From NCBI GenBank assembly GCA_007134845.1, contig SLKA01000030.1:1-64000 (forward strand): a stretch of 64,000 bases of DNA, in the 5' to 3' direction. This DNA is from Balneolales bacterium (GTDB lineage: Bacteria; Bacteroidota; Rhodothermia; Balneolales; Natronogracilivirgulaceae). Position numbers and translations under genes: made by a program. The notes beneath the pieces are model-generated. The model was not told the DNA's origin and did not search any database. It was given only the letters and a program-made list of their open reading frames with translations. Positions 1 through 64,000 of the stretch are shown piece after piece (position 1 is the stretch's first letter; the number at the start of each line of letters is the position of its first letter).

Positions 1-1433
1 ACGCGATCAATTCCCTCGCCCTGGAACTGCATATTCACAAATTGAAAACGTTGCACCACCAGATCATCCGGCCGGATCAGCTCAACTGTTGGGTCGTTCA
101 ATAGCAAAACCGGCGGTTTTCTCCCGATCGCAGAGATCCGGATTTCGTTGCCTGTCGATGATCCAGATTTCTGTTTTTTTGTATTGTCAAAAGTTATGTC
201 AATCGGTACGGGTTCAGTGAGGTAAACAGGTTGTGTAATCACCCGGGATCCTATCGGCGGCAGCATCGTGGCAAGCATCTGCGCCTTGCAGGAAGAACGC
301 ACCAGCTCACTGTTCCGAATCTCAAATTCCATGTCATTGCCATAGCCACTGCAACCAAGCATCATTCCTTGGTCACCGGAATATATCCATCGATTCTGTT
401 CGGCGGCTGATGCCAATACAAACTCATGGTTTCCCTTTTCGTTGAATTCAGCGGCATAAGTCAGGCGTCGGGCCGTGAGATACTGTGCTGATCCTGAAGC
501 ATTCTTCAAATCAGGTGAAGGATGGATTCGCAGGGGTTTATCAAAATGATCAGAATGAGCAAGAATGGCCGTTCTTTGGATTCTTCGAATTGTTTCGCCG
601 AGTTCCACTGTCATCTGGCAAAATCTTGTTTTTGCAATGGAAAATCCCTGTTTGCCTCTTGATGGTGCGGTCTGGATGCCAAGATGGGCCTCCGGTGTGT
701 CGATCGATAAAATGGATCGGCGTGATGGCGGCCTTAAAAACAGCGAGGGTGCGTCATCCGGTGGTGGTCTTATGGTTATTCCATTCGATAGAAAACCGGC
801 CCCAGACAGTGTAATAGGAAATTTGTTCCCATCTGTAAAGTTATGAACCCATCCGGAGGTCAGGGAGTGGATGGTTCCAGCAGGTATACTAGCCTGAAAC
901 GTACAGGATGGGCGAGTGATTTCAATTTTCTTCGCAACAGTTCCGGCCAAGCGGGTCATCCCAAGCAACCAACGTTCAAAAGACACGGTAGTGTTGATTC
1001 CGGTATCTGTCATCATGGCCATTGTCCAGCCGCGAAGAGTTGGCCGTAACCGGCACGTAAAATCAGCCGGGATGAGAGTTCCCGCATAGAACGCTCCAAC
1101 AAGTCTTACGACGATTTCCTTGTTATTCCGGGTAATCGTGAGCCTGGGAGCGCCTAAAAATTTTTTCTCATTGATTACCCATCGCTCTTTCCCCCTAAAG
1201 ATGAAGACCGCTTTTCCCTTTGATCTCTCCATCCGGATATTCCCCAACCATGTGGTGCCTATGGTGCGGAGCAATGGGATGGATCCTATCAGAGCCATGA
1301 CCGCAAGCATGTCACGGCGGTTAAGAAGAAGATTTCCATCAAAGTTGAGGATTTCTGCAGGGCTGTGATTTCCAACCCCCAAGCGTGCAAGTCGGAGTCG
1401 AATGTTTCGAATATTGAGTTGGGGACGATCCAA
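1..1433 (-). CDS. Large exported protein of unknown function, 3' end outside window
   Basis: An open frame of about 477 codons runs leftwards without a stop until the window edge, so the C-terminus is missing. An in-frame TGA lies just upstream of the chosen TTG start at 1433; the first in-frame ATG is at 1310. Near the N-terminus (residues 37-57) the sequence NRRDMLAVMALIGSIPLL reads as a twin-arginine or ordinary signal segment, which favours starting at or upstream of it. The rest is hydrophilic, rich in short beta-type stretches, and I do not recognise a family or catalytic motif. The weak AGAGG upstream of 1433 is a poor ribosome site. The forward-strand frames in this stretch are shadows of this gene. 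Real coding status rests on the length of the open frame; function is unknown. Confidence 0.7.
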   Translation of the reverse strand, partial: MDRPQLNIRNIRLRLARLGVGNHSPAEILNFDGNLLLNRRDMLAVMALIGSIPLLRTIGTTWLGNIRMERSKGKAVFIFRGKERWVINEKKFLGAPRLTITRNNKEIVVRLVGAFYAGTLIPADFTCRLRPTLRGWTMAMMTDTGINTTVSFERWLLGMTRLAGTVAKKIEITRPSCTFQASIPAGTIHSLTSGWVHNFTDGNKFPITLSGAGFLSNGITIRPPPDDAPSLFLRPPSRRSILSIDTPEAHLGIQTAPSRGKQGFSIAKTRFCQMTVELGETIRRIQRTAILAHSDHFDKPLRIHPSPDLKNASGSAQYLTARRLTYAAEFNEKGNHEFVLASAAEQNRWIYSGDQGMMLGCSGYGNDMEFEIRNSELVRSSCKAQMLATMLPPIGSRVITQPVYLTEPVPIDITFDNTKKQKSGSSTGNEIRISAIGRKPPVLLLNDPTVELIRPDDLVVQRFQFVNMQFQGEGIDR

Positions 1434-1721
1434 AATAAAAGTTCATTTACCTCTTACGCCCTGCTTTCACCTCCGTGACCATCGAGAATGTATGGCACAG
1501 TTTTGATTAATGCAATATTTTTTTTTGTAAGTCAATATTCGTAGGTATTTACGCCAACATAAATTGCGCGTAATGATAATTACGCAATGTTGAATAACAT
1601 GCCCCGTAATTTATAAATGCAGATCGCAATTGGTTCCTTTTGTGAAAAATGATGAATGAAAACGGAGCCTATATGGATCTCAGACCAGTTGCGCCCGTTG
1701 TATCTGATGCATCGATTCGTG
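1434..1721. other. AT-rich intergenic region between the left-edge gene and tRNA-Ser
   Basis: No gene is seen here. The stretch is AT-rich, has a long T run near 1515, and carries an inverted repeat at 1568-1585. It probably holds the promoter of the reverse-strand gene that starts at 1433 or 1310. Confidence 0.6.
1568..1585. promoter_or_regulatory. Inverted repeat, possible operator
   Basis: The arms GCGTAAT and ATTACGC are perfect and separated by GATA. The site lies about 135 bp upstream of the TTG start (1433) of the reverse-strand gene. Size and symmetry fit a dimeric regulator site, but no cognate regulator is encoded nearby, so the role is a guess. Confidence 0.3.
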
Positions 1722-1750
1722 TTGCTACGACCCGCTAATTGTCATATATT
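1722..1750 (+). promoter_or_regulatory. Promoter for tRNA-Ser
   Basis: TTGCTA (1722-1727) and TATATT (1745-1750) are separated by exactly 17 bp and end 33 bp before the mature tRNA. The arrangement resembles the element upstream of the second tRNA in this window (45923-45951), which also has TATATT at 17-bp spacing. Confidence 0.55.
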
Positions 1751-1783
1751 AGCAACCTTGCTCAACCAGGTCTGACACGTAAC

Positions 1784-1871
1784 GGAGAGATGCCGGAGTG
1801 GTCGAACGGGCTCGCCTGGAAAGCGAGTGTGCCCTAACCGGGTACCGAGGGTTCGAATCCCTCTCTCTCCG
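1784..1871 (+). tRNA. tRNA-Ser (anticodon GGA)
   Basis: The acceptor arms GGAGAGA and TCTCTCC pair over seven bases, followed by discriminator G at 1871. The anticodon loop CTGGAAA gives GGA. A long variable arm and the T-arm GGTTCGAATCC are present, as expected for a class II serine tRNA of 88 nt. CCA is not encoded. A weak hairpin (arms ACCGGA at 1893-1898 and TCCGGT at 1907-1912) follows and may stop transcription. Confidence 0.95.
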
Positions 1872-1999
1872 CTCCCGACACCGTGTATCATCACCGGAAT
1901 CCCTCATCCGGTTCATGGTTTTCCTGCAGATTAGGGTATTGCTATTTCGAAAATTCTGGTTACATTCAGGATATCAGCATTACATTACATTGCATTATT

Positions 2000-2030
2000 T
2001 TATTGGTATGGGCTTTATTATTGGTATGGG
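2000..2030 (+). repeat. Direct repeat upstream of the 1079-aa lipoprotein
   Basis: TTATTGGTATGGG occurs twice (2000-2012 and 2018-2030), and its first nine bases recur at 2105-2113 just before the ATG at 2128. These repeats lie in an AT-rich leader. They could be regulator half-sites or simple slippage; nothing further supports either. Confidence 0.4.
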
Positions 2031-2127
2031 GTTTTGCCTTGAAATGTAAGACTGGAAAGCAATGCCTAACACTTGAATTATTTTTTGCTTATCACTCACA
2101 GACTTTATTGGTACTATTACTCCCGGT

Positions 2128-5100
2128 ATGATGAAGAAAATCAGGATTATCATTGCTGCATCAATCTTGCTATTTGGAATCTCGTGTGAGCGACCTTCCA
2201 GCCCGGACTTCGAGCTTCAGCAGTCGTTTGATATTCCACTGATAAAGAAAACCAACTATCAGTTTATCGGTGATGGAAAAGGAGCCATTATCGATACAAC
2301 AAGCGAAAACTTTCAGGATCTGTTTGCGGTCGGGTCAGACGGACTCGTCTTTCTGTCTACCGAGATCGATTTTGAAATCGGTAATTTTGAGGACATCATC
2401 CCCGAAGTTGATGTGGATCCAACCGAGCTTGAAGGTGAAATTGGAAACCTGGAAATTGATGATTTTTCATCATCTTTTGAGTCGGAAATAGGTGAGTTCA
2501 GCGGCGAGCCTGAAGAGCTTGAAGAAGAGCAGGTGGAGATCGGAGTGTTTGAAATTGAAATCAACGCTGTTGGCAGTGCAGGGTTTGGGAAGGCGACAGG
2601 GTTGGATGAAGGGGACTTCGGTCCGGGCGATCCGGTTCCGGGACCGGTGACCCAGACCTTCATGATTGAGCTTGAGGCGCCGGGTTTTGAACGGGCTGAA
2701 ATAGAAAGCGGCGGGATTCGCTTCTTCTTTTCAAACGATCTTGGCTTCGATATCCAGAACTTGTCAGCAACCCTTGTCAGCAATGCCGATGCGGAGCCGA
2801 GCCCCGTTGGAACCGTGCTTGCGTTGGGTGCGATTCCCAACGGAGAGTCACGAAATGACATTGTACTGTTCAACCAGGGAGACAAGCTGGAGGCTTACCT
2901 GGCATTTGAGGTTGAGGTTCAATGGGAGGCCCAGCTCATGCAGACCTCCCCCGGGTCCATCACTGCTGAGTCAGTAGAGGAAGACCTTGTTGTACAAAAC
3001 GCGACAGGCAATATCAGTTCCCAGATACTGAACCCGGTGAGAGAACCCCTTGAATCATCCAATCCCAATTTTGAATACGCCATTGTAGCTGACAATCCAA
3101 CAACGGGCGAGAATTTTCAGCTTGAATTGGTCATGGCAAACAACACCGCACTGTCACTGCAGGACAGCACGCTGACAGGCATGCCAGTGATGACCATCCG
3201 CAATTCCGACGGGGATATGCTTGACGAATCAAAGGAACTGGTGAATCTTACCCGTCCGGGTGCAAACAACCTGGATACAGGAGAGTCGGCCGAGGTAATC
3301 CTGAATCTTGCGGGCGAAAAGCTGACGCGGGAGCTTTTCTACGAAATCAGTATTGGTACAATCGGCGGAGCAGGGCTTACACTGGACAAAGACGATTACT
3401 TTGTGATATCACCCCTGACAAGTGACCTGAGATTTGTTGAAGCCCGATCCGACATTGATCCCCAGGAGGGTATTCCTCTTAAAGATACCAAAGATGTAAA
3501 AGGTGATTTCGTAAATGCCGAAGTGGAGGAAGGGGAGCTGCGGCTTGAAATCCGCAATGAAAGCAATATCCCGTTGGTCATTGATCATCTCAGGTTGTAC
3601 AATGCGGATGGATTTACAGCAAAAAATACGGGTCAGTTTTTTGCATCTGGATCCGATATCGCCGAGATCAGCGATATCACAATTCCCGCGCAACAGACGC
3701 ACATTGAGGTAGTCCCGGTTGAAAATACAGGTATTTCCAACCGGATCGCCTACACTGGAACGGCTTCATCACCGGGAACCGAAGAGACTGTTACCGTTTA
3801 TGCTACAGATCTGATTGTCACCGATCTGGAGGGATCGGTGCGGCTGCAATCGGCATCCGCTGTGTTGTCGGCGCAGGATTTCACCATCTCGGGCGAAGCG
3901 GAACTCGAGGAAGGGGACTTCCGGCTGTCACAACCGGATCACTATATTGAGATTGCATCCGGAATGTTGAAAATCGGCAGTATCGTCAATGATATAGACC
4001 TTGATATCGACACCTTGATCATCTCGTTTCCGGGCATCAGGCAGGACAGGGACGGCAGCGGGTTGTACCATCCGGCCGATTCGCTCTGGTTTGAGTTTTC
4101 CGGAACCAACCGGATTCGCCGGGGTTCCGACACCGGATATCCGCAGCCTGAAGTCAATCACTCGCTTGAAAATGTCAGAATATATGCTCAGGACAACAAG
4201 CTGGTCTACCATATGGTCGCAATTACGGAGAATACGAGAGATGCTGTCGGTGATGATACCATGCGGACGGTTCGCGCCACAGACCGCTTCCGTGCCATGG
4301 CTGAAATCGTCGATCTGAGCATTAAAACTGCTTATGGAATTGTTGAGACACGAGTTGAATTTCTTGGGGATGATGATGGGGATGATGGTATTTTCGATCT
4401 GTTTAATGATAACGAGGCAGAGGTAACCGAACTTGATGATCTTGAGGAGTTGTCTGAACGGTTATCCGGACTGCAGCTTGTTAACCCCTCATTTGACCTT
4501 ATTTACGATTCCAATCTGGGTGTTAAGGGCACTATTATTGCAGCGATACTGGGAATAAACAACCAGGGCGATGAAGTCTATCTGTCAGCAAAACCGGGTT
4601 CTGAACGGGAAGTTGTCTCGGGCGACAGTTATGGGAATCTTCATGCCCGGGGCGCCCAGATTTCACGCTCCGACCTGATCAAGTTCGAAGTGAAACCCGC
4701 GCAGAGTATCGGTGAAGTTCTGCGAAACCAAGTTGTGCGCTTTGATTCCGAAACCACCAATGTGGAAGACTTTCTGAGCAATCTCCCGGTGGAGTTGCGT
4801 TTTATTGGAAAAATAGTTGTGAATCCCGATGGCGGGGAAGGGTTTGTGGTCAATCCGGTTGATTTTGACGCCAGAATGGGGATCGATATTCCGATAAATC
4901 TCTTGACGGCAGAAGGGGAGCCGGCAACGATTGAAGATATTATTTCAGCGGATCTGTCTGGCATGCCGTCACCGGAGGACGATCTCGGCCTGACCGAAGC
5001 AGTCCTGTATGTAATGTATGAAAACGGCCTTCCCTTTGATACGGGCTTCACGCTCGAATTTCTTGATGCGAATGAGAACGGGATCACCACCGGCCACGGG

Positions 5101-5367
5101 GTGCCGATCGAGCCTGTTGCATTCGAGATTGAAGGAGCCGAAATCAATGAGGAGTCACGGTTTGTCAGGCAGCCCCGCAGCGGGATGACTGAAATCAGGC
5201 TCACAGCCGACCAGCTCGACCATCTTCATAAGACACGCCACATCAAATTATTGGGATCACTGGGCACCAGCAGGGATGATATTTCGGGTGAGGTTAAAGT
5301 CAGGGCCGATGACTTCATCGGACTGAGTATTAACGCAAGCTTTAAAACGTCCGTTAAAGTGAATTGA
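2128..5367 (+). CDS. Large outer-envelope lipoprotein (1079 aa), unknown function
   Basis: The N-terminus is a lipoprotein signal: positive MMKK, hydrophobic stretch, lipobox FGISC with Cys20, so the product should be lipidated and envelope-anchored. The region around residues 85-155 is very rich in Glu and Asp with repeated EIG-type motifs. The rest alternates like a series of Ig or beta-sandwich domains, without a motif I can name. It is followed after 7 bp by a DUF5723-type barrel, so the two are very likely co-expressed and may act together at the outer membrane. The start at 2128 is one of two adjacent ATGs. Long Bacteroidota surface lipoproteins of this kind are common but mostly uncharacterised. 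Confidence 0.85.
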   Translation: MMKKIRIIIAASILLFGISCERPSSPDFELQQSFDIPLIKKTNYQFIGDGKGAIIDTTSENFQDLFAVGSDGLVFLSTEIDFEIGNFEDIIPEVDVDPTELEGEIGNLEIDDFSSSFESEIGEFSGEPEELEEEQVEIGVFEIEINAVGSAGFGKATGLDEGDFGPGDPVPGPVTQTFMIELEAPGFERAEIESGGIRFFFSNDLGFDIQNLSATLVSNADAEPSPVGTVLALGAIPNGESRNDIVLFNQGDKLEAYLAFEVEVQWEAQLMQTSPGSITAESVEEDLVVQNATGNISSQILNPVREPLESSNPNFEYAIVADNPTTGENFQLELVMANNTALSLQDSTLTGMPVMTIRNSDGDMLDESKELVNLTRPGANNLDTGESAEVILNLAGEKLTRELFYEISIGTIGGAGLTLDKDDYFVISPLTSDLRFVEARSDIDPQEGIPLKDTKDVKGDFVNAEVEEGELRLEIRNESNIPLVIDHLRLYNADGFTAKNTGQFFASGSDIAEISDITIPAQQTHIEVVPVENTGISNRIAYTGTASSPGTEETVTVYATDLIVTDLEGSVRLQSASAVLSAQDFTISGEAELEEGDFRLSQPDHYIEIASGMLKIGSIVNDIDLDIDTLIISFPGIRQDRDGSGLYHPADSLWFEFSGTNRIRRGSDTGYPQPEVNHSLENVRIYAQDNKLVYHMVAITENTRDAVGDDTMRTVRATDRFRAMAEIVDLSIKTAYGIVETRVEFLGDDDGDDGIFDLFNDNEAEVTELDDLEELSERLSGLQLVNPSFDLIYDSNLGVKGTIIAAILGINNQGDEVYLSAKPGSEREVVSGDSYGNLHARGAQISRSDLIKFEVKPAQSIGEVLRNQVVRFDSETTNVEDFLSNLPVELRFIGKIVVNPDGGEGFVVNPVDFDARMGIDIPINLLTAEGEPATIEDIISADLSGMPSPEDDLGLTEAVLYVMYENGLPFDTGFTLEFLDANENGITTGHGVPIEPVAFEIEGAEINEESRFVRQPRSGMTEIRLTADQLDHLHKTRHIKLLGSLGTSRDDISGEVKVRADDFIGLSINASFKTSVKVN

Positions 5368-5374
5368 ATTATTG

Positions 5375-6934
5375 ATGATCATGATTTTTACTGCCTCGAA
5401 ATTAATTATCACCATGGGTTTTATTTCTGTTGTTGCAGCAACAGCTGCGGGTGATGCCATGTCTCAGGCCTTGCATAATACATCAGGAAGCATCGCTCTG
5501 GGCGGTGGTGGCGGTGCGTATGTCAATGGGTATCATGCCAATTTTGTGAATCCGGCCAACCTCATTATCCCCGACAGAAATACACGTTACACCATCGGAT
5601 TCATTGGCGGCATCCAGTCATCGGCCGGTGGGAGCCTTGTCAACATAGGACTCTACAACAAGCATTTTACCGGGGGTGAGGTTATTGACAACGAGCGGGC
5701 GCTTCGGATATCTGATGAATGGTTCGGAACAGGCCCGAATGCTGCAGCCCAAATGGGATTGGGCCTGGATGTGGTGCCTGTCGGGTTCAGCTACCGAAGG
5801 GATGATATGGCTTTCAGCACCGCAGCGAGGGCTCGAACTCTGGGCAGTGCCGGAATGAGCAAGGGGCTGTTTGATTTGGCACTTACAGGACTCAATACAG
5901 ATGTTTTCAAGAATCCTGAAAAAGTAAATTTAAACATGGAGATGCTGGCCATGTGGGAGCTCTCGTTCGGTTTTGCCATGGAAGTTTGGCGTAATCAGGC
6001 CGGTTTTACACCCGGTACCATGCGCATTTTTGCCGGTGCCGCACCGAAAATTCTGTTTGGTATGGGATACGCCAAATTGGGACTGGAGTCCAGGCTGCAG
6101 GTTACAGGAAGGGACCTGGAGTCTCGTGTCGCCCACGATTTCGAGTACTACATCCATACCGTTGGAAACCTGACGGATGATTTTTTGGCCTATTACGAAG
6201 AGCGCAGAGTTCAGGGAAACAGAGATGTGATCCTCGAAGATTTTATTGATGATGATTCTTTCTCAGATCTCGGAGGTGTCCTGGGAATGGGCCTTGGCCT
6301 GGATATGGGCGCTACTTTTGAATGGTATATGGATGATGTTGTATTGCCTGTTATTGGATCAGGTCCCCGGATTCTGCGGGCATCCCTGTCCATAACCGAT
6401 ATGGGCGGTATCAATTTCCGTGACAATCCCGGTGACTTCCGGGCAAATGATGTCTTTCTTTGGGATGGTCTTAACATTGATTTTGAGTATATCGATGAAG
6501 AGCATGACGGGGATTTCTCAAATTATCTCGAATATGTACTGGAGGACAGTATCGGCAGTGATATTTATGGCAATTTTTCACCGCGGGAAGTAAGCAATCA
6601 CAGAGTCGGACTCACCCCTGTGGTGAATATCGGCGGTGCGCTTACCATGGGCCGGCTTGGTGTGATGCTTGATATCGGCAAAGGCATGAACAACCGTGGT
6701 GTCAACAGCAGAAGATTGTACACGGCACTGGGGACCGAATACAGGATTGTCGGGGTGGTACCGGTGCGAATAGGAATGAAACTGGGCGGCAATTCCGCCA
6801 TCAATCTGTCTGCCGGCACCGGAATTGATCTGAAGAATTTTGAATTTACGGTGGGATTCATGACCACACCGGCATCCTCCCGGGGAGGGATGAACATGTC
6901 AGCGGCCTGGAGCGGTTTTGTGGTTCGTTTTTAG
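5375..6934 (+). CDS. DUF5723-like outer-membrane beta-barrel protein
   Basis: After a hydrophobic signal (about residues 1-25) comes GSIALGGGGGAYVNGYHANF then VNPANL, the Gly-rich start with Asn-Pro-Ala-Asn that is typical of DUF5723 proteins of Bacteroidota and resembles PorV/FadL-like barrels. Alternating amphipathic strands continue to the C-terminus, which ends in Phe (GFVVRF), a usual sign for assembly by the BAM machinery. About 519 residues. A TTG lies one codon before the ATG at 5375 and another ATG follows at 5381, so the exact start is uncertain. It sits directly behind the 1079-aa lipoprotein. Role unknown; a transport or surface-display partner of that lipoprotein is an inference. 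Confidence 0.8.
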   Translation: MIMIFTASKLIITMGFISVVAATAAGDAMSQALHNTSGSIALGGGGGAYVNGYHANFVNPANLIIPDRNTRYTIGFIGGIQSSAGGSLVNIGLYNKHFTGGEVIDNERALRISDEWFGTGPNAAAQMGLGLDVVPVGFSYRRDDMAFSTAARARTLGSAGMSKGLFDLALTGLNTDVFKNPEKVNLNMEMLAMWELSFGFAMEVWRNQAGFTPGTMRIFAGAAPKILFGMGYAKLGLESRLQVTGRDLESRVAHDFEYYIHTVGNLTDDFLAYYEERRVQGNRDVILEDFIDDDSFSDLGGVLGMGLGLDMGATFEWYMDDVVLPVIGSGPRILRASLSITDMGGINFRDNPGDFRANDVFLWDGLNIDFEYIDEEHDGDFSNYLEYVLEDSIGSDIYGNFSPREVSNHRVGLTPVVNIGGALTMGRLGVMLDIGKGMNNRGVNSRRLYTALGTEYRIVGVVPVRIGMKLGGNSAINLSAGTGIDLKNFEFTVGFMTTPASSRGGMNMSAAWSGFVVRF

Positions 6935-6963
6935 CAGGTTTTCAGGATGTGACGGCCTGTCTA

Positions 6964-6986
6964 ACGGCCTGTCTGGCCTTTTTTTT
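6964..6986 (+). terminator. Hairpin plus T-run after the DUF5723 gene
   Basis: GGCC at 6966-6969 and GGCC at 6975-6978 can form a short stem with a 5-nt loop, followed by eight Ts (6979-6986). The stem is partly a tandem duplication of ACGGCCTGTCT. It lies between convergent genes and touches the stop codon of the reverse gene at 6985. Confidence 0.55.
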
Positions 6987-8115
6987 ACGGGTTATTCTGC
7001 TCGTCTGCATGCTCACGCAACTCCTGCATGCGGGCAAACCGGTACAGTGATATCTCAAACGGAAGATCTTTCTTCTCCGTGATATGCATGGCCAGCAGGG
7101 AAGCCACAAATTCGGAATAAAGCAGTCCCTTTGATCCGAGCCCGGCATAGACATACAAGCCTTTCATATCATAGTGTTCTCCCGCTATCGGAAGACGGTC
7201 GGGGGTTGTTGCACGTATTCCGGACCATTGCCCGATGCGGTTGCATTTCGGATAGAGTCCGGGTAGAAGCTCATTAAATTTCTGATCGAGCAGTCCCGCA
7301 CCCTGGGCGTCGGGGTTTTCATCAAAAAAGTGGTGCTCGTAGGTGCTGCCTACAGCCAGTCTGTGGTCATCGACCGGTGTGATGTAACCGTACGCAGATA
7401 TGGCTGGAATATGACTGACTTTTTCAGGACAGTGATAAAGGGCAAGCTGACCTTTTACAGCATTTAGAGGCAATTCGCTCCAGTATTTATTCTCGCGGGC
7501 CTTGTAACCGGTGGTGATGACAAGAGCAGGTGCCGAAAACGAATTCGTGCCGTTGTTAAGGGTCCAGCCATTCTTATTATCAATACTGTAGGGACCACCG
7601 AATATAAAGCTGACACCTGCTTCCTTAAGATAATTGGCATACGCCTCCAGGTACTCCGGTGTGCGCACAGTTTTACCCTTTTTGATGAACAGGGCGCCGA
7701 AACTGTTTTTGAGATTGGGCACCTTGTTGCGTACTGCGTCGGGTTCCAGCCATTCGATCCATCCTTTCGGCCACCGCTTGTTTTCCAGGGAAGCCCGGAA
7801 ATTTTCCGCCAGATATTCGTCAACAGCAGGCCGCATCACGCCATTTTGAAGTTTCAGGATGGTGCTGCTGCCGGAACTGAGCTGATCGAGACGCTTGTCG
7901 AGCATCCTGAAACATGCCTCGGCATTCCAGACCATATGGGCCCGTTGTCCGGTTGCGGGATTCACCATCCCGGCGGGCACCCCGGAAGCACCGTCACCGA
8001 TTTGCCTGGCTTCATAAACCAGAACCTTCAGGTTTTTGTTTTTTTCGACAAGCTGCGCTGCTGTTGCAAGTCCGGCCAGTCCACCGCCTGCAATAATGAC
8101 ATCGAATGTTTTCAT
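6985..8115 (-). CDS. FAD-dependent oxidoreductase, DadA/glycine-oxidase type
   Basis: The N-terminus VIIAGGGLAGLATAAQL is a Rossmann FAD/NAD-binding motif (Gly10, Gly12, Gly15) ending in a Glu (YEARQIG) that binds the FAD ribose. GVPAGMVNPATGQR and the C-terminal GLYVYAGLGSKGLLYS fit the FAD-dependent oxidases acting on amines or amino acids (DadA, ThiO, MnmC C-domain). At 376 residues it is full length. The substrate cannot be told from sequence. It lies 65 bp downstream of pncA in the same direction, possibly read from the pncBA promoter. A cytosolic enzyme is expected since no signal peptide is visible. Confidence 0.85.
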   Translation of the reverse strand: MKTFDVIIAGGGLAGLATAAQLVEKNKNLKVLVYEARQIGDGASGVPAGMVNPATGQRAHMVWNAEACFRMLDKRLDQLSSGSSTILKLQNGVMRPAVDEYLAENFRASLENKRWPKGWIEWLEPDAVRNKVPNLKNSFGALFIKKGKTVRTPEYLEAYANYLKEAGVSFIFGGPYSIDNKNGWTLNNGTNSFSAPALVITTGYKARENKYWSELPLNAVKGQLALYHCPEKVSHIPAISAYGYITPVDDHRLAVGSTYEHHFFDENPDAQGAGLLDQKFNELLPGLYPKCNRIGQWSGIRATTPDRLPIAGEHYDMKGLYVYAGLGSKGLLYSEFVASLLAMHITEKKDLPFEISLYRFARMQELREHADEQNNP

Positions 8116-8180
8116 TCTTTCTGGTTACAATTCCTTAAATCATATTTGTTGCATGGAACATAATGTTTGTTCCACAGTTG

Positions 8181-8801
8181 TTACACACGATGCAAAAGGG
8201 TTTCGGAGGATGTTTCCCGGGCACCAGCCCCGCTCATTTCCTGCCGAGCCTGTTCGAGAGAGCCGTCCAGGTCAATCCCGCGGACGGCATCTTCAACTAC
8301 ATTGACTCGGAAGCCTTCTTTGATGGCATCCAAAACAGTCCATTTTACACAAAAATCTGCTGCTAATCCAGTCACATATAGCGTAGTAATACCTCTTTCG
8401 CGAAGGTACTCTCCAAGGCCGGTTGGAGTGCTCTGGTCATTCTCGAAAAAGGCGGAGTAGGAATCGATGGATTTGCGAAATCCCTTCCGCAGGACAAGCT
8501 GACTTGCATTGATGTTGAGATCGGGGTGAAATGCGGCTCCCTTCGAACCCTGCACGCAGTGGTCCGGCCACAGCACCTGATCCCCATAATCCACCTGGAT
8601 GACATCAAAGGGTTTTTTTCCTTCATGCGAAGAGGCAAATGAGTGATGGCCATCAGGATGCCAGTCCTGGGTGTTAAGCACCACCTCAAAGTGTTCGATC
8701 AGCCGGTTGATGACGGGTACGACCCGATCACCATCCGGGACGGCCAGGGCGCCGCCAGGGCAAAAATCATTTTGAACATCTACCACTAACAGTGCATTCA
8801 T
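8181..8801 (-). CDS. pncA: Nicotinamidase/pyrazinamidase PncA
   Basis: Hydrolyses nicotinamide to nicotinate and ammonia in NAD salvage. The cysteine-hydrolase triad is visible: Asp8 in VVDVQNDF, Lys106 in VLRKGF and Cys151 in AADFCVK. Metal ligands are Asp46, His48 and His81 (TQDWHPDGH, WPDHCVQGS). Length (206 aa) is typical. It begins 6 bp after the stop of pncB, whose product uses nicotinate, so the two form a compact two-step salvage operon. The last 20 or so residues are polar and poorly conserved in type. Confidence 0.96.
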   Translation of the reverse strand: MNALLVVDVQNDFCPGGALAVPDGDRVVPVINRLIEHFEVVLNTQDWHPDGHHSFASSHEGKKPFDVIQVDYGDQVLWPDHCVQGSKGAAFHPDLNINASQLVLRKGFRKSIDSYSAFFENDQSTPTGLGEYLRERGITTLYVTGLAADFCVKWTVLDAIKEGFRVNVVEDAVRGIDLDGSLEQARQEMSGAGARETSSETLLHRV

Positions 8802-8807
8802 AATGAA

Positions 8808-10160
8808 TCAGTATTTTAGTTGTTCGATCAGTGATTTCAGTTTGTTGTCCAAGCTGACATCATAACGTTGTGGATGCGATAACCGTTTGATGTGATCTGG
8901 AAGCTGCGCGAAGCGAGACGCACTGAATGTTGCAATTTTTTTTACATCCGTCTGGTGATCGAGGATACGGCCGGATTTCATGACTTCGGTGCGGATCTGC
9001 TCAGTATGGACGCCGGATGGCGGATGGTCCGCAAGCCGGATGATATCCCGGAGAAAAGAGACGTCCGCATCGGTTTCGCGGTCAATCTCCTTTATTCCAG
9101 GCAGGCTTCGCTTGGATGACTCATCGGTGTATTTCATACTGGGACGACCGTCCAGGCTGCATATTTTATAGACGCCGCCGAGGGCGCCGTCAGGGTGTCC
9201 GGTAATAAGCCTGGTGCCAATGCCGAAGAAGTCTATGGGTGCATTTTTTTCTTTCAGATCCGCGATTCGGTTTTCGTCAAGCTGATCCGAGACGATGATG
9301 GAGACATAGTCGAGTCCGGCCTCATCGAGCATGGCTCGCGCCTTTCGTGAAAGTGTGAGCGGATTCCCGCTGTCGAGACGAATGCCGGCCAGCCGGTGCC
9401 CGGCATCCTCAAGCTCGCGTGCCACAGTAATGGCATGGGGCAATCCGGAGCCGACAGTATCGTAGGTGTCCACCAAAAGGATAGTGGTGTCGGGATACAT
9501 GCGGGCGTAGGTACGGAAAGCCTCCAGCTCATTGTCAAAGCATTGAATCCAGGAATGGGCCATGGTGCCGGAAACGGGCAGATTGTATCGGCGTCCTGCC
9601 AGGACATTGGAAGTTGCGTCGATTCCTCCGACAGCAGCGGCACGCGAAGCAGCAATTGATCCGGAAGCATGTCCACGGCGCAGTCCGAATTCCACCAGTT
9701 TGCAGTCGCCGGCGGCAAGACGAATACGCCGGGCCTTAGTGGCGATGAGGGACTGGAAATTGAGTAAGTTCAATACCAGGGTTTCCACCAGCTGGCACGA
9801 AAGGAGGGACCCGGATACGGTGAGAATCGGTTCGCCCGGAAATACGACGTCACCTTCTCTTGCGGAGATGATGCTGCCGTCAAAACGGTAGCCGGCAAGA
9901 AAATCACAGAACTCCGCTTCAAAACCATTCTGCCTGAGCCATTCCCGTTCATCGTCGGTGAATCGATAGGATTCCAGCACGGAAAGCAGGTCAGCAAGTC
10001 CGGCAAACACCACATATTCACCGGAAAATGGGGCTTTACGGAAAAAAAAGTCAAAATGAGCGGTTTTTTGATGGTAGCCGGATTTAAAATACCCCTGGCC
10101 CATCGTCAGCTGGTACAGGTCCGTATAAAGAGCGGGATTCGGAATTTCTGCTATGCTCAT
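8808..10160 (-). CDS. pncB: Nicotinate phosphoribosyltransferase PncB
   Basis: Makes nicotinate mononucleotide from nicotinate, PRPP and ATP, the step after PncA. The N-terminus YTDLYQLTMGQGYF, the central EFGLRRGHASGSIAASRAA and SGTMAHSW (with the conserved His) and the phosphate-site region GIRLDSGNPLTLSRKAR are hallmark NAPRTase segments. 450 aa, full length. The ATG at 10160 was chosen because the family starts just before YTDLYQLTMGQ. It is divergent from the gene starting at 10353, leaving a 192-bp shared promoter region. Confidence 0.96.
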   Translation of the reverse strand: MSIAEIPNPALYTDLYQLTMGQGYFKSGYHQKTAHFDFFFRKAPFSGEYVVFAGLADLLSVLESYRFTDDEREWLRQNGFEAEFCDFLAGYRFDGSIISAREGDVVFPGEPILTVSGSLLSCQLVETLVLNLLNFQSLIATKARRIRLAAGDCKLVEFGLRRGHASGSIAASRAAAVGGIDATSNVLAGRRYNLPVSGTMAHSWIQCFDNELEAFRTYARMYPDTTILLVDTYDTVGSGLPHAITVARELEDAGHRLAGIRLDSGNPLTLSRKARAMLDEAGLDYVSIIVSDQLDENRIADLKEKNAPIDFFGIGTRLITGHPDGALGGVYKICSLDGRPSMKYTDESSKRSLPGIKEIDRETDADVSFLRDIIRLADHPPSGVHTEQIRTEVMKSGRILDHQTDVKKIATFSASRFAQLPDHIKRLSHPQRYDVSLDNKLKSLIEQLKY

Positions 10161-10352
10161 TTTCTGCTATGTTCATATTAACGGTTGCAAAAAAGATCCT
10201 TTCTGCCAGTTTCAGGTCGATTCAGGATAAAAAGCACAGTCGCCTGGCATGTTGTAAATTCACCCTCTAACATAGGCCAGTGGGTTCGTAATTCAAAACT
10301 TCTTGGACTATATTGTCAAAAGATTTGTTTACTGGTCCGATTGAATTTTATT

Positions 10353-10976
10353 ATGATACAAAAATATCTGTTTCTATATGCTTTAAATATGGTGCTGGCC
10401 GTTTCCGCTGCAGCCGGTCAGGATGGAAATGCCACTCCCATTCCAACAAACGAGGAGGTCATGGCCGATGAGACGGCACGCCTGCTACTTGAGCTGCTCT
10501 ACAGCGATGATTCAGAGCGGCCGGATGAGCATGCCGGCGTGACGCAGCCAATTTATCTGGACATGATGGTCCCGGTTCGTGTACGGTCACGGATGCAATC
10601 CTATCTGCTTTCGGAAGGGGTGCGGTTGGCAGCCGAACAGCCGGGTTATCATTCCATTCGCATTCAGTGGGAACCTGATCATATGCTGTTGGAGCAGCGA
10701 GGAGGAACGAGCCAGAGGACACTGCGATCGGATCTCTATTTTTCATGGCTGGATGCGGACAGGGAAATACAAAAAACGTGGCAATCGTCGTTTATCTGGG
10801 AAGACGACATCCCCACGGATCAGGTGCCGCTGGTAGAGGGTTCGTGGGGTCCGGCTGCATTCCATCAGAAAAAAGAATCAGGCCGGTTATCCTTTATTCG
10901 TCGTTTTGGCGAGCCGGCCATCATCACCGGTGCCATTGCCGTAACCATTTATCTGCTTTATAACGTTCGCAGCTGA
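10353..10976 (+). CDS. Exported protein with C-terminal membrane anchor, unknown function
   Basis: I start at ATG 10353, giving a normal signal peptide (MIQKYLFLYALNMVLAVSAAAG); the frame can be extended upstream to a TTG at 10185, but those residues do not look like a leader. About 207 residues. The middle is hydrophilic. The C-terminus is a single hydrophobic segment followed by Arg-Ser (GAIAVTIYLLYNVRS), preceded by a basic RRFGEP. This looks like a tail anchor; sorting by an exosortase is a weaker option. The stop overlaps the next gene's ATG by one base (TGATG), so translation is probably coupled to the Ig-like lipoprotein behind it. Confidence 0.75.
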   Translation: MIQKYLFLYALNMVLAVSAAAGQDGNATPIPTNEEVMADETARLLLELLYSDDSERPDEHAGVTQPIYLDMMVPVRVRSRMQSYLLSEGVRLAAEQPGYHSIRIQWEPDHMLLEQRGGTSQRTLRSDLYFSWLDADREIQKTWQSSFIWEDDIPTDQVPLVEGSWGPAAFHQKKESGRLSFIRRFGEPAIITGAIAVTIYLLYNVRS

Positions 10977-12610
10977 TGCACTCACAATTCATCCGAGTTT
11001 TTCTGTTTTTATTGATATGTGTCATCGCTCTGCTGGCATATCATTGCGCCACTCCCACGCAGCCCACGGGCGGGCCTGCCGACCGCACCCCCCCGGAGAT
11101 CGAGGAGACCGAACCGTCGCCCGGAACGACCATGTTCGATGGCGACCGCATTCGTTTCCACTTTTCAAAATATATCAATCGCAACAGTTTTCGGAATGCA
11201 TTCCAGATGGAGCCGGATCTGAATCTGGATTACGACATCAGCTGGCGGCGGCGTACGGCTACGGTGCGGTTCAATGATCCACTGCCCGACACCACCACGA
11301 TCATTTTCACTCTTGGAACGGAACTGGCCGATACCCGCAACAATCGCATTCCTTCACCATTTCAACTTGCGCTCTCAACCGGGCCGGATATCGATGATGG
11401 AAGCATCACTGCTACAGTCAGGGATGCCCAGTCCGGCAAGGGTAAAGCCGGTGAGCGTGTGGTTCTGTACCGCTACCCTGTCGATTTGTCAGCCGGAGCC
11501 AATTATGTCGCCGAAGCCGATACGGCCGGACTCGTTCAATTCAATTATCTCCGTGAGGGAAAATACAAGGCGTTTTGGCTGGATGACCGCAACCGAAACC
11601 GGCGCTGGGATCGTGAACGGGAAGCAGCGCAGCCTTTTTCAACCGACTCCCTGGTACTTGAAAAGGCCGGGGAGGCGGATTTGGGAAAGGTGTTTGTGAT
11701 CCGTCGTGATACCATAGCACCGATGCTGCTGGCGGTCGGCATGCTGTCGGATGTCCGGCTCAGACTTCGTTTCAGTGAAAATGTCGAATTTGATGAAGAT
11801 GCGACCATCTCCGTTTTCCATGAAGATCATACATTCAAGACCGATGCGGTTCCCCTCTATGTGGATCCGGAAAATCCGAATATTATGTTTGCCCAGGCCC
11901 GGGAGCCGCTGCCTGATGGAACATTCTACAATCTTGAACTGCAGGGAATAACGGATGCCACCGGTAACAGCGCCGGTTTTGATATTGATGCATTTCCGGG
12001 GTCCGATGAACCGGATACCACCTATGCTCGCTTTGTGTCCAATGAAAGCAGGTATGGTGTTTCGCCAGATGAGCCAATCGTAATTCGATATGCCAAACTG
12101 CTTGATGATACAACGGTTATGCTGGATTCACTGATAGTCGTGAAAAGTGAGACGATTCACAGTCCCTGGCCTCATGCCGAAACGCGGGATCACAAGCTGC
12201 TGGTATTTCCGGATGGAGAATGGATTCAGGGTGAAAATTATGAAATCCGCGTATGGGATGACGAACGTCTGGAGCGCAGGACGATTCAGCCAAGGATTTT
12301 ATTCGAAGATGAGCTTGGGGCCCTGAATGTGGAAATCGAGCAGCCGCGCACCGATACGACCATGCATCGTCTCCAGTTGATGGACGAACAGGGGGTGACC
12401 GTGCGTGATGTGACTTTTCCGAGAGAAATGGAACTCACCGGCATTCCGGCAGGTCGCTATACCCTGAAAGTGTTTGAATTAAGGGAAGGGCTCCGGGATT
12501 GGGATCCGGGTCAGGTGGATCCGTTCCGTCCGCCGGCCAACTATTTCATTCAGCGAAATGTGCCTGTTGAACGGGCAATGACCGGACAGGTTTATGTCGA
12601 ATGGCGGTAA
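10976..12610 (+). CDS. SbsA Ig-like domain lipoprotein
   Basis: The signal peptide ends in a lipobox (LLAYHC, Cys24), followed by ATPTQPTGGPADRTPPEI, the standard opening of Bacteroidota lipoproteins with an SbsA-type Ig-like domain (Big_5). The domain EPSPGTTMFDGDRIRFHFSK covers roughly residues 35-135. A carboxypeptidase-regulatory-like fold is suggested around residues 150-225 (GERVVLYRYP, KYKAFWLDDRNRNRRWD), and more Ig-like segments follow. 544 aa. It is coupled to the preceding exported protein and followed after 1 bp by a propeller protein. Its role is most likely structural or binding at the cell surface; no enzyme motif is seen. Confidence 0.85.
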   Translation: MHSQFIRVFLFLLICVIALLAYHCATPTQPTGGPADRTPPEIEETEPSPGTTMFDGDRIRFHFSKYINRNSFRNAFQMEPDLNLDYDISWRRRTATVRFNDPLPDTTTIIFTLGTELADTRNNRIPSPFQLALSTGPDIDDGSITATVRDAQSGKGKAGERVVLYRYPVDLSAGANYVAEADTAGLVQFNYLREGKYKAFWLDDRNRNRRWDREREAAQPFSTDSLVLEKAGEADLGKVFVIRRDTIAPMLLAVGMLSDVRLRLRFSENVEFDEDATISVFHEDHTFKTDAVPLYVDPENPNIMFAQAREPLPDGTFYNLELQGITDATGNSAGFDIDAFPGSDEPDTTYARFVSNESRYGVSPDEPIVIRYAKLLDDTTVMLDSLIVVKSETIHSPWPHAETRDHKLLVFPDGEWIQGENYEIRVWDDERLERRTIQPRILFEDELGALNVEIEQPRTDTTMHRLQLMDEQGVTVRDVTFPREMELTGIPAGRYTLKVFELREGLRDWDPGQVDPFRPPANYFIQRNVPVERAMTGQVYVEWR

Positions 12611-12611
12611 A

Positions 12612-13553
12612 ATGACCAAAATCAAATTCGCACTGGCTGTATTTTTAATCACATCATCATCGATTATTTGCATATGGCACACCGCAGAAGCTGCCGATAC
12701 CCTGCGCATACCGACTATTGATGTGGTTTCGGGGCTTGACGATGCCCGGTCGCTGGTGATGCGATCTGATGGTGAGCTCATCATCACAGAGGCCGGAACA
12801 CAACGGATCCTGTCCTGTCGGATTGATGCAGGCGTGGAAGCAGATATCAGTACGGAAGAAGACATCAGTAATGAAACAGATATTAGTAAGGAAAAAGAGA
12901 TCAGTAATGAAACAGATACATTGATGGCATCCGAAAAGCAAAGGTATGTGCCGGACCTGGACCAGCCAGATGGACTCTCACTTGTCATGGACACCTATAC
13001 TGCAGTTGTGAGCGCCGGCTCAGGGCATGTACACCTGTTGGATGAGGATTTGAGCTACATGCGCAGTGTTGCGGTTCCGTCATGGGCGCTGGGTGACAGC
13101 GAATTTCGTCCCAATGATGTGACCAGCAATGAATTCGGCGAACTTTTTGTACTGGACAGCATGGCGCGAAGGGTCTATCACTTTAATGCCAACGGGGGGT
13201 ATCTGCAAAATTTTGATCTCCGTGATATGGAACGGCCGGAGCGGCTTTCATACTACAGTGAATCGTTATTCATCACCGATTCAGCTGCAGGCAAGATCCA
13301 CATTCTAACCGATGATGGACGAAGCCTTGCAACCATAGGCACGTTTCCGTCGCTGGCCCGGGTGCGTATCATTGATGATGTGATTTGGGTGCTATCAGGC
13401 GAAGTGGTGCATCTGTTTTCTATTTCAGGTGAGCACGTCGGCAACCTGATGACCGACCTGCCGTCCATTCATTTTATGGATGCAGCAGGGTCGGATAGCC
13501 GGGTGTTTCTATTGACATCCGGTTCTTTGTATTTTTGGAACCTTGAACAATAA
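12612..13553 (+). CDS. Exported NHL/six-bladed beta-propeller protein
   Basis: The ATG at 12612 directly after the previous stop gives a good signal peptide ending AEAADT; an upstream frame extension to 12594 would overlap the neighbour. Repeated blades such as DGELIITEAGTQRI, FGELFVLDSMARRVYHF and ESLFITDSAAGKIHIL, each with an aromatic or hydrophobic core and a V-loop, indicate an NHL-type propeller. Residues of the first blade loop are replaced by a run of four near-identical six-residue units (DISNET/DISKEK type), encoded by an 18-bp tandem repeat. About 313 aa. Third gene of a tight operon of envelope proteins; likely a periplasmic or surface binding protein. Confidence 0.75.
   Translation: MTKIKFALAVFLITSSSIICIWHTAEAADTLRIPTIDVVSGLDDARSLVMRSDGELIITEAGTQRILSCRIDAGVEADISTEEDISNETDISKEKEISNETDTLMASEKQRYVPDLDQPDGLSLVMDTYTAVVSAGSGHVHLLDEDLSYMRSVAVPSWALGDSEFRPNDVTSNEFGELFVLDSMARRVYHFNANGGYLQNFDLRDMERPERLSYYSESLFITDSAAGKIHILTDDGRSLATIGTFPSLARVRIIDDVIWVLSGEVVHLFSISGEHVGNLMTDLPSIHFMDAAGSDSRVFLLTSGSLYFWNLEQ
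12843..12914 (+). repeat. Four 18-bp tandem repeats inside the propeller gene
   Basis: Units at 12843-12860, 12861-12878, 12879-12896 and 12897-12914 follow GA-ATCAGTAATGAAACA with substitutions. Units 2 and 4 differ by only a couple of bases. The period keeps the frame and encodes an acidic/polar six-residue repeat in a blade loop. Confidence 0.9.
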
Positions 13554-13571
13554 ACAAACCGGATCGGCACC

Positions 13572-14036
13572 ATGGCCACACACATCCATTTCATAATGAA
13601 AAAGAACCCCGGAAAACGCCGGGTACTGAACTCCATACTGGCCATACTTACCGGTATACTCATCCTTCTCTGGCCCGATGCCCTGTACTATATTCTCGGC
13701 AGCTACCTGATCGCCACAGGTATACTTTCACTCATCTTTCGTGCCCCGTCATTCCTGGTTGCAGCATCTGTGGTCACCGGTATATTTATTTTTGTCTTTC
13801 CTTCGTTTATACCGTATTTCTTTGCTTTTTTTCTTCTGGTTATCGGACTGGGCTCATTGATGAGCGGCGGACTTGGCCTGGCGGTGATTCCATTGCTGGC
13901 TGCGGCACTGCTGCTCGCTTTCCCGGATATCATATCCATCATTGTGGCAGCGTTTCTGCTGCTTTACGGCATTACATCCATAGTTGCTATGGTTCAGTCG
14001 CGCAGAAACGACAAGGAAATTATCGAAGTCTATTAG
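13572..14036 (+). CDS. Small membrane protein, DUF308/DUF3096-like
   Basis: About 154 residues with six short hydrophobic segments containing Gly-rich helices (LNSILAILTGILILLWPDAL, LGSYLIATGILSLIF), as in HdeD/DUF308 and DUF3096 proteins. It belongs in the inner membrane. A second ATG at 13596 (MKKNPGKRR) would give a cleaner N-terminus with the basic residues just before the first helix, and may be the real start. It lies 18 bp after the propeller gene and 13 bp before mltG, so it appears to share a transcript. Function unknown; HdeD relatives are tied to stress tolerance, but this does not transfer safely. Confidence 0.75.
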   Translation: MATHIHFIMKKNPGKRRVLNSILAILTGILILLWPDALYYILGSYLIATGILSLIFRAPSFLVAASVVTGIFIFVFPSFIPYFFAFFLLVIGLGSLMSGGLGLAVIPLLAAALLLAFPDIISIIVAAFLLLYGITSIVAMVQSRRNDKEIIEVY

Positions 14037-14049
14037 TAACAGTATCCCA

Positions 14050-15153
14050 ATGCGTAACTTTGAATTCAATCATCTCCGTTCAAGAGAGTGGGGCCTTGCG
14101 GCTGTAATCCTGGTCCTGTCCTTTCTTCTTGCATACGGATCCAGAACTCTGCGTCTGAACAGTGATTCGGCCATATCTCCACCGGATCACACGGTTCTGC
14201 TCATACACGATACCATCGAACTGGAAGATCTGATCGTCATTATGGATGAGAACGGTATACGTTTCAATGCCGGGGAACTCCGATGGGCTTCAGAAATACT
14301 GGGGTGGCGGCGCTTCAGCCAGGGACGCTATACGTTTGACGAGCCTGCGGGCTACTCCGACTTTTTTTCCAAACTGGCATTGGGCTTGCAGGACCCGATG
14401 CCGCTTCGGATTCCGCCCGGCGCCACCAAGGATGCTCTCAAGGAGCGGATTGCCGTGCAGATGCAATTTGAGACGCATGAGCTGGAGGAGGCCATGCGTG
14501 ATACCAGTCTGCTGAATCGGTACGGTATTGAGTCGCACCAGCTCTACGGCCGGATCCTGCCCGATACCTATGAAGTGTACTGGACAACTTCGCCGTCGAG
14601 GCTTCTGGAACGGCTGCTTACGGAGTTTGAGTCCAGGGTGATCCAACCGTATGCCGATCGCATGCAGGAACTGGGAAGAGATGTGGATGAGATCGCAACA
14701 CTCGCTTCGATCATTGAATGGGAGGCCCGTTTTGATGATGAGAAACCGACCATAAGCGGGCTGTACTGGAACCGGCTTAACCGGCGATGGCGTCTGCAGG
14801 CCGATCCCACAGTCAACTATGCCAAGGGAGAACGGAGCCGGCTGGTGTATGCCGATTACCGCATCGATCATCCCTATAATACCTACCGCATGCACGGTTT
14901 GCCGCCGGGACCTATCACCAATCCTTCTCTCTCCTCACTACGGGCGGCTCTTTATCCGGAAGAGCACAATTACATGTATATGGTGGCCGCTCCTGACGGC
15001 AGGCATGCTTTTTCGGAGACCTACGCCGAGCACCGCAGGAAAAGCAGGGAATGGACGGACTGGCTTCGGGAGCAGCGTCGCATCAGGGCAGAAATGGAAC
15101 GCGAAGAGGCGTTAAGACAGGAGAATGCATTAGAGGAAAAGGGAAACAATTAA
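14050..15153 (+). CDS. mltG: Endolytic murein transglycosylase MltG
   Basis: Cleaves nascent glycan strands in the inner-membrane face of the periplasm and so limits peptidoglycan chain length. The ATG at 14050 is chosen over an upstream in-frame GTG/TTG because it gives the family's short cytoplasmic tail then one membrane helix (residues about 15-31). A LysM-like region follows. The catalytic Glu is Glu223 in LASIIEWEAR; PTVNYAKG, YNTYRMHGLPPGPITNPS and the closing HAFSETYAEHRR are diagnostic. 367 aa. Overlap-free and closely spaced after a small membrane gene. Confidence 0.95.
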   Translation: MRNFEFNHLRSREWGLAAVILVLSFLLAYGSRTLRLNSDSAISPPDHTVLLIHDTIELEDLIVIMDENGIRFNAGELRWASEILGWRRFSQGRYTFDEPAGYSDFFSKLALGLQDPMPLRIPPGATKDALKERIAVQMQFETHELEEAMRDTSLLNRYGIESHQLYGRILPDTYEVYWTTSPSRLLERLLTEFESRVIQPYADRMQELGRDVDEIATLASIIEWEARFDDEKPTISGLYWNRLNRRWRLQADPTVNYAKGERSRLVYADYRIDHPYNTYRMHGLPPGPITNPSLSSLRAALYPEEHNYMYMVAAPDGRHAFSETYAEHRRKSREWTDWLREQRRIRAEMEREEALRQENALEEKGNN

Positions 15154-15251
15154 TTTCCGGACACAATCAGGTGATTAATTCGCAATTCCTTCAAGAAAGA
15201 AGCATAAATTAGGAAGAACAATTATTTCAATTCTTTTTTTTGGCTGGTGTC

Positions 15252-15842
15252 ATGGGATTTCTGGAATCTATATCGATTGAATTTGACTGGTTCAATTACG
15301 TAGTCCTGCCGCTGATGATTTTTGCCGCCCGCGTGGTGGATGTGACACTGGGCACGCTGCGTATTATTTTTGTATCGCGAAGCATGAAAGTGCTGGCGCC
15401 ATTGATCGGTTTTTTTGAGGCGCTGATCTGGCTGCTGGCAATGGGTCAGATTTTTCAGCATCTGACCAATATGGGCCTTTATATCGCCTATGCGGCGGGT
15501 TTTTCAATAGGCAATTATATAGGCATATATCTGGAGGGCAAAATTGCCATGGGATTGCTGTGTGTGCGGACCATTACCACGGATGATGCCACTGAACTCA
15601 TCGAATATCTCAAGGAGAATGATTTCGGAGTGACGTCGGTGTCAGCCAGCGGGATCAGTGGTCAGGTGCGCCTGATTCTGAGCATCATAAAAAGAAAGGA
15701 CCTCAAACGGATGATACAGATCATTCACGAAAAGATGCCCAAGGCATTCATATCCATTGAAGATGTGAGATCGGTGAATGAAGGATTTTTCCCGCAGAAA
15801 AGCCTGGGACTATTTTCCCGGCTTCCGCTTAAGAGGAAGTAG
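15252..15842 (+). CDS. UPF0316 / DUF2179-DUF5698 membrane protein
   Basis: Three N-terminal membrane helices carry the family signature AARVVDVTLGTLRIIFVSR followed by GFFEALIWLLAMGQ and AGFSIGNYIGIYLEGKIA. The soluble C-terminal part from about residue 100 (TDDATELIEYLKENDFGVTSV) is the DUF2179 ferredoxin-like domain. The ATG at 15252 was preferred to a TTG four codons upstream. About 196 aa. Molecular function is not established for the family. It stands alone between mltG and the convergent gene below. Confidence 0.88.
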   Translation: MGFLESISIEFDWFNYVVLPLMIFAARVVDVTLGTLRIIFVSRSMKVLAPLIGFFEALIWLLAMGQIFQHLTNMGLYIAYAAGFSIGNYIGIYLEGKIAMGLLCVRTITTDDATELIEYLKENDFGVTSVSASGISGQVRLILSIIKRKDLKRMIQIIHEKMPKAFISIEDVRSVNEGFFPQKSLGLFSRLPLKRK

Positions 15843-15889
15843 GCCGGCGAGGCTGCCCTGATATGTTCCGCAGGGTTCATCCTGACCTG

Positions 15890-17797
15890 TTAATCCTCAT
15901 ACCTTTCGGTTTCAGGATCCGGGTCTTCCTCCGCCCGTTCATCTTCATCCGGGTCTTCCTCCGCAAGCTGATAAAGGGTAGTGCCGGCCCGCTCAATATG
16001 AAGAAAATGCAGATGCTGGTTGATGTGCGTGCCCCGGAAATCGATATGGGTGATCACCCCTTCATGAAGCGGCCTGTGGCGCAGTTTTTGTTTTATGTGT
16101 GCCGGGTTTTCCAGTTCGCGTATGGATCGGAAGAGGAAGGTAGCCACATCATAACCCAGAAAAGCGAAATTGTCGGGCTGGTATCCTGTCAGGGACTCAT
16201 AGTTGTTCCGGAAATGATAGGTATTCCTGTCATCTTCATCCTTGTGGAAGAAACTGCTGTAATAGATATCGAAATAGCGCCTTCTGTCATCGCTTAGACT
16301 GACATGCGCCATTTCGTCGTTACTCAGAATGGTGACATTGCTCCGGAATGCCTGCAGGTCGTTGAGGATGAGGTCTATCAGCTGATCCGATCCGCCTCCG
16401 GTAACCGAGATATAGAGTCCTTTTACGGGCACAAGTTTGAAATCCTCATCCTCAAAATACCGCTCAACGTGACGCCGGCTTCCTGCCAGGTGTGAGGTAA
16501 TGTGATCCACTTCAAAGGCAAGCGATTCAAAATCCTCACTGAAATAGTGAAGTATCTTGGCTCCAAGGCGTTCGGCTTCATTTCGGAACTCACGCGCCTC
16601 GCGTGAGACCGGTTGGTTGCTTTGCGTAATTACAGCAAGCGTATCCAGGTTGAGTTCTCTGACGGCGAAGGCAGCCATGGCTCTTCCGCGGGTTTCAAAT
16701 GTGGGGTTGATCTGGTAGAGATAGGGATTGCTGATGTTGAGCGTATCGGCATTGGCAAGCGGAGGGATGACGGGTATCTGATAATACTCGGCGATATCGC
16801 GAATGCGGTAGGCAGCATCCGAAAAAAGAGGACCGATGATGGCATCGGCATGGCGCTCCCAGGCCAGCCTGGCAACCGCAGCTTCCAGGGTCAGCGTGGT
16901 ATCGGATGTTTCCATGAGGTGAAGCCGGATGTATTTGTCATTCTGAGAGCGGTTGAATTCTTCGGCGGCAAGCAGGTACCCGTTATATAGCGAGCGGGAG
17001 ATTTGCCATTCACCGGATCCCGTTTCGGTTGCAGGCAGCAACACTCCGATGTTGTATATGATACCGGATGGAGCCTTCCCGTAGGATGCTGCAACTTTTT
17101 GTGTCGGCAATCGCTGAATGCGGCGATTCAGCGCACCCAGAATATTGGTGTCAATAGTGGCTTCGAAATAGGGGTGCAATGCTTCATAGAGATGAATGGC
17201 CTCAGCGCGGTCCATGAAGTCCAGCCCGAAGCGAAACAGATCCAGCTGAACCCTCGGGTTTTCACTTTGCATGAAAGCAGATTTACGCTGCTGGGTGCTG
17301 AGATATCCCATGATCTGCTGGTATAATGTATTAGCATCACGATGCAGATTCTGGTAGGCGGGACGCGATTTGAGATTAAAAAGAATATCCAGACTCTGTC
17401 CGTACTGGCGGGTCTGAAATTCGCAAAGGGCAAGGGTGTATCGGCCTTCGTCGTGCAGGCGGGGATCATCACTGCGCGAAAGCTTGCGCAGACTGTTTTT
17501 TGCCAGTGGATAGTTGCTGACTGAAAAATGGCTCTTGCCCTCGAAAAGTCGGGCTTCCGGGGTATCTATTTTTGAGAAATACGCGGCGGCAGAGTCAAAT
17601 TGCGATTCCCGGTAAAATTCCATTGCCCGGTCAAACAACTCCTCCGGGGATGCGATTATCTGATCCTGATCTTCAGTGATGCCACGAACGGGATCGGACG
17701 GTGCGCTGCCTGCCGACGGGTTGGCGAGTGGCATGCCGGCAATGAGTCCGGTCAGCAGAATACAGCTGATCCTTAAAAAATGAAATGAAGCGTTCAT
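15890..17797 (-). CDS. Exported TPR plus periplasmic-binding-type protein (LivJ/LpoA-like)
   Basis: A signal peptide (residues 1-26) is followed by TPR-like helical repeats (about residues 50-215: EELFDRAMEFYRESQFDSAA, EARLFEGKSHFSVSNYPLAKN). From about 245 comes a type I periplasmic-binding domain: YNIGVLLPATETG, LYNGYLLAAEEFN, ADAIIGPLFSDAAYRIRDIA. This TPR plus Peripla_BP_6 order is the layout of LpoA-type activators of penicillin-binding proteins, and also occurs in Bacteroidota proteins of unknown role. The acidic tail holds a ten-residue repeat (EEDPDEDERA, EEDPDPETER). 635 aa. No transporter genes are adjacent, which argues against an ABC uptake system. Confidence 0.8.
   Translation of the reverse strand: MNASFHFLRISCILLTGLIAGMPLANPSAGSAPSDPVRGITEDQDQIIASPEELFDRAMEFYRESQFDSAAAYFSKIDTPEARLFEGKSHFSVSNYPLAKNSLRKLSRSDDPRLHDEGRYTLALCEFQTRQYGQSLDILFNLKSRPAYQNLHRDANTLYQQIMGYLSTQQRKSAFMQSENPRVQLDLFRFGLDFMDRAEAIHLYEALHPYFEATIDTNILGALNRRIQRLPTQKVAASYGKAPSGIIYNIGVLLPATETGSGEWQISRSLYNGYLLAAEEFNRSQNDKYIRLHLMETSDTTLTLEAAVARLAWERHADAIIGPLFSDAAYRIRDIAEYYQIPVIPPLANADTLNISNPYLYQINPTFETRGRAMAAFAVRELNLDTLAVITQSNQPVSREAREFRNEAERLGAKILHYFSEDFESLAFEVDHITSHLAGSRRHVERYFEDEDFKLVPVKGLYISVTGGGSDQLIDLILNDLQAFRSNVTILSNDEMAHVSLSDDRRRYFDIYYSSFFHKDEDDRNTYHFRNNYESLTGYQPDNFAFLGYDVATFLFRSIRELENPAHIKQKLRHRPLHEGVITHIDFRGTHINQHLHFLHIERAGTTLYQLAEEDPDEDERAEEDPDPETERYED
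15919..15964 (-). repeat. 16-bp direct repeat at 30-bp spacing in the acidic tail
   Basis: CCGGGTCTTCCTCCGC occurs at 15919-15934 and again at 15949-15964, exactly 30 bp apart, so the frame is kept. It encodes the repeated EEDPD units at the end of the periplasmic-binding-type protein. Confidence 0.85.
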
Positions 17798-17854
17798 ATA
17801 TGTTTTTAATTATATATTACAGCAGCGGACAGGATAGTACCTATTGCCCATGAT

Positions 17855-19405
17855 CTATTCCCATTCGATCGTTGCGGGCGGCTTGGAGCTGATATCGTAG
17901 ACGACACGGTTGATCCCTTTGACTTCGTTGATGATCCGGTTGGATACCCTGCCCAGAAATTCATAGGGCAAATGGGCCCAGTCGGCTGTCATGCCGTCCA
18001 CGCTGGTAACGGCACGCAGGCCCACAACGTATTCATAGGTTCGCTCATCACCCATGACACCCACACTCTGGACCGGTAGAAGTACAACAAGAGCCTGCCA
18101 GACCGAGTCATAAAGATTGCGTGTGCGCAGCTCATCAACAAATATGGCATCGGCATCCTGAAGCAGCCGTACTTTTTCCCGGGTGACATCAGAGAGAATG
18201 CGAATGGAGAGGCCGGGACCGGGGAATGGATGTCGTCCGATGAATTCTCTGGGGATGTCGAGGGCCAGACCCACATTACGAACTTCATCCTTGAATAGCT
18301 CACGAAGCGGTTCCAGCAGGGCAAGGTTCATTTTTTCGGGAAGCCCGCCCACATTGTGATGCGATTTTATGGTGACCGACGGACCCCGGAAAGATACGCT
18401 TTCGATAACATCAGGGTAGAGGGTTCCCTGAGCCAGATGGGTGAATCCGTTATCTTTTGACACGGCTGTATCAAAAACATCGATAAAGGCGTTGCCTATG
18501 ATTTTTCGTTTCTGCTCGGGATCACTGATGCCATGGAGTCGGTCGAGAAAAAGATCGGAAGCATCTACGGCTTTGACCGGAAGCTTCAGTTTTTCGGTGT
18601 ACAGGTGCTGAACGTCTTCAAATTCATTTTTTCTGAGCACGCCGTTATTCACAAAGACGCAGAGCAACCGGTCGCCGATCGCCCGGTGGATGAGTGTGGC
18701 TGCAACGGTGGAATCCACGCCGCCGGACAGGCCGCAAATCACTTTTCCATCACCAATGGTATCCCGGATGCGTTCAATGGTACTTTCAATAAAAGAGTCG
18801 GGGGTCCATATGCCGGTGAGTCCGCAGATATTCCGTACAAAGTTATGGAGTATCTCGCGTCCGTGATCGGTATGTACAACTTCCGGGTGGAACTGTACGC
18901 CGTAAACCGGCCTTACGCTGTCCTTGACTGCCGCCACGGGAGCGTTGTCGGTGCGGGCGATGACTTCAAAATTTTCCGGCAACCGGACGATGTGGTCGCC
19001 ATGGCTCATCCATACCGTGCTTGTATCAGGTATCCCGGCGAAAAGGTTATTGCGTTTGATGACGGAGATCTTTGCCCTTCCAAACTCCCGTTTCTCGGCA
19101 TTGGCAACAGATCCCGGCAGCTTGGTGTGGGTCATGATCTGAAGTCCGTAGCAGATGCCCAGTACGGGAACATCCAGATCCAGGATTTCCTCGTTGAATT
19201 CCGGCGCACCTTCGTCGTTTACGCTCATTGGCCCCCCGGAGAGGATCACACCGGAGGGTGGATGCGACTCAAACTGTTTCAGATCGACATTATAAGGGTG
19301 GATTTCACAGTATACCTGGCTTTCACGCACCCTGCGGGCAATAAGCTGGTTGTACTGGGAGCCATAATCCAGGATCAGGATCCATTCTTTTTCCGGTGTG
19401 GTCAT
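17855..19405 (-). CDS. guaA: GMP synthase (glutamine-hydrolysing)
   Basis: Converts XMP to GMP with ATP and glutamine. The N-terminal amidotransferase shows its triad as Cys85 (VLGICYGLQ), His173 and Glu175 (GVQFHPEV). The ATP pyrophosphatase P-loop is LSGGVDST near residue 227. The C-terminal dimerisation region contains HPFPGPGL and ends KPPATIEWE, the usual end. The ATG at 19405 was chosen; an upstream TTG adds three residues. About 516 aa, full length. It follows gcvH after 36 bp in the same direction, at the end of a likely efp-acc-gcvH-guaA transcript. Confidence 0.97.
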
Positions 19406-19441
19406 GCTGCGCAAGTCCCTTCTGTGAGGTTGAAGATGTGA

Positions 19442-19822
19442 TCAGGCAATAATTTCACTGTAATCATCTACAGTAAGCAGGTCGTTCAGCTGAGAAGAAT
19501 CACTCATCTTGATCTTGATCATCCATCCTTTGCCGTATGGATCTTCGTTGATCAGTTCGGGTTCGCCTTCCAGGGCTTCGTTCCACTCCAGTATTTCTCC
19601 TGATACCGGCATATAGAGTTCGGATACTGTTTTTACGGCTTCGACGGTGCCGAAAGTGTCATCCTTATCGACCGATTCACCCACCTTGTCGATTTCAACA
19701 AAGACGATGTCGCCAAGTTCGTTTTGGGCAAAGTCTGTAATGCCAACGGTTATGGTGCCATCTCCGTTGTCGCGAATCCACTCGTGTTCACGTGTGTATT
19801 TGAGTTCTTTGGGATGATTCAT
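19442..19822 (-). CDS. gcvH: Glycine cleavage system H protein
   Basis: The lipoyl carrier of the glycine cleavage system. The lipoylated residue is Lys64 in TVEAVKTVSELYMPVSGE, and the fold segments YTREHEWI and GITDFAQNELGDIVFVE are standard. 126 aa. No gcvP or gcvT lies nearby. It is only 12 bp behind accC, another cofactor-carrying pathway gene. H protein can also serve as a lipoyl relay for other complexes. Confidence 0.97.
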   Translation of the reverse strand: MNHPKELKYTREHEWIRDNGDGTITVGITDFAQNELGDIVFVEIDKVGESVDKDDTFGTVEAVKTVSELYMPVSGEILEWNEALEGEPELINEDPYGKGWMIKIKMSDSSQLNDLLTVDDYSEIIA

Positions 19823-19834
19823 AATGATATGTAA

Positions 19835-21187
19835 TTAGGAGGGATCAGGTTGGAACTTGAAATGATTTTCAAGGTATTTGGTGTCAAAAATGCCGCTGAC
19901 AAACTGCGGGTCACTCATCAGCTGCATCTGGTAGGGAATATTGGTTTTAATTCCTTCGATCACAAATTCACGCAGAGATCGTTTCATGCGCTCGATGGCC
20001 TGCATGCGGTTTGGGGCGCTCACAATCAGTTTGGCGATCATGGAGTCATAATAAGGGGGAACGGTATAGCCGGAGTAGGCATGGGTGTCCACCCGCACAC
20101 TGTGTCCGCCGGGCTGGTGAAATGCCTGGATTTTTCCGGCGGAGGGGCGGAAATTGAACTCCGGATCTTCGGCATTGATGCGGCACTCGATACAGTGTCC
20201 CCGCATTTTCAGATCTTTCCTGTCGAGCGGGATTCCGGCGGCTATCTCAATCTGGCGCTTGATCAGGTCTTCGTTGGTGACCTCTTCTGTAACCGGATGT
20301 TCTACCTGAATCCGGGTATTCATCTCCATGAAATAGAAATTGAGATTCTTGTCGAGCAGAAATTCAATGGTGCCGGCACCTTCGTACTGAATGGATTCGG
20401 CGGCGGCGATGGCGGCCTGACCCATTTTTTCCCGGAGGTCCGGAGTCATGATGGGACATGGTGCCTCTTCCACCATTTTCTGATACCGGCGCTGCATCGA
20501 ACAGTCACGCTCACCATAGTGATTAACAAGGCCGTGCCGGTCACCGAGAATTTGTATTTCGACATGGCGCGGTTCTACAATAAATTTCTCCATGTAGATC
20601 TCGGAGCTGCCAAAACAAGCTACCGATTCATTACGCGCGGCGACAAGTTGTCGTTCAACATCGCTTTCACCCTGGCAGATGCGCATTCCGCGTCCACCGC
20701 CACCTGCCGATGCCTTGAAAATGACGGGATATCCGATTTCCGCGGCAATTTTTTTCGCTTCCTCGGCTGTCCGGATCACCCCCGGACTTCCCGGGATGGT
20801 CGGTACGCCGAACTTCATGATGTTTTCCCGGGCCATGGATTTGTTGCCCATGGTATCAATCATTTTCGGTGACGGACCGATAAACTTGATGTTATGTTCT
20901 TCGCAGATCCGGGAAAATTCCGCATTTTCAGCAAGGAACCCGTATCCGGGATGAATGGCTTTGGCATCTGTTATTTCCGCTGCAGCAATCAGCCGGGGTA
21001 TTTTCAGGTAGCTTTCCCTTGCGGCCGGCGGACCGATGCAGACGGCTTCGTCAGCGAATTTAACGTGAAGACTTTTTTCATCCGCAGTGGAATAGACGGC
21101 GACCGTCTTAATCCCCATTTCCTGACAGGTTCGGATGACTCTCAGCGCGATTTCGCCCCGGTTGGCAATTAGTATCTTGTCAAACAT
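19835..21187 (-). CDS. accC: Acetyl-CoA carboxylase biotin carboxylase
   Basis: Carboxylates the biotin on AccB with ATP and bicarbonate, the first half reaction of fatty-acid synthesis. [19 protein letters not shown], the ATP-grasp loop [12 protein letters not shown], and [17 protein letters not shown] are diagnostic. 450 aa is the family length. It follows accB by 8 bp. The ATG lies at the canonical place, just before [13 protein letters not shown]. Confidence 0.97.
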
Positions 21188-21195
21188 AATGAGGG

Positions 21196-21711
21196 TCAGG
21201 ATGGATCGATGAGGAAGAGAGGCTGATCAAATTCGACAGGCTGGGCGTTTTCAGCCAGGATCTTGACGATTTTGCCAGAGTACTCCGATTCGATCTCATT
21301 CATGATTTTCATGGCTTCGATGATGCAAAGCACATTACCCTTGGACACGGTGTCACCGACATTGACAAATACTTCCGATTCAGGATCGGGCGAGCGGTAA
21401 AATGTACCGACGATCGGAGAACGTATGGTTGTGAATTTTTCGACTTGCTGTTCTTCGCCCGATGCTGCGGCCGGAGCGGAACCGGCTGCAGTAGATCCGG
21501 GAGCCGGTGAGGCTGGTGCAGCGTATGCGCCGGTATGATGGATATCCATAGTCTGCGGATTGCCCATGTACATGGAAGCCGAACCCTCTTTCACGATGGT
21601 GTCGGGGCGTTTTTTGACCCTGATTTTAAAATTACCTTCTTCGAGCTCAACTTCATTCACATCACTGTCGGCAATGAGCTTGAGAAGATTCTTTATTGTT
21701 TTTAAATCCAT
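21196..21711 (-). CDS. accB: Biotin carboxyl carrier protein of acetyl-CoA carboxylase
   Basis: Carries biotin on the Lys of [10 protein letters not shown] near the C-terminus; EAMKIMN replaces the more common EAMKMMN. The N-terminal helix [25 protein letters not shown] and an Ala/Pro/Gly-rich linker (about residues 70-95) precede the biotinyl domain [16 protein letters not shown] start at 21711 because it gives the family N-terminus and 13 bp separation from efp; the open frame also extends upstream to 21777, overlapping efp. 171 aa. Confidence 0.96.
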
Positions 21712-21724
21712 GTGGTTTTGAGAT

Positions 21725-22297
21725 TTAGAGTTTGACTCGTTCCAGATAGGTTCCCTCTTTGGAATTAACCTTGACAAGGTCTCCTTCGTTTATGAACAGT
21801 GGCACCTGGATGGTGGCGCCGGATTCCAGTTTTGCGGCTTTGGACCCACCCTGAGCGGTATCACCCTTAACACCCGGATCGGATTCAACTACTTTAAGGA
21901 TAACCTGATCGGGCAGTTCGGTAAACAGAATTTCCTCATTTTCAGCAAGCACCACAACCTGGACATCCTGGTTTTCTTTCAGGAAATCAGGTCGGTCCAG
22001 TTTTTCCCGGGGGATGGGGATCTGTTCGAAGGTCTGCTTGTGCATGAAATGATAAATATCGCCTTCACGATAGATATACTGATAGGGACGACGCTCGATT
22101 CGAACAGCTTCGACCGACTCACCGGCTCGAAATGTTTTATCAAGAACCTTTCCGCTGGTAACACCTTTGAGTTTTGTCCGGACAAATGCACCGCCTTTGC
22201 CGGGTTTAACATGGAGAAATTCAGTAATACTGTAGATCTCACCGTTAATCATGATAGTGAGACCGTTGCGAAAATCGGATGTACTTATTTTAGGCAT
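21725..22297 (-). CDS. efp: Translation elongation factor P
   Basis: Relieves ribosomes stalled at consecutive prolines. The three beta-domains are full length (190 aa). The tip residue that is modified in many bacteria is Lys34 in [10 protein letters not shown]. The start [15 protein letters not shown] matches the family. It heads the efp-accB-accC run, an arrangement common in bacteria, under the promoter at 22335-22366. Confidence 0.97.
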
Positions 22298-22334
22298 AAA
22301 GATTGTTAACTAACAAATGGTTATGATCGAAGCA

Positions 22335-22366
22335 CAAAAATACCACTGTTGGAACTTACAGACAAA
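22335..22366 (-). promoter_or_regulatory. Bacteroidota-type promoter of the efp-acc operon
   Basis: On the reverse strand TTTG (22366-22363) and TATTTTTG (22342-22335) are separated by 20 bp, matching the Bacteroidota housekeeping consensus TTTG-N19-21-TAnnTTTG. The end lies about 38 bp upstream of the efp ATG. Confidence 0.6.
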
Positions 22367-22411
22367 TTTGTTGCGCTTTTATCCGGTTGGAACCAATGCA
22401 GCTATAACGAA

Positions 22412-23770
22412 TCAGGCGATCAGATTATAGAGGGTTGTTATCAGTACGAGTGCGATCAGGAAAGGGCAGATGTATTTGATGAATATTTTCCAAACCGCGG
22501 GAAAGTACCCATCCTCCAGATTCTCAAAACCGTGTTTAATTTCCTCAATGGCATTTTCGGATTTCCAGTACCATGCCAGAAAAACGCATAGCATCAGACC
22601 GCCAAGCGGCAGGCCTACATTGTTGAATATCGTGGCCAGTATATCAATAAAGTTGATATTGTACGAAACTACGATGGCAGCCGCCATAACAACGCCGCCT
22701 ACAATCAGGGTGGACCTTCTCCGTGACAGCCTGTGTTCATCAATGAAGTAGGAGACGGGCACTTCGAGCAGCGAAATAGTCGAGGTAAGTGCGGCCATGC
22801 TCAGGAGAATGAAGAAGGAGGCACCGAACAGCAATCCAAAAAAGCCACCCATGCTTTTGAACAGGTTTGGAAGCACGTCAAAAACGAGTGTCGTGCTGGC
22901 GAAAAGCCGGCCGTCATCATCCATGATGGTGATCCCGCTGTATTGAGCAACAAACATGGCGGGGATGATCAGCAGTCCGGCCAGGATGGCAATGCAGACA
23001 TCAGCAATGGTTACATACACCGCCGACTCTACAATATTCTGATTTTTTTTGAGATAGGACCCATAGGTGAGCAGGGCGCCCATGCCCAGAGAGAGGGAGA
23101 AGAAGGCCTGTCCCAAAGCCGAAAAAACCAGATTGGTGTTGATCATTGAGAAATCAGGCAGCAAATACATGCGCAGGCCTTCCACGCTGCCATCGAAAGT
23201 GAAAACATACCCGATCATGATTATCAGAACCAGGATGAGTACAGGCATCAGGGTCTTGGTTGCCCGTTCGATGCCATTGCTGACGCCACCGGTGATGATG
23301 CCCATGGTGGCAAGCATGAACAGGACGGTGAAGATGGAGTTCTTGAAGCCGTTGCCAAGGTCTGCAACCCAGTTTGATGCAGTTGACATTCCCATGTAAT
23401 AGAAAATCTCCTCAAAAATGAAGCCCAGGGTCCAGCCGGCGATGACCAGGTAGAAGCAGAGTATCATGACACCGCACATCACACCCCACAGACCGATAAG
23501 AGGTGGAAACCATCCGCTGCTGAGTTTTTTAAATGCGCCGACGGGATTTCGCCGGGTGTTGCGGCCGATGGCAAACTCGGCAATCATCACGGGCAGTCCC
23601 ACGATCAGACAGCAGATCAGGTAGATTAGGATGAAGGAGGCACCGCCGTTATCAGCTACCTGTGTGGGAAAGCCCCAGATGTTGCCCAGGCCGACTGCCG
23701 ATCCGGCAGCTGCCAAAACAAAACCCAGTTTTGAGTTCCAGTTTCCTCTTTCAGTCCTGTGTTCCGCCAA
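22412..23770 (-). CDS. Sodium-dependent NSS-family transporter
   Basis: An Na+-coupled amino-acid or amine symporter of the neurotransmitter:sodium symporter family (LeuT/MhsT type), in the inner membrane. NWNSKLGFVLAAAGSAVGLGNIWGFP is the unwound TM1 signature; NGGASFILIYLICCLIVGLPVMIAEFAIGR is TM2. About 11-12 helices over 452 residues. The start is a TTG at 23770, supported by GGAG seven bases upstream and the lack of an upstream ATG in frame. Substrate is unknown. It is a single gene between efp and the debranching enzyme. Confidence 0.93.
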   Translation of the reverse strand: MAEHRTERGNWNSKLGFVLAAAGSAVGLGNIWGFPTQVADNGGASFILIYLICCLIVGLPVMIAEFAIGRNTRRNPVGAFKKLSSGWFPPLIGLWGVMCGVMILCFYLVIAGWTLGFIFEEIFYYMGMSTASNWVADLGNGFKNSIFTVLFMLATMGIITGGVSNGIERATKTLMPVLILVLIIMIGYVFTFDGSVEGLRMYLLPDFSMINTNLVFSALGQAFFSLSLGMGALLTYGSYLKKNQNIVESAVYVTIADVCIAILAGLLIIPAMFVAQYSGITIMDDDGRLFASTTLVFDVLPNLFKSMGGFFGLLFGASFFILLSMAALTSTISLLEVPVSYFIDEHRLSRRRSTLIVGGVVMAAAIVVSYNINFIDILATIFNNVGLPLGGLMLCVFLAWYWKSENAIEEIKHGFENLEDGYFPAVWKIFIKYICPFLIALVLITTLYNLIA

Positions 23771-23892
23771 TATTTTCTCCGCTTACGTCCTGCAATGTCC
23801 TGATCGCAGGGTATCCGAGGTAAAGGGTTGAGTATACACCAACAGGGATTTAAGAGCAATAAAAAAATCACCGAATTCCGGATTGCGTTGGT

Positions 23893-25911
23893 TTACGACA
23901 GACGTTGACGTAAAATGATGCCGGATGTGGCTGGAACGACAACCTCATCACCTGAAATGGTGCGGGGATTGTCCGGGAATATATCTGTTGCGTCGGCAAT
24001 CTGCTCCCATTGACCCTCAGGCAGAGTAACTGTGTGCTGCACAACCGGATTTCCATTAAGGCTCACCAGCATGCGCTGTCCCGGCTGCTTTTGGCTGTGA
24101 ATTTCAAACGAGAGATGGAGTGCGTCCTGAAACGGAAGGAACCGGATTTCATGAGGCTCAGCCAGGCGCATCTGCGGATTATCCTTGCGGAGACGGATCA
24201 GGTTGCTGTAATATTCAAACAGGCCGGCATTGGCTTCGATTTCAGAAAAATCCAGATAGTTGGTTTCGTTGTCCTTTTCGTAACTGTTGTGGTCCAGCTT
24301 GCCGGTATCAGAATCACGGTCGTTACCCGGTGCAATCCACTTGGAACGACCCCACTCCTGGCCGGAATTGATCATGGGGATGCCCTGCGCTGTAAGAAGA
24401 TACAGTGCCGCCAGGCGGGCGCATTTCATCTCCTGTTCGTTAAGGGCTATAAGGGGTGATTTATCCTGGTAAACGGTGTCTTTTTTCCCGTGATCCAGAG
24501 CTATGCGGATGAAATCGCCAAGAGTGTATCCGTCGTGTGATTCCAGGTAGTTGAGGGCGTGTTCCTGGTGATGGAACCGGCCGTTGCTTTCATGCAGGAG
24601 CGTGCCCCGGATGTAATTTTCAAGGGATTCGCGGCTTGACTCGAAATGCCATTTGCCAAAGATGAATCCGGGTGTGTGGATGGGATCGATGCCTTTGACA
24701 CCATTGCGTATCTGATCATTCCAGGCGCTCCAGCCGTAGCCCGAGAAAGCGGTCGGATCGTAGCCGCCTCCCCATGGTTCGGCGATTAGCAGGACATTTG
24801 GATTGATCTTTTGAGCTTCTCTGCGGATTTCGGCAATGGTCTGGCGATCAATCAGATTGGCCAGATCGAAGCGAAAACCGTCGATATGGAATTCCTGCAT
24901 CCACCATTTTACGGATGAGATGATGAGCTCCCGGATGTGAGGTGATTCGGTGCGCAGGTCATTGCCGCAGCCACTTTGCGAGGTGTGACTGCCATTTACA
25001 TCTGTACGGAAAAATTCCTGTCTGTCGAGGTATTTGAGCGGATTCTGGTCGTAGTGCGATACGTGATTATAAACCACATCCATTATGACGGTGATGCCTT
25101 CCCGGTGCAGTTCCTTCACCATCTGCTTCAGTTCGCGGGCTGCTGTTTGCGGATTACCGGTTACTTCACCGGCTTTGCTACTTCCATCGGAGGCATACAT
25201 GGTTTCCGGTGCAAAAAAGAAGCTGGTCATGTACCCCCAGTAGTTTCGGCTGTAGGGATTCCAGTTGTTGTTGACTCCCTCGGGAGTCTTTTGTTTGTAA
25301 GGGGGTTCAAATCCGGCGAATTTTTGTACGGGAAGCAACTCGACAGCATTTACACCGAGCCGTTTCAGATGGGCGATGCCCCCGGTGATATTTTTTTCGA
25401 TAAAGCCAAGGTACGTACCGGAAGCACGGGCACCGGATGAGGAGTGCGCGGTCATGTCCTTGATGTGCACCTCATAAATCACAAGATCGCGCTGTTCGGC
25501 GGGAATCACAAAGGTGTCCCCTTCCCAGTCAAAGGTATCCGGCTCAGGAATTCTGCAACGTGGGTGCTGTTGATAGTGATTAACGGTGGTCACCTGGGTT
25601 GCCCAGGGGTCGGCGATGAGCGCGGGCGGTTGGATCAGCATGGGTTCATGCGTATTGTGGACTACATGAAAAGCATAATATTTACCGGCATGGCGCCCGG
25701 GCAGTTCCAGCTGCCAGCTGCCATCTTCCATTTTATCCATAGGGTGATGCTGCCCGTTCTGCTGCCGGTAATTGTAAAAAAGAACAAGGTCTGTGCTGAC
25801 GGCCTTCGGACAATACACGCGAAAGGTATAGGCATGCTCATCCTGCCGGACACCCCAGGGGATTGTTAATTTGGTTAAATGACCGGATTCCCGGTCTCCG
25901 TTGCGAAACAC
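23893..25911 (-). CDS. GH13 alpha-glucan debranching enzyme (pullulanase/isoamylase type)
   Basis: Hydrolyses alpha-1,6 branches in glycogen, starch or pullulan. An N-terminal CBM48-like beta-domain (about residues 25-110: AYTFRVYCPKAVSTDLVLFY) precedes the (beta/alpha)8 barrel. Conserved regions are DVVYNH (278-283), GFRFDLANL with nucleophile Asp349, LIAEPW with acid Glu378 and NYLESHDG with Asp460. The C-terminal beta-domain ends near 672. No signal peptide is visible, which points to an intracellular glycogen enzyme. The start is a GTG at 25911 with AGGAG eight bases upstream. Pullulanase type I and isoamylase cannot be separated by eye. Confidence 0.9.
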   Translation of the reverse strand: MFRNGDRESGHLTKLTIPWGVRQDEHAYTFRVYCPKAVSTDLVLFYNYRQQNGQHHPMDKMEDGSWQLELPGRHAGKYYAFHVVHNTHEPMLIQPPALIADPWATQVTTVNHYQQHPRCRIPEPDTFDWEGDTFVIPAEQRDLVIYEVHIKDMTAHSSSGARASGTYLGFIEKNITGGIAHLKRLGVNAVELLPVQKFAGFEPPYKQKTPEGVNNNWNPYSRNYWGYMTSFFFAPETMYASDGSSKAGEVTGNPQTAARELKQMVKELHREGITVIMDVVYNHVSHYDQNPLKYLDRQEFFRTDVNGSHTSQSGCGNDLRTESPHIRELIISSVKWWMQEFHIDGFRFDLANLIDRQTIAEIRREAQKINPNVLLIAEPWGGGYDPTAFSGYGWSAWNDQIRNGVKGIDPIHTPGFIFGKWHFESSRESLENYIRGTLLHESNGRFHHQEHALNYLESHDGYTLGDFIRIALDHGKKDTVYQDKSPLIALNEQEMKCARLAALYLLTAQGIPMINSGQEWGRSKWIAPGNDRDSDTGKLDHNSYEKDNETNYLDFSEIEANAGLFEYYSNLIRLRKDNPQMRLAEPHEIRFLPFQDALHLSFEIHSQKQPGQRMLVSLNGNPVVQHTVTLPEGQWEQIADATDIFPDNPRTISGDEVVVPATSGIILRQRLS

Positions 25912-26124
25912 TATGTTTACTCCTGCTTACTGCGTGATTTACTTCAATGGATTGTTGAGATCAATGTATTTTTGCTGTCAAAATATTACTACCGTCAATG
26001 TATTGCCGTTAGGTTCGTTGATTTTGTCTATCATGGTGCTTCAGTCGTTGATGGTGCTGCATTCTTTCATGGCATTGTTTTGGAACTTCGAATCTTCGGA
26101 ACTACAGAACATGTATCGGCACCG

Positions 26125-28152
26125 TCAGGCAACGACACTTCCATTATCGGCCTCAGATGTCACGAACATGAAATCCCCGTCAGGAGTTTCCGCCATCAGG
26201 ATCATGCCTTCGCTGGGAACTCCCATCATTTTACGGGGTTTAAGATTGGCTACTACAGCGACCTTTTTACCGGGCAGCTTCTTTGGATCGGCATGCTGTG
26301 CAATGCCGGCCATAATGGTGCGCTTTTCAAGCCCGATATCGACCGTGATTTTCAGAAGTTTGTCTGATTTCGGAACGCGCTCCGCCGTCAGGATTTCACC
26401 GATCCGGATATCCAGTTTGCTGAAATCATCAAAAGTGATGGTATTTTTGATCGGTTCAAGAACAGGTTTTGAAGCTTCCTGCGCGCGGGATTGTTCCTCA
26501 AGCTTTTTTCGCTGGGCTTCAATCGCCTCATCTTCCACCTTTTTAAAGAGGATTTCACCTTTGTCCACGGGGCTGCCGGCTTTGAGGATCTGACCGGTGA
26601 TATCAGCCCATCCGGCTTTCCGGATATTCAGCGCTTCCCGGAGTTTAAGGCAGGCATCGGGTATAACCGGGTCAAAAAGCACAGAGAGGGCTGCGGTAAT
26701 CTGACAGCATACGTTGAGGACCGTAGCGCATCGTTCCGGATCATCTTTCCTCAGGCGCCAGGGTTCCATTTCTGTGAAATACTTGTTTCCGGCGCGAGCC
26801 AGATTCATGCTTTTTTGAATTGCTTCCCGGAAACGGAATGTTTCATAGAGGTTTTCAATCTCTTTCTTGAGACGGTCAATTTCACCAAGTGCGTTGCGGT
26901 CCTCTTCATTCAGATCGCCGGCCGTTGGAACCTTGTTGTCAAAATACCGGCTGGTGAAAGAAAGTGTCCGGTATGCAAAATTCCCAAAAATATCGGCAAG
27001 TTCGCCGTTGACGTGATCCTGAAAGTATTTCCAGGAAAAATCAGCATCCTTCGTTTCGGGCAGACCGGTTCCCAGCACATAGCGCATCAGGTCAGGATCA
27101 AAATCCTTCAGATATTCCTGCACCCATACAGCCCAGCCGCGTGAAGTCGAAAGCTTTTGTCCCTCGAGGTTCAGAAACTCATTGGCCGGGACATTTTTTG
27201 GGAGGATGTAGCCGTCATAGGACATGAGTACTGCGGGGAACATGATGCAGTGGAATACGATATTATCTTTTCCGATAAAATGGATGAGGTCTGAGTCCTT
27301 GTTGCGCCAGTATTTTTCCCACAGGTCCGGATCACCTTGCTGCTGGGCCCATTCCTTGGTTGCGGAAATGTACCCGATAGGTGCGTCAAACCAGACATAA
27401 AGCACTTTCCCATCGAAACCCTCGACGGGAACAGGTACACCCCAGGTGAGATCACGGGTAACGGCCCGGTCACCGAGTCCCTGCTTGAGCCAGCTTTTCA
27501 CCTGCCCCATTACATTGGGTTTCCAGTTTTCAGTGCTGTCGAGCCAGGCCTGGAGATCGTCCTGAAAATCACCGAGAGGAAGAAACCAGTGTTCCGTTTC
27601 TTTGTAAATGGGTTTATCACCGGTGACCATGCTTCTGGGTTCGATGAGGTCGGAAGGAGAGAGCGACGTGCCGCATTTTTCGCACTGGTCCCCGAAGGCC
27701 TCGGAATAATTGCAATGAGGACAGGTACCTTTCACGTACCGGTCCGGGAGGAACATCTTTGCCTTCTCATCGTAGAGCTGGGTCTCACTTTTTTTCTTGA
27801 ATACACCTTTTTCATTCAGAACCCGGAAAAAATCCTGCGAAGTCTCATGATGAACAGAAGCGCTTGTCCGACCGAAATAATCAAATGAAATTCCAAATTC
27901 TTCAAACGTCTTCTTGTTCATCTCATGAAAACGGTCGACGATGTCCTGCGGAGTGACCCCTTCCTTGTCGGCTGCAATGGTTATGGGAACACCATGTTCA
28001 TCGGAACCGCAAATGAAAACGACATCTTCGTTACGCATCCGCTTATACCTTACATAAAAGTCAGCAGGCAGATAGGCACCGGCAAGATGTCCAAGATGAA
28101 TGGGCCCATTCGCGTAAGGCAGAGCTGAAGTCACCAGGGTTCGTTTACCCAT
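26125..28152 (-). CDS. metG: Methionyl-tRNA synthetase with C-terminal tRNA-binding domain
   Basis: Charges tRNA-Met. The HIGH motif reads PIHLGHLAG (residues 17-25), the KMSKS motif is KLSTS in EGQKLSTSRGW. A zinc knuckle has Cys144, Cys147, Cys157 and Cys160. The C-terminal EMAP-like domain (DDFSKLDIRIGEILTAERV, GIAQHADPKKLPGKKVAVVANL) helps dimerisation and tRNA binding. 675 aa, full length. Divergent from the UpxY-exosortase operon, with about 240 bp between. Confidence 0.97.
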   Translation of the reverse strand: MGKRTLVTSALPYANGPIHLGHLAGAYLPADFYVRYKRMRNEDVVFICGSDEHGVPITIAADKEGVTPQDIVDRFHEMNKKTFEEFGISFDYFGRTSASVHHETSQDFFRVLNEKGVFKKKSETQLYDEKAKMFLPDRYVKGTCPHCNYSEAFGDQCEKCGTSLSPSDLIEPRSMVTGDKPIYKETEHWFLPLGDFQDDLQAWLDSTENWKPNVMGQVKSWLKQGLGDRAVTRDLTWGVPVPVEGFDGKVLYVWFDAPIGYISATKEWAQQQGDPDLWEKYWRNKDSDLIHFIGKDNIVFHCIMFPAVLMSYDGYILPKNVPANEFLNLEGQKLSTSRGWAVWVQEYLKDFDPDLMRYVLGTGLPETKDADFSWKYFQDHVNGELADIFGNFAYRTLSFTSRYFDNKVPTAGDLNEEDRNALGEIDRLKKEIENLYETFRFREAIQKSMNLARAGNKYFTEMEPWRLRKDDPERCATVLNVCCQITAALSVLFDPVIPDACLKLREALNIRKAGWADITGQILKAGSPVDKGEILFKKVEDEAIEAQRKKLEEQSRAQEASKPVLEPIKNTITFDDFSKLDIRIGEILTAERVPKSDKLLKITVDIGLEKRTIMAGIAQHADPKKLPGKKVAVVANLKPRKMMGVPSEGMILMAETPDGDFMFVTSEADNGSVVA

Positions 28153-28317
28153 AAGGCAAATACGTGTAAAAATTGATGGGTGTTAACTGAAAAGTTTAAA
28201 TTGCATAAGATACGTTAACAGCGGCCAAGATAAAACCGTTGCATGGATTTATCCAGTTTGTGTTAATAAATCCGGTTGTTGAGAGCAGGTAACCAGAACA
28301 GGTGTAATTCAGTCTGG

Positions 28318-28325
28318 TATCTTTG
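28318..28325 (+). promoter_or_regulatory. Possible -7 element for the exosortase operon
   Basis: TATCTTTG fits the TAnnTTTG element of Bacteroidota promoters and lies 65 bp upstream of the ATG at 28390. No TTTG is found at the right distance upstream, so this is only half a promoter match. Confidence 0.3.
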
Positions 28326-28389
28326 CCATCAACTTGTGATATTATCGGACTGAATCTGAAGTTGAATTAATTATCACTATGGACGCACT

Positions 28390-28896
28390 ATGAATCCTCG
28401 CTGGTACGCGCTGTATACCCGGCCAAAGTTTGAAAAAAAGGTAACAGAACTCTTGCAGGAAGCCGGTTATGAGGTCTGGCTGCCGCTGCAGACTGTGGTC
28501 AGGCAGTGGAGTGATCGCAAGAAAAAGATAGAGGTTCCGCTTTTCAACAGCTATGTTTTTATTCATGCGGACAGGAGTGAGCTCTATAATGCAGTGCAGA
28601 CCGACGGTGTTGCCAAGACCGTGCATTTTAACGGGGAGCCTGCGGCAATCAGGGATGAGCAGATTGACATGATCCGCAAGATCCTGATTGGTCCGGATGC
28701 CTTTGATGTCAGGGAGAGAAGCTACAACCGTGGCGATAAGGTGAGGGTTGTTGAAGGTCCGCTGAAGGGAAGTACCGGCCGGTGGATCAACTGGAGAGGC
28801 AAGAAAAGGGTATGCATGGAGTTGGAGCAGCTTCACAAGGTTATACTCGTCGAGGTTCCGGCTGTATTTATCGAAAAAATTGCGACAGATGAATAA
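28390..28896 (+). CDS. UpxY-type NusG-like transcription antiterminator
   Basis: A specialised NusG paralogue that lets RNA polymerase read through into a long operon. The NGN domain starts RWYALYTRPKFEKKVTELL, with the conserved GYEVWLPLQ and VPLFNSYVF, and a KOW motif lies near the end (YNRGDKVRVVEGPLKGSTG). 168 aa. Relatives control capsule or exopolysaccharide operons; here it precedes only an exosortase and one membrane protein. Its stop overlaps the next ATG by one base (TAATG), showing coupling. Confidence 0.9.
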   Translation: MNPRWYALYTRPKFEKKVTELLQEAGYEVWLPLQTVVRQWSDRKKKIEVPLFNSYVFIHADRSELYNAVQTDGVAKTVHFNGEPAAIRDEQIDMIRKILIGPDAFDVRERSYNRGDKVRVVEGPLKGSTGRWINWRGKKRVCMELEQLHKVILVEVPAVFIEKIATDE

Positions 28897-29429
28897 TGAG
28901 CTTTCTTAAAGGAAAAAATGGAGAAATTGTACTTTTCCTGGTAAAGGCGCTTGCCGTTTACATTATCTGGTATGTCTTGTACCATGTATGGATTCTTCCT
29001 GACGGAAGGCTGGATTTGCTCGTTTCCCGTAATATTGTTTCTGTAACAGCTGCCATTTTGCAGGCAACAGGTTACGAGGTGTTTGCTTTTGACAGGGTTA
29101 TTGGCATCGGGCTGGCAAACGGGCTTGAAATTATTGACGGTTGTAATGGCATAGAGACCATCGGGCTATTTGTCGGTTTTGTGATCGCCTATCCTGGAAG
29201 TAATATGAGACGCTGGCTTTTTATACCAACGGGAATTCTGGTGATTTACCTTGTGAATGTACTTCGTATCTATCTTCTTGCAATAATTCAATACTACTGG
29301 TATGCCGGTTTTCAGGTCGTTCATGACTACACATTTAATTTGATTTTTTATATGGTGGTTTTTGTTCTGTGGGTGATATGGGCTCTCTACGGTCAGACAA
29401 AGCCGGAAATGTCACCAGCAGCCGAATGA
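28896..29429 (+). CDS. Exosortase/archaeosortase family protein
   Basis: A membrane transpeptidase-like protein predicted to cut and anchor proteins with a C-terminal PEP-CTERM-like signal. It has several membrane helices and the three family residues: Cys83 in IIDGCNGIETIGLF, Arg124 in YLVNVLRIYLL and His143 in FQVVHDYTFNLI. 177 residues is short but the core is complete. It lies between UpxY and a hydrophobic protein in a coupled operon. No canonical PEP-CTERM target is seen in the window, so the substrate is unknown. I cannot assign it to a numbered Xrt class. Confidence 0.85.
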   Translation: MSFLKGKNGEIVLFLVKALAVYIIWYVLYHVWILPDGRLDLLVSRNIVSVTAAILQATGYEVFAFDRVIGIGLANGLEIIDGCNGIETIGLFVGFVIAYPGSNMRRWLFIPTGILVIYLVNVLRIYLLAIIQYYWYAGFQVVHDYTFNLIFYMVVFVLWVIWALYGQTKPEMSPAAE

Positions 29430-29453
29430 AATCATCATGAGTCACCTCTTGCC

Positions 29454-29939
29454 ATGAGCCTGTTTTCCACAATCAGATCACGATATCACTGGCAATACCC
29501 TGTTATGGCAACAGCCCTGCTGCCCGGCTATTTTGTTCTATTCCAGCCACTGCGCGTCCTGATCAATAATAATGTCAAGGTACCTCTGCTGGAGATCTTT
29601 TTTCGTGACAACGCCATAACGGTGGTTGCAGATGCGGCCGGAACAGGGACGCTGCTGCAGGCAACGGGGCTCGATCTTGCTGTGGTCCTGGGTGTGCCCG
29701 GCGGCTCTGTATTTCTGGCGTTTGCATTTGTAATGCTACTATCGGCTGCTCCAAAGCGATTTTTCGCAATGCTGATCGCCCTTCACCTGGGAGCATATGT
29801 AGCAACCCTTATTTTTGTCCTGCTTGCCGGTTTTACAACAGTGCTCCTGCTGCACGCAGTGCCTCTGATCCAGTATTATGTTCTTCTTGCGGCATCATTT
29901 TCCATATTGTTCTTTTCCCTGCGCCAGGATCAATACTGA
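29454..29939 (+). CDS. Four-to-five-helix membrane protein behind the exosortase
   Basis: 161 residues, very hydrophobic, with helices at about 15-33, 70-95, 100-125 and 130-155. I do not recognise it. It follows the exosortase by 24 bp in the same direction, so it may be an accessory of that system. Its stop codon overlaps by 10 bp the 3' end of the convergent helix-hairpin-helix gene. Confidence 0.7.
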   Translation: MSLFSTIRSRYHWQYPVMATALLPGYFVLFQPLRVLINNNVKVPLLEIFFRDNAITVVADAAGTGTLLQATGLDLAVVLGVPGGSVFLAFAFVMLLSAAPKRFFAMLIALHLGAYVATLIFVLLAGFTTVLLLHAVPLIQYYVLLAASFSILFFSLRQDQY

Positions 29940-32056
29940 AAACGCAACTGGATTCCTGCATGAGATCGGACCGGACCTTGGGTTGCATCATGACCGGACC
30001 CCACCACGGGTCTGTCCGAATACATTGTATGTGCATATTTAGCTTCAATAAGCATCCGGCGGTGAGGACGAAATCGAATGACGACATAGGACTGCCGCCC
30101 GGTTCCATATGCCATTCGGGAACCCATGACATTGGTAAGATCGTATTCAAACAGATACAACCGCGATGAGAAATCATCGGTATCGAATATGGCCCAACCG
30201 AAATCTAAGCGCAGGGAGCGGGCTGGCTGAAAGCGAATGGTTTTACTGATGGCAAGGCCTGTTTTTTCAGGTAAATTGGTTCCGGTTGTTTCTATGACGT
30301 CATATTGTGACCGTATGAACAGGCGGCGGTGAATTTGCCAGTTCATCTGAAATCGCCCCGTAAAGCGACCGGAGACCCCGGTTATGCGTCTTGTTCGAAG
30401 AAAAGCATCGGAATTCTCCAGCTCTATGCCTCGCTCTTTGAAGCGCACTCGAATCTGATAATTCAGACCGGTGCGTTGACGAAATTGCAGATTAAGCATG
30501 GTCTCCCAGCCGGAGGAAGGTCTGGTATATCCACGCTTTGGTTCAGGAAAAATGAACCGGTCCAGAAAACCCTGAATGATCACTCGGGGGACCGGCCTCA
30601 GACGCAGGCCGAAATACCAACCCTTCTGGTTGACCGGTACACCGACACCTTCACCGAAACCACCGGCATATTCCGCCCAATATCCGGGTTGATATGACCG
30701 GGCGGAAAACACCCAGTCCATCTCCCCGGAAAACGAACCCATGATTCCAGCTATCCATGCGTTTTTTTTCTTGTGGGGTAACATATATGGTTGTGCTTTA
30801 TCCACTGAACTGCCGGTTCGCCACGCATATTCACCGAAAATCCTGACTGGACCCACAACAAATGCGCCATCCGTGCCCATTGCCCGATGGTCTGAACCCT
30901 GAAAACGCGAGGAAGCCGGATGTGGGACGACGGGCCTGTTGAGTGCGTATGATATCACGGAAATCCCCAGTGACAGTCGGTGATGAGTCAGGCTGATATT
31001 GCCGCCTTGAACGGATTCCAGGGTGTTTATACGCCGGGAAAGCTCACTTTCGGTGCGATGATAGGGGTTGGTGGATGGCGGACGTATGGTATCGCCGCTG
31101 ATTTCGACAGCGGATCTGCTCCGTCTTGAGTAGAAGGTCGATATGTTGATTTCTGCTCCGGTTTGCCGTAAGGCATATGGCAGTGGCAGCGATATTTCTG
31201 ATGCAGCACCACGGAAAAATCGTATTTGTCCGGATGACCTGTATGGCGTGATTCCATGTGAACGGCGATAGGGAGCGGTATGGGCTACAGCGCCTTTTCC
31301 AAAAGTTGCACTACTCCATACAACAAGGCCCTGGCCAAATCGAACAGCGTAATCGCCTATAATCAGGCGGTTCACCGGTCCTGCATCATTTATACCAAGG
31401 TGGGCTGAAGTGAAGTCAAATCCATGTGGTGACCGATAGGTTTCACCGGGCAGTTTCATCTGTGTGAGATTGACAGACAAGCGTGCTGATGTGATGGTCT
31501 GCCGGTGATAGAGACGGGCCGGGGATCCCGGATATTGCGATGGGGTGTCACCGCTGCCCTGATAGCCTGCAGCAGCAGGAAAGGACTGCTGAAAACGGAA
31601 AAACTGCTGCGCACCCAGGTTTTCCGACCAGCCTTTGCGCCGGCTGCTGTGATGCCGGGCTGTGACCCATGGCCTGATACGGTTTACGGTACCCTGTCCA
31701 ATACCAGGGACATTGACCAAATCCTCTACATTTGTGAATGCGCGGTCTGCCCGGTACGCAACGATGGCCTCAACCAGACGTTCTGATAATCCAGGTACCA
31801 GCAGCAGTTCATCCAGGGACGATCGGTTAAGGTCAACCGGGAACAGATCCAGCATTCCTTCGATATACGCTTCAAAGGCAGCTGCATCTTCAAAATCTTC
31901 AGGATCTGCTGATTCAATAAGGTACTCCGCCAGTTGTCCGGCACCAGGAGATATGGCATACCCGCTTTCGACATCCTGAGCATGGCCGGTATCAACCAAA
32001 CTACCGGCAAGCAGAATCAAAAGGCAGAACGTTTTTTTTATGATTGAAAGCAGCAT
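29930..32056 (-). CDS. Helix-hairpin-helix (ComEA-like) protein with outer-membrane barrel
   Basis: Signal peptide (residues 1-26), then a tandem helix-hairpin-helix region at about 72-128 (LLLVPGLSERLVEAIVAYR, EDLVNVPGIGQGTVNRI) like the DNA-binding ComEA fold. The remaining ~570 residues are alternating beta-strands with Arg/aromatic ends, closing in Phe-Gln-Tyr, as in an outer-membrane barrel. The order suggests a barrel whose periplasmic part could bind DNA or, more simply, use the HhH fold as a spacer. 708 aa. It follows the PorV-like protein gene by 39 bp in one operon. Confidence 0.8.
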   Translation of the reverse strand: MLLSIIKKTFCLLILLAGSLVDTGHAQDVESGYAISPGAGQLAEYLIESADPEDFEDAAAFEAYIEGMLDLFPVDLNRSSLDELLLVPGLSERLVEAIVAYRADRAFTNVEDLVNVPGIGQGTVNRIRPWVTARHHSSRRKGWSENLGAQQFFRFQQSFPAAAGYQGSGDTPSQYPGSPARLYHRQTITSARLSVNLTQMKLPGETYRSPHGFDFTSAHLGINDAGPVNRLIIGDYAVRFGQGLVVWSSATFGKGAVAHTAPYRRSHGITPYRSSGQIRFFRGAASEISLPLPYALRQTGAEINISTFYSRRSRSAVEISGDTIRPPSTNPYHRTESELSRRINTLESVQGGNISLTHHRLSLGISVISYALNRPVVPHPASSRFQGSDHRAMGTDGAFVVGPVRIFGEYAWRTGSSVDKAQPYMLPHKKKNAWIAGIMGSFSGEMDWVFSARSYQPGYWAEYAGGFGEGVGVPVNQKGWYFGLRLRPVPRVIIQGFLDRFIFPEPKRGYTRPSSGWETMLNLQFRQRTGLNYQIRVRFKERGIELENSDAFLRTRRITGVSGRFTGRFQMNWQIHRRLFIRSQYDVIETTGTNLPEKTGLAISKTIRFQPARSLRLDFGWAIFDTDDFSSRLYLFEYDLTNVMGSRMAYGTGRQSYVVIRFRPHRRMLIEAKYAHTMYSDRPVVGSGHDATQGPVRSHAGIQLRFQY

Positions 32057-32095
32057 TACATGGCAATTCCCGCATATTGTATGATGCGGCGAAGG

Positions 32096-33061
32096 TTAAA
32101 AATTCATTTGAAAATCGATGCCGGGACTCAGTCCCAGCACCTCGTGTTTCTGAACAGCCAGATTGCCGTGGAAGCGGGAGAAATGGAACCCGGTACCGGC
32201 TGACCAGGTAAATGGCCTGGAGGTCCAGCCGCCCCTTAAAAACAGGCCGCCGGTCAGTGCAGCTTCAGCACCTGTGCGTATCGATAACGGATGCAGCAGA
32301 TCCTTGACCACATCAGCCGTGATCAGAAGTCCGGATATCCCGTCCCATGAGAAACCACCCGACATTTCTGCTGGGTGAATATCAGTTTCCGTGCTAACGG
32401 ACCGGGTGTTCAGTAGATGGGATATTCGATAGCCGATCCGGAATGTCTCAGTGAGGCCGGCGATGATGCCCGCATCAAACACAGGAGAGCCGCGGGATCC
32501 GTATCCCTCAAACTTCAGGTGAACGTAGTTAGCCGTAAAACCGATACGAAAACGTTCGAACCGGGCAGCCAGGCCAATTCTGGCTTGCGTACGGCGATAA
32601 AGATCAAAGCCGTAGGTATGGAAGCCGGCTGCCATGACCGCTGGAAATCTGTCTGTACGTGCGAATCGCTGCAGCGGCACAGACAGTGTGGCTGCGTGAT
32701 CCTCAAGTTCACGCAGGCCGTAATATCGAATGGCAAAAAAACCGAGTGCGGCTTCATCGGTTTTCAGTGCGGCAGGATTGTGGAAAACAGCCCAGGTATC
32801 CGAGGGAAGTGCGCTGTGAGCCTGAGCCATTGCAACGGATCGGGCACCCATGGTCAGCTGGGCATGAGCATCACGACCCGGGCCGGAAATAAGGATCAGT
32901 CCGGAAATAAGGATCAATCTGGAAATCAGAGTCAATCCGGGAAACAAAGGTAATCCAGTAAACGGATTCCATCCGGGAAACAGAGTAATGAATCCGGAGA
33001 CAGGAGGTAATCCGGAAAACGGAACTATCGAGAGTATCCAGATAAAGGTACACCGGGCCAT
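32096..33061 (-). CDS. PorV/UPF0164-like outer-membrane protein with repeat-expanded leader
   Basis: The mature start LTMGARSVAMAQAHSALPSDTWAVFHNPAAL matches PorV/FadL-like barrels, where Gly-Ala-Arg-Ser and Asn-Pro-Ala are typical. Strand-like segments continue to the C-terminal Phe (IDFQMNF). The leader is unusual: about 65 residues built from six-residue units such as LILISG, encoded by 18-bp repeats at 32885-33031. It remains hydrophobic and ends DAHAQL, a good cleavage site. A shorter internal start within the repeats is possible, but no ATG exists there. Probably co-transcribed with the helix-hairpin-helix barrel. Confidence 0.75.
   Translation of the reverse strand: MARCTFIWILSIVPFSGLPPVSGFITLFPGWNPFTGLPLFPGLTLISRLILISGLILISGPGRDAHAQLTMGARSVAMAQAHSALPSDTWAVFHNPAALKTDEAALGFFAIRYYGLRELEDHAATLSVPLQRFARTDRFPAVMAAGFHTYGFDLYRRTQARIGLAARFERFRIGFTANYVHLKFEGYGSRGSPVFDAGIIAGLTETFRIGYRISHLLNTRSVSTETDIHPAEMSGGFSWDGISGLLITADVVKDLLHPLSIRTGAEAALTGGLFLRGGWTSRPFTWSAGTGFHFSRFHGNLAVQKHEVLGLSPGIDFQMNF
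32885..33031 (-). repeat. Eight 18-bp tandem repeats encoding a signal peptide
   Basis: On the forward strand units begin GGAAAT or GGGAAAC and end AATCC: 32885-32902, 32903-32920, 32921-32938, 32939-32956, 32957-32974, 32975-32995 (21 bp), 32996-33013, 33014-33031. The first two are nearly identical; later ones diverge. On the reverse strand they code hydrophobic hexapeptides (G-L-I-L-I-S). Confidence 0.9.
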
Positions 33062-33174
33062 TGTATTAGAAATTATGTGTTTTAATATGCTATTTTATCA
33101 GTCCGGGCGTTCATATATCAGACCACCCGGTCCCGGATTACTTACATGCGATATCACAAAACGCCGAATACTTT

Positions 33175-34068
33175 ATGCGTAGAATTACCGCCATTTTGAC
33201 GTTTCTTCTCCTTTTTGTGCCGTTTTCGGCATGGGGCAGCCAGGTTTTCGAAGTTTCGGTTGAGGTCAATACGGCCCAGATCAGCACCACTGATTATGAC
33301 TATATCGACCAGCTGGCTCCCATGATCAAGGAATATCTGGAGACCAACAGCTGGACTGACGATCGTTTTGAGGAAATTGAGCGTATCCGTGTAAATATTC
33401 AGGTGGTGATCAACTCTGTCGATGACCGGATGTTCACCACCACCATGCTTCTGTCTTCCGAGCGCCCGATTCACAACACACTGCAGGTTACACCGGTCCT
33501 TATCCTCACCGACAACAACTGGGTTTTTGAATTCGGCCCCAATCACAATCTTCTGTTCGACACCTATCAATACGATCCGATCGCTTCGGTGCTTGATTTT
33601 TACGCAAATCTCATCCTGGGATACGACTACGATACCTTTTCCGAGAAAGGCGGGGAGGAGTTTTTCCGCAACGCCCGGCGTCTTTCCGACATGGGTGAGG
33701 GATCAGGTGCCGGATGGTCCGGAACCGGCACTCGCAGAAGCCGGAGCGACCTCATTTCCCAGCTGCTCAATCCCGATTATGAGGATTTCCGCAAAGCGTT
33801 GTACCGGTATCACCGGCACGGACTCGATTTATTTACACAAGACCCGGACAAATCACGGGACAACATTCTGGAAGCATTCGATATGATCCATCAGTCACAG
33901 CGGCGAACCACTGCCCGCTACCCGTTTGATCTGCTGTTTTCAGCCAAACACCGGGAGTTCCGGGCCATATTCATGGATGCGGATACGGATCGACGGTTGG
34001 AAGCCTACAACAAGCTCATCACCATTGACGACAGCCGGATTTCAGAGTATGAGCGGTTGCAGCGTTGA
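33175..34068 (+). CDS. DUF4835 family exported protein
   Basis: A signal peptide (residues 1-20) is followed by FEVSVEVNTAQISTTDYDYI, then SERPIHNTLQVTPVL and YDPIASVLDFYANLILGYDYDTF, the conserved pattern of DUF4835, a Bacteroidota-specific periplasmic family. In many Bacteroidota it lies near coaBC and recN, which is not the case here. 297 aa. Function is not established. It is divergent from the PorV-like gene and convergent with the flippase-like gene, with a repeat-rich spacer behind it. Confidence 0.88.
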   Translation: MRRITAILTFLLLFVPFSAWGSQVFEVSVEVNTAQISTTDYDYIDQLAPMIKEYLETNSWTDDRFEEIERIRVNIQVVINSVDDRMFTTTMLLSSERPIHNTLQVTPVLILTDNNWVFEFGPNHNLLFDTYQYDPIASVLDFYANLILGYDYDTFSEKGGEEFFRNARRLSDMGEGSGAGWSGTGTRRSRSDLISQLLNPDYEDFRKALYRYHRHGLDLFTQDPDKSRDNILEAFDMIHQSQRRTTARYPFDLLFSAKHREFRAIFMDADTDRRLEAYNKLITIDDSRISEYERLQR

Positions 34069-34124
34069 CGCAGACGCAGCTAACCCTTCACTCGATTTTC
34101 CCCAACAAGCCATCATCCCTCTCT

Positions 34125-34204
34125 CATCATCCCTACCCATCATTCCTATCCATCATCCCTCTCGCATCATCCCTACCCATCATTCCTATCCATCATCCCT
34201 CTCG
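34125..34204. repeat. Perfect 40-bp tandem duplication in a pyrimidine-rich spacer
   Basis: Positions 34125-34164 and 34165-34204 are identical. A partial copy (CATCATCCCTCTCT) precedes them at 34111. The forward strand here is almost all C and T with scattered A. The perfect identity suggests a recent event. It is not a CRISPR: there are no spacers. Confidence 0.95.
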
Positions 34205-34242
34205 CATCTCCATCTCCCATCTCCCATCATCCCTTCTCCCTT

Positions 34243-34277
34243 CTCACCTCTCACCTCTCACCTCTCACCTCTCACCT
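34243..34277. repeat. Five copies of the heptamer CTCACCT
   Basis: Five perfect, contiguous copies run into the 3' end of the flippase-like gene. On the reverse strand they read TGAGAGG repeated, so each unit supplies a possible TGA; the gene's stop (34267-34265) is inside the array, and changes in copy number could move the C-terminus by a few residues. Confidence 0.95.
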
Positions 34278-35362
34278 CTCTTTTTTCCCCGACCAGTCTC
34301 TCCGGTTTGATCTGATGGGGATGAATCATACGCAGCTATCTGTTTCAGCCGCTTGCGGCGCTGACGGATTTCATGCACAGCCAGCATGATGGCCGCCAGC
34401 ATCAGCGGCATGATAAAATAGTACAGCCGGTAGACCAAAACAGCGCTGAGAATCTGTACTGGATCGATAAATGATCCCAGCATGAGTACGAGGATGGTTT
34501 CGATCACGCCAAGGCCACCCGGCACCTGACTGATAATCCCTCCAATGAACCCTATCATATAGATGGCAAGAAAAAAGGGATAGGTGAGTCCGTCGATCGG
34601 TGGCAGCAGCAGGTAGAGGACCATTGAGGACGCAATCAGGTCCAGCGAGGAGATGATGAGCTGTCCGCTCGCAATGGGCAGCGTTGGAAGGGAAAAGAGT
34701 TTTCCCCGGAAAGCTATGGTTGCACGAATATTGCGACACAGAACCAGATATGTGAGAGTCAGCAGGATGAAGACCCAGCCGAGAATCTGGATGTTGCTTG
34801 CGGGCCAGTCCATATCGTCTGGAACGGTAACCGTCGTGCCGGTAAAGACTACACCGCCAAGAGTCATGAAACCGAGCCAGAGTGTAACTGCACAGAAGCC
34901 GACCACTTTGGTGACGTTGAATCCACTGATGCCCATGGTCGTATAGATCCGGTAGCGAATGGTTCCACCGACCAGAAGCGATGGGGTGATGTTGTGACTG
35001 AAGGCGAATCCGAGGAATGAAGCTTTAGCGACTTTGCGCCAGGGGAGTCGGATACCGAAATTGATGAGTGCCAGCTTGTCGTAAAGTGTGAGGACAAGGT
35101 AGCTGACGACGGTTGCGGCCAGGGCCAGCAACAGCTGGTGAGTGGGGATGAGATTGACATGGCCGATGAAGGTGCTCCAGCTGAATTGCTGGATCTCGTT
35201 GCGCAAAACCATCAATGCCAGGAGGAACAAAGTGATTCCCACAAGCGGTAACAATATGCGCCGGGTGAGCAAGCGCCTTAAGAGCGGCTTTTTCTGACGG
35301 GATTGCTGCTGTTCGGACCGGTCGTCTCTTTTGGGAGTGTGATGTGTGGATGAGGAGCTCAA
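34265..35362 (-). CDS. Flippase-like LPG_synthase_TM / UPF0104 (YbhN) membrane protein
   Basis: 365 residues with about eight helices. The segment ASFLGFAFSHNITPSLLVGGTIRYRIYTTMG and QVPGGLGVIETILVLML are diagnostic for the lysylphosphatidylglycerol-synthase transmembrane family. Full MprF would add a soluble transferase domain, which is absent here, so lipid flipping or an unknown role is more likely than synthesis. The start is a TTG at 35362, since a stop lies in frame 27 bp upstream and no suitable ATG exists. The C-terminus ends in a basic Gly/Lys/Arg stretch at the heptamer array. Lies 21 bp after pcm. Confidence 0.85.
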   Translation of the reverse strand: MSSSSTHHTPKRDDRSEQQQSRQKKPLLRRLLTRRILLPLVGITLFLLALMVLRNEIQQFSWSTFIGHVNLIPTHQLLLALAATVVSYLVLTLYDKLALINFGIRLPWRKVAKASFLGFAFSHNITPSLLVGGTIRYRIYTTMGISGFNVTKVVGFCAVTLWLGFMTLGGVVFTGTTVTVPDDMDWPASNIQILGWVFILLTLTYLVLCRNIRATIAFRGKLFSLPTLPIASGQLIISSLDLIASSMVLYLLLPPIDGLTYPFFLAIYMIGFIGGIISQVPGGLGVIETILVLMLGSFIDPVQILSAVLVYRLYYFIMPLMLAAIMLAVHEIRQRRKRLKQIAAYDSSPSDQTGETGRGKKRGER

Positions 35363-35383
35363 ATCGGGGATATGCGAGAGTGG

Positions 35384-36055
35384 TTACTGGCTCCAGCCTT
35401 GCCGGCCGATGAGAGGAACAAACTTGAAAATGGAGAATTTTTCCTCCTCAAAATCATCTTCGCCTTCACCCCGCCGGGTAATGCGGTACATGACCTGCTT
35501 TACCTCATCGCCTACAGGCACAACCAGTCTTCCGCCAATGTCGAGCTGGGCCTTCAGGGTACCGGGTATCACCGGTGCGCCGGCGGTGACCACAATAGAC
35601 ATGTAAGGAGCGTAGGCGGTCCAGCCCATGGTGCCGTCGCCGCATTTGAGAGTCGGGCGGTAGCCGAGTTTCTGGAGGATTTCACGGGAGCGGTCGTAGA
35701 GCTGGGGGTGCCTTTCTATACTGAAAACCTTGGCGCCGAGTTCGCACAGAATGGCAGCCTGGTAGCCGGAACCGGTGCCGATTTCGAGCACTTTGTCGCC
35801 GGGCTCCACCTCCATCAGCTCGGTCTGTTTCGCAACGGTAAAGGGTTGTGATATGGTCTGTCCCATTTCGATGGGCAGGGCGGTATCCTCGTATGCGCGG
35901 TTGCTGAGAGCGGTATCCACAAAAAGATGACGGGGTACGGTTTCAAATGCCTTGAGCACCTTCTGGTCACGAATACCCCTGGAAGCAAGTTCCCCGACCA
36001 GCACCTTTCGCCGTTTGTTGAATACCCGTTCGTTTTGTGAGTAAGGATCCTGCAT
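35384..36055 (-). CDS. pcm: Protein-L-isoaspartate O-methyltransferase
   Basis: Repairs damaged aspartate residues by SAM-dependent methylation. The SAM motif is VLEIGTGSGYQAAIL, with the family signatures VPRHLFVD, QTISQPFTVAKQTELM and VTAGAPVIP. 223 aa, full length, no signal peptide. It precedes the flippase-like gene in the same direction. An Asp/Glu-rich insertion (RRGEGEDDFEEEKF) lies near the end. Confidence 0.95.
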   Translation of the reverse strand: MQDPYSQNERVFNKRRKVLVGELASRGIRDQKVLKAFETVPRHLFVDTALSNRAYEDTALPIEMGQTISQPFTVAKQTELMEVEPGDKVLEIGTGSGYQAAILCELGAKVFSIERHPQLYDRSREILQKLGYRPTLKCGDGTMGWTAYAPYMSIVVTAGAPVIPGTLKAQLDIGGRLVVPVGDEVKQVMYRITRRGEGEDDFEEEKFSIFKFVPLIGRQGWSQ

Positions 36056-36367
36056 GTTCTGGTATGCTATGTTGTTGCTGCAGCAGAGTCAGTTATCTGG
36101 GTGCGTGCCTGTCCGGCCGGGTCATACCCAATCCCACCCGGGATGCATATTTATCCGGGGTGAGATCATGCCCGGAATCATGGGATAAGACAGTGTTTTC
36201 ATATATCAGGAATATAGGCAGAACCGTAGGTGCTACCCAAATCAGATTCATGATCCCGGCTTGTGTTTTCCGGTCTGCATTTTCCGACCTGCGTATTCCT
36301 GCCTGTGGTTTTCGGTTTCCGGATGCCCGGTGATGCTCGCCGGGCAACTGATATCCGGCATCTTTCG
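36056..36367. other. Repeat-rich gap between galE and pcm
   Basis: No gene is seen. The gap contains an imperfect hairpin at 36132-36165 (13-bp arms with two mismatches, 8-nt loop) and four 14-bp repeat units at 36258-36313. Small open frames across it have biased, repetitive translations and are not credible genes. Confidence 0.65.
36258..36313. repeat. Four diverged 14-bp tandem units
   Basis: Units at 36258, 36272, 36286 and 36300 have the reverse-strand form CCGGAAAA-C-CAGG-like with 3-5 differences each. The CCGGAAA core resembles that of the 18-bp arrays at 32885 and 58273. Confidence 0.7.
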
Positions 36368-37447
36368 CTACTTGTACACGTTCCACATGCTATCCACAAG
36401 CTGCGTCAGGTCGGAGTGCCTGGCTTTCCAGCTTATGGTTTCGTGGGCCTGTCCGGATGTGGCCACGAGTTCGGCCGGATCTCCGGGACGGCGGCCGGTG
36501 ATGTCATGGGAAATAGGGCGTCCGCTGACCTTTTCTGCCTCCTTGATCACTTCCAGCACGGTGTATCCTTCGCCGGTGGCCAGATTCAGAGTGAGATCGC
36601 GGTTTTCCGATGCCAGGTATTCCATGGCCTTCACGTGCGCTGTTGCCAGGTCATTTACGTGGATATAGTCACGGATGCAGGTGCCGTCGCGAGTCGGGTA
36701 GTCGCTGCCGAAGACCTGCATTTTGGCGCGGGTGCCGGCGGCCACCTCCATCACGATGGGAAGCAGATTGGCCGGATTCTGTTCTTTTCCGGTGATGCGG
36801 CCCTGCACATCATAGCCCGCAGCGTTGAAATAGCGCAGGGCGGCGTAGCGCAGTCCCTTGAGCTGACTGTACCATGCCATGGTCTGCTCGATCACCAGCT
36901 TCGTGTAGCCGTAGTAATTGATGGGTTTCTGGGGATGATTTTCGTCGATCGGAAGGTATTCTGGACTCCCGTAGGTTGCAGCCGAGGAGGAAAAGACGAA
37001 GTTTTTTATGTCATGGCGCAACATCGCGTTGAGCAGATTTAAAGTGGCGATGATATTAGCCTGGGAATAGAGCCCGGGTTTTTCCATGGACTCACCCGCC
37101 GCCTTGAGTGCGGCGAAGTGGAAAACGGAGTCGAATTTTTCGGTGGAATGACTGTGGCTGTCGCCTCCAGCGACGCTACCTCCAGCAGTGCTACCACCAG
37201 CGACGCTGCTACTGTCGCCCTTGCTACTGGCCAGATCGCCATCATTGCCCTGACCATTGCCGAGAAGACGGTCGAGCAGATCGAGGTCTTGCATGTCGCC
37301 CTCAACCAGCGTGGCCCGTGCATCCACATTTTCACGCAGACCGGTTGCAAAATTATCGAGAATGGTGACCTGATGGCCGGCATCATTGAGTTCGTAGACG
37401 ATATGAGAGCCGATGTAGCCGGCTCCTCCGATGACAAGGATGTTCAT
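36368..37447 (-). CDS. galE: UDP-glucose 4-epimerase with a low-complexity loop insertion
   Basis: Interconverts UDP-glucose and UDP-galactose. The NAD-binding GGAGYIGSH (residues 7-15), FSSSAATYG with the catalytic Ser, and Tyr179-Lys183 in NYYGYTK are present; YFNAAGYDVQGRITG and YIHVNDLATAH are standard. 359 aa instead of about 330: residues 63-103 form a Gly/Ser/Asp-rich insertion (SVAGGSTAGGSVAGGDSHSH) just before FDSVFHFAALKA. It lies in a surface loop away from the active site, so activity should persist. Encoded partly by the 15-bp repeat at 37167-37211. Confidence 0.95.
   Translation of the reverse strand: MNILVIGGAGYIGSHIVYELNDAGHQVTILDNFATGLRENVDARATLVEGDMQDLDLLDRLLGNGQGNDGDLASSKGDSSSVAGGSTAGGSVAGGDSHSHSTEKFDSVFHFAALKAAGESMEKPGLYSQANIIATLNLLNAMLRHDIKNFVFSSSAATYGSPEYLPIDENHPQKPINYYGYTKLVIEQTMAWYSQLKGLRYAALRYFNAAGYDVQGRITGKEQNPANLLPIVMEVAAGTRAKMQVFGSDYPTRDGTCIRDYIHVNDLATAHVKAMEYLASENRDLTLNLATGEGYTVLEVIKEAEKVSGRPISHDITGRRPGDPAELVATSGQAHETISWKARHSDLTQLVDSMWNVYK
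37167..37211 (-). repeat. Three 15-bp tandem repeats in galE
   Basis: CCAGCGACGCTACCT, CCAGCAGTGCTACCA and CCAGCGACGCTGCTA (forward strand) are contiguous at 37167, 37182 and 37197. The period preserves the frame and codes G-G-S/T-A/V-like pentapeptides in the GalE insertion. Confidence 0.9.
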
Positions 37448-37599
37448 GGTTCTTTTTTATTTAAATGATGGAGACTGATAAGATTTTCAAATGCAATTCT
37501 CAGATACAACAGTACTGCTGAAAATAGAAAACATAATTTTAAAATGGTTGAGAAATGACCCAATTGTTTGAAATTTTATTTTCTGAATGCAACAGGAGA

Positions 37600-38036
37600 G
37601 GTGGAAAAATGTTTTTTCTTTGGCCAAATCGGTGGCTTCATGCGTAGCCGCGGCTATGCGTTTGCCACCATGGCTGCGTCGATCGACTTTTGGATTCGGC
37701 CCTACTCGTTTGCCCGCATCATCGTTGGTGAGCAGTTCCATCTCGCAGTGAATAAAACCGTGTCCGTCACTCCAGCCCAACGTCAGAAGTCGAAACCCGC
37801 GATAATGACCGGCCTCGCTATGGTCGTGTTGGTAGCCCAGGTATTCTGCTTTTTTGCTTCTGTTGCGCTTGTAAGGACTTTCATCGATAATCAGGAATTT
37901 GGGTTTTTTCCGCCTGGTAAGTTCAGTAAATTCACTGGTAATGCGACCGGCAATCTGATAGAGCAACTTGCGCCAGTTATGGCAAACCTGACCGAGCAGT
38001 CGATAAAAAGCATCCAGGCTTGCATCCCGGAGCTGT
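37600..38036 (-). pseudogene. IS4-type transposase remnant
   Basis: The reverse frame from 38036 reads LRDASLDAFYRLL then FLIIDESPYKRNRSKKAEYL and YRGFRLLTLGWSDGHGFIH, then KVDRRSHGGKRIAAATHEATDL. These match the DDE catalytic core of IS4-like transposases (first Asp in IIDES, second in LGWSDG). A TAA (38039-38037) blocks the N-terminal part and the C-terminal third, including the catalytic Glu region, is missing, so it is dead. No clear element ends are found; GAATAAGT (38072-38079) and ACTTATTC (38138-38145) form an inverted pair outside it but need not be element ends. It sits just before the sugar operon at 38242. Confidence 0.8.
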
Positions 38037-38241
38037 TATGAATCGAAAAAATGGTTAGTTTATCCTACTTGGAATAAGTTCTTTCTAATTGTTTTTTTTA
38101 AGTGTTTAGTGACTCTTAAAAATTCAAAAACCAGTGGACTTATTCTATAATATATTATTGTTATTCAATAAATTGCCTCCTTTCTTCATCACACTTTTTT
38201 ACTGCGACAATTGAGTTCTTTAATTTAAAAATAGATTTTGT

Positions 38242-39129
38242 ATGAAAAATAAACGGTGGTTATTACTGGTTTGCTTTTTTTTAAACTCGTTTAATGTCGA
38301 AACTGTTTTTGCCAATGATCCGAATGAATCCAAACGCCTGGTGCTTGTTGCCGGTGGACCCAGCCATAATGCAGGAGAGCATGAACACCGAGCCGGTATA
38401 TTACTGATGGAACGATGTCTCACTGGAGTTTCAGGACTGGAAGTGAGTACTCATTTTGACGGATGGCCGTCGGATGACCGTGCTTTTGAACATGCAGACG
38501 CTATTCACCTTTTCATGGATGGCGGTCATCGGCACCCTGTGATTCAGGAGGACCGGTTGCAATTGATGCAACAGCTTATTGACAATGGCACGAGTTTCGG
38601 AGCGATGCACTATGCTGTTGAAGTTCCCAAAGATGATGGTGGTGAACAATTTATGGACTGGATCGGTGGATATTATGAGACCCACTTCTCCGTGAATCCT
38701 TTCTGGGAGCCCCATTTTGACAATCTGCCCAATCATCCTGTCATGCGTGGAGTAGAACCTTTTTCCGTGCGTGACGAATGGTATTTTAGTATTCGCTTCC
38801 GCAATGACAAAGTAGGGGTTACTCCGCTTCTTGTGGATACTCCTTCAGATGATACTCGCAGGGGCCCCTATGTTTCGCCTCGCGGACCATATGACCACAT
38901 AGTCGAACAGAAAGGGAAAAGCGAAATCGTTTCCTGGGTAGTGGAGCGGAAAGATGGAGGACGTGGATTCGGCTTCACAGGTGGTCATTTTCACGAAAAC
39001 TGGGGCGATGAAAATTTTCGTAAGTACGTTCTGAATGCTTTGGTCTGGCTGACAGGGCTGGATGTGCCTGACACGGGTGTGCAATGTGAGGTAACACAAG
39101 CCGATCTTTTAGAAAACCTGGATGATTAA
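38242..39129 (+). CDS. Exported ThuA-like protein
   Basis: A signal peptide (to about residue 25, VFANDP) precedes a ThuA fold: KRLVLVAGGPSHNAGEHEHRAG, then HADAIHLFMDGGHRHP and a class-I-glutamine-amidotransferase-like domain with FGAMHYAVEVPKDDGG. ThuA proteins are linked to breakdown of disaccharides via 3-keto forms, though their reaction is unsettled. 295 aa. It is the first of four co-directional genes all exported, spaced 43-130 bp. Upstream are an AT-rich stretch and a dead transposase, which may mark acquisition of the cluster. Confidence 0.88.
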   Translation: MKNKRWLLLVCFFLNSFNVETVFANDPNESKRLVLVAGGPSHNAGEHEHRAGILLMERCLTGVSGLEVSTHFDGWPSDDRAFEHADAIHLFMDGGHRHPVIQEDRLQLMQQLIDNGTSFGAMHYAVEVPKDDGGEQFMDWIGGYYETHFSVNPFWEPHFDNLPNHPVMRGVEPFSVRDEWYFSIRFRNDKVGVTPLLVDTPSDDTRRGPYVSPRGPYDHIVEQKGKSEIVSWVVERKDGGRGFGFTGGHFHENWGDENFRKYVLNALVWLTGLDVPDTGVQCEVTQADLLENLDD

Positions 39130-39172
39130 ATTTATTACATAACTGAAACAGAACTCCTTAGATAATTTTAAA

Positions 39173-40510
39173 ATGGATAATAAAGGCACCACCTCAAAAA
39201 AGGGAATTACCAGACGCGATTTTGTTAAAACAACCTCTTTGGCAACGAGCGGGCTGATGCTTGGTTCCATGCCATTGAAATCGAGTGCTTATGTCACAGG
39301 CAGCGACATGCTCAAGGTAGCAGTGATCGGTTGTGGCGGAAGGGGGTCCGGTGCTGCTTTCAACGCACTGTCTGCCGGCACTGACATCAAACTGGTAGCG
39401 ATGGCCGATCTTTTCCAGGACCGTCTGGACGAAAGTTATTCCCGGCTTTCCCAGCGCTATGGTGACTCCGAGCAACTCGATGTACCAGACGAACACAAGT
39501 TTACCGGATTTGACTCCTACAAACACGCCATCGATCTTGCCGATGTTGTACTGCTTGCTACGCCACCGGGATTACGGCCCCATCATTATAAATATGCCGT
39601 TGAAAAAGGGAAACATGTGTTTATGGAAAAACCCCTTGCAACCGATTCACCAGGTGTTCGCAGTGTTCTGGAGTCTGGTAAAATCGCCAGGGAAAAAAAA
39701 CTTAATGTGGTTGTTGGGCTACAACGTCGTTACCAGAAGAATTATCGGGAAATATTGCGACGTATTCATAACCGTGAACTTGGCGATATCATCTCCGGTC
39801 AAATATATTGGAACCAGGGAGAGCTATGGGTAAGGGAACGTAAAACGGAATATACCGAAATGGAATACCAAAACAGGAACTGGTACTATTTCAACTGGTT
39901 ATGCGGAGACCATATCCTCGAGCAGCATATTCACCAGATTGATGTTGCCAATTGGTTTCTGGGTGAATATCCTCTGAAAGCGCAAGGCATGGGTGGACGT
40001 GAAGTTCGAACAGGCAAGGAGTATGGCGAAATCTTTGACCACCATTTTGTCGAATTTACCTATCCCAGTGGAGCCGTCATCGCCAGCCAGTGTCGTCAGA
40101 TTCCGGGATGTTTTAATCGAGTAGCCGAAGATTTTCAGGGTACCCGAGGTTTTCTCAACATAGATGGCAGCAATAATGCCATCATCCGGGATCGAGAACA
40201 GAATGTCCGCTATGATCATGATGGTCTCGACGACCCCAATCCATATCAAATGGAAATAGATGAACTATTCGAATCCATTCGTCGGGGTAACGTCATTGAC
40301 GACACCGAATTCGGTGCCAAAGCAACGCTTTCGGCATTGATGGGACGTATGGCTACCTACTCAGGACAAGTGATCGAATGGAATGCTGCATTGAATTCCC
40401 AGCGTAAACTGGTACCCGATTATGTCGATTGGGATACTGTGCCTCCTGTTCTTCCGGATGAGAACGGTTACTATCCGGTTCCGATTCCCGGGAAAACCGA
40501 GGTATTGTAA
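39173..40510 (+). CDS. Tat-exported Gfo/Idh/MocA oxidoreductase
   Basis: A twin-arginine signal is clear (TRRDFVKTTSLATSGLML, residues 14-31). The NAD(P) Rossmann start is VAVIGCGGRGSG; EKPLATD is the active-site Lys-Pro motif, and CGDHILEQHIHQIDVANWF carries the conserved His/Asp. 445 aa. Members of this exported group oxidise sugar hydroxyls, often to 3-keto forms, using tightly bound cofactor. The neighbours (ThuA, sugar isomerase, DUF1080) support a periplasmic 3-keto-glycoside pathway. The exact sugar is unknown. Confidence 0.92.
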   Translation: MDNKGTTSKKGITRRDFVKTTSLATSGLMLGSMPLKSSAYVTGSDMLKVAVIGCGGRGSGAAFNALSAGTDIKLVAMADLFQDRLDESYSRLSQRYGDSEQLDVPDEHKFTGFDSYKHAIDLADVVLLATPPGLRPHHYKYAVEKGKHVFMEKPLATDSPGVRSVLESGKIAREKKLNVVVGLQRRYQKNYREILRRIHNRELGDIISGQIYWNQGELWVRERKTEYTEMEYQNRNWYYFNWLCGDHILEQHIHQIDVANWFLGEYPLKAQGMGGREVRTGKEYGEIFDHHFVEFTYPSGAVIASQCRQIPGCFNRVAEDFQGTRGFLNIDGSNNAIIRDREQNVRYDHDGLDDPNPYQMEIDELFESIRRGNVIDDTEFGAKATLSALMGRMATYSGQVIEWNAALNSQRKLVPDYVDWDTVPPVLPDENGYYPVPIPGKTEVL

Positions 40511-40654
40511 GCAACATCACATTGGCAGAAGGCGGATGTTGTTTTCTGTCCTTATTTTTGGCGTGATCGGCAGAACCTGACTACGATATTAGATTAACCA
40601 ACAGACTCTTTTAAAAACAACAGTTTTCAAAACAACAGGGTGAATCTTAAAAAA

Positions 40655-41647
40655 ATGAATGATACTAAAATATCGAATGAAGCAGTTCCCTACATTCAGG
40701 GTCGTCGGGATATGATTCGGAATGCAGCAGCACTAGCCGCATTGGTGACAACAGGAATGTTTGGAGCAGGTGTGCGTGAAGTGATGGCTGCAAGGAAGAA
40801 AACAGGTTCCTCGACGGAACGACGTGGACGAATTCAGCAGGTATTGGTTTCATGGCCTTATATGGCTTTTGGTGACAAATGGAATCTTGATCAACTTTGC
40901 CAGGCTGCTGTTGACCTGGGATGCAAGGGGATCGAACTGGTGGGACCTGCCGAGTGGCCGACCATGCGCAAATACGGACTGAAATGTGCCATGGCTGTAA
41001 ACGGCATGCCGGACCCTCCATTCGCAAAAGGTCTGAATAACCCGCGCTATCAGCCTGAAGTTATCGAAAAGACTAAACGCAGGATTGAAGAATGCGGGGA
41101 AGCTGGTGTTCCTTCAGTAATTGCTTTTACAGGATATAAATACCGAAATAATGATCGTCCGGAACAAGGTGAAATACCACTGGACGAGGGTGCCGATAAT
41201 ACTGTTAATGGGTTGAAGGAGCTGGCCCGGCATGCGGAACGCCATGGCGCAACCATTTGCCTTGAGCATCTCAATTCACGAGTGCCCGACGATGATTTCC
41301 GTGGCCATCCCCCTTATCAGGGCGACGATATTGACTACTGCGCTAATATTATCCGGCGCGTAGGTTCACCCCGGGTAAAATTACTGTTCGATATCTACCA
41401 TGTTCAGATAATGAACGGAGATATCATTGCTCGTATCCGGGAATATGGTAACGATCTGATTGGCCACATTCATACAGCAGGAGTACCGGGCCGGGGCGAG
41501 TTGGATAAGTCGCAAGAGCTGAACTACCCGGCCATTATGGAAGCGTTGCTGGAAGTTGGCTATAAAGGATATGTTGGCCAGGAATTTATTCCAACACGCA
41601 ATCCAATGGAAGGGCTTCGTTACGCTGTTTCTCTTTGTGATGTGTAA
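40655..41647 (+). CDS. Tat-exported hydroxypyruvate-isomerase-like TIM barrel
   Basis: The N-terminus GRRDMIRNAAALAALVTTG is a twin-arginine signal. The barrel has VKLLFDIYHVQIMNGDI, GHIHTAGVPGRGELD and QELNYPAIMEALLEVGYKGYVGQEF, which are the metal and catalytic segments of the Hyi/xylose-isomerase-like family. About 330 aa. ATG 40655 is preferred to an upstream GTG at 40640. Export to the periplasm and its partners suggest that it isomerises or epimerises a keto-sugar rather than hydroxypyruvate itself. Confidence 0.88.
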   Translation: MNDTKISNEAVPYIQGRRDMIRNAAALAALVTTGMFGAGVREVMAARKKTGSSTERRGRIQQVLVSWPYMAFGDKWNLDQLCQAAVDLGCKGIELVGPAEWPTMRKYGLKCAMAVNGMPDPPFAKGLNNPRYQPEVIEKTKRRIEECGEAGVPSVIAFTGYKYRNNDRPEQGEIPLDEGADNTVNGLKELARHAERHGATICLEHLNSRVPDDDFRGHPPYQGDDIDYCANIIRRVGSPRVKLLFDIYHVQIMNGDIIARIREYGNDLIGHIHTAGVPGRGELDKSQELNYPAIMEALLEVGYKGYVGQEFIPTRNPMEGLRYAVSLCDV

Positions 41648-41690
41648 GAGGCTGGTTAAATGTGTTATTAAACACTAATGAAAAAAGACT

Positions 41691-42545
41691 ATGAACATCG
41701 CAGGATCAATGGAATGGTTGCAAAAATTTAAAAAAAACGGGCTTCTTCTGATCATCCCGGTACTGATTGTTACATGTTCCGGCAGCGGGAACTCCAATAT
41801 TCGTCAGGAGCAGTGGGTGGATCTTTTCAACGGAAAAAATCTAGATGGATGGGATCTCAAGATCACCGGGTTTGATCTCAACGACAACTACAATGAAACA
41901 TTCCGGGTTGAGGATGACTTGCTTAAGGTACGGTATGATCAATATGAAAATTTTGATGGCCGTTTCGGCCACATCTTCTATGAAGAGCCTTTTTCCCACT
42001 ACAGGCTGAAGGTTGAATATCGTTTTGTTGGTGAACAGGCTCCCGGTGGGCCTGGATGGGCATTTCGGAACAACGGCATCATGTTCCATTCGCAATCGGC
42101 TGCAAGCATGGAACGGGATCAGGATTTTCCGGTTTCTATAGAGTTTCAGTTATTGGGAGGAGACGGTGAAAACGATCGGTCTAACGGCAGTGTCTGCACG
42201 CCGGGTACGCATGTAGTGATTGACGGGGAGTTGAAAACCGCTCACTGTACCAGTTCCAGTGGGCCTACACATCATGGTGATCAATGGGTTGTGGCCGAGC
42301 TGGTAGCCCTCGGGGATTCGCTGATCCAGCATATTCTCAATGGCGAGGTGGTTATGGAGTATTCGGGCACACAGCTTGAGGACGGGACACCGCTTTCCGG
42401 GGGCTACGTCGCATTGCAGGCGGAGAGTCATCCAACAGATTTCCGCTCGGTCCGTATTCTGAACCTGAAGGGCTGTATGGACACCAGGGCGAAAAATTAT
42501 AAATCCTTCTTTGTAAAATCTGATCCTGGTGCCTGCGAATACTGA
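41691..42545 (+). CDS. DUF1080 (3-keto-disaccharide hydrolase) lipoprotein
   Basis: A lipobox (LIVTCSGSG) marks a lipoprotein. The DUF1080 fold begins WVDLFNGKNLDGWDLK and continues with APGGPGWAFRNNGIMFHSQS and SIEFQLLGGDGENDRSNGSV. DUF1080 proteins include shown 3-keto-glycoside hydrolases. The C-terminus LKGCMDTRAKNYKSFFVKSD ending GACEY is a copy of the Bacteroidota surface repeat GC(T/M)D..A.NY....D.G.CEY, here fused to an enzyme. 284 aa. Last gene of the four-gene sugar cluster; the stop overlaps in frame region with the next open frame. Confidence 0.88.
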   Translation: MNIAGSMEWLQKFKKNGLLLIIPVLIVTCSGSGNSNIRQEQWVDLFNGKNLDGWDLKITGFDLNDNYNETFRVEDDLLKVRYDQYENFDGRFGHIFYEEPFSHYRLKVEYRFVGEQAPGGPGWAFRNNGIMFHSQSAASMERDQDFPVSIEFQLLGGDGENDRSNGSVCTPGTHVVIDGELKTAHCTSSSGPTHHGDQWVVAELVALGDSLIQHILNGEVVMEYSGTQLEDGTPLSGGYVALQAESHPTDFRSVRILNLKGCMDTRAKNYKSFFVKSDPGACEY

Positions 42546-42564
42546 TAAAAAGGGCAATAACCCC

Positions 42565-43767
42565 ATGGTATCTCCGAATGATGTGAGAGGATTGCCTGAA
42601 AGCGATCTAACCAGAATCCGCGAAATGCCGTTTCTCTATCTGAAAGGTTTTGCAATGGGGTCGGCTGATGTGGTTCCGGGTGTTAGCGGCGGGACCATGG
42701 CGCTAATCCTCGGTATCTATTCGCGACTGATTTTTGCAATCAAAAGTGTCGATCTTGAATCGATCAGGCAGGTATTTACACTGAAATGGGGAGAGGTATT
42801 TGAGCGCATCCACTGGATGTTCCTGATATCCATTTTCCTCGGCGGGGTGTCCGCCATCTTTTTTTTCACCAGGGTGGTTGCACTTCCCGTTTTGATGCAT
42901 ACCCATCCGGAAATTATCTATGGACTGTTTTTCGGACTCATTGCCGGTTCGATTTTACTGCTTCTGAAGGCTGTCGGTGATGTCGGATGGAGGGAAGTGG
43001 CCACGGTTGCCGCCGGAGCCGCCATCGGATTCCGCATTGTCACCCTGGTGCCGACCGACACACCCGAAACCGTATTGTTTGTGTTTTTGAGTGGCAGCCT
43101 GGCGGTTACCGCGATGATCCTGCCAGGAATTTCCGGCTCTTTTATCCTGCTGATCCTTCGCAAATACGAATACATCCTCGGTAATATCGCGTTGCTGGGG
43201 ACAGAGCGCACCATGGAGGCCGTCTTGGTGCTCATTCCATTCGGACTGGGGATGGTGGCGGGGTTGGTTGTTTTCGTGCGTCTGCTGTCGTGGCTGATCA
43301 AACGGTATCATATCCTCACACTCTGCCTGCTGGTTGGATTCATGGCCGGATCGCTCTATGTGATCTGGCCCTTTCAGGAGAGGGAATATACAGAAATAGT
43401 CGACTCGCAGGAGATGCCGATTCAGGATCCGCTGGTTCAGGAGCTGATGGAACGTGAGCAGGAGGGCAGGGAGCCGGAGCGACGTCGTCCCGAGTATTGG
43501 AAAGCGGGCCCGGTCATCAATCCTGAAGACCCGGAAACCGAACAAAAAGTGGAGGTTATTCATGTGCGCCGGAGGCTGATCAGCAGCAGTCCCTACTGGC
43601 CTGACTGGACCGCTCCTTCCTCTGATGATAGGTTTGAGGGAGGGTGGGGGCCGCTTTATGGTGGTTTGGGAACCATGTTCGCGGGTTTTCTCCTGGTTGG
43701 ATATCTCGGGCGGCTTATGAGACGTAAAAACACGGACGGCAGCAGCGATGGAATCGGCCTGCCATAG
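42565..43767 (+). CDS. DUF368 undecaprenyl-phosphate translocase (PopT-like)
   Basis: The first helices show KGFAMGSADVVPGVSGGTMALILGIYSRLI, the family signature, repeated in an inverted half as MILPGISGSFILLILRKYEYIL. Proteins of this family have been shown to return undecaprenyl phosphate across the membrane. I take ATG 42565; the open frame also runs from a GTG at 42529 inside the previous gene. A hydrophilic stretch of about 75 residues (RPF numbering about 270-345, rich in Glu and Arg) sits before the last helix and makes this protein longer (400 aa) than the usual 300. It is 20 bp behind the sugar cluster but probably unrelated to it. Confidence 0.9.
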   Translation: MVSPNDVRGLPESDLTRIREMPFLYLKGFAMGSADVVPGVSGGTMALILGIYSRLIFAIKSVDLESIRQVFTLKWGEVFERIHWMFLISIFLGGVSAIFFFTRVVALPVLMHTHPEIIYGLFFGLIAGSILLLLKAVGDVGWREVATVAAGAAIGFRIVTLVPTDTPETVLFVFLSGSLAVTAMILPGISGSFILLILRKYEYILGNIALLGTERTMEAVLVLIPFGLGMVAGLVVFVRLLSWLIKRYHILTLCLLVGFMAGSLYVIWPFQEREYTEIVDSQEMPIQDPLVQELMEREQEGREPERRRPEYWKAGPVINPEDPETEQKVEVIHVRRRLISSSPYWPDWTAPSSDDRFEGGWGPLYGGLGTMFAGFLLVGYLGRLMRRKNTDGSSDGIGLP

Positions 43768-43779
43768 TGCAATATCCGG

Positions 43780-43808
43780 TTCAATTCGGGCGGGATAAAT
43801 GCTATATT
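43780..43808 (+). promoter_or_regulatory. Possible promoter of the UspA gene
   Basis: TTCAAT (43780-43785) and TATATT (43803-43808) are separated by 17 bp and lie 51 bp before the ATG at 43859. The same TT-AAT/TATATT pair at 17 bp occurs before the tRNA at 46001. Confidence 0.4.
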
Positions 43809-43858
43809 GCAGATAGAAAAATGGATTTCCTACGGGCACTTCTGAATAGAGGAAGAAT

Positions 43859-44845
43859 ATGAAAAAGCTGAATCGCATTCTGGTACCCACAGATTTTTCT
43901 GATGGATCCCGGAAAGCCTATTCTTATGTGGAGTCACTGCTCAGTGTATTTGGTGGGAGAGTGGATATGATCAATATCGTGGCGACCATCAAGTATCTTC
44001 AGGAGAGCATGAAAAAAGTCGGCTATCCGTTTTCGCTGGATCAGGATGTCTATCCGCAAATCATCGAGCAGGCCCAGGAGAAGGTGGTCAGGGAGCTTGA
44101 AGAGTATATATCTGAAGAACACCGGGGGGAAGCGGTGGTGAAAATCGGGCGCAAAGCGTACGAAATTATCCTTGAGCATGCGCACAAGCAAAAGTATGAC
44201 CTCATTCTGATGGGTGCCCAGGGACTGCATGCCGATAAAATCATCCGCGGACATGTGACCGAGAAAGTGATACGATTCAGCAAGATACCGGTGCTTTCCG
44301 TATCGGGAACGGTGATGCCCGAGAGTACGGAAAATATTCTGGTACCGACTGATTTTTCCGATTTTTCGCTGAGGGCGATATTGCCGGCGGCGATTATGGC
44401 CGGACGCTTGAAGTCAAGAATCACCCTGTTCAATGTGAAGGAGCTGCATGGATCCGAGCCGGATCAGGATACGGGTGCGGATGAGGATGCACTCCATCAG
44501 TTCCGGAAGAAAGTGGCCAGGAAGGTGTATGACTTCTTCAGGGAGCGGCCCAAAGCGAAGTTGCAGCTTGAATCAGTGGATGATGACGAGCTCTTCCTGC
44601 ATTTTGAAAGGGATGAGGAGCAGTACAGGATACCCTTGCATATGGAGCAGGTGCGCGGTATCTCGGCCCACTACGAGATCGTCGATTATGCTGAGGAACA
44701 AGCGGACATGATCGTCATCGCTACGCACGGGCGCAGCGGGTTGTCGCATATTTTCATGGGTTCAACGGCAGAGAAGGTGGTCCAGTGGGCGAAGATCCCT
44801 GTGCTCACGACGCGACCGGGGGAGATGTTCCGCAAGAAGAAATAG
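43859..44845 (+). CDS. Universal stress protein with two UspA domains
   Basis: Two UspA domains lie in tandem: residues about 1-147 (RILVPTDFSDGSRKAYSYVE, ending VIRFSKIPVLSVSG) and about 155-325 (ILVPTDFSDFSLRAILPAA, ending MIVIATHGRSGLSHIFMGST). The second has the ATP-binding G-X2-G-X9-G(S/T) pattern (HGRSGLSHIFMGSTAE); the first shows MGAQGLHADKIIRGHVTEK, a weaker form. 328 aa, cytosolic. It has a DQDTGADED acidic patch between the domains. Role in stress response is by family only. Confidence 0.93.
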   Translation: MKKLNRILVPTDFSDGSRKAYSYVESLLSVFGGRVDMINIVATIKYLQESMKKVGYPFSLDQDVYPQIIEQAQEKVVRELEEYISEEHRGEAVVKIGRKAYEIILEHAHKQKYDLILMGAQGLHADKIIRGHVTEKVIRFSKIPVLSVSGTVMPESTENILVPTDFSDFSLRAILPAAIMAGRLKSRITLFNVKELHGSEPDQDTGADEDALHQFRKKVARKVYDFFRERPKAKLQLESVDDDELFLHFERDEEQYRIPLHMEQVRGISAHYEIVDYAEEQADMIVIATHGRSGLSHIFMGSTAEKVVQWAKIPVLTTRPGEMFRKKK

Positions 44846-44871
44846 ACGCATGACAATGCAGCTGGCAGTTA

Positions 44872-45711
44872 TTATCGCGGTATTCCGCGCCGGAGTTGTC
44901 GGTCAGAAAAGAAATCATCCGGAATCGGTTCGTTGAAGGTGCGGTCTTTCCATCGCAACTCGGTTTTTCGTCCATCCTCCAGATCGTACATGACCATTTG
45001 GCCCGGCCGCCACAGGTCGCCGGTGACGTTGCGGTAGTCATGCAGTTCAAGCCGTTTGAAGATTTCGCCGGCCGGGTTGAAATACTCCGCTTTGATGAGC
45101 AGGTATTCATCCGGGTCGATGTGGAAGTGGATGCGGTCGTATTGGCTTTCATGTCGCGGCACGGCCTCCAGGACGATACGTTCGCTGTCACGCTCAAGCT
45201 CCGTGAAATCAAAATTATCCGGATTTTGCTGCCCAAGATCCTCGTATGTGAAATCACTGCCCATGAACCGGTCGCTGCGCTGTGAAGCGCCGATGGTTTG
45301 CACACGTCCAACGGCCGGAAGGTATATGCGCTGCGTTTCCTCACTGTTTTCCGTGATGGTGAGAAGTCCGGTTCCGCGGACATCAGCTGGCGCTTCGAAA
45401 AACACAAGCTGTTTGGTGATATTATCCCGGGTGATGCTCCATGAGCGCAGTTCCCGCGTGCGGGTCCGGCCGCGCGCGTTATGGATGGCCATAATCATGG
45501 TGGAGGACTCGTACTCGACAGCGCTTCGCCGCCGGTCCAGCTCCTCGAACACCGATCTGGCATCTTCTTCAGGTTGATATGAGCTGGATGATTCGGAGGA
45601 TGCGATCCCTGCTTTTGACACACCTGCTTCCGCTGCGAACGGCATCGGTATAAAAAGCGGAACTGCCAGGAGCAGGAGTGTCGGTACACGGAATGATCGG
45701 TTAGATGACAT
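44872..45711 (-). CDS. Outer-membrane lipoprotein-sorting-type protein (LolA-like)
   Basis: ATG 45711 gives the signal peptide (residues 1-29); an upstream extension to 45780 does not add a useful leader. The mature part shows SSTMIMAIHNARGRTRTRELRSWSI, a LolA-like curved beta-sheet, then VRGTGLLTITENSEETQRIYLPAVGRVQTI and GSDFTYEDLGQQN, as in the PF17131 group. About 279 aa. Related proteins work with RND-type exporters of lipids or carotenoid-like compounds. No exporter lies near. It is convergent with the UspA gene, 26 bp apart. Confidence 0.85.
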   Translation of the reverse strand: MSSNRSFRVPTLLLLAVPLFIPMPFAAEAGVSKAGIASSESSSSYQPEEDARSVFEELDRRRSAVEYESSTMIMAIHNARGRTRTRELRSWSITRDNITKQLVFFEAPADVRGTGLLTITENSEETQRIYLPAVGRVQTIGASQRSDRFMGSDFTYEDLGQQNPDNFDFTELERDSERIVLEAVPRHESQYDRIHFHIDPDEYLLIKAEYFNPAGEIFKRLELHDYRNVTGDLWRPGQMVMYDLEDGRKTELRWKDRTFNEPIPDDFFSDRQLRRGIPR

Positions 45712-46000
45712 GGGTTGAGATGAGTATAATTGTGGTTGTTGGCTCTGATGATTATGGACTTCAAAGCATGTTAACTTCAATAAACGTTCGTTTTGGAAAA
45801 TATCACTGTGGAAAACGGAGAGTCGGTCATCAAAATTCCATTTGAGTAACGTATTTTAGAAAATAACAGGTTAGCTTGTGACACATGGATGTGGCTTTCA
45901 CACAAATTCTGATGCTTTGCAATTGAATAGACAGAAAAAAACGTATATATTTAAAAGTTAAGGAACTTTTGCAGAAAATTGGATTCATCTGCCAGGATCC
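45712..46000. other. Intergenic region before the tRNA
   Basis: About 290 bp holding the putative promoter at 45923-45951; nothing else is seen. AT-rich, with no credible open frame on either strand. Confidence 0.6.
45923..45951 (+). promoter_or_regulatory. Promoter for the CAU tRNA
   Basis: TTGAAT (45923-45928), a 17-bp spacer and TATATT (45946-45951) lie 50 bp upstream of the tRNA at 46001. It matches the layout upstream of tRNA-Ser. Confidence 0.55.
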
Positions 46001-46074
46001 GGGCCCGTAGCTCAGTTGGTCAGAGCAGTCGACTCATAATCGATTGGTCGGGGGTTCAAGTCCCTCCGGGCCCA
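46001..46074 (+). tRNA. tRNA with CAU anticodon (Met or Ile2)
   Basis: The acceptor arms GGGCCCG and CGGGCCC pair over seven bases; discriminator is A at 46074. The anticodon loop CTCATAA gives CAU. The D-arm AGCTCAGTTGGTCAGAGC and T-arm GGGGGTTCAAGTCCC are intact. CAU could mean elongator Met or, with lysidine, isoleucine; it is not an initiator since the acceptor ends pair fully. CCA is not encoded. Confidence 0.93.
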
Positions 46075-46087
46075 CTTTAGAAGCTCA

Positions 46088-46132
46088 TTAAGTTGTTAAG
46101 AGCGAGATTTTGAGATTTTTTTTACAACTTAA
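46088..46132. other. Inverted repeat between tRNA and kinase
   Basis: TTAAGTTGT (46088-46096) and ACAACTTAA (46124-46132) are perfect nine-base arms with 27 nt between. They lie downstream of both convergent transcripts, so they may form a bidirectional stop signal, although no T-run follows directly. Confidence 0.35.
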
Positions 46133-46158
46133 GGGAGGCGGCCACAATTTCCATATCC

Positions 46159-48819
46159 TTAACCCAGGGGTTCCACTAATTCACGAAAGGGTTTGTAATC
46201 ACGGAGCGGTTCGAGGTCGAAATCGTTGTGCAGCCAGATCCCGTAGCTGGCGCCTTGCCGGAAAGCTTCCCTCAGCAAAGCGACCGATTGCACAGGCTCC
46301 CCAAGCTGTGCGACTATGCGCGCCCGCCAAACCGTATTCTGCCCAAAGAGGTACGGCCGTTCCAGCTCCTCAAGCCACTCGGATATACGCAAAGCTTCGG
46401 TCCTGTTTCCCTGCCTCGCTGCAATAACCCCCAGAAAGCCATGGATGAAGAGCTCATCATGGTAATCCGGTGCCAGTTTCTCAAAAACAGTTTTCGATTG
46501 TTCCCAGCGCCGGGCATGATAGAGCGTCATGGCGTACATGTCCATATATTCCCCCGGCCGTTCATGATACCAGCTGATCGCCCGTTCAAATGCGTTTAAT
46601 GCAGATTCCGGATATCCATGTGCACGAAGTTCTATCCCCGCAAGGCGCATTGTTCCGCCGGGCGTTGCATCATGTTGGGCGGGAAGGGTTAGGCTTTCGT
46701 CAAGCAATTTATCAACCTCCTCTATTTTACCGAGCCCGATCAAAGCCCGAATCTCAACGTTCAGGAATCCAAAGTCCTCCGGAAATAGTTTCCGGGCCTC
46801 ACGTGCAACATCAAGTTCCTTTTCATACTCTTCCAGTATATGATAAATCCCGGAAAATCTTTCATAATAAGAGATGCGATCCATTCTGAAATATCCGACA
46901 TCTCGATTGACACTGCTGATCGCTGAGAGTGCCTCGTGTGGACGATTTGAAGCTAAAGATTCACTGATCAGCATACTGGTCGCTTCGCTGTTCGGTGCAT
47001 GGGAGGCCGCAATTCGCGCTGCCTGGAGCGCTTTTGCGCGATCACCTTGCAGCAATCCATCAAGCCAATCCATATTTGCTCTTTCCAGCGGCGTGAACAA
47101 CTCCCTGTTTCCTTTTAATGATGCGAGAACCGTATCTGCCAGTGCAATATGACCCTCATACAAATAGCTGACTGCAAGATACATATAAGCGCCCATATAC
47201 TCGGAATCCGTCCCTATGGCACGTTTAAATGCTAAAATCGCATTTGGAAAATCCCGTTTGCTGTACTGTTCCACTCCATCAATGTAATGGCGATATGCTT
47301 CATAGGTTGGATGGCTTCCAGTCATTTTGCTCATAGAAGATAATCGATCATCGAAGTGGACAGCCAGGGCTCCCATGATCTGCTGCCTGAGCTGTTCTAT
47401 CGTCCCGGTCGGGTTATCCAGAGATCCGGCGAGGTGCCCGGTGGCATAAAGAAGTTTGTCGGACAGGACATCGGTTATTTGTGCCTGCAGTTGCAGCTGT
47501 GAACCGACCTTGTAATAGGTCCCCGATATCACGAATCCTGCGGCGGTTGCTTCTGCAATAAATCTCACTCCCGCCGAACCGGTATGTTTCAGGCCTGATG
47601 ATTCCATATCCTGCGTTACGGCAAACAACGATGCGGAGGGGACGATTTCAACCAACCCGGTCTGTGTCAATCCTTGCGTGATCCAATCCGAGGCCATGCG
47701 CCCAATCGGATCAAGAGCAGGGTCTCCCGTCATGTTTTCGAAAACCATTACGGCGATTCTGTTCGATGAGAGTTGCAATGCATCACGTGATCTGCTGAAA
47801 TAGGCATAGGCCATTAATGCCAGAACAACGACCGCCGCCGCGGACAGGATCCATATCAGAAAACCTAACTTTTTCGAAGGTTCGGTCTTTGAAACAGCAG
47901 AAATCCTGTCTGCGGCATGGAAATTCTTCTCCTCTTCCATTTTCGAAAAAACGGCCGGATGGGTGGGCAGAGATGGCCGTCTGACCGATGACCCTGAGGT
48001 ATCCGTCGCTTTTTGCAACAGTATCAGATCAACTGCCAGATCCTCGGTATGTTGATATCTTGATGACGGGTCCTTTTGCAAACATTTCACAACGATCCGC
48101 TCCAGCTCCATCGGCACGTGTGATCTGAGACTTGTGAGCGGTTCCGGATCCTCATTCAGAATTGAATAAACCAGTGCTTCAGAATAATCGCTCCGAAACG
48201 GCAATTGTCCGCTGACCATCTCGTAGAGAATCACACCCAGAGACCAGATATCTGTCCGGCGGTCGGTTTTCTCTCCTCGTGCCTGTTCGGGTGACATATA
48301 GGGGACCGTACCGATTGTTAACCCCGTTTTTGTCACCAGGGTCATTCCGGCGCTTCGGGCAAGGCCGAAATCCATCACTTTCACTTGTTCCTTTTTTGTA
48401 ATAAAAATGTTGCTGCTCTTGATGTCCCGGTGAATGATGCCCTTTTCATGCGCCGCTTGCAGGCCATCCGTTATCTGGACAGCTATACCGATCGCCCTGT
48501 CGATGTTAAGGGGCCCTTTTTCAATTTCTGCACTCAAGGGAGTCCCCTGGTACGCGGGCATTACGATGAACAATTGTCCGTCCTGTGATTCTCCGATTTC
48601 ATAAATGGCGCAGATGTGTGGATGATCAAGTGAAGAGGCTGTGCGCGCCTCGTGCATGAAGCGTGTTCTGTCCTGATCAGTCACTGTCAATCTTGAGGAG
48701 AGAAATTTCAGCGCAACGGTGCGGTTGAGCCTGGTGTCTTGGGCCTTGTAGACGACACCCATTCCGCCTTCACCGAGCTTCTCCAGGATCTTATAGTGAG
48801 AAATCGTTTGACCAATCAT
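46159..48819 (-). CDS. Membrane Ser/Thr protein kinase with C-terminal TPRs
   Basis: Hanks-type kinase: Gly-loop GEGGMGVVY, Lys38, Glu57, HRDIKSSN (Asp132, Asn137), DFG at Asp150 and MSPEQARG. One membrane helix (about 316-340) divides it from a periplasmic part with an FlgO/TolB-like domain (about residues 345-480: NRIAVMVFENMTGDPALDPIG) and TPR-like repeats up to 886. ATG 48819 is supported by GGAGGGT six bases upstream; a TTG lies 15 bp further up. Such kinases are common in Balneolales-type genomes. Targets are unknown. Confidence 0.93.
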   Translation of the reverse strand: MIGQTISHYKILEKLGEGGMGVVYKAQDTRLNRTVALKFLSSRLTVTDQDRTRFMHEARTASSLDHPHICAIYEIGESQDGQLFIVMPAYQGTPLSAEIEKGPLNIDRAIGIAVQITDGLQAAHEKGIIHRDIKSSNIFITKKEQVKVMDFGLARSAGMTLVTKTGLTIGTVPYMSPEQARGEKTDRRTDIWSLGVILYEMVSGQLPFRSDYSEALVYSILNEDPEPLTSLRSHVPMELERIVVKCLQKDPSSRYQHTEDLAVDLILLQKATDTSGSSVRRPSLPTHPAVFSKMEEEKNFHAADRISAVSKTEPSKKLGFLIWILSAAAVVVLALMAYAYFSRSRDALQLSSNRIAVMVFENMTGDPALDPIGRMASDWITQGLTQTGLVEIVPSASLFAVTQDMESSGLKHTGSAGVRFIAEATAAGFVISGTYYKVGSQLQLQAQITDVLSDKLLYATGHLAGSLDNPTGTIEQLRQQIMGALAVHFDDRLSSMSKMTGSHPTYEAYRHYIDGVEQYSKRDFPNAILAFKRAIGTDSEYMGAYMYLAVSYLYEGHIALADTVLASLKGNRELFTPLERANMDWLDGLLQGDRAKALQAARIAASHAPNSEATSMLISESLASNRPHEALSAISSVNRDVGYFRMDRISYYERFSGIYHILEEYEKELDVAREARKLFPEDFGFLNVEIRALIGLGKIEEVDKLLDESLTLPAQHDATPGGTMRLAGIELRAHGYPESALNAFERAISWYHERPGEYMDMYAMTLYHARRWEQSKTVFEKLAPDYHDELFIHGFLGVIAARQGNRTEALRISEWLEELERPYLFGQNTVWRARIVAQLGEPVQSVALLREAFRQGASYGIWLHNDFDLEPLRDYKPFRELVEPLG

Positions 48820-48945
48820 GTAATGACCCTCCAAGGTTCAGATCCGGTTGAAAAGTCTGTGATAGGAGAATTCCAGTACAAGCCTGCGGTCTGTGGTTCT
48901 TGATTGCCACAAAAAGTCAGGGAAACAGATAACGCTTAAAGATGA

Positions 48946-49086
48946 TTACAGTGGTGCAAAAAGGTGAAGCGAAGCGGTAAAATAAAGTGGCCAGGTAAAG
49001 CTAATATCAATCCATCTGTCTTGTTTAACAGAAGTTCCCGGGGTGGAATCTTTGCGACTACCTGATTCGTTTTCAGAGGTGTCCAT
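48946..49086 (-). CDS. Possible small protein of 46 residues
   Basis: ATG at 49086 is preceded by GAGGG five bases upstream, a good ribosome site, and the frame ends in TAA at 48948-48946. The product begins MDTSENESGSRKDSTP and ends in a hydrophobic stretch. It lies 127 bp upstream of the kinase, in the same direction. No family is recognised; it may be chance. Confidence 0.3.
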   Translation of the reverse strand: MDTSENESGSRKDSTPGTSVKQDRWIDISFTWPLYFTASLHLFAPL

Positions 49087-49998
49087 CGTTTCCCTCATAA
49101 CAATGTAAGCACCAGAAATCTATACATTACATTTATCAATATCAATACTCTCCGGAAGTGCTAAATAATATATAACAATAAGGGGTGCAATAGTTTATAA
49201 TAATGTTGAAGAAAGTCATCAGTCTGGACTTTGGTATTAGAAAGAGGGAGGTATATTTGCCGGACTAATGAAGCAACCGACAAGATTTTTATAGATCGTA
49301 ATGCCGAAACCTGATGGGATATTACATGGAGTATGGGTATCATATTTTTTTGCCCACTTTTCGAGGAATATTCTTTCCCTTGTCATTCTACTAAAGGACA
49401 TACTCCATTTTGCTTCTCATGCAGGCAATGACATGGACCTTGGAAAACAAGATAGCCCGGAGCATCAGCTCATAATGATAGTTGGCATCATTCAAGTAAA
49501 TGTAATCAATATTTTTTCGGGCTTTAATTTTATCCAGTTTTGCTATCTACTAATTCGCAGATTGCCAAACCGTCCGCGGAAGAACAATATTATCTGGTGG
49601 AAAAGATACCGATGACTCGGTTATCAGGCTAATTCCCCGTTTATTCACGATAACGATATTTTTGGATGGCATCGAACTTGCTTTTCATACTATGTTGCCA
49701 AGTTACCTGTGAATTGAATAATATCATTCTTCGCAGCTGTTACACCTGTCATCCAGCGTTTCTTCATATTTAGCTACAGAAGCATGCATTCACTGGATGC
49801 ATTAGTTAAAAACCATTGACGAAATATCAATCGCAGATTATCGAAATCTTCGAATGGTAAATTCAATAAAAAAAGTATTTACAGTCTAAATAGAAAATAT
49901 TATTATAATTACTATTAGCTGCTGTTTAGGCCTGTAGATGCTTCCCGGGAATGCTCGGATTTTTTGACAATAGACGTGGTTAACTGAACTGATTGCAA
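49087..49998. other. Gene-poor AT-rich gap
   Basis: About 900 bp with no intact gene. It holds the ATPase relic (49352-49500). Base composition is clearly more AT-rich than the flanks. The 104-residue forward open frame starting at 49301 is the complement of the relic and not a gene. Confidence 0.7.
49352..49500 (-). pseudogene. Relic of a phage-type AAA ATPase / nucleotide-binding protein
   Basis: On the reverse strand one frame reads LRAILFSKVHVIACMRSK then MEYVL, two stops, then NDKGKNIPRKVG. This matches the motif of phage- and plasmid-associated ATP-binding proteins, HVI.TMRSK..YVLE.N.KGK..PRKVG. The double TAG and loss of flanking sequence show decay. It suggests an old mobile-element insertion in this gap. 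I judged it from the motif alone. Confidence 0.5.
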
Positions 49999-50016
49999 CA
50001 CTTGCGCCAGCAAGTG
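49999..50016. promoter_or_regulatory. Inverted repeat upstream of the NirK-like gene
   Basis: CACTTGC and GCAAGTG are perfect seven-base arms around GCCA, 82 bp before the ATG at 50098. A TTGACA lies at 49964-49969, 29 bp upstream of the repeat, without a convincing -10 at the right spacing. The site could bind a dimeric regulator of nitrogen-oxide response, but that is a guess. Confidence 0.35.
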
Positions 50017-50097
50017 ACCCGTAGCGGCGATCTATCCTTGCGATGATCTTACTGAAAAGTGGCAGGATTACCCACCAAATAAACCGATATCGACATC

Positions 50098-51807
50098 ATG
50101 GTACGAACTATCTCAACACCTAAGAAAAGATTTGTCTCACTAACCGTATTTCTGACACTGTTCGTATTTATGGGTGTCTCTCATGCATGCGACTGGTGTA
50201 ATAATGCCTTTTTCATGGAGCTAAATTCTCAGCGAAAAGGCACACTGGTATCAGAGGAACTGCTGGCCTCGATCAAGGCTCAGCATGATTTCGCCAGGTT
50301 GTCAGCACGCGCACAAATGGATGCCAGTGCATCAGCATCAACATCAGCAGGCAATACTCCGGTGCCGGATGATTTTATCAGGATCATTGAACGGGACAAT
50401 CGCCTGGAAACCCGTCCGACCAGTTTCGTCCCACAGGATACCGAGCCCGATGTACGGGTTAGCATCACCCTGTCAGAAGGCGAAGTGTATCTGGGAAACG
50501 GGGTCATCTACGAAGGCTTCATCATTGACGGCGGAATTCCCGGCCCTACAATCCGGGTCAGGGAAGGTGATATCGTCGAATTCACGGTCGTCAACGAAGG
50601 CAATATCGACCATGGCGCCTCTATCCACACCGCCTATACCCAAACCTCAAAATACCTTGGAGCCATCGCCCCAGGCGACAGTGCAACCGTCGTGTTCCAG
50701 GCAAACCATCCGGGAGTGTACATGTATCACTGCGCTCCCGGCGGACACGCCATCCCCATGCACGTCATCCTCGGCCAGTATGGGATGATGATCGTTGAAC
50801 CGAAACAGAAATTCAAACTGGAGGAGGAGCTGGGAAGAGGACCCGATGTGGAGATTGATATCACACAACACGAAATTTATGCATCCGGAAAAGATGCCGT
50901 GACCGGACAGGGTCACCCGCTTTATACCATGTTCAACGGAAAACTGTTCCGTTATGTGGAAGAGCCCATCATGGCCAGGCCCGGCGATTATGTCCGGATC
51001 AATTTTCTGAACGTAGGTCCCAATCTGTTGTCCACTTTTCACCTTGTCGGAATCATATGGGACTACGCCTACTGGCAGGGTAATCCGGAAAACCGCCTGA
51101 CAGGCGGACAGACGGTCACCGCCGGACCCTCCGACTCATGGACCGTCGAATTTCGTGTCCCGCCCGACGAGGGTGCCTTCACCATACTGACGCACGCCGT
51201 CGGATCGGCATCTCGCGGTGCCATAGGCCTTCTGATCGCCGACAATGAAGCGGAGCGCACATCCTACACAAGTCAACAAGGCCCGGTTCACAGTGAGGAA
51301 GAACTGGCCGATTTCCGTGAAAGATCGGTTCGCATCATTAACTCGTCCGCTCCCGGATCGCCGGAAATAGATGTGCCGAAAGCATATGGACAGGAGACCG
51401 ACGAGGTGATCGTCCAGATTATCGGCAATTCATTTTACCCGAAAGTCATTGATATCAAGCCGGGAACCACCGTAACCTGGGTGAATGAAGACGTATTCTC
51501 GTACATGGAAGGAGAATTTTCCGGAATTCACAATGCCGTAGCTATCAGCGGCCCGGACAATTTTACATCTCCTTTTCTGTCACATGGTGAGACGTACAGC
51601 TTTACCTTTGAAGAGATTGGAGAATACGAATATATCTGTACCCCCCATCCCTACATGAAGGGAATTGTGCGCGTGTCTGAACCGACAACAGTGGTGGCCA
51701 CGGGTAGCGGAGGCGCCCCCGGTTATATAAGCATCATAGCACTGGCATTGGCCCTGTTTGCAGCATTCATCAGCTACGTTGCCATGATCCGAAGAGTGGA
51801 AGACTGA
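50098..51807 (+). CDS. NirK-like multicopper protein with third cupredoxin domain and membrane anchor
   Basis: A signal peptide ends near Cys31 (HACDWCNN). Two cupredoxin domains follow. Relative to NirK: His172 and Cys212 and His222 fit type 1 copper; His177, His211 and His366 fit type 2; His315 equals the catalytic His255. The catalytic Asp98 position is Ser175 and the axial type 1 Met position is Gln227 (MHVILGQYGM), so nitrite reduction is uncertain. A third domain at about 435-527 has a complete blue-copper site (His478, Cys514, His517, Met520). A C-terminal helix (544-565) ends RRVED. 569 aa. It faces a siroheme reductase gene across 100 bp. Confidence 0.8.
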   Translation: MVRTISTPKKRFVSLTVFLTLFVFMGVSHACDWCNNAFFMELNSQRKGTLVSEELLASIKAQHDFARLSARAQMDASASASTSAGNTPVPDDFIRIIERDNRLETRPTSFVPQDTEPDVRVSITLSEGEVYLGNGVIYEGFIIDGGIPGPTIRVREGDIVEFTVVNEGNIDHGASIHTAYTQTSKYLGAIAPGDSATVVFQANHPGVYMYHCAPGGHAIPMHVILGQYGMMIVEPKQKFKLEEELGRGPDVEIDITQHEIYASGKDAVTGQGHPLYTMFNGKLFRYVEEPIMARPGDYVRINFLNVGPNLLSTFHLVGIIWDYAYWQGNPENRLTGGQTVTAGPSDSWTVEFRVPPDEGAFTILTHAVGSASRGAIGLLIADNEAERTSYTSQQGPVHSEEELADFRERSVRIINSSAPGSPEIDVPKAYGQETDEVIVQIIGNSFYPKVIDIKPGTTVTWVNEDVFSYMEGEFSGIHNAVAISGPDNFTSPFLSHGETYSFTFEEIGEYEYICTPHPYMKGIVRVSEPTTVVATGSGGAPGYISIIALALALFAAFISYVAMIRRVED

Positions 51808-51910
51808 CTTCCCTCCCCCATTCGCAATACATCATTCAGTCGGCCTCGACCAGGTTTAAAGAATAACGAAAGGGTGGCTGCACAACCACAATTCCGGGTC
51901 TCCGGCATGC

Positions 51911-54088
51911 TTATTTGGAGGTGGCGTGCTGATGCAAATCGGCTTCCAGATTGTGGCACAAGGTATAAAACTCGTGAGCCAGCGCCAGGAGTTCCGCTGA
52001 GAGTTCTTCATTCGCTTCCATCAGGATTACATCTTCCATCCGGTCGTGTATGTCCAGCCACTTGTCATTAACCTCACCGGTTCGCACGAACAGATTTTCA
52101 AACTGCCAGATTGTCTGGGCATGAGTGAACGGATCAACCAGCCGGGAATAGAGCGGAACATGTGCAGCATCCGACATTGCCTTGTATGATTCAAGAATCG
52201 CCACCGTGTAATCCTTGTGGATGTGGAGAGCTTCGGCCTGTTGCAGCGAAGACTCGGCATCTTCGAATGTGGGAACCTTTTCTTCGACGGTTGTACCGGC
52301 ACATTCACCCTTCACACCTGTCATGATGTCGAATTGTTCTTCTTCATGGCCCCAGTCTCTGTAGAAACCAGGATCTTCTTCGAAGGAGGGAACATGAGTG
52401 TACTCCTGCAACTGTTCGTTGAGGTACTGTTTCCCGAGGCGCTTCATCAAAAAGTCAAAGTGTTCGCCGTTTTTCCGCTCCTTTTCATAGATTTGAAGCA
52501 GTTTTTCAACCACTTTGGGAGCATTTCTCGTTGGTACTTTGATGACGGATTCGGCCAGGCGCGTTTCATCACCGGCGAGCGATCCGCCAACGAAAACCAT
52601 TTCCGAGGGCACCCGTCGTCCGTCTTTGGAGGTAGCCGCACCCTGAAAACCAATATTGGCAGTTGCATGCTGGGCGCATGCATTGGGACAGCCTGAGATT
52701 TTGATCTTCAGGTCGCGTGCCAAATCGGCGTATTGACCCAGTCCGTTGCTGAAACTCTGTTCGAGCGCCGTTGCCAGTCCCTTGGCCGAGGTAATTCCGA
52801 GCCGGCAGGTATCGGCACCGGGGCATGCGGTGATATCGGTCACGGTTTCGGCCCCTGAATCACCGAGGCCGGATTCACGCAATGCGATATACAGCGATGG
52901 CAGAATGTTCAACGGCACCCAGCGCATAACAAGATTCTGGTGGATGGTGATGCGTACGTTGCCACCTGTGTAGATCTCCGAGATATCCGCGATTTTTCGT
53001 GCCTCGTCAGAGGAGATATCACCATTATGGATTTTGAGCTGTACAAGCGCATGGTCCCCGGATTTTTGTGTTGTAACAGCCGATCCCTTCCAGAGCAGAT
53101 ACCCGGGGTCATTCTCGATGCCATCCGGCGCCGGCGGTATTTCCGACACGTCAGTCACAGGTGCATCCATGCGTTGATGAGCATCCTCGAGGTAATCATT
53201 CCAGGAGGGGTCTTCCCTGAGTGCCTTGCGCTCTTCTTCGACGAGGCGCCGAAACTCATCCACCCCCAGTTTTTTGATCAAAAACTTCATCCTTGCTTTC
53301 ATCCGGCTTTTGCGTTCGCCGTATCGATCGAAAATCCGGACAACTGCCGCCGAGAAGGGAATCAACTCCTCTTCGGGAAGAAAGTCTGACCAGAGGTGTC
53401 CCAGCATCGGAGAGGAACCGAGGCCGCCCCCAACATATACCTGAAAACCGCGTTTCGGTTTCCCATCCACTTCCAGGATCTGTGCGCGAAACCCGAGGTC
53501 GTGAATACGAAGGCCGGCATCATCCTTGATCGCATTGCTCTCAAAAGCGACCTTGAATTTGCGTCCCATGTTTTGGCAGATCGGGTTGCGAAGCATGAAA
53601 TTCACAAATGCGTCTGCATACGGCGAGACATCAAACACATCATCGGGCGAGGTGCCGGAAAACGGTGTGGCGGTGACATTGCGGATGGTGTTCCCGCAAG
53701 CTTCGCGTGTAGTGATGCCGGCATCGGCCAGCTCGCGCATCATATTGGGCACCGACTCCAGCATGATGAAGTAGAGCTGAACATCCTGCCGGGTGGTCAG
53801 GTGCATGAAATTGTTGGCATACTTATCCGAGACGTCAGCCAGCCGGCGCAATTTGGCGGGCGTCAGATCGCCATAGGGAATTTTGATTCGCTGCATCTGG
53901 ACTCCGGGCTGACGCTGGGCATAGGTTCCGAGCTGCAGACGAATTTTCTGCATCTTGATATCACCGATCTTGCCGCGACGATAGTCCCGGATTTTCTGCT
54001 CGTATTCATCAAGTTCTTCGCGTACAACGTCTGGGAGATTATTCAACAACGTTTCTGGCAATGGTTGCAATCTGCTGTCTTTTGACAT
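51911..54088 (-). CDS. Siroheme nitrite/sulfite reductase with C-terminal helical extension
   Basis: Two-fold nitrite/sulfite reductase ferredoxin-like domains and siroheme domains. The [4Fe-4S]/siroheme ligands are in TACPGADTCRLG and ISGCPNACAQH (C-x5-C and C-x3-C). Reduces nitrite or sulfite with six electrons in the cytosol. ATG 54088 has AAGGA five bases upstream; an upstream TTG lies 15 bp further. About 725 aa: the last 150 residues form an extra helical domain (YTVAILESYKAMSDAAHVPL, ELLALAHEFYTLCHNLEADL) like a HEPN-type bundle. Nitrite versus sulfite cannot be settled by eye. Confidence 0.9.
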   Translation of the reverse strand: MSKDSRLQPLPETLLNNLPDVVREELDEYEQKIRDYRRGKIGDIKMQKIRLQLGTYAQRQPGVQMQRIKIPYGDLTPAKLRRLADVSDKYANNFMHLTTRQDVQLYFIMLESVPNMMRELADAGITTREACGNTIRNVTATPFSGTSPDDVFDVSPYADAFVNFMLRNPICQNMGRKFKVAFESNAIKDDAGLRIHDLGFRAQILEVDGKPKRGFQVYVGGGLGSSPMLGHLWSDFLPEEELIPFSAAVVRIFDRYGERKSRMKARMKFLIKKLGVDEFRRLVEEERKALREDPSWNDYLEDAHQRMDAPVTDVSEIPPAPDGIENDPGYLLWKGSAVTTQKSGDHALVQLKIHNGDISSDEARKIADISEIYTGGNVRITIHQNLVMRWVPLNILPSLYIALRESGLGDSGAETVTDITACPGADTCRLGITSAKGLATALEQSFSNGLGQYADLARDLKIKISGCPNACAQHATANIGFQGAATSKDGRRVPSEMVFVGGSLAGDETRLAESVIKVPTRNAPKVVEKLLQIYEKERKNGEHFDFLMKRLGKQYLNEQLQEYTHVPSFEEDPGFYRDWGHEEEQFDIMTGVKGECAGTTVEEKVPTFEDAESSLQQAEALHIHKDYTVAILESYKAMSDAAHVPLYSRLVDPFTHAQTIWQFENLFVRTGEVNDKWLDIHDRMEDVILMEANEELSAELLALAHEFYTLCHNLEADLHQHATSK

Positions 54089-54487
54089 AATTCCTTGTTT
54101 CAAATATCATCTGAACTCGCCGGGCTTGCGAGTGCAGTTACAGTTTATGTTTTTCTACAGTCCTGACCTCGTTTACTGTCCTTTAAACGCAGGTTGCTTG
54201 TCTTTCTACATGTTTATCCAATATAATAACTTATGGATAGAATTCCACCCCGTCGATATTCACACAAGCATCGGTGCGTCAGCCGGCACATGTGGTGCAG
54301 TTTCCAACATTTCTTTTTGTGGAACATCGCTGTGCTGATTGCATCGCTGAGTTGATCGCATCACCGTGCAAATATCAATGCAATGTGCATATCCGTCCGG
54401 TTTTTTTAGCTTTTTTCAGACATTTTTTTGTAACATGCATGGGTATCAATTGAGGGTATCCCCAATCATAAATCAAAGGACCGGATT
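54089..54487. other. Intergenic region with a 17-bp tandem duplication
   Basis: About 400 bp without a gene. It is T-rich and holds two 17-bp units at 54329-54345 and 54346-54362 (GCTG-G-TGAT-GCATC type), with about four differences. No riboswitch pattern was found. Confidence 0.6.
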
Positions 54488-54658
54488 ATGGAATCAATCG
54501 TTGGCATTATTGCACTCATTTGTGCCGTATGGGTTATTTATGATGTATGGGCCGTTCAAAAAAGCATGACTGCCGGAAAAAAGGTACTGTGGACCATTTT
54601 TGCCCTGCTCCTCAGCATACTGACGGCCATGGTCTACTACTTCGTCCAGAAGAAGTAG
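54488..54658 (+). CDS. Small PLDc_N-like membrane protein (56 aa)
   Basis: Starts with ATG at 54488 preceded by AAAGGA. The product MESIVGIIALICAVWVIYDV then a short basic loop (KSMTAGKKVLWTIFALLLS) and a second helix to VYYFVQKK is the two-helix pattern of phospholipase-D-nuclease N-terminal domain proteins. These occur alone as small inner-membrane proteins in many Bacteroidota. Function unknown. Confidence 0.8.
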   Translation: MESIVGIIALICAVWVIYDVWAVQKSMTAGKKVLWTIFALLLSILTAMVYYFVQKK

Positions 54659-54797
54659 ACATCCATGCATATTTGTCAGTGATCACCCGGTGATTGATTT
54701 CATCAGGGGATCGGTATTTTTCAAGTCGTTCTCTCACTTGATGCCATGCCGTCTTTGTGTGATTCCATACCGTTTTCATGCCACCTTCATTTCGCCT

Positions 54798-56456
54798 CTA
54801 TGCCGTTTCTATGCCGGCGTCTTCGTGCAGGTTGAAGGTCTCAATACCCTGCTCACGCAGCTTGTATTTCTGGATCTTGCCGCTCGCCGTGGTCGGGAAG
54901 GAGGTGACAAATCGCACGTATTTTGGTTTTTTATGCCTGGCCATATTGGCTTTCACAAACTCCTGCACCTCTTCCTCGGTCAACTTCATTCCATCCCGCA
55001 AAATAATGAAGGCGCAAATCTCCTCACCGTATTCTTTGCTTGGAAGCCCGATCACCTGGACATCGGAAACGGCCGGATGCGTGTAGAGAAATTCTTCTAT
55101 CTCCTTTGGATAGATATTCTCACCACCCCGGATGATCATATCCTTGATTCTGCCGACGATCTTGTAGTAGCCGTCCTCATCAACCACCGCCAGATCACCG
55201 GTGTGCAGCCATCCATCCTTGTCAATGGCTTCTTCGGTGGCTTCGGGCATCTTGTAGTAGCCTTTCATGATGTTATAACCTCTGGCGCAAAATTCTCCCG
55301 GCTCGTTGGGACCCAGCTCCTTATCCGTCGAGGGATCAACGATTTTGGCCTCAATTCCCGGGAGCACCCGTCCAACGGTTTCGACCCGGTGCCTGATGCT
55401 GTCGTCGACCGTGGTTTGTGTGCAAACGGGTGATGCTTCCGTCAGTCCGTATGCGATGGTGATGTCCTCCGCACCCATGTCATTGACCACCTGCTTCATC
55501 ACCTTGACCGGACAGGGCGAGCCGGCCATGATCCCGGTTCTCAGATAAAACCGGTAATTTTTGAATTCCGGATGTTCGAGCACGGCAATGAACATGGTCG
55601 GGACACCGTGAAGTGCCGTACATTTTTCATTCTGGCATGCGTCCATCACATCCTGTGGACGGAAATAGGGCAGCACCACCATGGATGTGGCATGCGTCAG
55701 GCAGGCCATCACACCCAGCACCAGTCCGAAGCAGTGGAACAGCGGTACTGCGAGGCACAGCCTGTCCTCATGGGTGAATTTCATGCAGTCGCCCACCGCC
55801 TTGCCATTGTTGAGGATGTTGAAATGAGTAAGCATCACACCCTTTGGGAATCCCGTGGTGCCCGACGTGTATTGCATGTTGATGATATCATGACAATCCA
55901 GACGGTCCTGCACGGCCTGGAACTCCTCGTCGCTGATCTGCTCGCCCAGTTTCACGAGTCTGTCGAACGCGAGCATTCCCTTCGGGGTGTTCTCCCCGGC
56001 GTGGATGATGCGCTCCAGAAACGGAAACCGATCCGTTTTGATGCTGCCATCCTGCGATTCCCGGATCTCCGGACACAATCTGGTGATGATATCGGCATAG
56101 TTGCTGTCCTTGAACTCGCTGATCAATACCAGCGCCCGGGCATCGGACTGCTTCAGCAAGTACTCAATCTCAAAACTTTTGTAATTGGTGTTTACCGTGA
56201 CCAGGATGACGCCGATTTTTGCAGTCGCAAACAGTGTAAGCAACCATTCCGGCACATTGGTCGCCCAGATGGCGAGATGGTCTCCCTTCTTCAGTCCCAG
56301 GGACAGGAGCCCCCTGGCGATCCGGTCCGTTTCCTCGTCGAACTCGGCCCAAGTCCGCTCGTAGGGCATGGTGGTATACTTGACGGCTTGAACATCAGGG
56401 TATTTGCGGGCGACCTGTCTCAGTACCGACCCAACGGTTTCATTGATCTCTTTCAT
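54798..56456 (-). CDS. Fatty-acyl-CoA synthetase (AMP-binding family)
   Basis: The P-loop-like motif MQYTSGTTGFPKGVMLTH (about 200-217) and AYGLTEASPVCTQ are adenylate-forming hallmarks, with the C-terminal DGYYKIVGRIKDMIIRGGENIYPKEIE and lysine-containing TASGKIQKYKLRE. 552 aa. The sequence fits the medium/long-chain acyl-CoA ligases (FadD/FACL type). It activates a fatty acid to its CoA ester with ATP. Cytosolic. No other beta-oxidation genes lie adjacent. Confidence 0.92.
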   Translation of the reverse strand: MKEINETVGSVLRQVARKYPDVQAVKYTTMPYERTWAEFDEETDRIARGLLSLGLKKGDHLAIWATNVPEWLLTLFATAKIGVILVTVNTNYKSFEIEYLLKQSDARALVLISEFKDSNYADIITRLCPEIRESQDGSIKTDRFPFLERIIHAGENTPKGMLAFDRLVKLGEQISDEEFQAVQDRLDCHDIINMQYTSGTTGFPKGVMLTHFNILNNGKAVGDCMKFTHEDRLCLAVPLFHCFGLVLGVMACLTHATSMVVLPYFRPQDVMDACQNEKCTALHGVPTMFIAVLEHPEFKNYRFYLRTGIMAGSPCPVKVMKQVVNDMGAEDITIAYGLTEASPVCTQTTVDDSIRHRVETVGRVLPGIEAKIVDPSTDKELGPNEPGEFCARGYNIMKGYYKMPEATEEAIDKDGWLHTGDLAVVDEDGYYKIVGRIKDMIIRGGENIYPKEIEEFLYTHPAVSDVQVIGLPSKEYGEEICAFIILRDGMKLTEEEVQEFVKANMARHKKPKYVRFVTSFPTTASGKIQKYKLREQGIETFNLHEDAGIETA

Positions 56457-56612
56457 CCCGGCCTCTCCTTTGCAATGGTAAATAAATGTCTGATACAGGA
56501 TAATACTTTTCCCAAAAATATTCCCGAAAAGATGCAGGAAGTGAACTTGTCAGCTTCAATAGTTCAAGGGTTCACGCCAGTTCAATGCTGCAAGTCCCGG
56601 ATTCAATTTTTA

Positions 56613-58208
56613 TCACCACTTCATAATCAGACGTCCGAATCCGCCGTCGAAGTAAGAGCGTTTGTGGATTCTGTTGTCGAAGGTGCCTCCGTACATGTCG
56701 CCGTCGATATCGTAGGATGCGCCCATGATCAGGTAGGTCCGGTCATTGAACCGGTATCCGAACAGCAGCGTGATGCGCTCGTTTCTGTTGTCGAGCTGGA
56801 AGGGATAGGTGCGCCGGTAGTCAAAAGCATAGATGGTTCCGACATCGTCGGCCACAAGTGGCTCTCCTAAAAAATCACGGTAATCGGCACTCCACTCCAG
56901 TCCGCCGATCATTCCCCGGGATTCGGGCATATAGAGGATGCGGTTTTTCATCATGGTCCGGTTCTCCCGGAAATCGAACGGGTAGGTCTGGAAATCACGC
57001 CAGAACTCCTCCCGGTGCTCATCGAATTGACGGTCACGCACGCGTGCGAACCAGATCCAGTTGTGGAATTGGATGCGGCCACGCTCCAACCCCAAAAAAC
57101 CACCGATGCGATTCTGAAACTGCATGTTGCCGTAATCGATCGGCTCCTCATAATTGTCGGTGAAATTTTCGCGCCAGAACCGGGCGTAATGGTACTGCCA
57201 GTTGATGCTGGTGGTGACCATGCCGCCGGACCATTCCACGAGCGCCCCGGCATAGCGGGCATGCTGACGGTCACGGGTATTGTCGTCGATCCGGCTCTGT
57301 AGTCCGACCTGGGCGTTGGACCGGGTCAGTATGCCGCCCATGGCCTCGCCGCGGAATCCATTCCACTCGGGCGATGCCGCTTTGAACGAAAAGAGAAATG
57401 GAGAGCGGTGGTACTTGCGGCTCTCCTCGAAATCGCGGTCGCGGCTTTCGCTCAGGGCGTAAATGGCGTTATTGCCAAAATCCAGGGCGCTGGCCTCAAG
57501 CTGTATCATCCCGGAAGCAAGGGAGCCGTAGCGGTAGAACAGTGTGAAATCCAGGTCCGACTTCTGTTCGGTCAGGGTCTGCCGGATGCCGATGGTCTGG
57601 TTATCCTTAAGGCGGTAGTCAAACCCGAGCCAGAGCAGGGCGCGGTCGGCCCTCATGTCATAGCGTCGCAGGATGCGGATATTCATGGACAGACGGTCGG
57701 TCAGCTCCCGGCGGTTGCGCAACTCGAAACTGGTCAGGAATTTACCCAGATCCATGCTGCCGGTATAGGCGCGAAAACCGTCATCATCCGAATAGTGCCA
57801 GTTGTAATGGTCGAGTGAGGTATACTCGTAGGTGACCAGGTCCAGGTCGTGCTCCTTGGTCATGTCGTGTGTGGTATACCGGAACAACCCGCGGTCGTAG
57901 AAGAGTCCGCCGAAGTTGTGTGACTGGTCGAGGATCATCAGTTTGGTCCATTCCTCCCAGCCGAATAGGGTGTTTCGCATCTGGGCGGATGCGGTAATTG
58001 CCGGAAGAAACGCCCCGGCCGCAGTCAGGAAAAGCAACACCAGGACGGGAACGATGGGTCTCGAAATGCGGCATGAAGGCACAAATTTGGCATCCGGCAG
58101 TTCCTGGTGGATGCGGTTCCGGTCCGATGGGGCGTCGCGGCCATCCTGTCGGTACTGCGGCACTGCAATATGTGATAGTGAAATATGTGATGGTGATCTT
58201 CTGGACAC
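56613..58208 (-). CDS. Probable outer-membrane beta-barrel protein
   Basis: The frame begins at a GTG (58208), gives a 55-residue polar N-region, then a hydrophobic leader (VPVLVLLFLTAAGAFLPAITASAQ). The unusual N-region is coded partly by a 15-bp tandem repeat, so the true start may be a GTG nearer the leader. The mature part has many alternating strands with Arg and aromatics (NWHYSDDDGFRAYTGSMDL, TSFELRNRRELTDRLSM) and ends DGGFGRLIMKW, aromatic like barrel C-termini. 531 aa in the long form. No family is recognised. Confidence 0.65.
   Translation of the reverse strand: MSRRSPSHISLSHIAVPQYRQDGRDAPSDRNRIHQELPDAKFVPSCRISRPIVPVLVLLFLTAAGAFLPAITASAQMRNTLFGWEEWTKLMILDQSHNFGGLFYDRGLFRYTTHDMTKEHDLDLVTYEYTSLDHYNWHYSDDDGFRAYTGSMDLGKFLTSFELRNRRELTDRLSMNIRILRRYDMRADRALLWLGFDYRLKDNQTIGIRQTLTEQKSDLDFTLFYRYGSLASGMIQLEASALDFGNNAIYALSESRDRDFEESRKYHRSPFLFSFKAASPEWNGFRGEAMGGILTRSNAQVGLQSRIDDNTRDRQHARYAGALVEWSGGMVTTSINWQYHYARFWRENFTDNYEEPIDYGNMQFQNRIGGFLGLERGRIQFHNWIWFARVRDRQFDEHREEFWRDFQTYPFDFRENRTMMKNRILYMPESRGMIGGLEWSADYRDFLGEPLVADDVGTIYAFDYRRTYPFQLDNRNERITLLFGYRFNDRTYLIMGASYDIDGDMYGGTFDNRIHKRSYFDGGFGRLIMKW
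58167..58196 (-). repeat. 15-bp tandem duplication at the 5' end of the barrel gene
   Basis: AATATGTGATAGTGA (58167-58181) and AATATGTGATGGTGA (58182-58196) differ by one base. On the reverse strand they code S-P/L-S-H-I twice. Confidence 0.9.
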
Positions 58209-58272
58209 GATGGATGACCTGGTTGGGGGCTTCGTCTGTTATCAGAAAAATAATAATACAAAAATGTGGATT

Positions 58273-58325
58273 TCCGGAACCAAAATCTTATCCGGGAAAA
58301 AAAGTTATCCGGAATCAAAATATTT
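58273..58325. repeat. 18/17/18-bp repeats with TCCGGAA core between genes
   Basis: Units start at 58273, 58291 and 58308: TCCGGAACCAAAATCTTA, TCCGGGAAAAAAAGTTA and TCCGGAATCAAAATATTT. They resemble the units of the array at 32885-33031, but lie between the barrel gene and the OB-fold gene. Confidence 0.8.
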
Positions 58326-58369
58326 CGCGGAATCGCGACCGTTGTTCCGCTATCACTGACCCACGCGCA

Positions 58370-58789
58370 TCAATTCTCCCTTATCTGGCCCGGCTCCCGG
58401 ACGCGGATCTGCGGGGTGCCCCGGTGCTCGCTGATGGTCCCGGTGACGCAGATGCGGCGGGTGAGGTAGCGCTCTTCGGGCGTCGCCGGCCAACGGCCGC
58501 GGTCCTCGCCCCAGATCACGGCGGTAAACGGCTGGTCGGGGTGGGGGCGGCCCAGGTTCAGGAAAGTCGGCTCGCCGCGGATGGCGGGAATGTAGTCGGC
58601 CGATTCCACGATGCCGCACACCACGGCCCGTTCGCCGATGTGCGCGGATGCGTCGAATGCCGTAATCCGCAAATCCGGTTCGGCTTCGCGGGACTCCGGC
58701 TGGTACACACGCGACAGGATCAGCCCGGCCACCATGAGGACGGCGAGGACCGGCATCAGCCGCAAAATCCATTTCCGGAAGTGTTTCAT
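58370..58789 (-). CDS. Membrane-anchored OB-fold protein
   Basis: One N-terminal helix (residues 8-26) is followed by a single OB-fold: HIGERAVVCGIVESADYI, PTFLNLGRPHPDQPFTAVIWG, YLTRRICVTGTISEHRGTPQIRV. This tRNA_anti-like pattern occurs in exported Bacteroidota proteins (YgiW-like). 139 aa. Starts one base after the stop of the TIM-barrel lipoprotein gene, so the two are coupled. It may bind a small ligand or nucleic acid in the periplasm; no function is known. Confidence 0.75.
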   Translation of the reverse strand: MKHFRKWILRLMPVLAVLMVAGLILSRVYQPESREAEPDLRITAFDASAHIGERAVVCGIVESADYIPAIRGEPTFLNLGRPHPDQPFTAVIWGEDRGRWPATPEERYLTRRICVTGTISEHRGTPQIRVREPGQIREN

Positions 58790-58790
58790 C

Positions 58791-59672
58791 TTATTTCAGT
58801 TCATCCACTATATTCTGCAAACCATCCAGGTTTCGCAGCAGCACATCGCGGACATCCTCACCTTCCGTATGCCCGATAATCCCGATGGTGCCGGAGAACC
58901 CGGAATCCAACAGGGTCTTTATCATTTGCTTTTCGTAATCACCCTTGCCGATATCCACAATATGCGCCCCGTCCTTTTCCATGCCGTTAAGGTTGACCGT
59001 TTCCAGCCATGGCATCATGATTTCCAGGGCTTCCCCGAAGCGGTCGGTCTGGTCGTGGCCGTGATGGAAATTGAAAACGATCCCGATGTCGTCGTATTTT
59101 GATGCGCGGATGATCCGGACCTGGTTTTCGGGGATACCGGCCCATCCGCCATGATTGTAAAGTGCGACGGTACTGCCGGACTCACGGGCCCTTTCATGGA
59201 CCCGGTCAACGATACCCGCCACTTTTGCCACTTTCTGCGCGTCCTCAAGCCCGGCATAGACATTTTCATGCAGACCGATCCAGATACTTGTGGACACACC
59301 CGCATCCTCCAGCACGTCGAAAATCCGGTTATGCTCCGGCAGCAGGCCGCCCGACGCCCGGTCATCGATCCACAGCCAGACGGACGTCAGTTCGATATCG
59401 AATTTCTGTAGTGTGCGGATCTCATCGGGAAAATCCGGGAGGTGCCGCTCCCTCCAGTCATAGCCCATTTTGGTGAAACCGAGCTCGTGAAGCATGCCGG
59501 CCCGTTGCAGCGGGGTCCTATCCTGGTTGTCATGCGGGATGATGCACCAGGCAACGAGGTTATCCATGGCGAAGAGCCGGTTTTTGTCACTTGTGGGTGG
59601 GGGATCCGAAGCGCATGCGGCGAGAATCATGACAAAGGACAGCAAGGTGATCAGCATCAGAAGGGAAATCAT
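58791..59672 (-). CDS. TIM-barrel sugar isomerase/epimerase-like lipoprotein
   Basis: A lipoprotein signal (LAACAS, Cys20) precedes an AP-endonuclease-2/xylose-isomerase-like barrel: GFTKMGYDWRERHLPDFPDE, IWIGLHENVY, VALYNHGGWAGIPENQVRII, VFNFHHGHDQTDRFGEALE and GTIGIIGHTEGED. 293 aa. Metal-binding His and Glu residues are visible. It likely acts on a sugar or cyclitol in the envelope. In one run with an OB-fold protein and the YqiA-like esterase. Confidence 0.82.
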   Translation of the reverse strand: MISLLMLITLLSFVMILAACASDPPPTSDKNRLFAMDNLVAWCIIPHDNQDRTPLQRAGMLHELGFTKMGYDWRERHLPDFPDEIRTLQKFDIELTSVWLWIDDRASGGLLPEHNRIFDVLEDAGVSTSIWIGLHENVYAGLEDAQKVAKVAGIVDRVHERARESGSTVALYNHGGWAGIPENQVRIIRASKYDDIGIVFNFHHGHDQTDRFGEALEIMMPWLETVNLNGMEKDGAHIVDIGKGDYEKQMIKTLLDSGFSGTIGIIGHTEGEDVRDVLLRNLDGLQNIVDELK

Positions 59673-59716
59673 GATGGCGGGATTAATGTGGCGGGTGTTT
59701 TGACGTGAAGGGTATT

Positions 59717-60580
59717 TTAACGTGGTGGGTGTTGATCTGATGGGGATTGGTCTGATGGGGATTGGCCTGATGGGTGTTGCTGTGAAGGGAAAGGCCGGGA
59801 AAGAAATTGCCGGATATGGGGCAGCGCCTCATCCATGTGCTCAAAACGGTGCGATCCGCCATCAAAGATGACGACCTTGTATCGATGTTCCGGTTTGCCG
59901 TGGGTGCGACCGGTGGTTTCGTGCGGATGCTGGAAATCAGGATTTCCGCGCTCTGAATCCGGGCGCTCTGTATCAAGACGCGCGGCATCCGGGGTCTGGA
60001 TGCTTTCCCCGCCGGATCCGAACCACTCTGCGGCCCGGCGATAGTCCAGCACCTCATCGCCTTTGTCCAGCAGCACCAGGAAATCACCCGACTGCTCGAT
60101 GTCACCGTACGACGCAGGCACCTCATCCCGCAGGATGTTTCTTGTGCGCGTGACGAAATTGAGCAGTTTGTGTCCCACATAGCGTTGCAGGCTCCGGTGT
60201 GGGTGGATGGTGGGGTTGATCAGCACGGCGGGGATCCCGAAATGGTTTCCGAAGCGTGCTGCCCAGAAGCCGCCAAGCGATGTGCCAACAAGTACGGCAT
60301 TACTGACCACAACATCCCCGGTGCCGGCGCGGCTATCACCTGTATCAGTGTCGAATCCGATCCCGCTTCCGGTGCCGGTGTTTTCCCCAATTCTTTTACC
60401 CGTTCCGTGCGTCCTCAGAATTTCACACAACTGCTTTTCCATGACCGGAAACACCTCATCATGTTTCATGAATGAATCGTAAGTGACACCGGTGACCTTT
60501 CCGATCTTTTTCAGCGCTGCGATTTTGTACCCATTCGGATCGTACCCCGAGTTGAATCCATGTATGTAAATGCTGATCAT
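59717..60580 (-). CDS. YqiA/YcfP-like alpha/beta hydrolase with low-complexity insertions
   Basis: MISIYIHGFNSGYDPNGYK at the start, the nucleophile elbow GTSLGGFWAARFG, and the conserved HRFEHMDEALPHIRQFL near the end mark the UPF0227/YqiA esterase family. The family is about 190 residues; here 287. Extra segments are Gly/Thr/Asp-rich (RIGENTGTGSGIGFDTDTG, residues about 61-83), a Pro/Arg/Glu-rich stretch after about 183, and a tail PSGQSPSDQSPSDQHPP coded by 15-bp repeats. The first 122 bp overlap out of frame the end of the CheR-CapA gene. Confidence 0.85.
   Translation of the reverse strand: MISIYIHGFNSGYDPNGYKIAALKKIGKVTGVTYDSFMKHDEVFPVMEKQLCEILRTHGTGKRIGENTGTGSGIGFDTDTGDSRAGTGDVVVSNAVLVGTSLGGFWAARFGNHFGIPAVLINPTIHPHRSLQRYVGHKLLNFVTRTRNILRDEVPASYGDIEQSGDFLVLLDKGDEVLDYRRAAEWFGSGGESIQTPDAARLDTERPDSERGNPDFQHPHETTGRTHGKPEHRYKVVIFDGGSHRFEHMDEALPHIRQFLSRPFPSQQHPSGQSPSDQSPSDQHPPR
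59719..59778 (-). repeat. Four 15-bp tandem repeats at the 3' end of the esterase gene
   Basis: Units at 59719-59733, 59734-59748, 59749-59763 and 59764-59778 follow G-(T/C)CTGATGGGGATT with changes. They encode the QSPSD-type tail; the stop codon is inside the first unit. Confidence 0.9.
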
Positions 60581-62663
60581 TATTTAAAATTTCTACCAGT
60601 TTCGCTACTTCATCCTCAGAGGGGTAACATAACGAGAAGCGATGAATTTTCATGGGTGCTATTTCAAGGGAAACCAGGGCGCCCGCTGCATCAATCCGGG
60701 GAAAATACATCAGCGAGAGATCGTCAAGATAGTCTTCGTATCCGCCGATGCCTTCATAGTCGTTGATCAGATCCCCGCAACCGTACAAGATGAGCCGGCC
60801 TTCATAGATCTCGATCCGTTTGGGATGATGGGAGGAATGGCCATATATGATGTCGGCGGTACCGGCATCCACGAGGCTGTGGGCAAATGTGCGCTGCTCG
60901 GATGGGATGTCATATCCCCAGTTGCCACCCCAGTGAATGGATATCACCACCCGGTCACCCGGTTTTCGATGAGAGCGGACATCGCGGATGACTTTGCTGA
61001 TGCTCGCCGTGCCCGGACCGTTCAGCACGTTGATTCCCGGTGTGCCTTCAGCTGCTTTCCAGGAAAGGGGAGCGCCGGAGCAGGTCGAAGCATACGAGAA
61101 TATCAGCAAGCGGCCGCTTTGGGTCTCCCTGATCACAGGAAGCGCGGCAGATTTTGCATCCGGGCCGGCTCCGGAAACAGACACCTTGTGCTTCTGGTCG
61201 GAGCGATTGGTTTGAGAGGGCCGAAGGGTTTTGGAGGATCGAAGGGATCGAATAGAACGAATAGTCTCCTCCAGTCCCGGCCGTCCCCAGTCCATGGCAT
61301 GATTATTGGCCAGTATGCAGACATCGATGCCGGCGGTGTCAAGCAATGCGGTGTTGTCAGGATGCATGCGATAATGAATTCCTTTTTCCGGCCAGGGTTC
61401 ATGCCATGTGGTGGCCGCCGTCTCCAGGTTGATGAGGTTGACATCTGGGTCGATTTCTTTCAGCTCTGTGAGTGCATCGCCCCAAAGCTGCTCGAATGTG
61501 AGGGGATGGGGTATCGGTCCGGATCGGCGCTCGGCCAGCCTCACGTATTGCTCTGCGCTTTTGACATATGGTTCATAAAGGACAGGGTCCACAGAGCGCG
61601 GCAGGCGCTGGTCAACGCCTCGTCCGGTCATCACATCGCCGGCCAGAAAAAGCGTAAGGTCCCTGTTCTTTCGAGGTTTGGATTGCCGGGATGCGGGTTG
61701 TTCAGATGCAGTTTCAGATCTTTTCCGATAGACGGGGTGCGTCTTTGAGACAGGCTCGAACCGCCCGGTATCCGGAATTGTTTCATTGGCTCCGGCGACC
61801 AGAAAGCCATCGGCGGCCAAGCGGGAAACAAGCTCATCCAGAAACTCCTGCTGCCTGTCTTTGGTGAAGTACGTAAAAGCCAGGTTCCTGCAGAAAATAA
61901 GATCAAATGGTCCGTCAGGAAGCGACTTTCTTATATCTCGCTGCTCAAAATGAACCAGATCCCGGAGTTCCGAACGGATGCGATACAGGACAGGATCGTC
62001 CTGATTGTAAGTGGAATTGCCGTGTGAAGTGTCAGTGATATTCACGTCGCCCCAACCGTTCGGGGCATTATCCACCTTGACAAACCACCGTTCCCGTTCC
62101 GCCGGCTTTAGTTCTTTCAATGCGCCGGCTTCATAAATCCCGGCACGGGCGCGCTGTAGTACCATGTCATTGCGATCTGAGGCCAGAATCGGCTTATGGA
62201 GTTGAATCCGTGTGGCAGAGTTACCCTTGATGTTGATCAATCCGAGTTCGGCCAAAGTAATTGCTGCACTGTAGGCTTCCTCGCCATTGCAGCTGCCGGC
62301 CGACCATATCCGGCGCTCCATTCGCATCCTGCTGTTTTCATCGGCTGCGCCGGCTTTATCATCCACCCATTTCCGAAACACCTCTTCCCTCAAAAAATCC
62401 CAAAGCTTCCGGTCCCGAAAAAAGCGGCTGATGGTCACATCACAAAGCGCATCCAACGTCTGCCATTCGGATGGATTTTGCTCCAGATAAGTTGCGTAAT
62501 CCGCGAAACCGGATAATCCGAGCGCACCCATCCGGTTTTTGATGCGCCTGAGGATCTGCCTGCGCGGCTTGCGAAAACCCGGCCATCGATATCCGAGGCG
62601 GGGCAATGCCCACTGAAGAAAAGTAACCGGGTCATCAGTGCGGTTCGGAAGGTTGTGATCCAT
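60459..62663 (-). CDS. CheR methyltransferase fused to CapA-type metallophosphatase
   Basis: Residues 1-310 are CheR: an all-alpha N-domain (VTISRFFRDRKLWDFLREEV) and the SAM domain with SAGSCNGEEAYSAAI (121-135), ILASDRNDMVLQRARAGIYE and FDLIFCRNLAFTYF. A polar linker (SETASEQPASRQSKPRKNRD) leads to a complete CapA/PGA_cap metallophosphatase at about 335-690: LFLAGDVMTGRGVDQRLP, NLETAATT, ILANNHAMDWG, SIHWGGNWGYD and GHSSHHPKRIEIYEGRLILY. A loop after ETIRSIRSLRSS is repetitive. No signal peptide, so the CapA part should be cytosolic unless otherwise exported. 734 aa. The tail overlaps the next gene by 122 bp. Confidence 0.88.
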   Translation of the reverse strand: MDHNLPNRTDDPVTFLQWALPRLGYRWPGFRKPRRQILRRIKNRMGALGLSGFADYATYLEQNPSEWQTLDALCDVTISRFFRDRKLWDFLREEVFRKWVDDKAGAADENSRMRMERRIWSAGSCNGEEAYSAAITLAELGLINIKGNSATRIQLHKPILASDRNDMVLQRARAGIYEAGALKELKPAERERWFVKVDNAPNGWGDVNITDTSHGNSTYNQDDPVLYRIRSELRDLVHFEQRDIRKSLPDGPFDLIFCRNLAFTYFTKDRQQEFLDELVSRLAADGFLVAGANETIPDTGRFEPVSKTHPVYRKRSETASEQPASRQSKPRKNRDLTLFLAGDVMTGRGVDQRLPRSVDPVLYEPYVKSAEQYVRLAERRSGPIPHPLTFEQLWGDALTELKEIDPDVNLINLETAATTWHEPWPEKGIHYRMHPDNTALLDTAGIDVCILANNHAMDWGRPGLEETIRSIRSLRSSKTLRPSQTNRSDQKHKVSVSGAGPDAKSAALPVIRETQSGRLLIFSYASTCSGAPLSWKAAEGTPGINVLNGPGTASISKVIRDVRSHRKPGDRVVISIHWGGNWGYDIPSEQRTFAHSLVDAGTADIIYGHSSHHPKRIEIYEGRLILYGCGDLINDYEGIGGYEDYLDDLSLMYFPRIDAAGALVSLEIAPMKIHRFSLCYPSEDEVAKLVEILNNDQHLHTWIQLGVRSEWVQNRSAEKDRKGHRCHLRFIHET

Positions 62664-62985
62664 TTCCGGGTGAATTTATTTCGCTGGAAAAATCGAATCT
62701 GGCTGATTCCAGAGCCAGTAAAAGCAATATAACATGGATTTTGAAGGAATGAATTATCAGGAGCAAGCCGCAACAACATTAAGAAAGTTTAACGGCATTA
62801 ATACTAATAATTTATTAGTATGGAAATAGTTAAAGCATATACTCGCAATACCGGAAGTCAAAATGCGCATGCGATGTACAGTATAATTCAGAAAACTGAT
62901 ATCAATTGTTATCAAGTGCTTCAGCGTGTCAGGAGTATCTTGTTCGGCAAATTATGAACACGAACATGTTAAAAAAGTTGTAGAG
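62664..62985. other. Divergent intergenic region with palindrome
   Basis: About 320 bp between the reverse CheR-CapA gene and the forward lipoprotein gene. It holds a perfect palindrome at 62801-62821 and a short CTGGCT/AGCCAG hairpin near 62700. No gene is seen. Confidence 0.65.
62801..62821. promoter_or_regulatory. Perfect 10-bp-arm palindrome, likely operator
   Basis: ATACTAATAA (62801-62810) and TTATTAGTAT (62812-62821) are exact reverse complements around a single T. Its position between divergent genes (starts at 62663 and 62986) fits a regulator that controls one or both. Confidence 0.5.
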
Positions 62986-63636
62986 ATGAAAAAAACAAAT
63001 TACTGCAGAAATTTTTCACTGGTTCTGGCCCTGGCCATGGTATTCACCGCAAGTTGTGATGTTAATAACAGCTCCAAGTTGTCCTTTGGGGACAGGAGTG
63101 ATGTGGTTCCCTACCTGAACCCGATTGATGGTGCCGATAACGTAACCGTTAGGGTGAAAAGAAATAACGATGTCAGTTATTTCGATATTAACCTGTCGCA
63201 AATCGAGTCCAGAGCAGGCATTGCAAACGGAAAGTATTACGGCTGGTGTGCAAACTGGAATGCCCCGATTGATATGGATCGGGATTATGAAGGTATCACA
63301 CTCTATTCATCCCGGGACGACAAGAACTGGAAAAAGATGAATTACTTTCTGAACAACAGGGAGCACTACTCCATGACGATTGAGGGGGCCGGCTACAAGG
63401 AGATGCAATCCGTAGTCTGGGCATTGATTGATTTCAATGAATTTGACGTCGAAAGAGATGGTATTCTGGAGGATGTCAACAAGGAAGCTTACCATGCCAT
63501 GCTGAGTGACGTGCGTGAAAACGCTGACACTTTCGAGCAAACGGATACGACCATACGCGCTGTGCTGGCAGATATGTCAATACATAAGACCGATGGCAAA
63601 AGTACACAGACGGTTATTGTAGAAGTAACGAATTAA
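62986..63636 (+). CDS. Small lipoprotein of unknown function
   Basis: ATG 62986 gives a standard lipoprotein leader (MKKTNYCRNFSLVLALAMVF, lipobox TASC with Cys24). An upstream extension of 20 residues is not needed. The mature part of about 190 residues is hydrophilic with no recognised motif: GDRSDVVPYLNPIDGADNVTV, GWCANWNAPIDMDRDYEGIT. Its sequence pattern hints at a surface-exposed beta-fold. A second lipoprotein gene follows in the same direction at 63885. Confidence 0.8.
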   Translation: MKKTNYCRNFSLVLALAMVFTASCDVNNSSKLSFGDRSDVVPYLNPIDGADNVTVRVKRNNDVSYFDINLSQIESRAGIANGKYYGWCANWNAPIDMDRDYEGITLYSSRDDKNWKKMNYFLNNREHYSMTIEGAGYKEMQSVVWALIDFNEFDVERDGILEDVNKEAYHAMLSDVRENADTFEQTDTTIRAVLADMSIHKTDGKSTQTVIVEVTN

Positions 63637-63742
63637 TCTTGTTTGTATGGCATGCCGGTTGTTTGAAACTCATGTAAAATAGCGGGATCACAAAATGTTG
63701 TTATGAGTCGGAACATTAATAAAATCTAACAATACCTTGCTC

Positions 63743-63795
63743 ACAGATTTGCTATTATGCAATTCAGATACAATACAGATTTACTATCATACAAT
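63743..63795 (+). repeat. 21-bp direct repeats spaced 32 bp
   Basis: ACAGATTTGCTATTATGCAAT (63743) and ACAGATTTACTATCATACAAT (63775) share 18 of 21 bases. The start-to-start spacing of 32 bp is close to three helix turns, as for tandem regulator sites upstream of the second lipoprotein. Confidence 0.5.
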
Positions 63796-63855
63796 ATAGT
63801 CATGTGAAATGAACATGACAGCCTCGGGCTGACACACATTTGGACTATATACATC

Positions 63856-63888
63856 ATGAAAAAATCAATATCGAGGGATCGACCATGA
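63856..63888 (+). other. Ten-codon leader frame overlapping the next start (ATGA)
   Basis: ATG at 63856 opens MKKSISRDRP and stops at TGA 63886-63888, overlapping the lipoprotein ATG at 63885 by four bases. GAGGGA lies nine bases before 63885. It could couple translation of the lipoprotein, or be chance. Confidence 0.3.
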
Positions 63889-64000
63889 AACATTTGAAAG
63901 CAATCAAGTTACTACTTCCGATGCTGCTTGTTGCATTTGTTATCACACAATGTGACATCCAGGATTCGAATGTAGGAACATTTGAAGATGCAACTGATAA
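63885..64000 (+). CDS. Second small lipoprotein, 3' end outside window
   Basis: ATG at 63885 starts MKHLKAIKLLLPMLLVAFVI, followed by the lipobox FVITQC (Cys23) and DIQDSNVG. The frame is open to the window edge. It resembles the preceding lipoprotein only in the type of leader. Function cannot be judged. Confidence 0.8.
   Translation, partial: MKHLKAIKLLLPMLLVAFVITQCDIQDSNVGTFEDATD

Follow-up and report, generated by a model that had tools for sequence, protein, structure and literature searches.

What does a CheR-type methyltransferase do in a bacterium in which no chemoreceptor is found, and how did it come to be joined in one polypeptide to a CapA-type protein? The question is raised by a gene of a salt-lake Balneolales bacterium, located in a stretch of 64,000 nucleotides (contig SLKA01000030.1, positions 1 to 64,000) that is referred to here as the window. 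The genome to which the window belongs (G000) is a fragmented MAG of about 81% completeness, and the fused gene is present in it as a single copy, on contig C59. The CheR-CapA fusion is genuine and a rare domain combination; its product, as we infer for both its enzymatic activity and its location, is most likely a cytoplasmic two-enzyme protein.

The fused gene and its surroundings

The fused gene runs on the minus strand from an ATG start at 62663 to a stop at 60459, an uninterrupted frame of 734 codons, and its product matches three Pfam families above their curated cut-offs, namely CheR_N (5e-7), CheR (1.6e-34), and PGA_cap (2.9e-66). A preliminary description of this DNA had placed CheR and CapA in one frame, joined by a polar linker; Pfam agrees with it and all the motifs that it quoted were found, and its open reading frame at 60459-62663 has the right coordinates, to which the minus strand, missing from that description, is to be added. 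The genes and domains of the locus are as follows.

58370..58789, minus strand: 139-aa protein of unknown family, last gene of a conserved run (conserved in L023 and L116)
58791..59672, minus strand: putative lipoprotein with a xylose-isomerase-like TIM barrel (weak Pfam match, below cut-off)
59717..60580, minus strand: YqiA/UPF0227-like alpha/beta hydrolase, downstream of the fused gene (Pfam UPF0227, 6e-24)
60459..62663, minus strand: fused CheR-CapA gene, 734 aa (single open frame; Pfam CheR_N, CheR, PGA_cap)
60459..61673, minus strand: CapA / PGA_cap domain, residues ~331-734 (Pfam, motif alignment, Foldseek)
61674..61715, minus strand: linker, residues ~317-330, ETASEQPASRQSKP (DNA comparison with L022/L023)
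61716..62633, minus strand: CheR methyltransferase domain, residues ~11-316 (Pfam, PDB, AlphaFold, Foldseek)
62926..63636, plus strand: divergent gene of the c6 family, putative lipoprotein, which marks the syntenic position in genus members

The linker, which joins a complete CheR domain to a complete CapA domain, consists of about 14 residues and is polar, its KP pair corresponding to the KP that follows the start methionine of stand-alone CapA (MKPESEL...) in members of the genus. At its 3' end, the fused gene is overlapped by the 5' end of the yqiA-like gene for 122 bp (60459-60580), out of frame, and one genus member (L023) keeps the same gene order with a similar yqiA overlap. Within the overlap, the yqiA codons show no synonymous change relative to two loci of a sister MAG (L021 and L116). 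On the divergent side, the c6 family has two tandem copies in L021 (5807-7745) and no Pfam match; by eye, its Cys ... NYFLNN ... Q..VWALID arrangement is suggestive of thioester-type adhesin domains.

A canonical CheR fold in a solitary subfamily

The N-terminal half scores 119.5 bits against PF01739 (cut-off 27) and contains the SAM motif WSAGSCNGEEAYS together with counterparts of the catalytic residues, Arg83 (in FFRD) and Tyr265 (in FCRNLAFTYF). It matches the PDB structures of CheR, 1af7 and 1bc5, with R83 and Y265 aligned to R98 and Y235, the residues named as catalytic in CheR by S. typhimurium numbering (PMC3447774), and both are invariant in an alignment of 17 members of its subfamily. 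A full-length AlphaFold model of the fusion had a poor CheR half, probably from a mixed alignment. The model of the CheR half has a mean pLDDT of 84.8, and its top Foldseek match is 1bc5 (Salmonella CheR, TM 0.74 by target, 30% identity). Fold, SAM motif, and catalytic Arg and Tyr are common to the window's protein and S. typhimurium CheR (1af7/1bc5; PF01739/PF03705), whereas the window's subfamily is distinguished by one extra residue in the CRNLxFTYF motif and by an N-terminal WALPxLxxRWxGFRK, which are its signatures, the window's protein carries an insert of about 24 residues in a beta-subdomain loop, and its genome has no detectable MCP or CheB.

The CheR half is a member of a distinct solitary subfamily, which is split from generic CheR in the tree with 99/97 support and within which it groups with solitary CheRs of Balneolota. 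Among the matches listed from plasmid records, identity to the CheR half is at most about 36%. CheR joined to another domain in one chain is also seen in CheR-TPR (WspC), and such fusions sit in chemosensory clusters with response regulators (PMC3447774); in the window, by contrast, CheR is joined to an enzyme of metallophosphoesterase fold, and chemosensory genes were not found. A separate member of the same subfamily (L062, 7659-9194) has an extra, unannotated C-terminal stretch, about 235 aa long and with a cluster of four cysteines at its end; read by eye as an endonuclease-III-type Fe-S end, this extension is backed in that reading by neither Pfam nor PDB.

A leaderless CapA domain

The C-terminal half scores 224 bits against PF09587 (PGA_cap, 'poly-gamma-glutamate synthesis protein'), above the cut-off, and has all the motifs of the family, GDVM (342), NLET (412), NNHAMD (453), IHWGG (576), and GHSSHHP (608), which are invariant or nearly so across 18 aligned sequences. 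It differs from the family in having no leader, membrane anchor, or CapC and in the addition of the N-terminal CheR. With 45-66% identity to stand-alone CapA proteins, it groups in the tree with the genus's own CapA. Among the matches listed from plasmid records, identity to stand-alone CapA is 38-49%, and these records yielded no fused match covering >80% of the query. A weak second PGA_cap match lies on another contig of the window's genome.

The closest solved structure, by sequence and by fold, is the lasso-peptide epimerase MslH (8gq9; PMC10406935), which is the best Foldseek match (8gqb) and is followed by calcineurin-like phosphatases. Counterparts of MslH residues D11, E44, N87, H88, D91, and H295 appear to be present, but two of the four Ca ligands of MslH, His259 and His261 in the sequence HSH, align with HWG in the window, and the CapA half falls far below the MslH NCBIfam cut-off (42 vs 700 bits). 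An MslH-type epimerase is unlikely, since the metal ligand His261 is replaced by Gly.

By a simple hydrophobicity rule, about one third of the CapA homologues examined have no leader, and the rest have Tat- or Sec-like N-termini. The CapA of the window's genus is leaderless, whereas many distant relatives carry Tat- or Sec-like leaders, so that in this genus a cytoplasmic CheR could have been joined to CapA without blocking export.

Birth and decay of the fusion

Comparison of fused and separate arrangements in related genomes, as the preliminary description had proposed, shows that three other MAGs of the genus (L022-L024) have a free-standing CapA flanked by the genes that surround the fused one. 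The start of CapA reads MKPESELTLFLAGDVM in L022/L023 and SKPRKNRDLTLFLAGDVM in the window; the join lies at the former CapA start, where ATG AAA CCT has become TCC AAA CCT, the AAA CCT being kept and the ATG replaced by TCC. The join falls at this position, and the window's CheR half stops at about the same point as stand-alone CheR relatives, so two whole genes were joined head to tail. The best explanation of these comparisons is a recent, lineage-specific fusion, a single-lineage event in which a complete gene of the solitary, non-chemotaxis CheR subfamily would have lost its stop and its frame would have joined the start codon of the leaderless, cytoplasmic CapA at CapA's usual place in the genus.

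The fusion is limited to a single species, and the sister's copy is broken. The 129 genomes of the order yielded no further fusion, the window's being the only intact copy, and a scan of one genome per species across 84,980 species, which relies on short exact peptide patterns, gave no intact fusion in the best 80 relatives. Full-text literature searches for CheR with CapA/PGA_cap returned nothing relevant and no description of the same architecture. Across the 129 genomes, genes of the CheR and CapA subfamilies usually occur in different genomes; leaving aside the fusion and its remnant, both are present in G818 alone, where they lie on separate contigs.

The sister MAG (L021, G004:C54) has the same locus with the same fused gene, broken by three deletions whose missing segments correspond to about 62658-62375, 62333-61797, and 61658-61520 of the window. 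Each deletion lies at a short microhomology (about 5-9 bp), and together they take out most of CheR and the GDVM motif. They are probably real, as assemblers with longer k-mers would hardly make such joins, and with its copy dead the fused protein is evidently dispensable in the sister. On another contig of the same bin (L116, G004:C101), only the last part of CapA is present (95.5% nucleotide identity) and most of yqiA is absent. There, at 9661-9895, yqiA has lost most of its length and the TIM-barrel gene a part, and the whole small operon seems to be eroding along with the fused gene.

Divergence at synonymous sites is uneven around the locus, with dS of 0.08-0.17 across the fused gene, 0.2-0.3 in the immediate neighbours, and 0.75-1.09 further downstream; along window positions 51911-58208 compared with L116, dS increases sharply with distance from the fused gene, from 0.2 to 1.1. 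Such a gradient is what a recombination tract would give, and it suggests that the DNA around the locus has recombined recently. For the CapA half, copies compared with one another give a dN/dS of 0.06-0.28.

Absence of chemotaxis and capsule partners

No match to MCP (PF00015) was found in the window's genome (about 81% complete) or in its 90%-complete sister (G004), and at the same completeness the window's genome yielded neither CheB nor any CheR other than the fused one. CapC was found neither in that genome nor in 12 relatives. The preliminary description had noted that there are no chemotaxis or capsule genes around; this is true of the neighbours, and for MCP, CheB, and CapC it extends to the whole available genome. 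With no MCP, CheB, CapC, or second CheR, neither chemotaxis nor poly-gamma-glutamate is supported, and the absence of CapC from G000 and the 12 relatives argues against membership in a CapBCA/PgsBCA poly-gamma-glutamate synthase. Members of the CapA subfamily occur in many phyla, with no capsule gene recurring next to CapA.

Separate homologues in gammaproteobacterial gene islands

In a sample of 369 genomes of the Gammaproteobacteria (the class of G425), scored with at most two candidates per genome, the CapA subfamily is present in 8 of the 13 genomes positive for the CheR subfamily and in 24 of the 356 others (p ~1e-6 by a Fisher test that ignores phylogeny). The distance between the two genes is about 1 kb in L062 and L063, 11 kb in G428, and 19 kb in G429, and in G448, G740, and G714 they are far apart. 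The CapA of L063 carries a Tat-like leader, which would put CheR and CapA in separate compartments there and weakens the argument from neighbourhood.

When 16 CheR and 77 CapA loci, gammaproteobacterial and similar, were examined for common neighbour families, PRPP synthase, phosphoribosyltransferase, a dienelactone-hydrolase-like protein, PEBP, RtcB, and a ribosome-hibernation factor recurred at both, with archease beside CapA. Counted by tblastn, any island gene is present at only 17 of 56 well-covered CapA loci, and none was found near Balneolota CheR loci or in the window. The shared islands hint at stress or repair work. In unrelated bacteria (L113, L118, L119, L125), an island of PRPP synthase, phosphoribosyltransferase, dienelactone-hydrolase-like, kinase-like, RtcB, and archease genes is recurrent, and a literature search for the island genes together found no paper describing such an island.

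Possible functions of the fused protein

The reading preferred here, in which confidence is about evenly balanced, is that of a lineage-specific fusion with two live enzymes in one chain. The N-terminal half would move a methyl group from S-adenosylmethionine to a carboxyl group of a non-MCP substrate, and the C-terminal half would be a metal-dependent enzyme of calcineurin-like fold, performing phosphoester hydrolysis or a related reaction. More weakly, since gammaproteobacterial gene islands repeatedly contain unfused homologues of the two halves together, both may take part in one stress- or repair-related process. It is doubtful that the fusion exposes a true functional link between the solitary CheR subfamily and the CapA subfamily, in the form of an undescribed pathway of carboxyl methylation and metal-dependent hydrolysis that would lie outside chemotaxis and capsule synthesis and belong to the stress or RNA/nucleotide-repair islands in which PRPP synthase, phosphoribosyltransferase, RtcB, and archease occur.

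Close behind the two-enzyme reading, and tentatively held, ranks an accidental, uncoupled fusion, in which a CheR gene landed upstream of CapA and lost its stop, the halves being independent, whether acting or not, and the fused gene transient. The single intact copy in the order's 129 genomes, the destruction of CheR and the GDVM motif by three deletions in the sister, the rarity with which CapA and CheR genes occur together in the order, and the recombination of the region, with its low dS in the fused gene and high dS further downstream, all agree with such an accident. Both catalytic motif sets are nonetheless intact in the window's copy, the dN/dS of the CapA half is in the range given above, and the two families co-occur in Gammaproteobacteria.

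A catalytically intact CheR kept where no chemoreceptor is detectable suggests a role outside chemotaxis for part of the CheR family, and the fusion names a candidate partner enzyme and offers one protein in which to seek the CheR substrate. Even without coupling, a newly formed fusion has been caught between birth and decay in sister populations. The fusion is a new domain combination, to be taken as an oddity and as a pointer to a methyltransferase family outside chemotaxis, with functional coupling as a candidate only.

Glutamate side chains are what CheR enzymes esterify, and the partner domain bears the Pfam name PGA_cap; the nearest solved relative, MslH, moreover acts on a peptide C-terminus. 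These points favour the proposal of the preliminary description, in which poly-gamma-glutamate or some other glutamyl polymer or peptide on which the CapA half works would be methylated at a carboxyl by the CheR half. This is nevertheless very unlikely, given the absence of CapC from G000 and 12 relatives, the HWG that replaces the HSH of MslH, the lack of an export signal on CapA of the genus, though many distant relatives have one, and the confinement of the fusion to a single lineage in whose sister it has already decayed. The recurring neighbours of CapA likewise comprise PRPP synthase, phosphoribosyltransferase, dienelactone-hydrolase-like, RtcB, and archease genes and no capsule genes.

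A role in chemotaxis-type signalling, with chemoreceptors as the methylated substrate and CapA as an unusual output, would suit the canonical CheR fold and catalytic residues but is highly improbable in a genome with neither MCP nor CheB and with a 90%-complete sister that also has no MCP. Least credible of all is an assembly or frameshift artefact, which the fragmented state of the MAG might suggest; the frame is continuous with no stop inside, and a second, separately assembled MAG contains the stretch that runs from CheR residue 292 through the linker, with 95% nucleotide identity to the window, making an assembly chimera unlikely.
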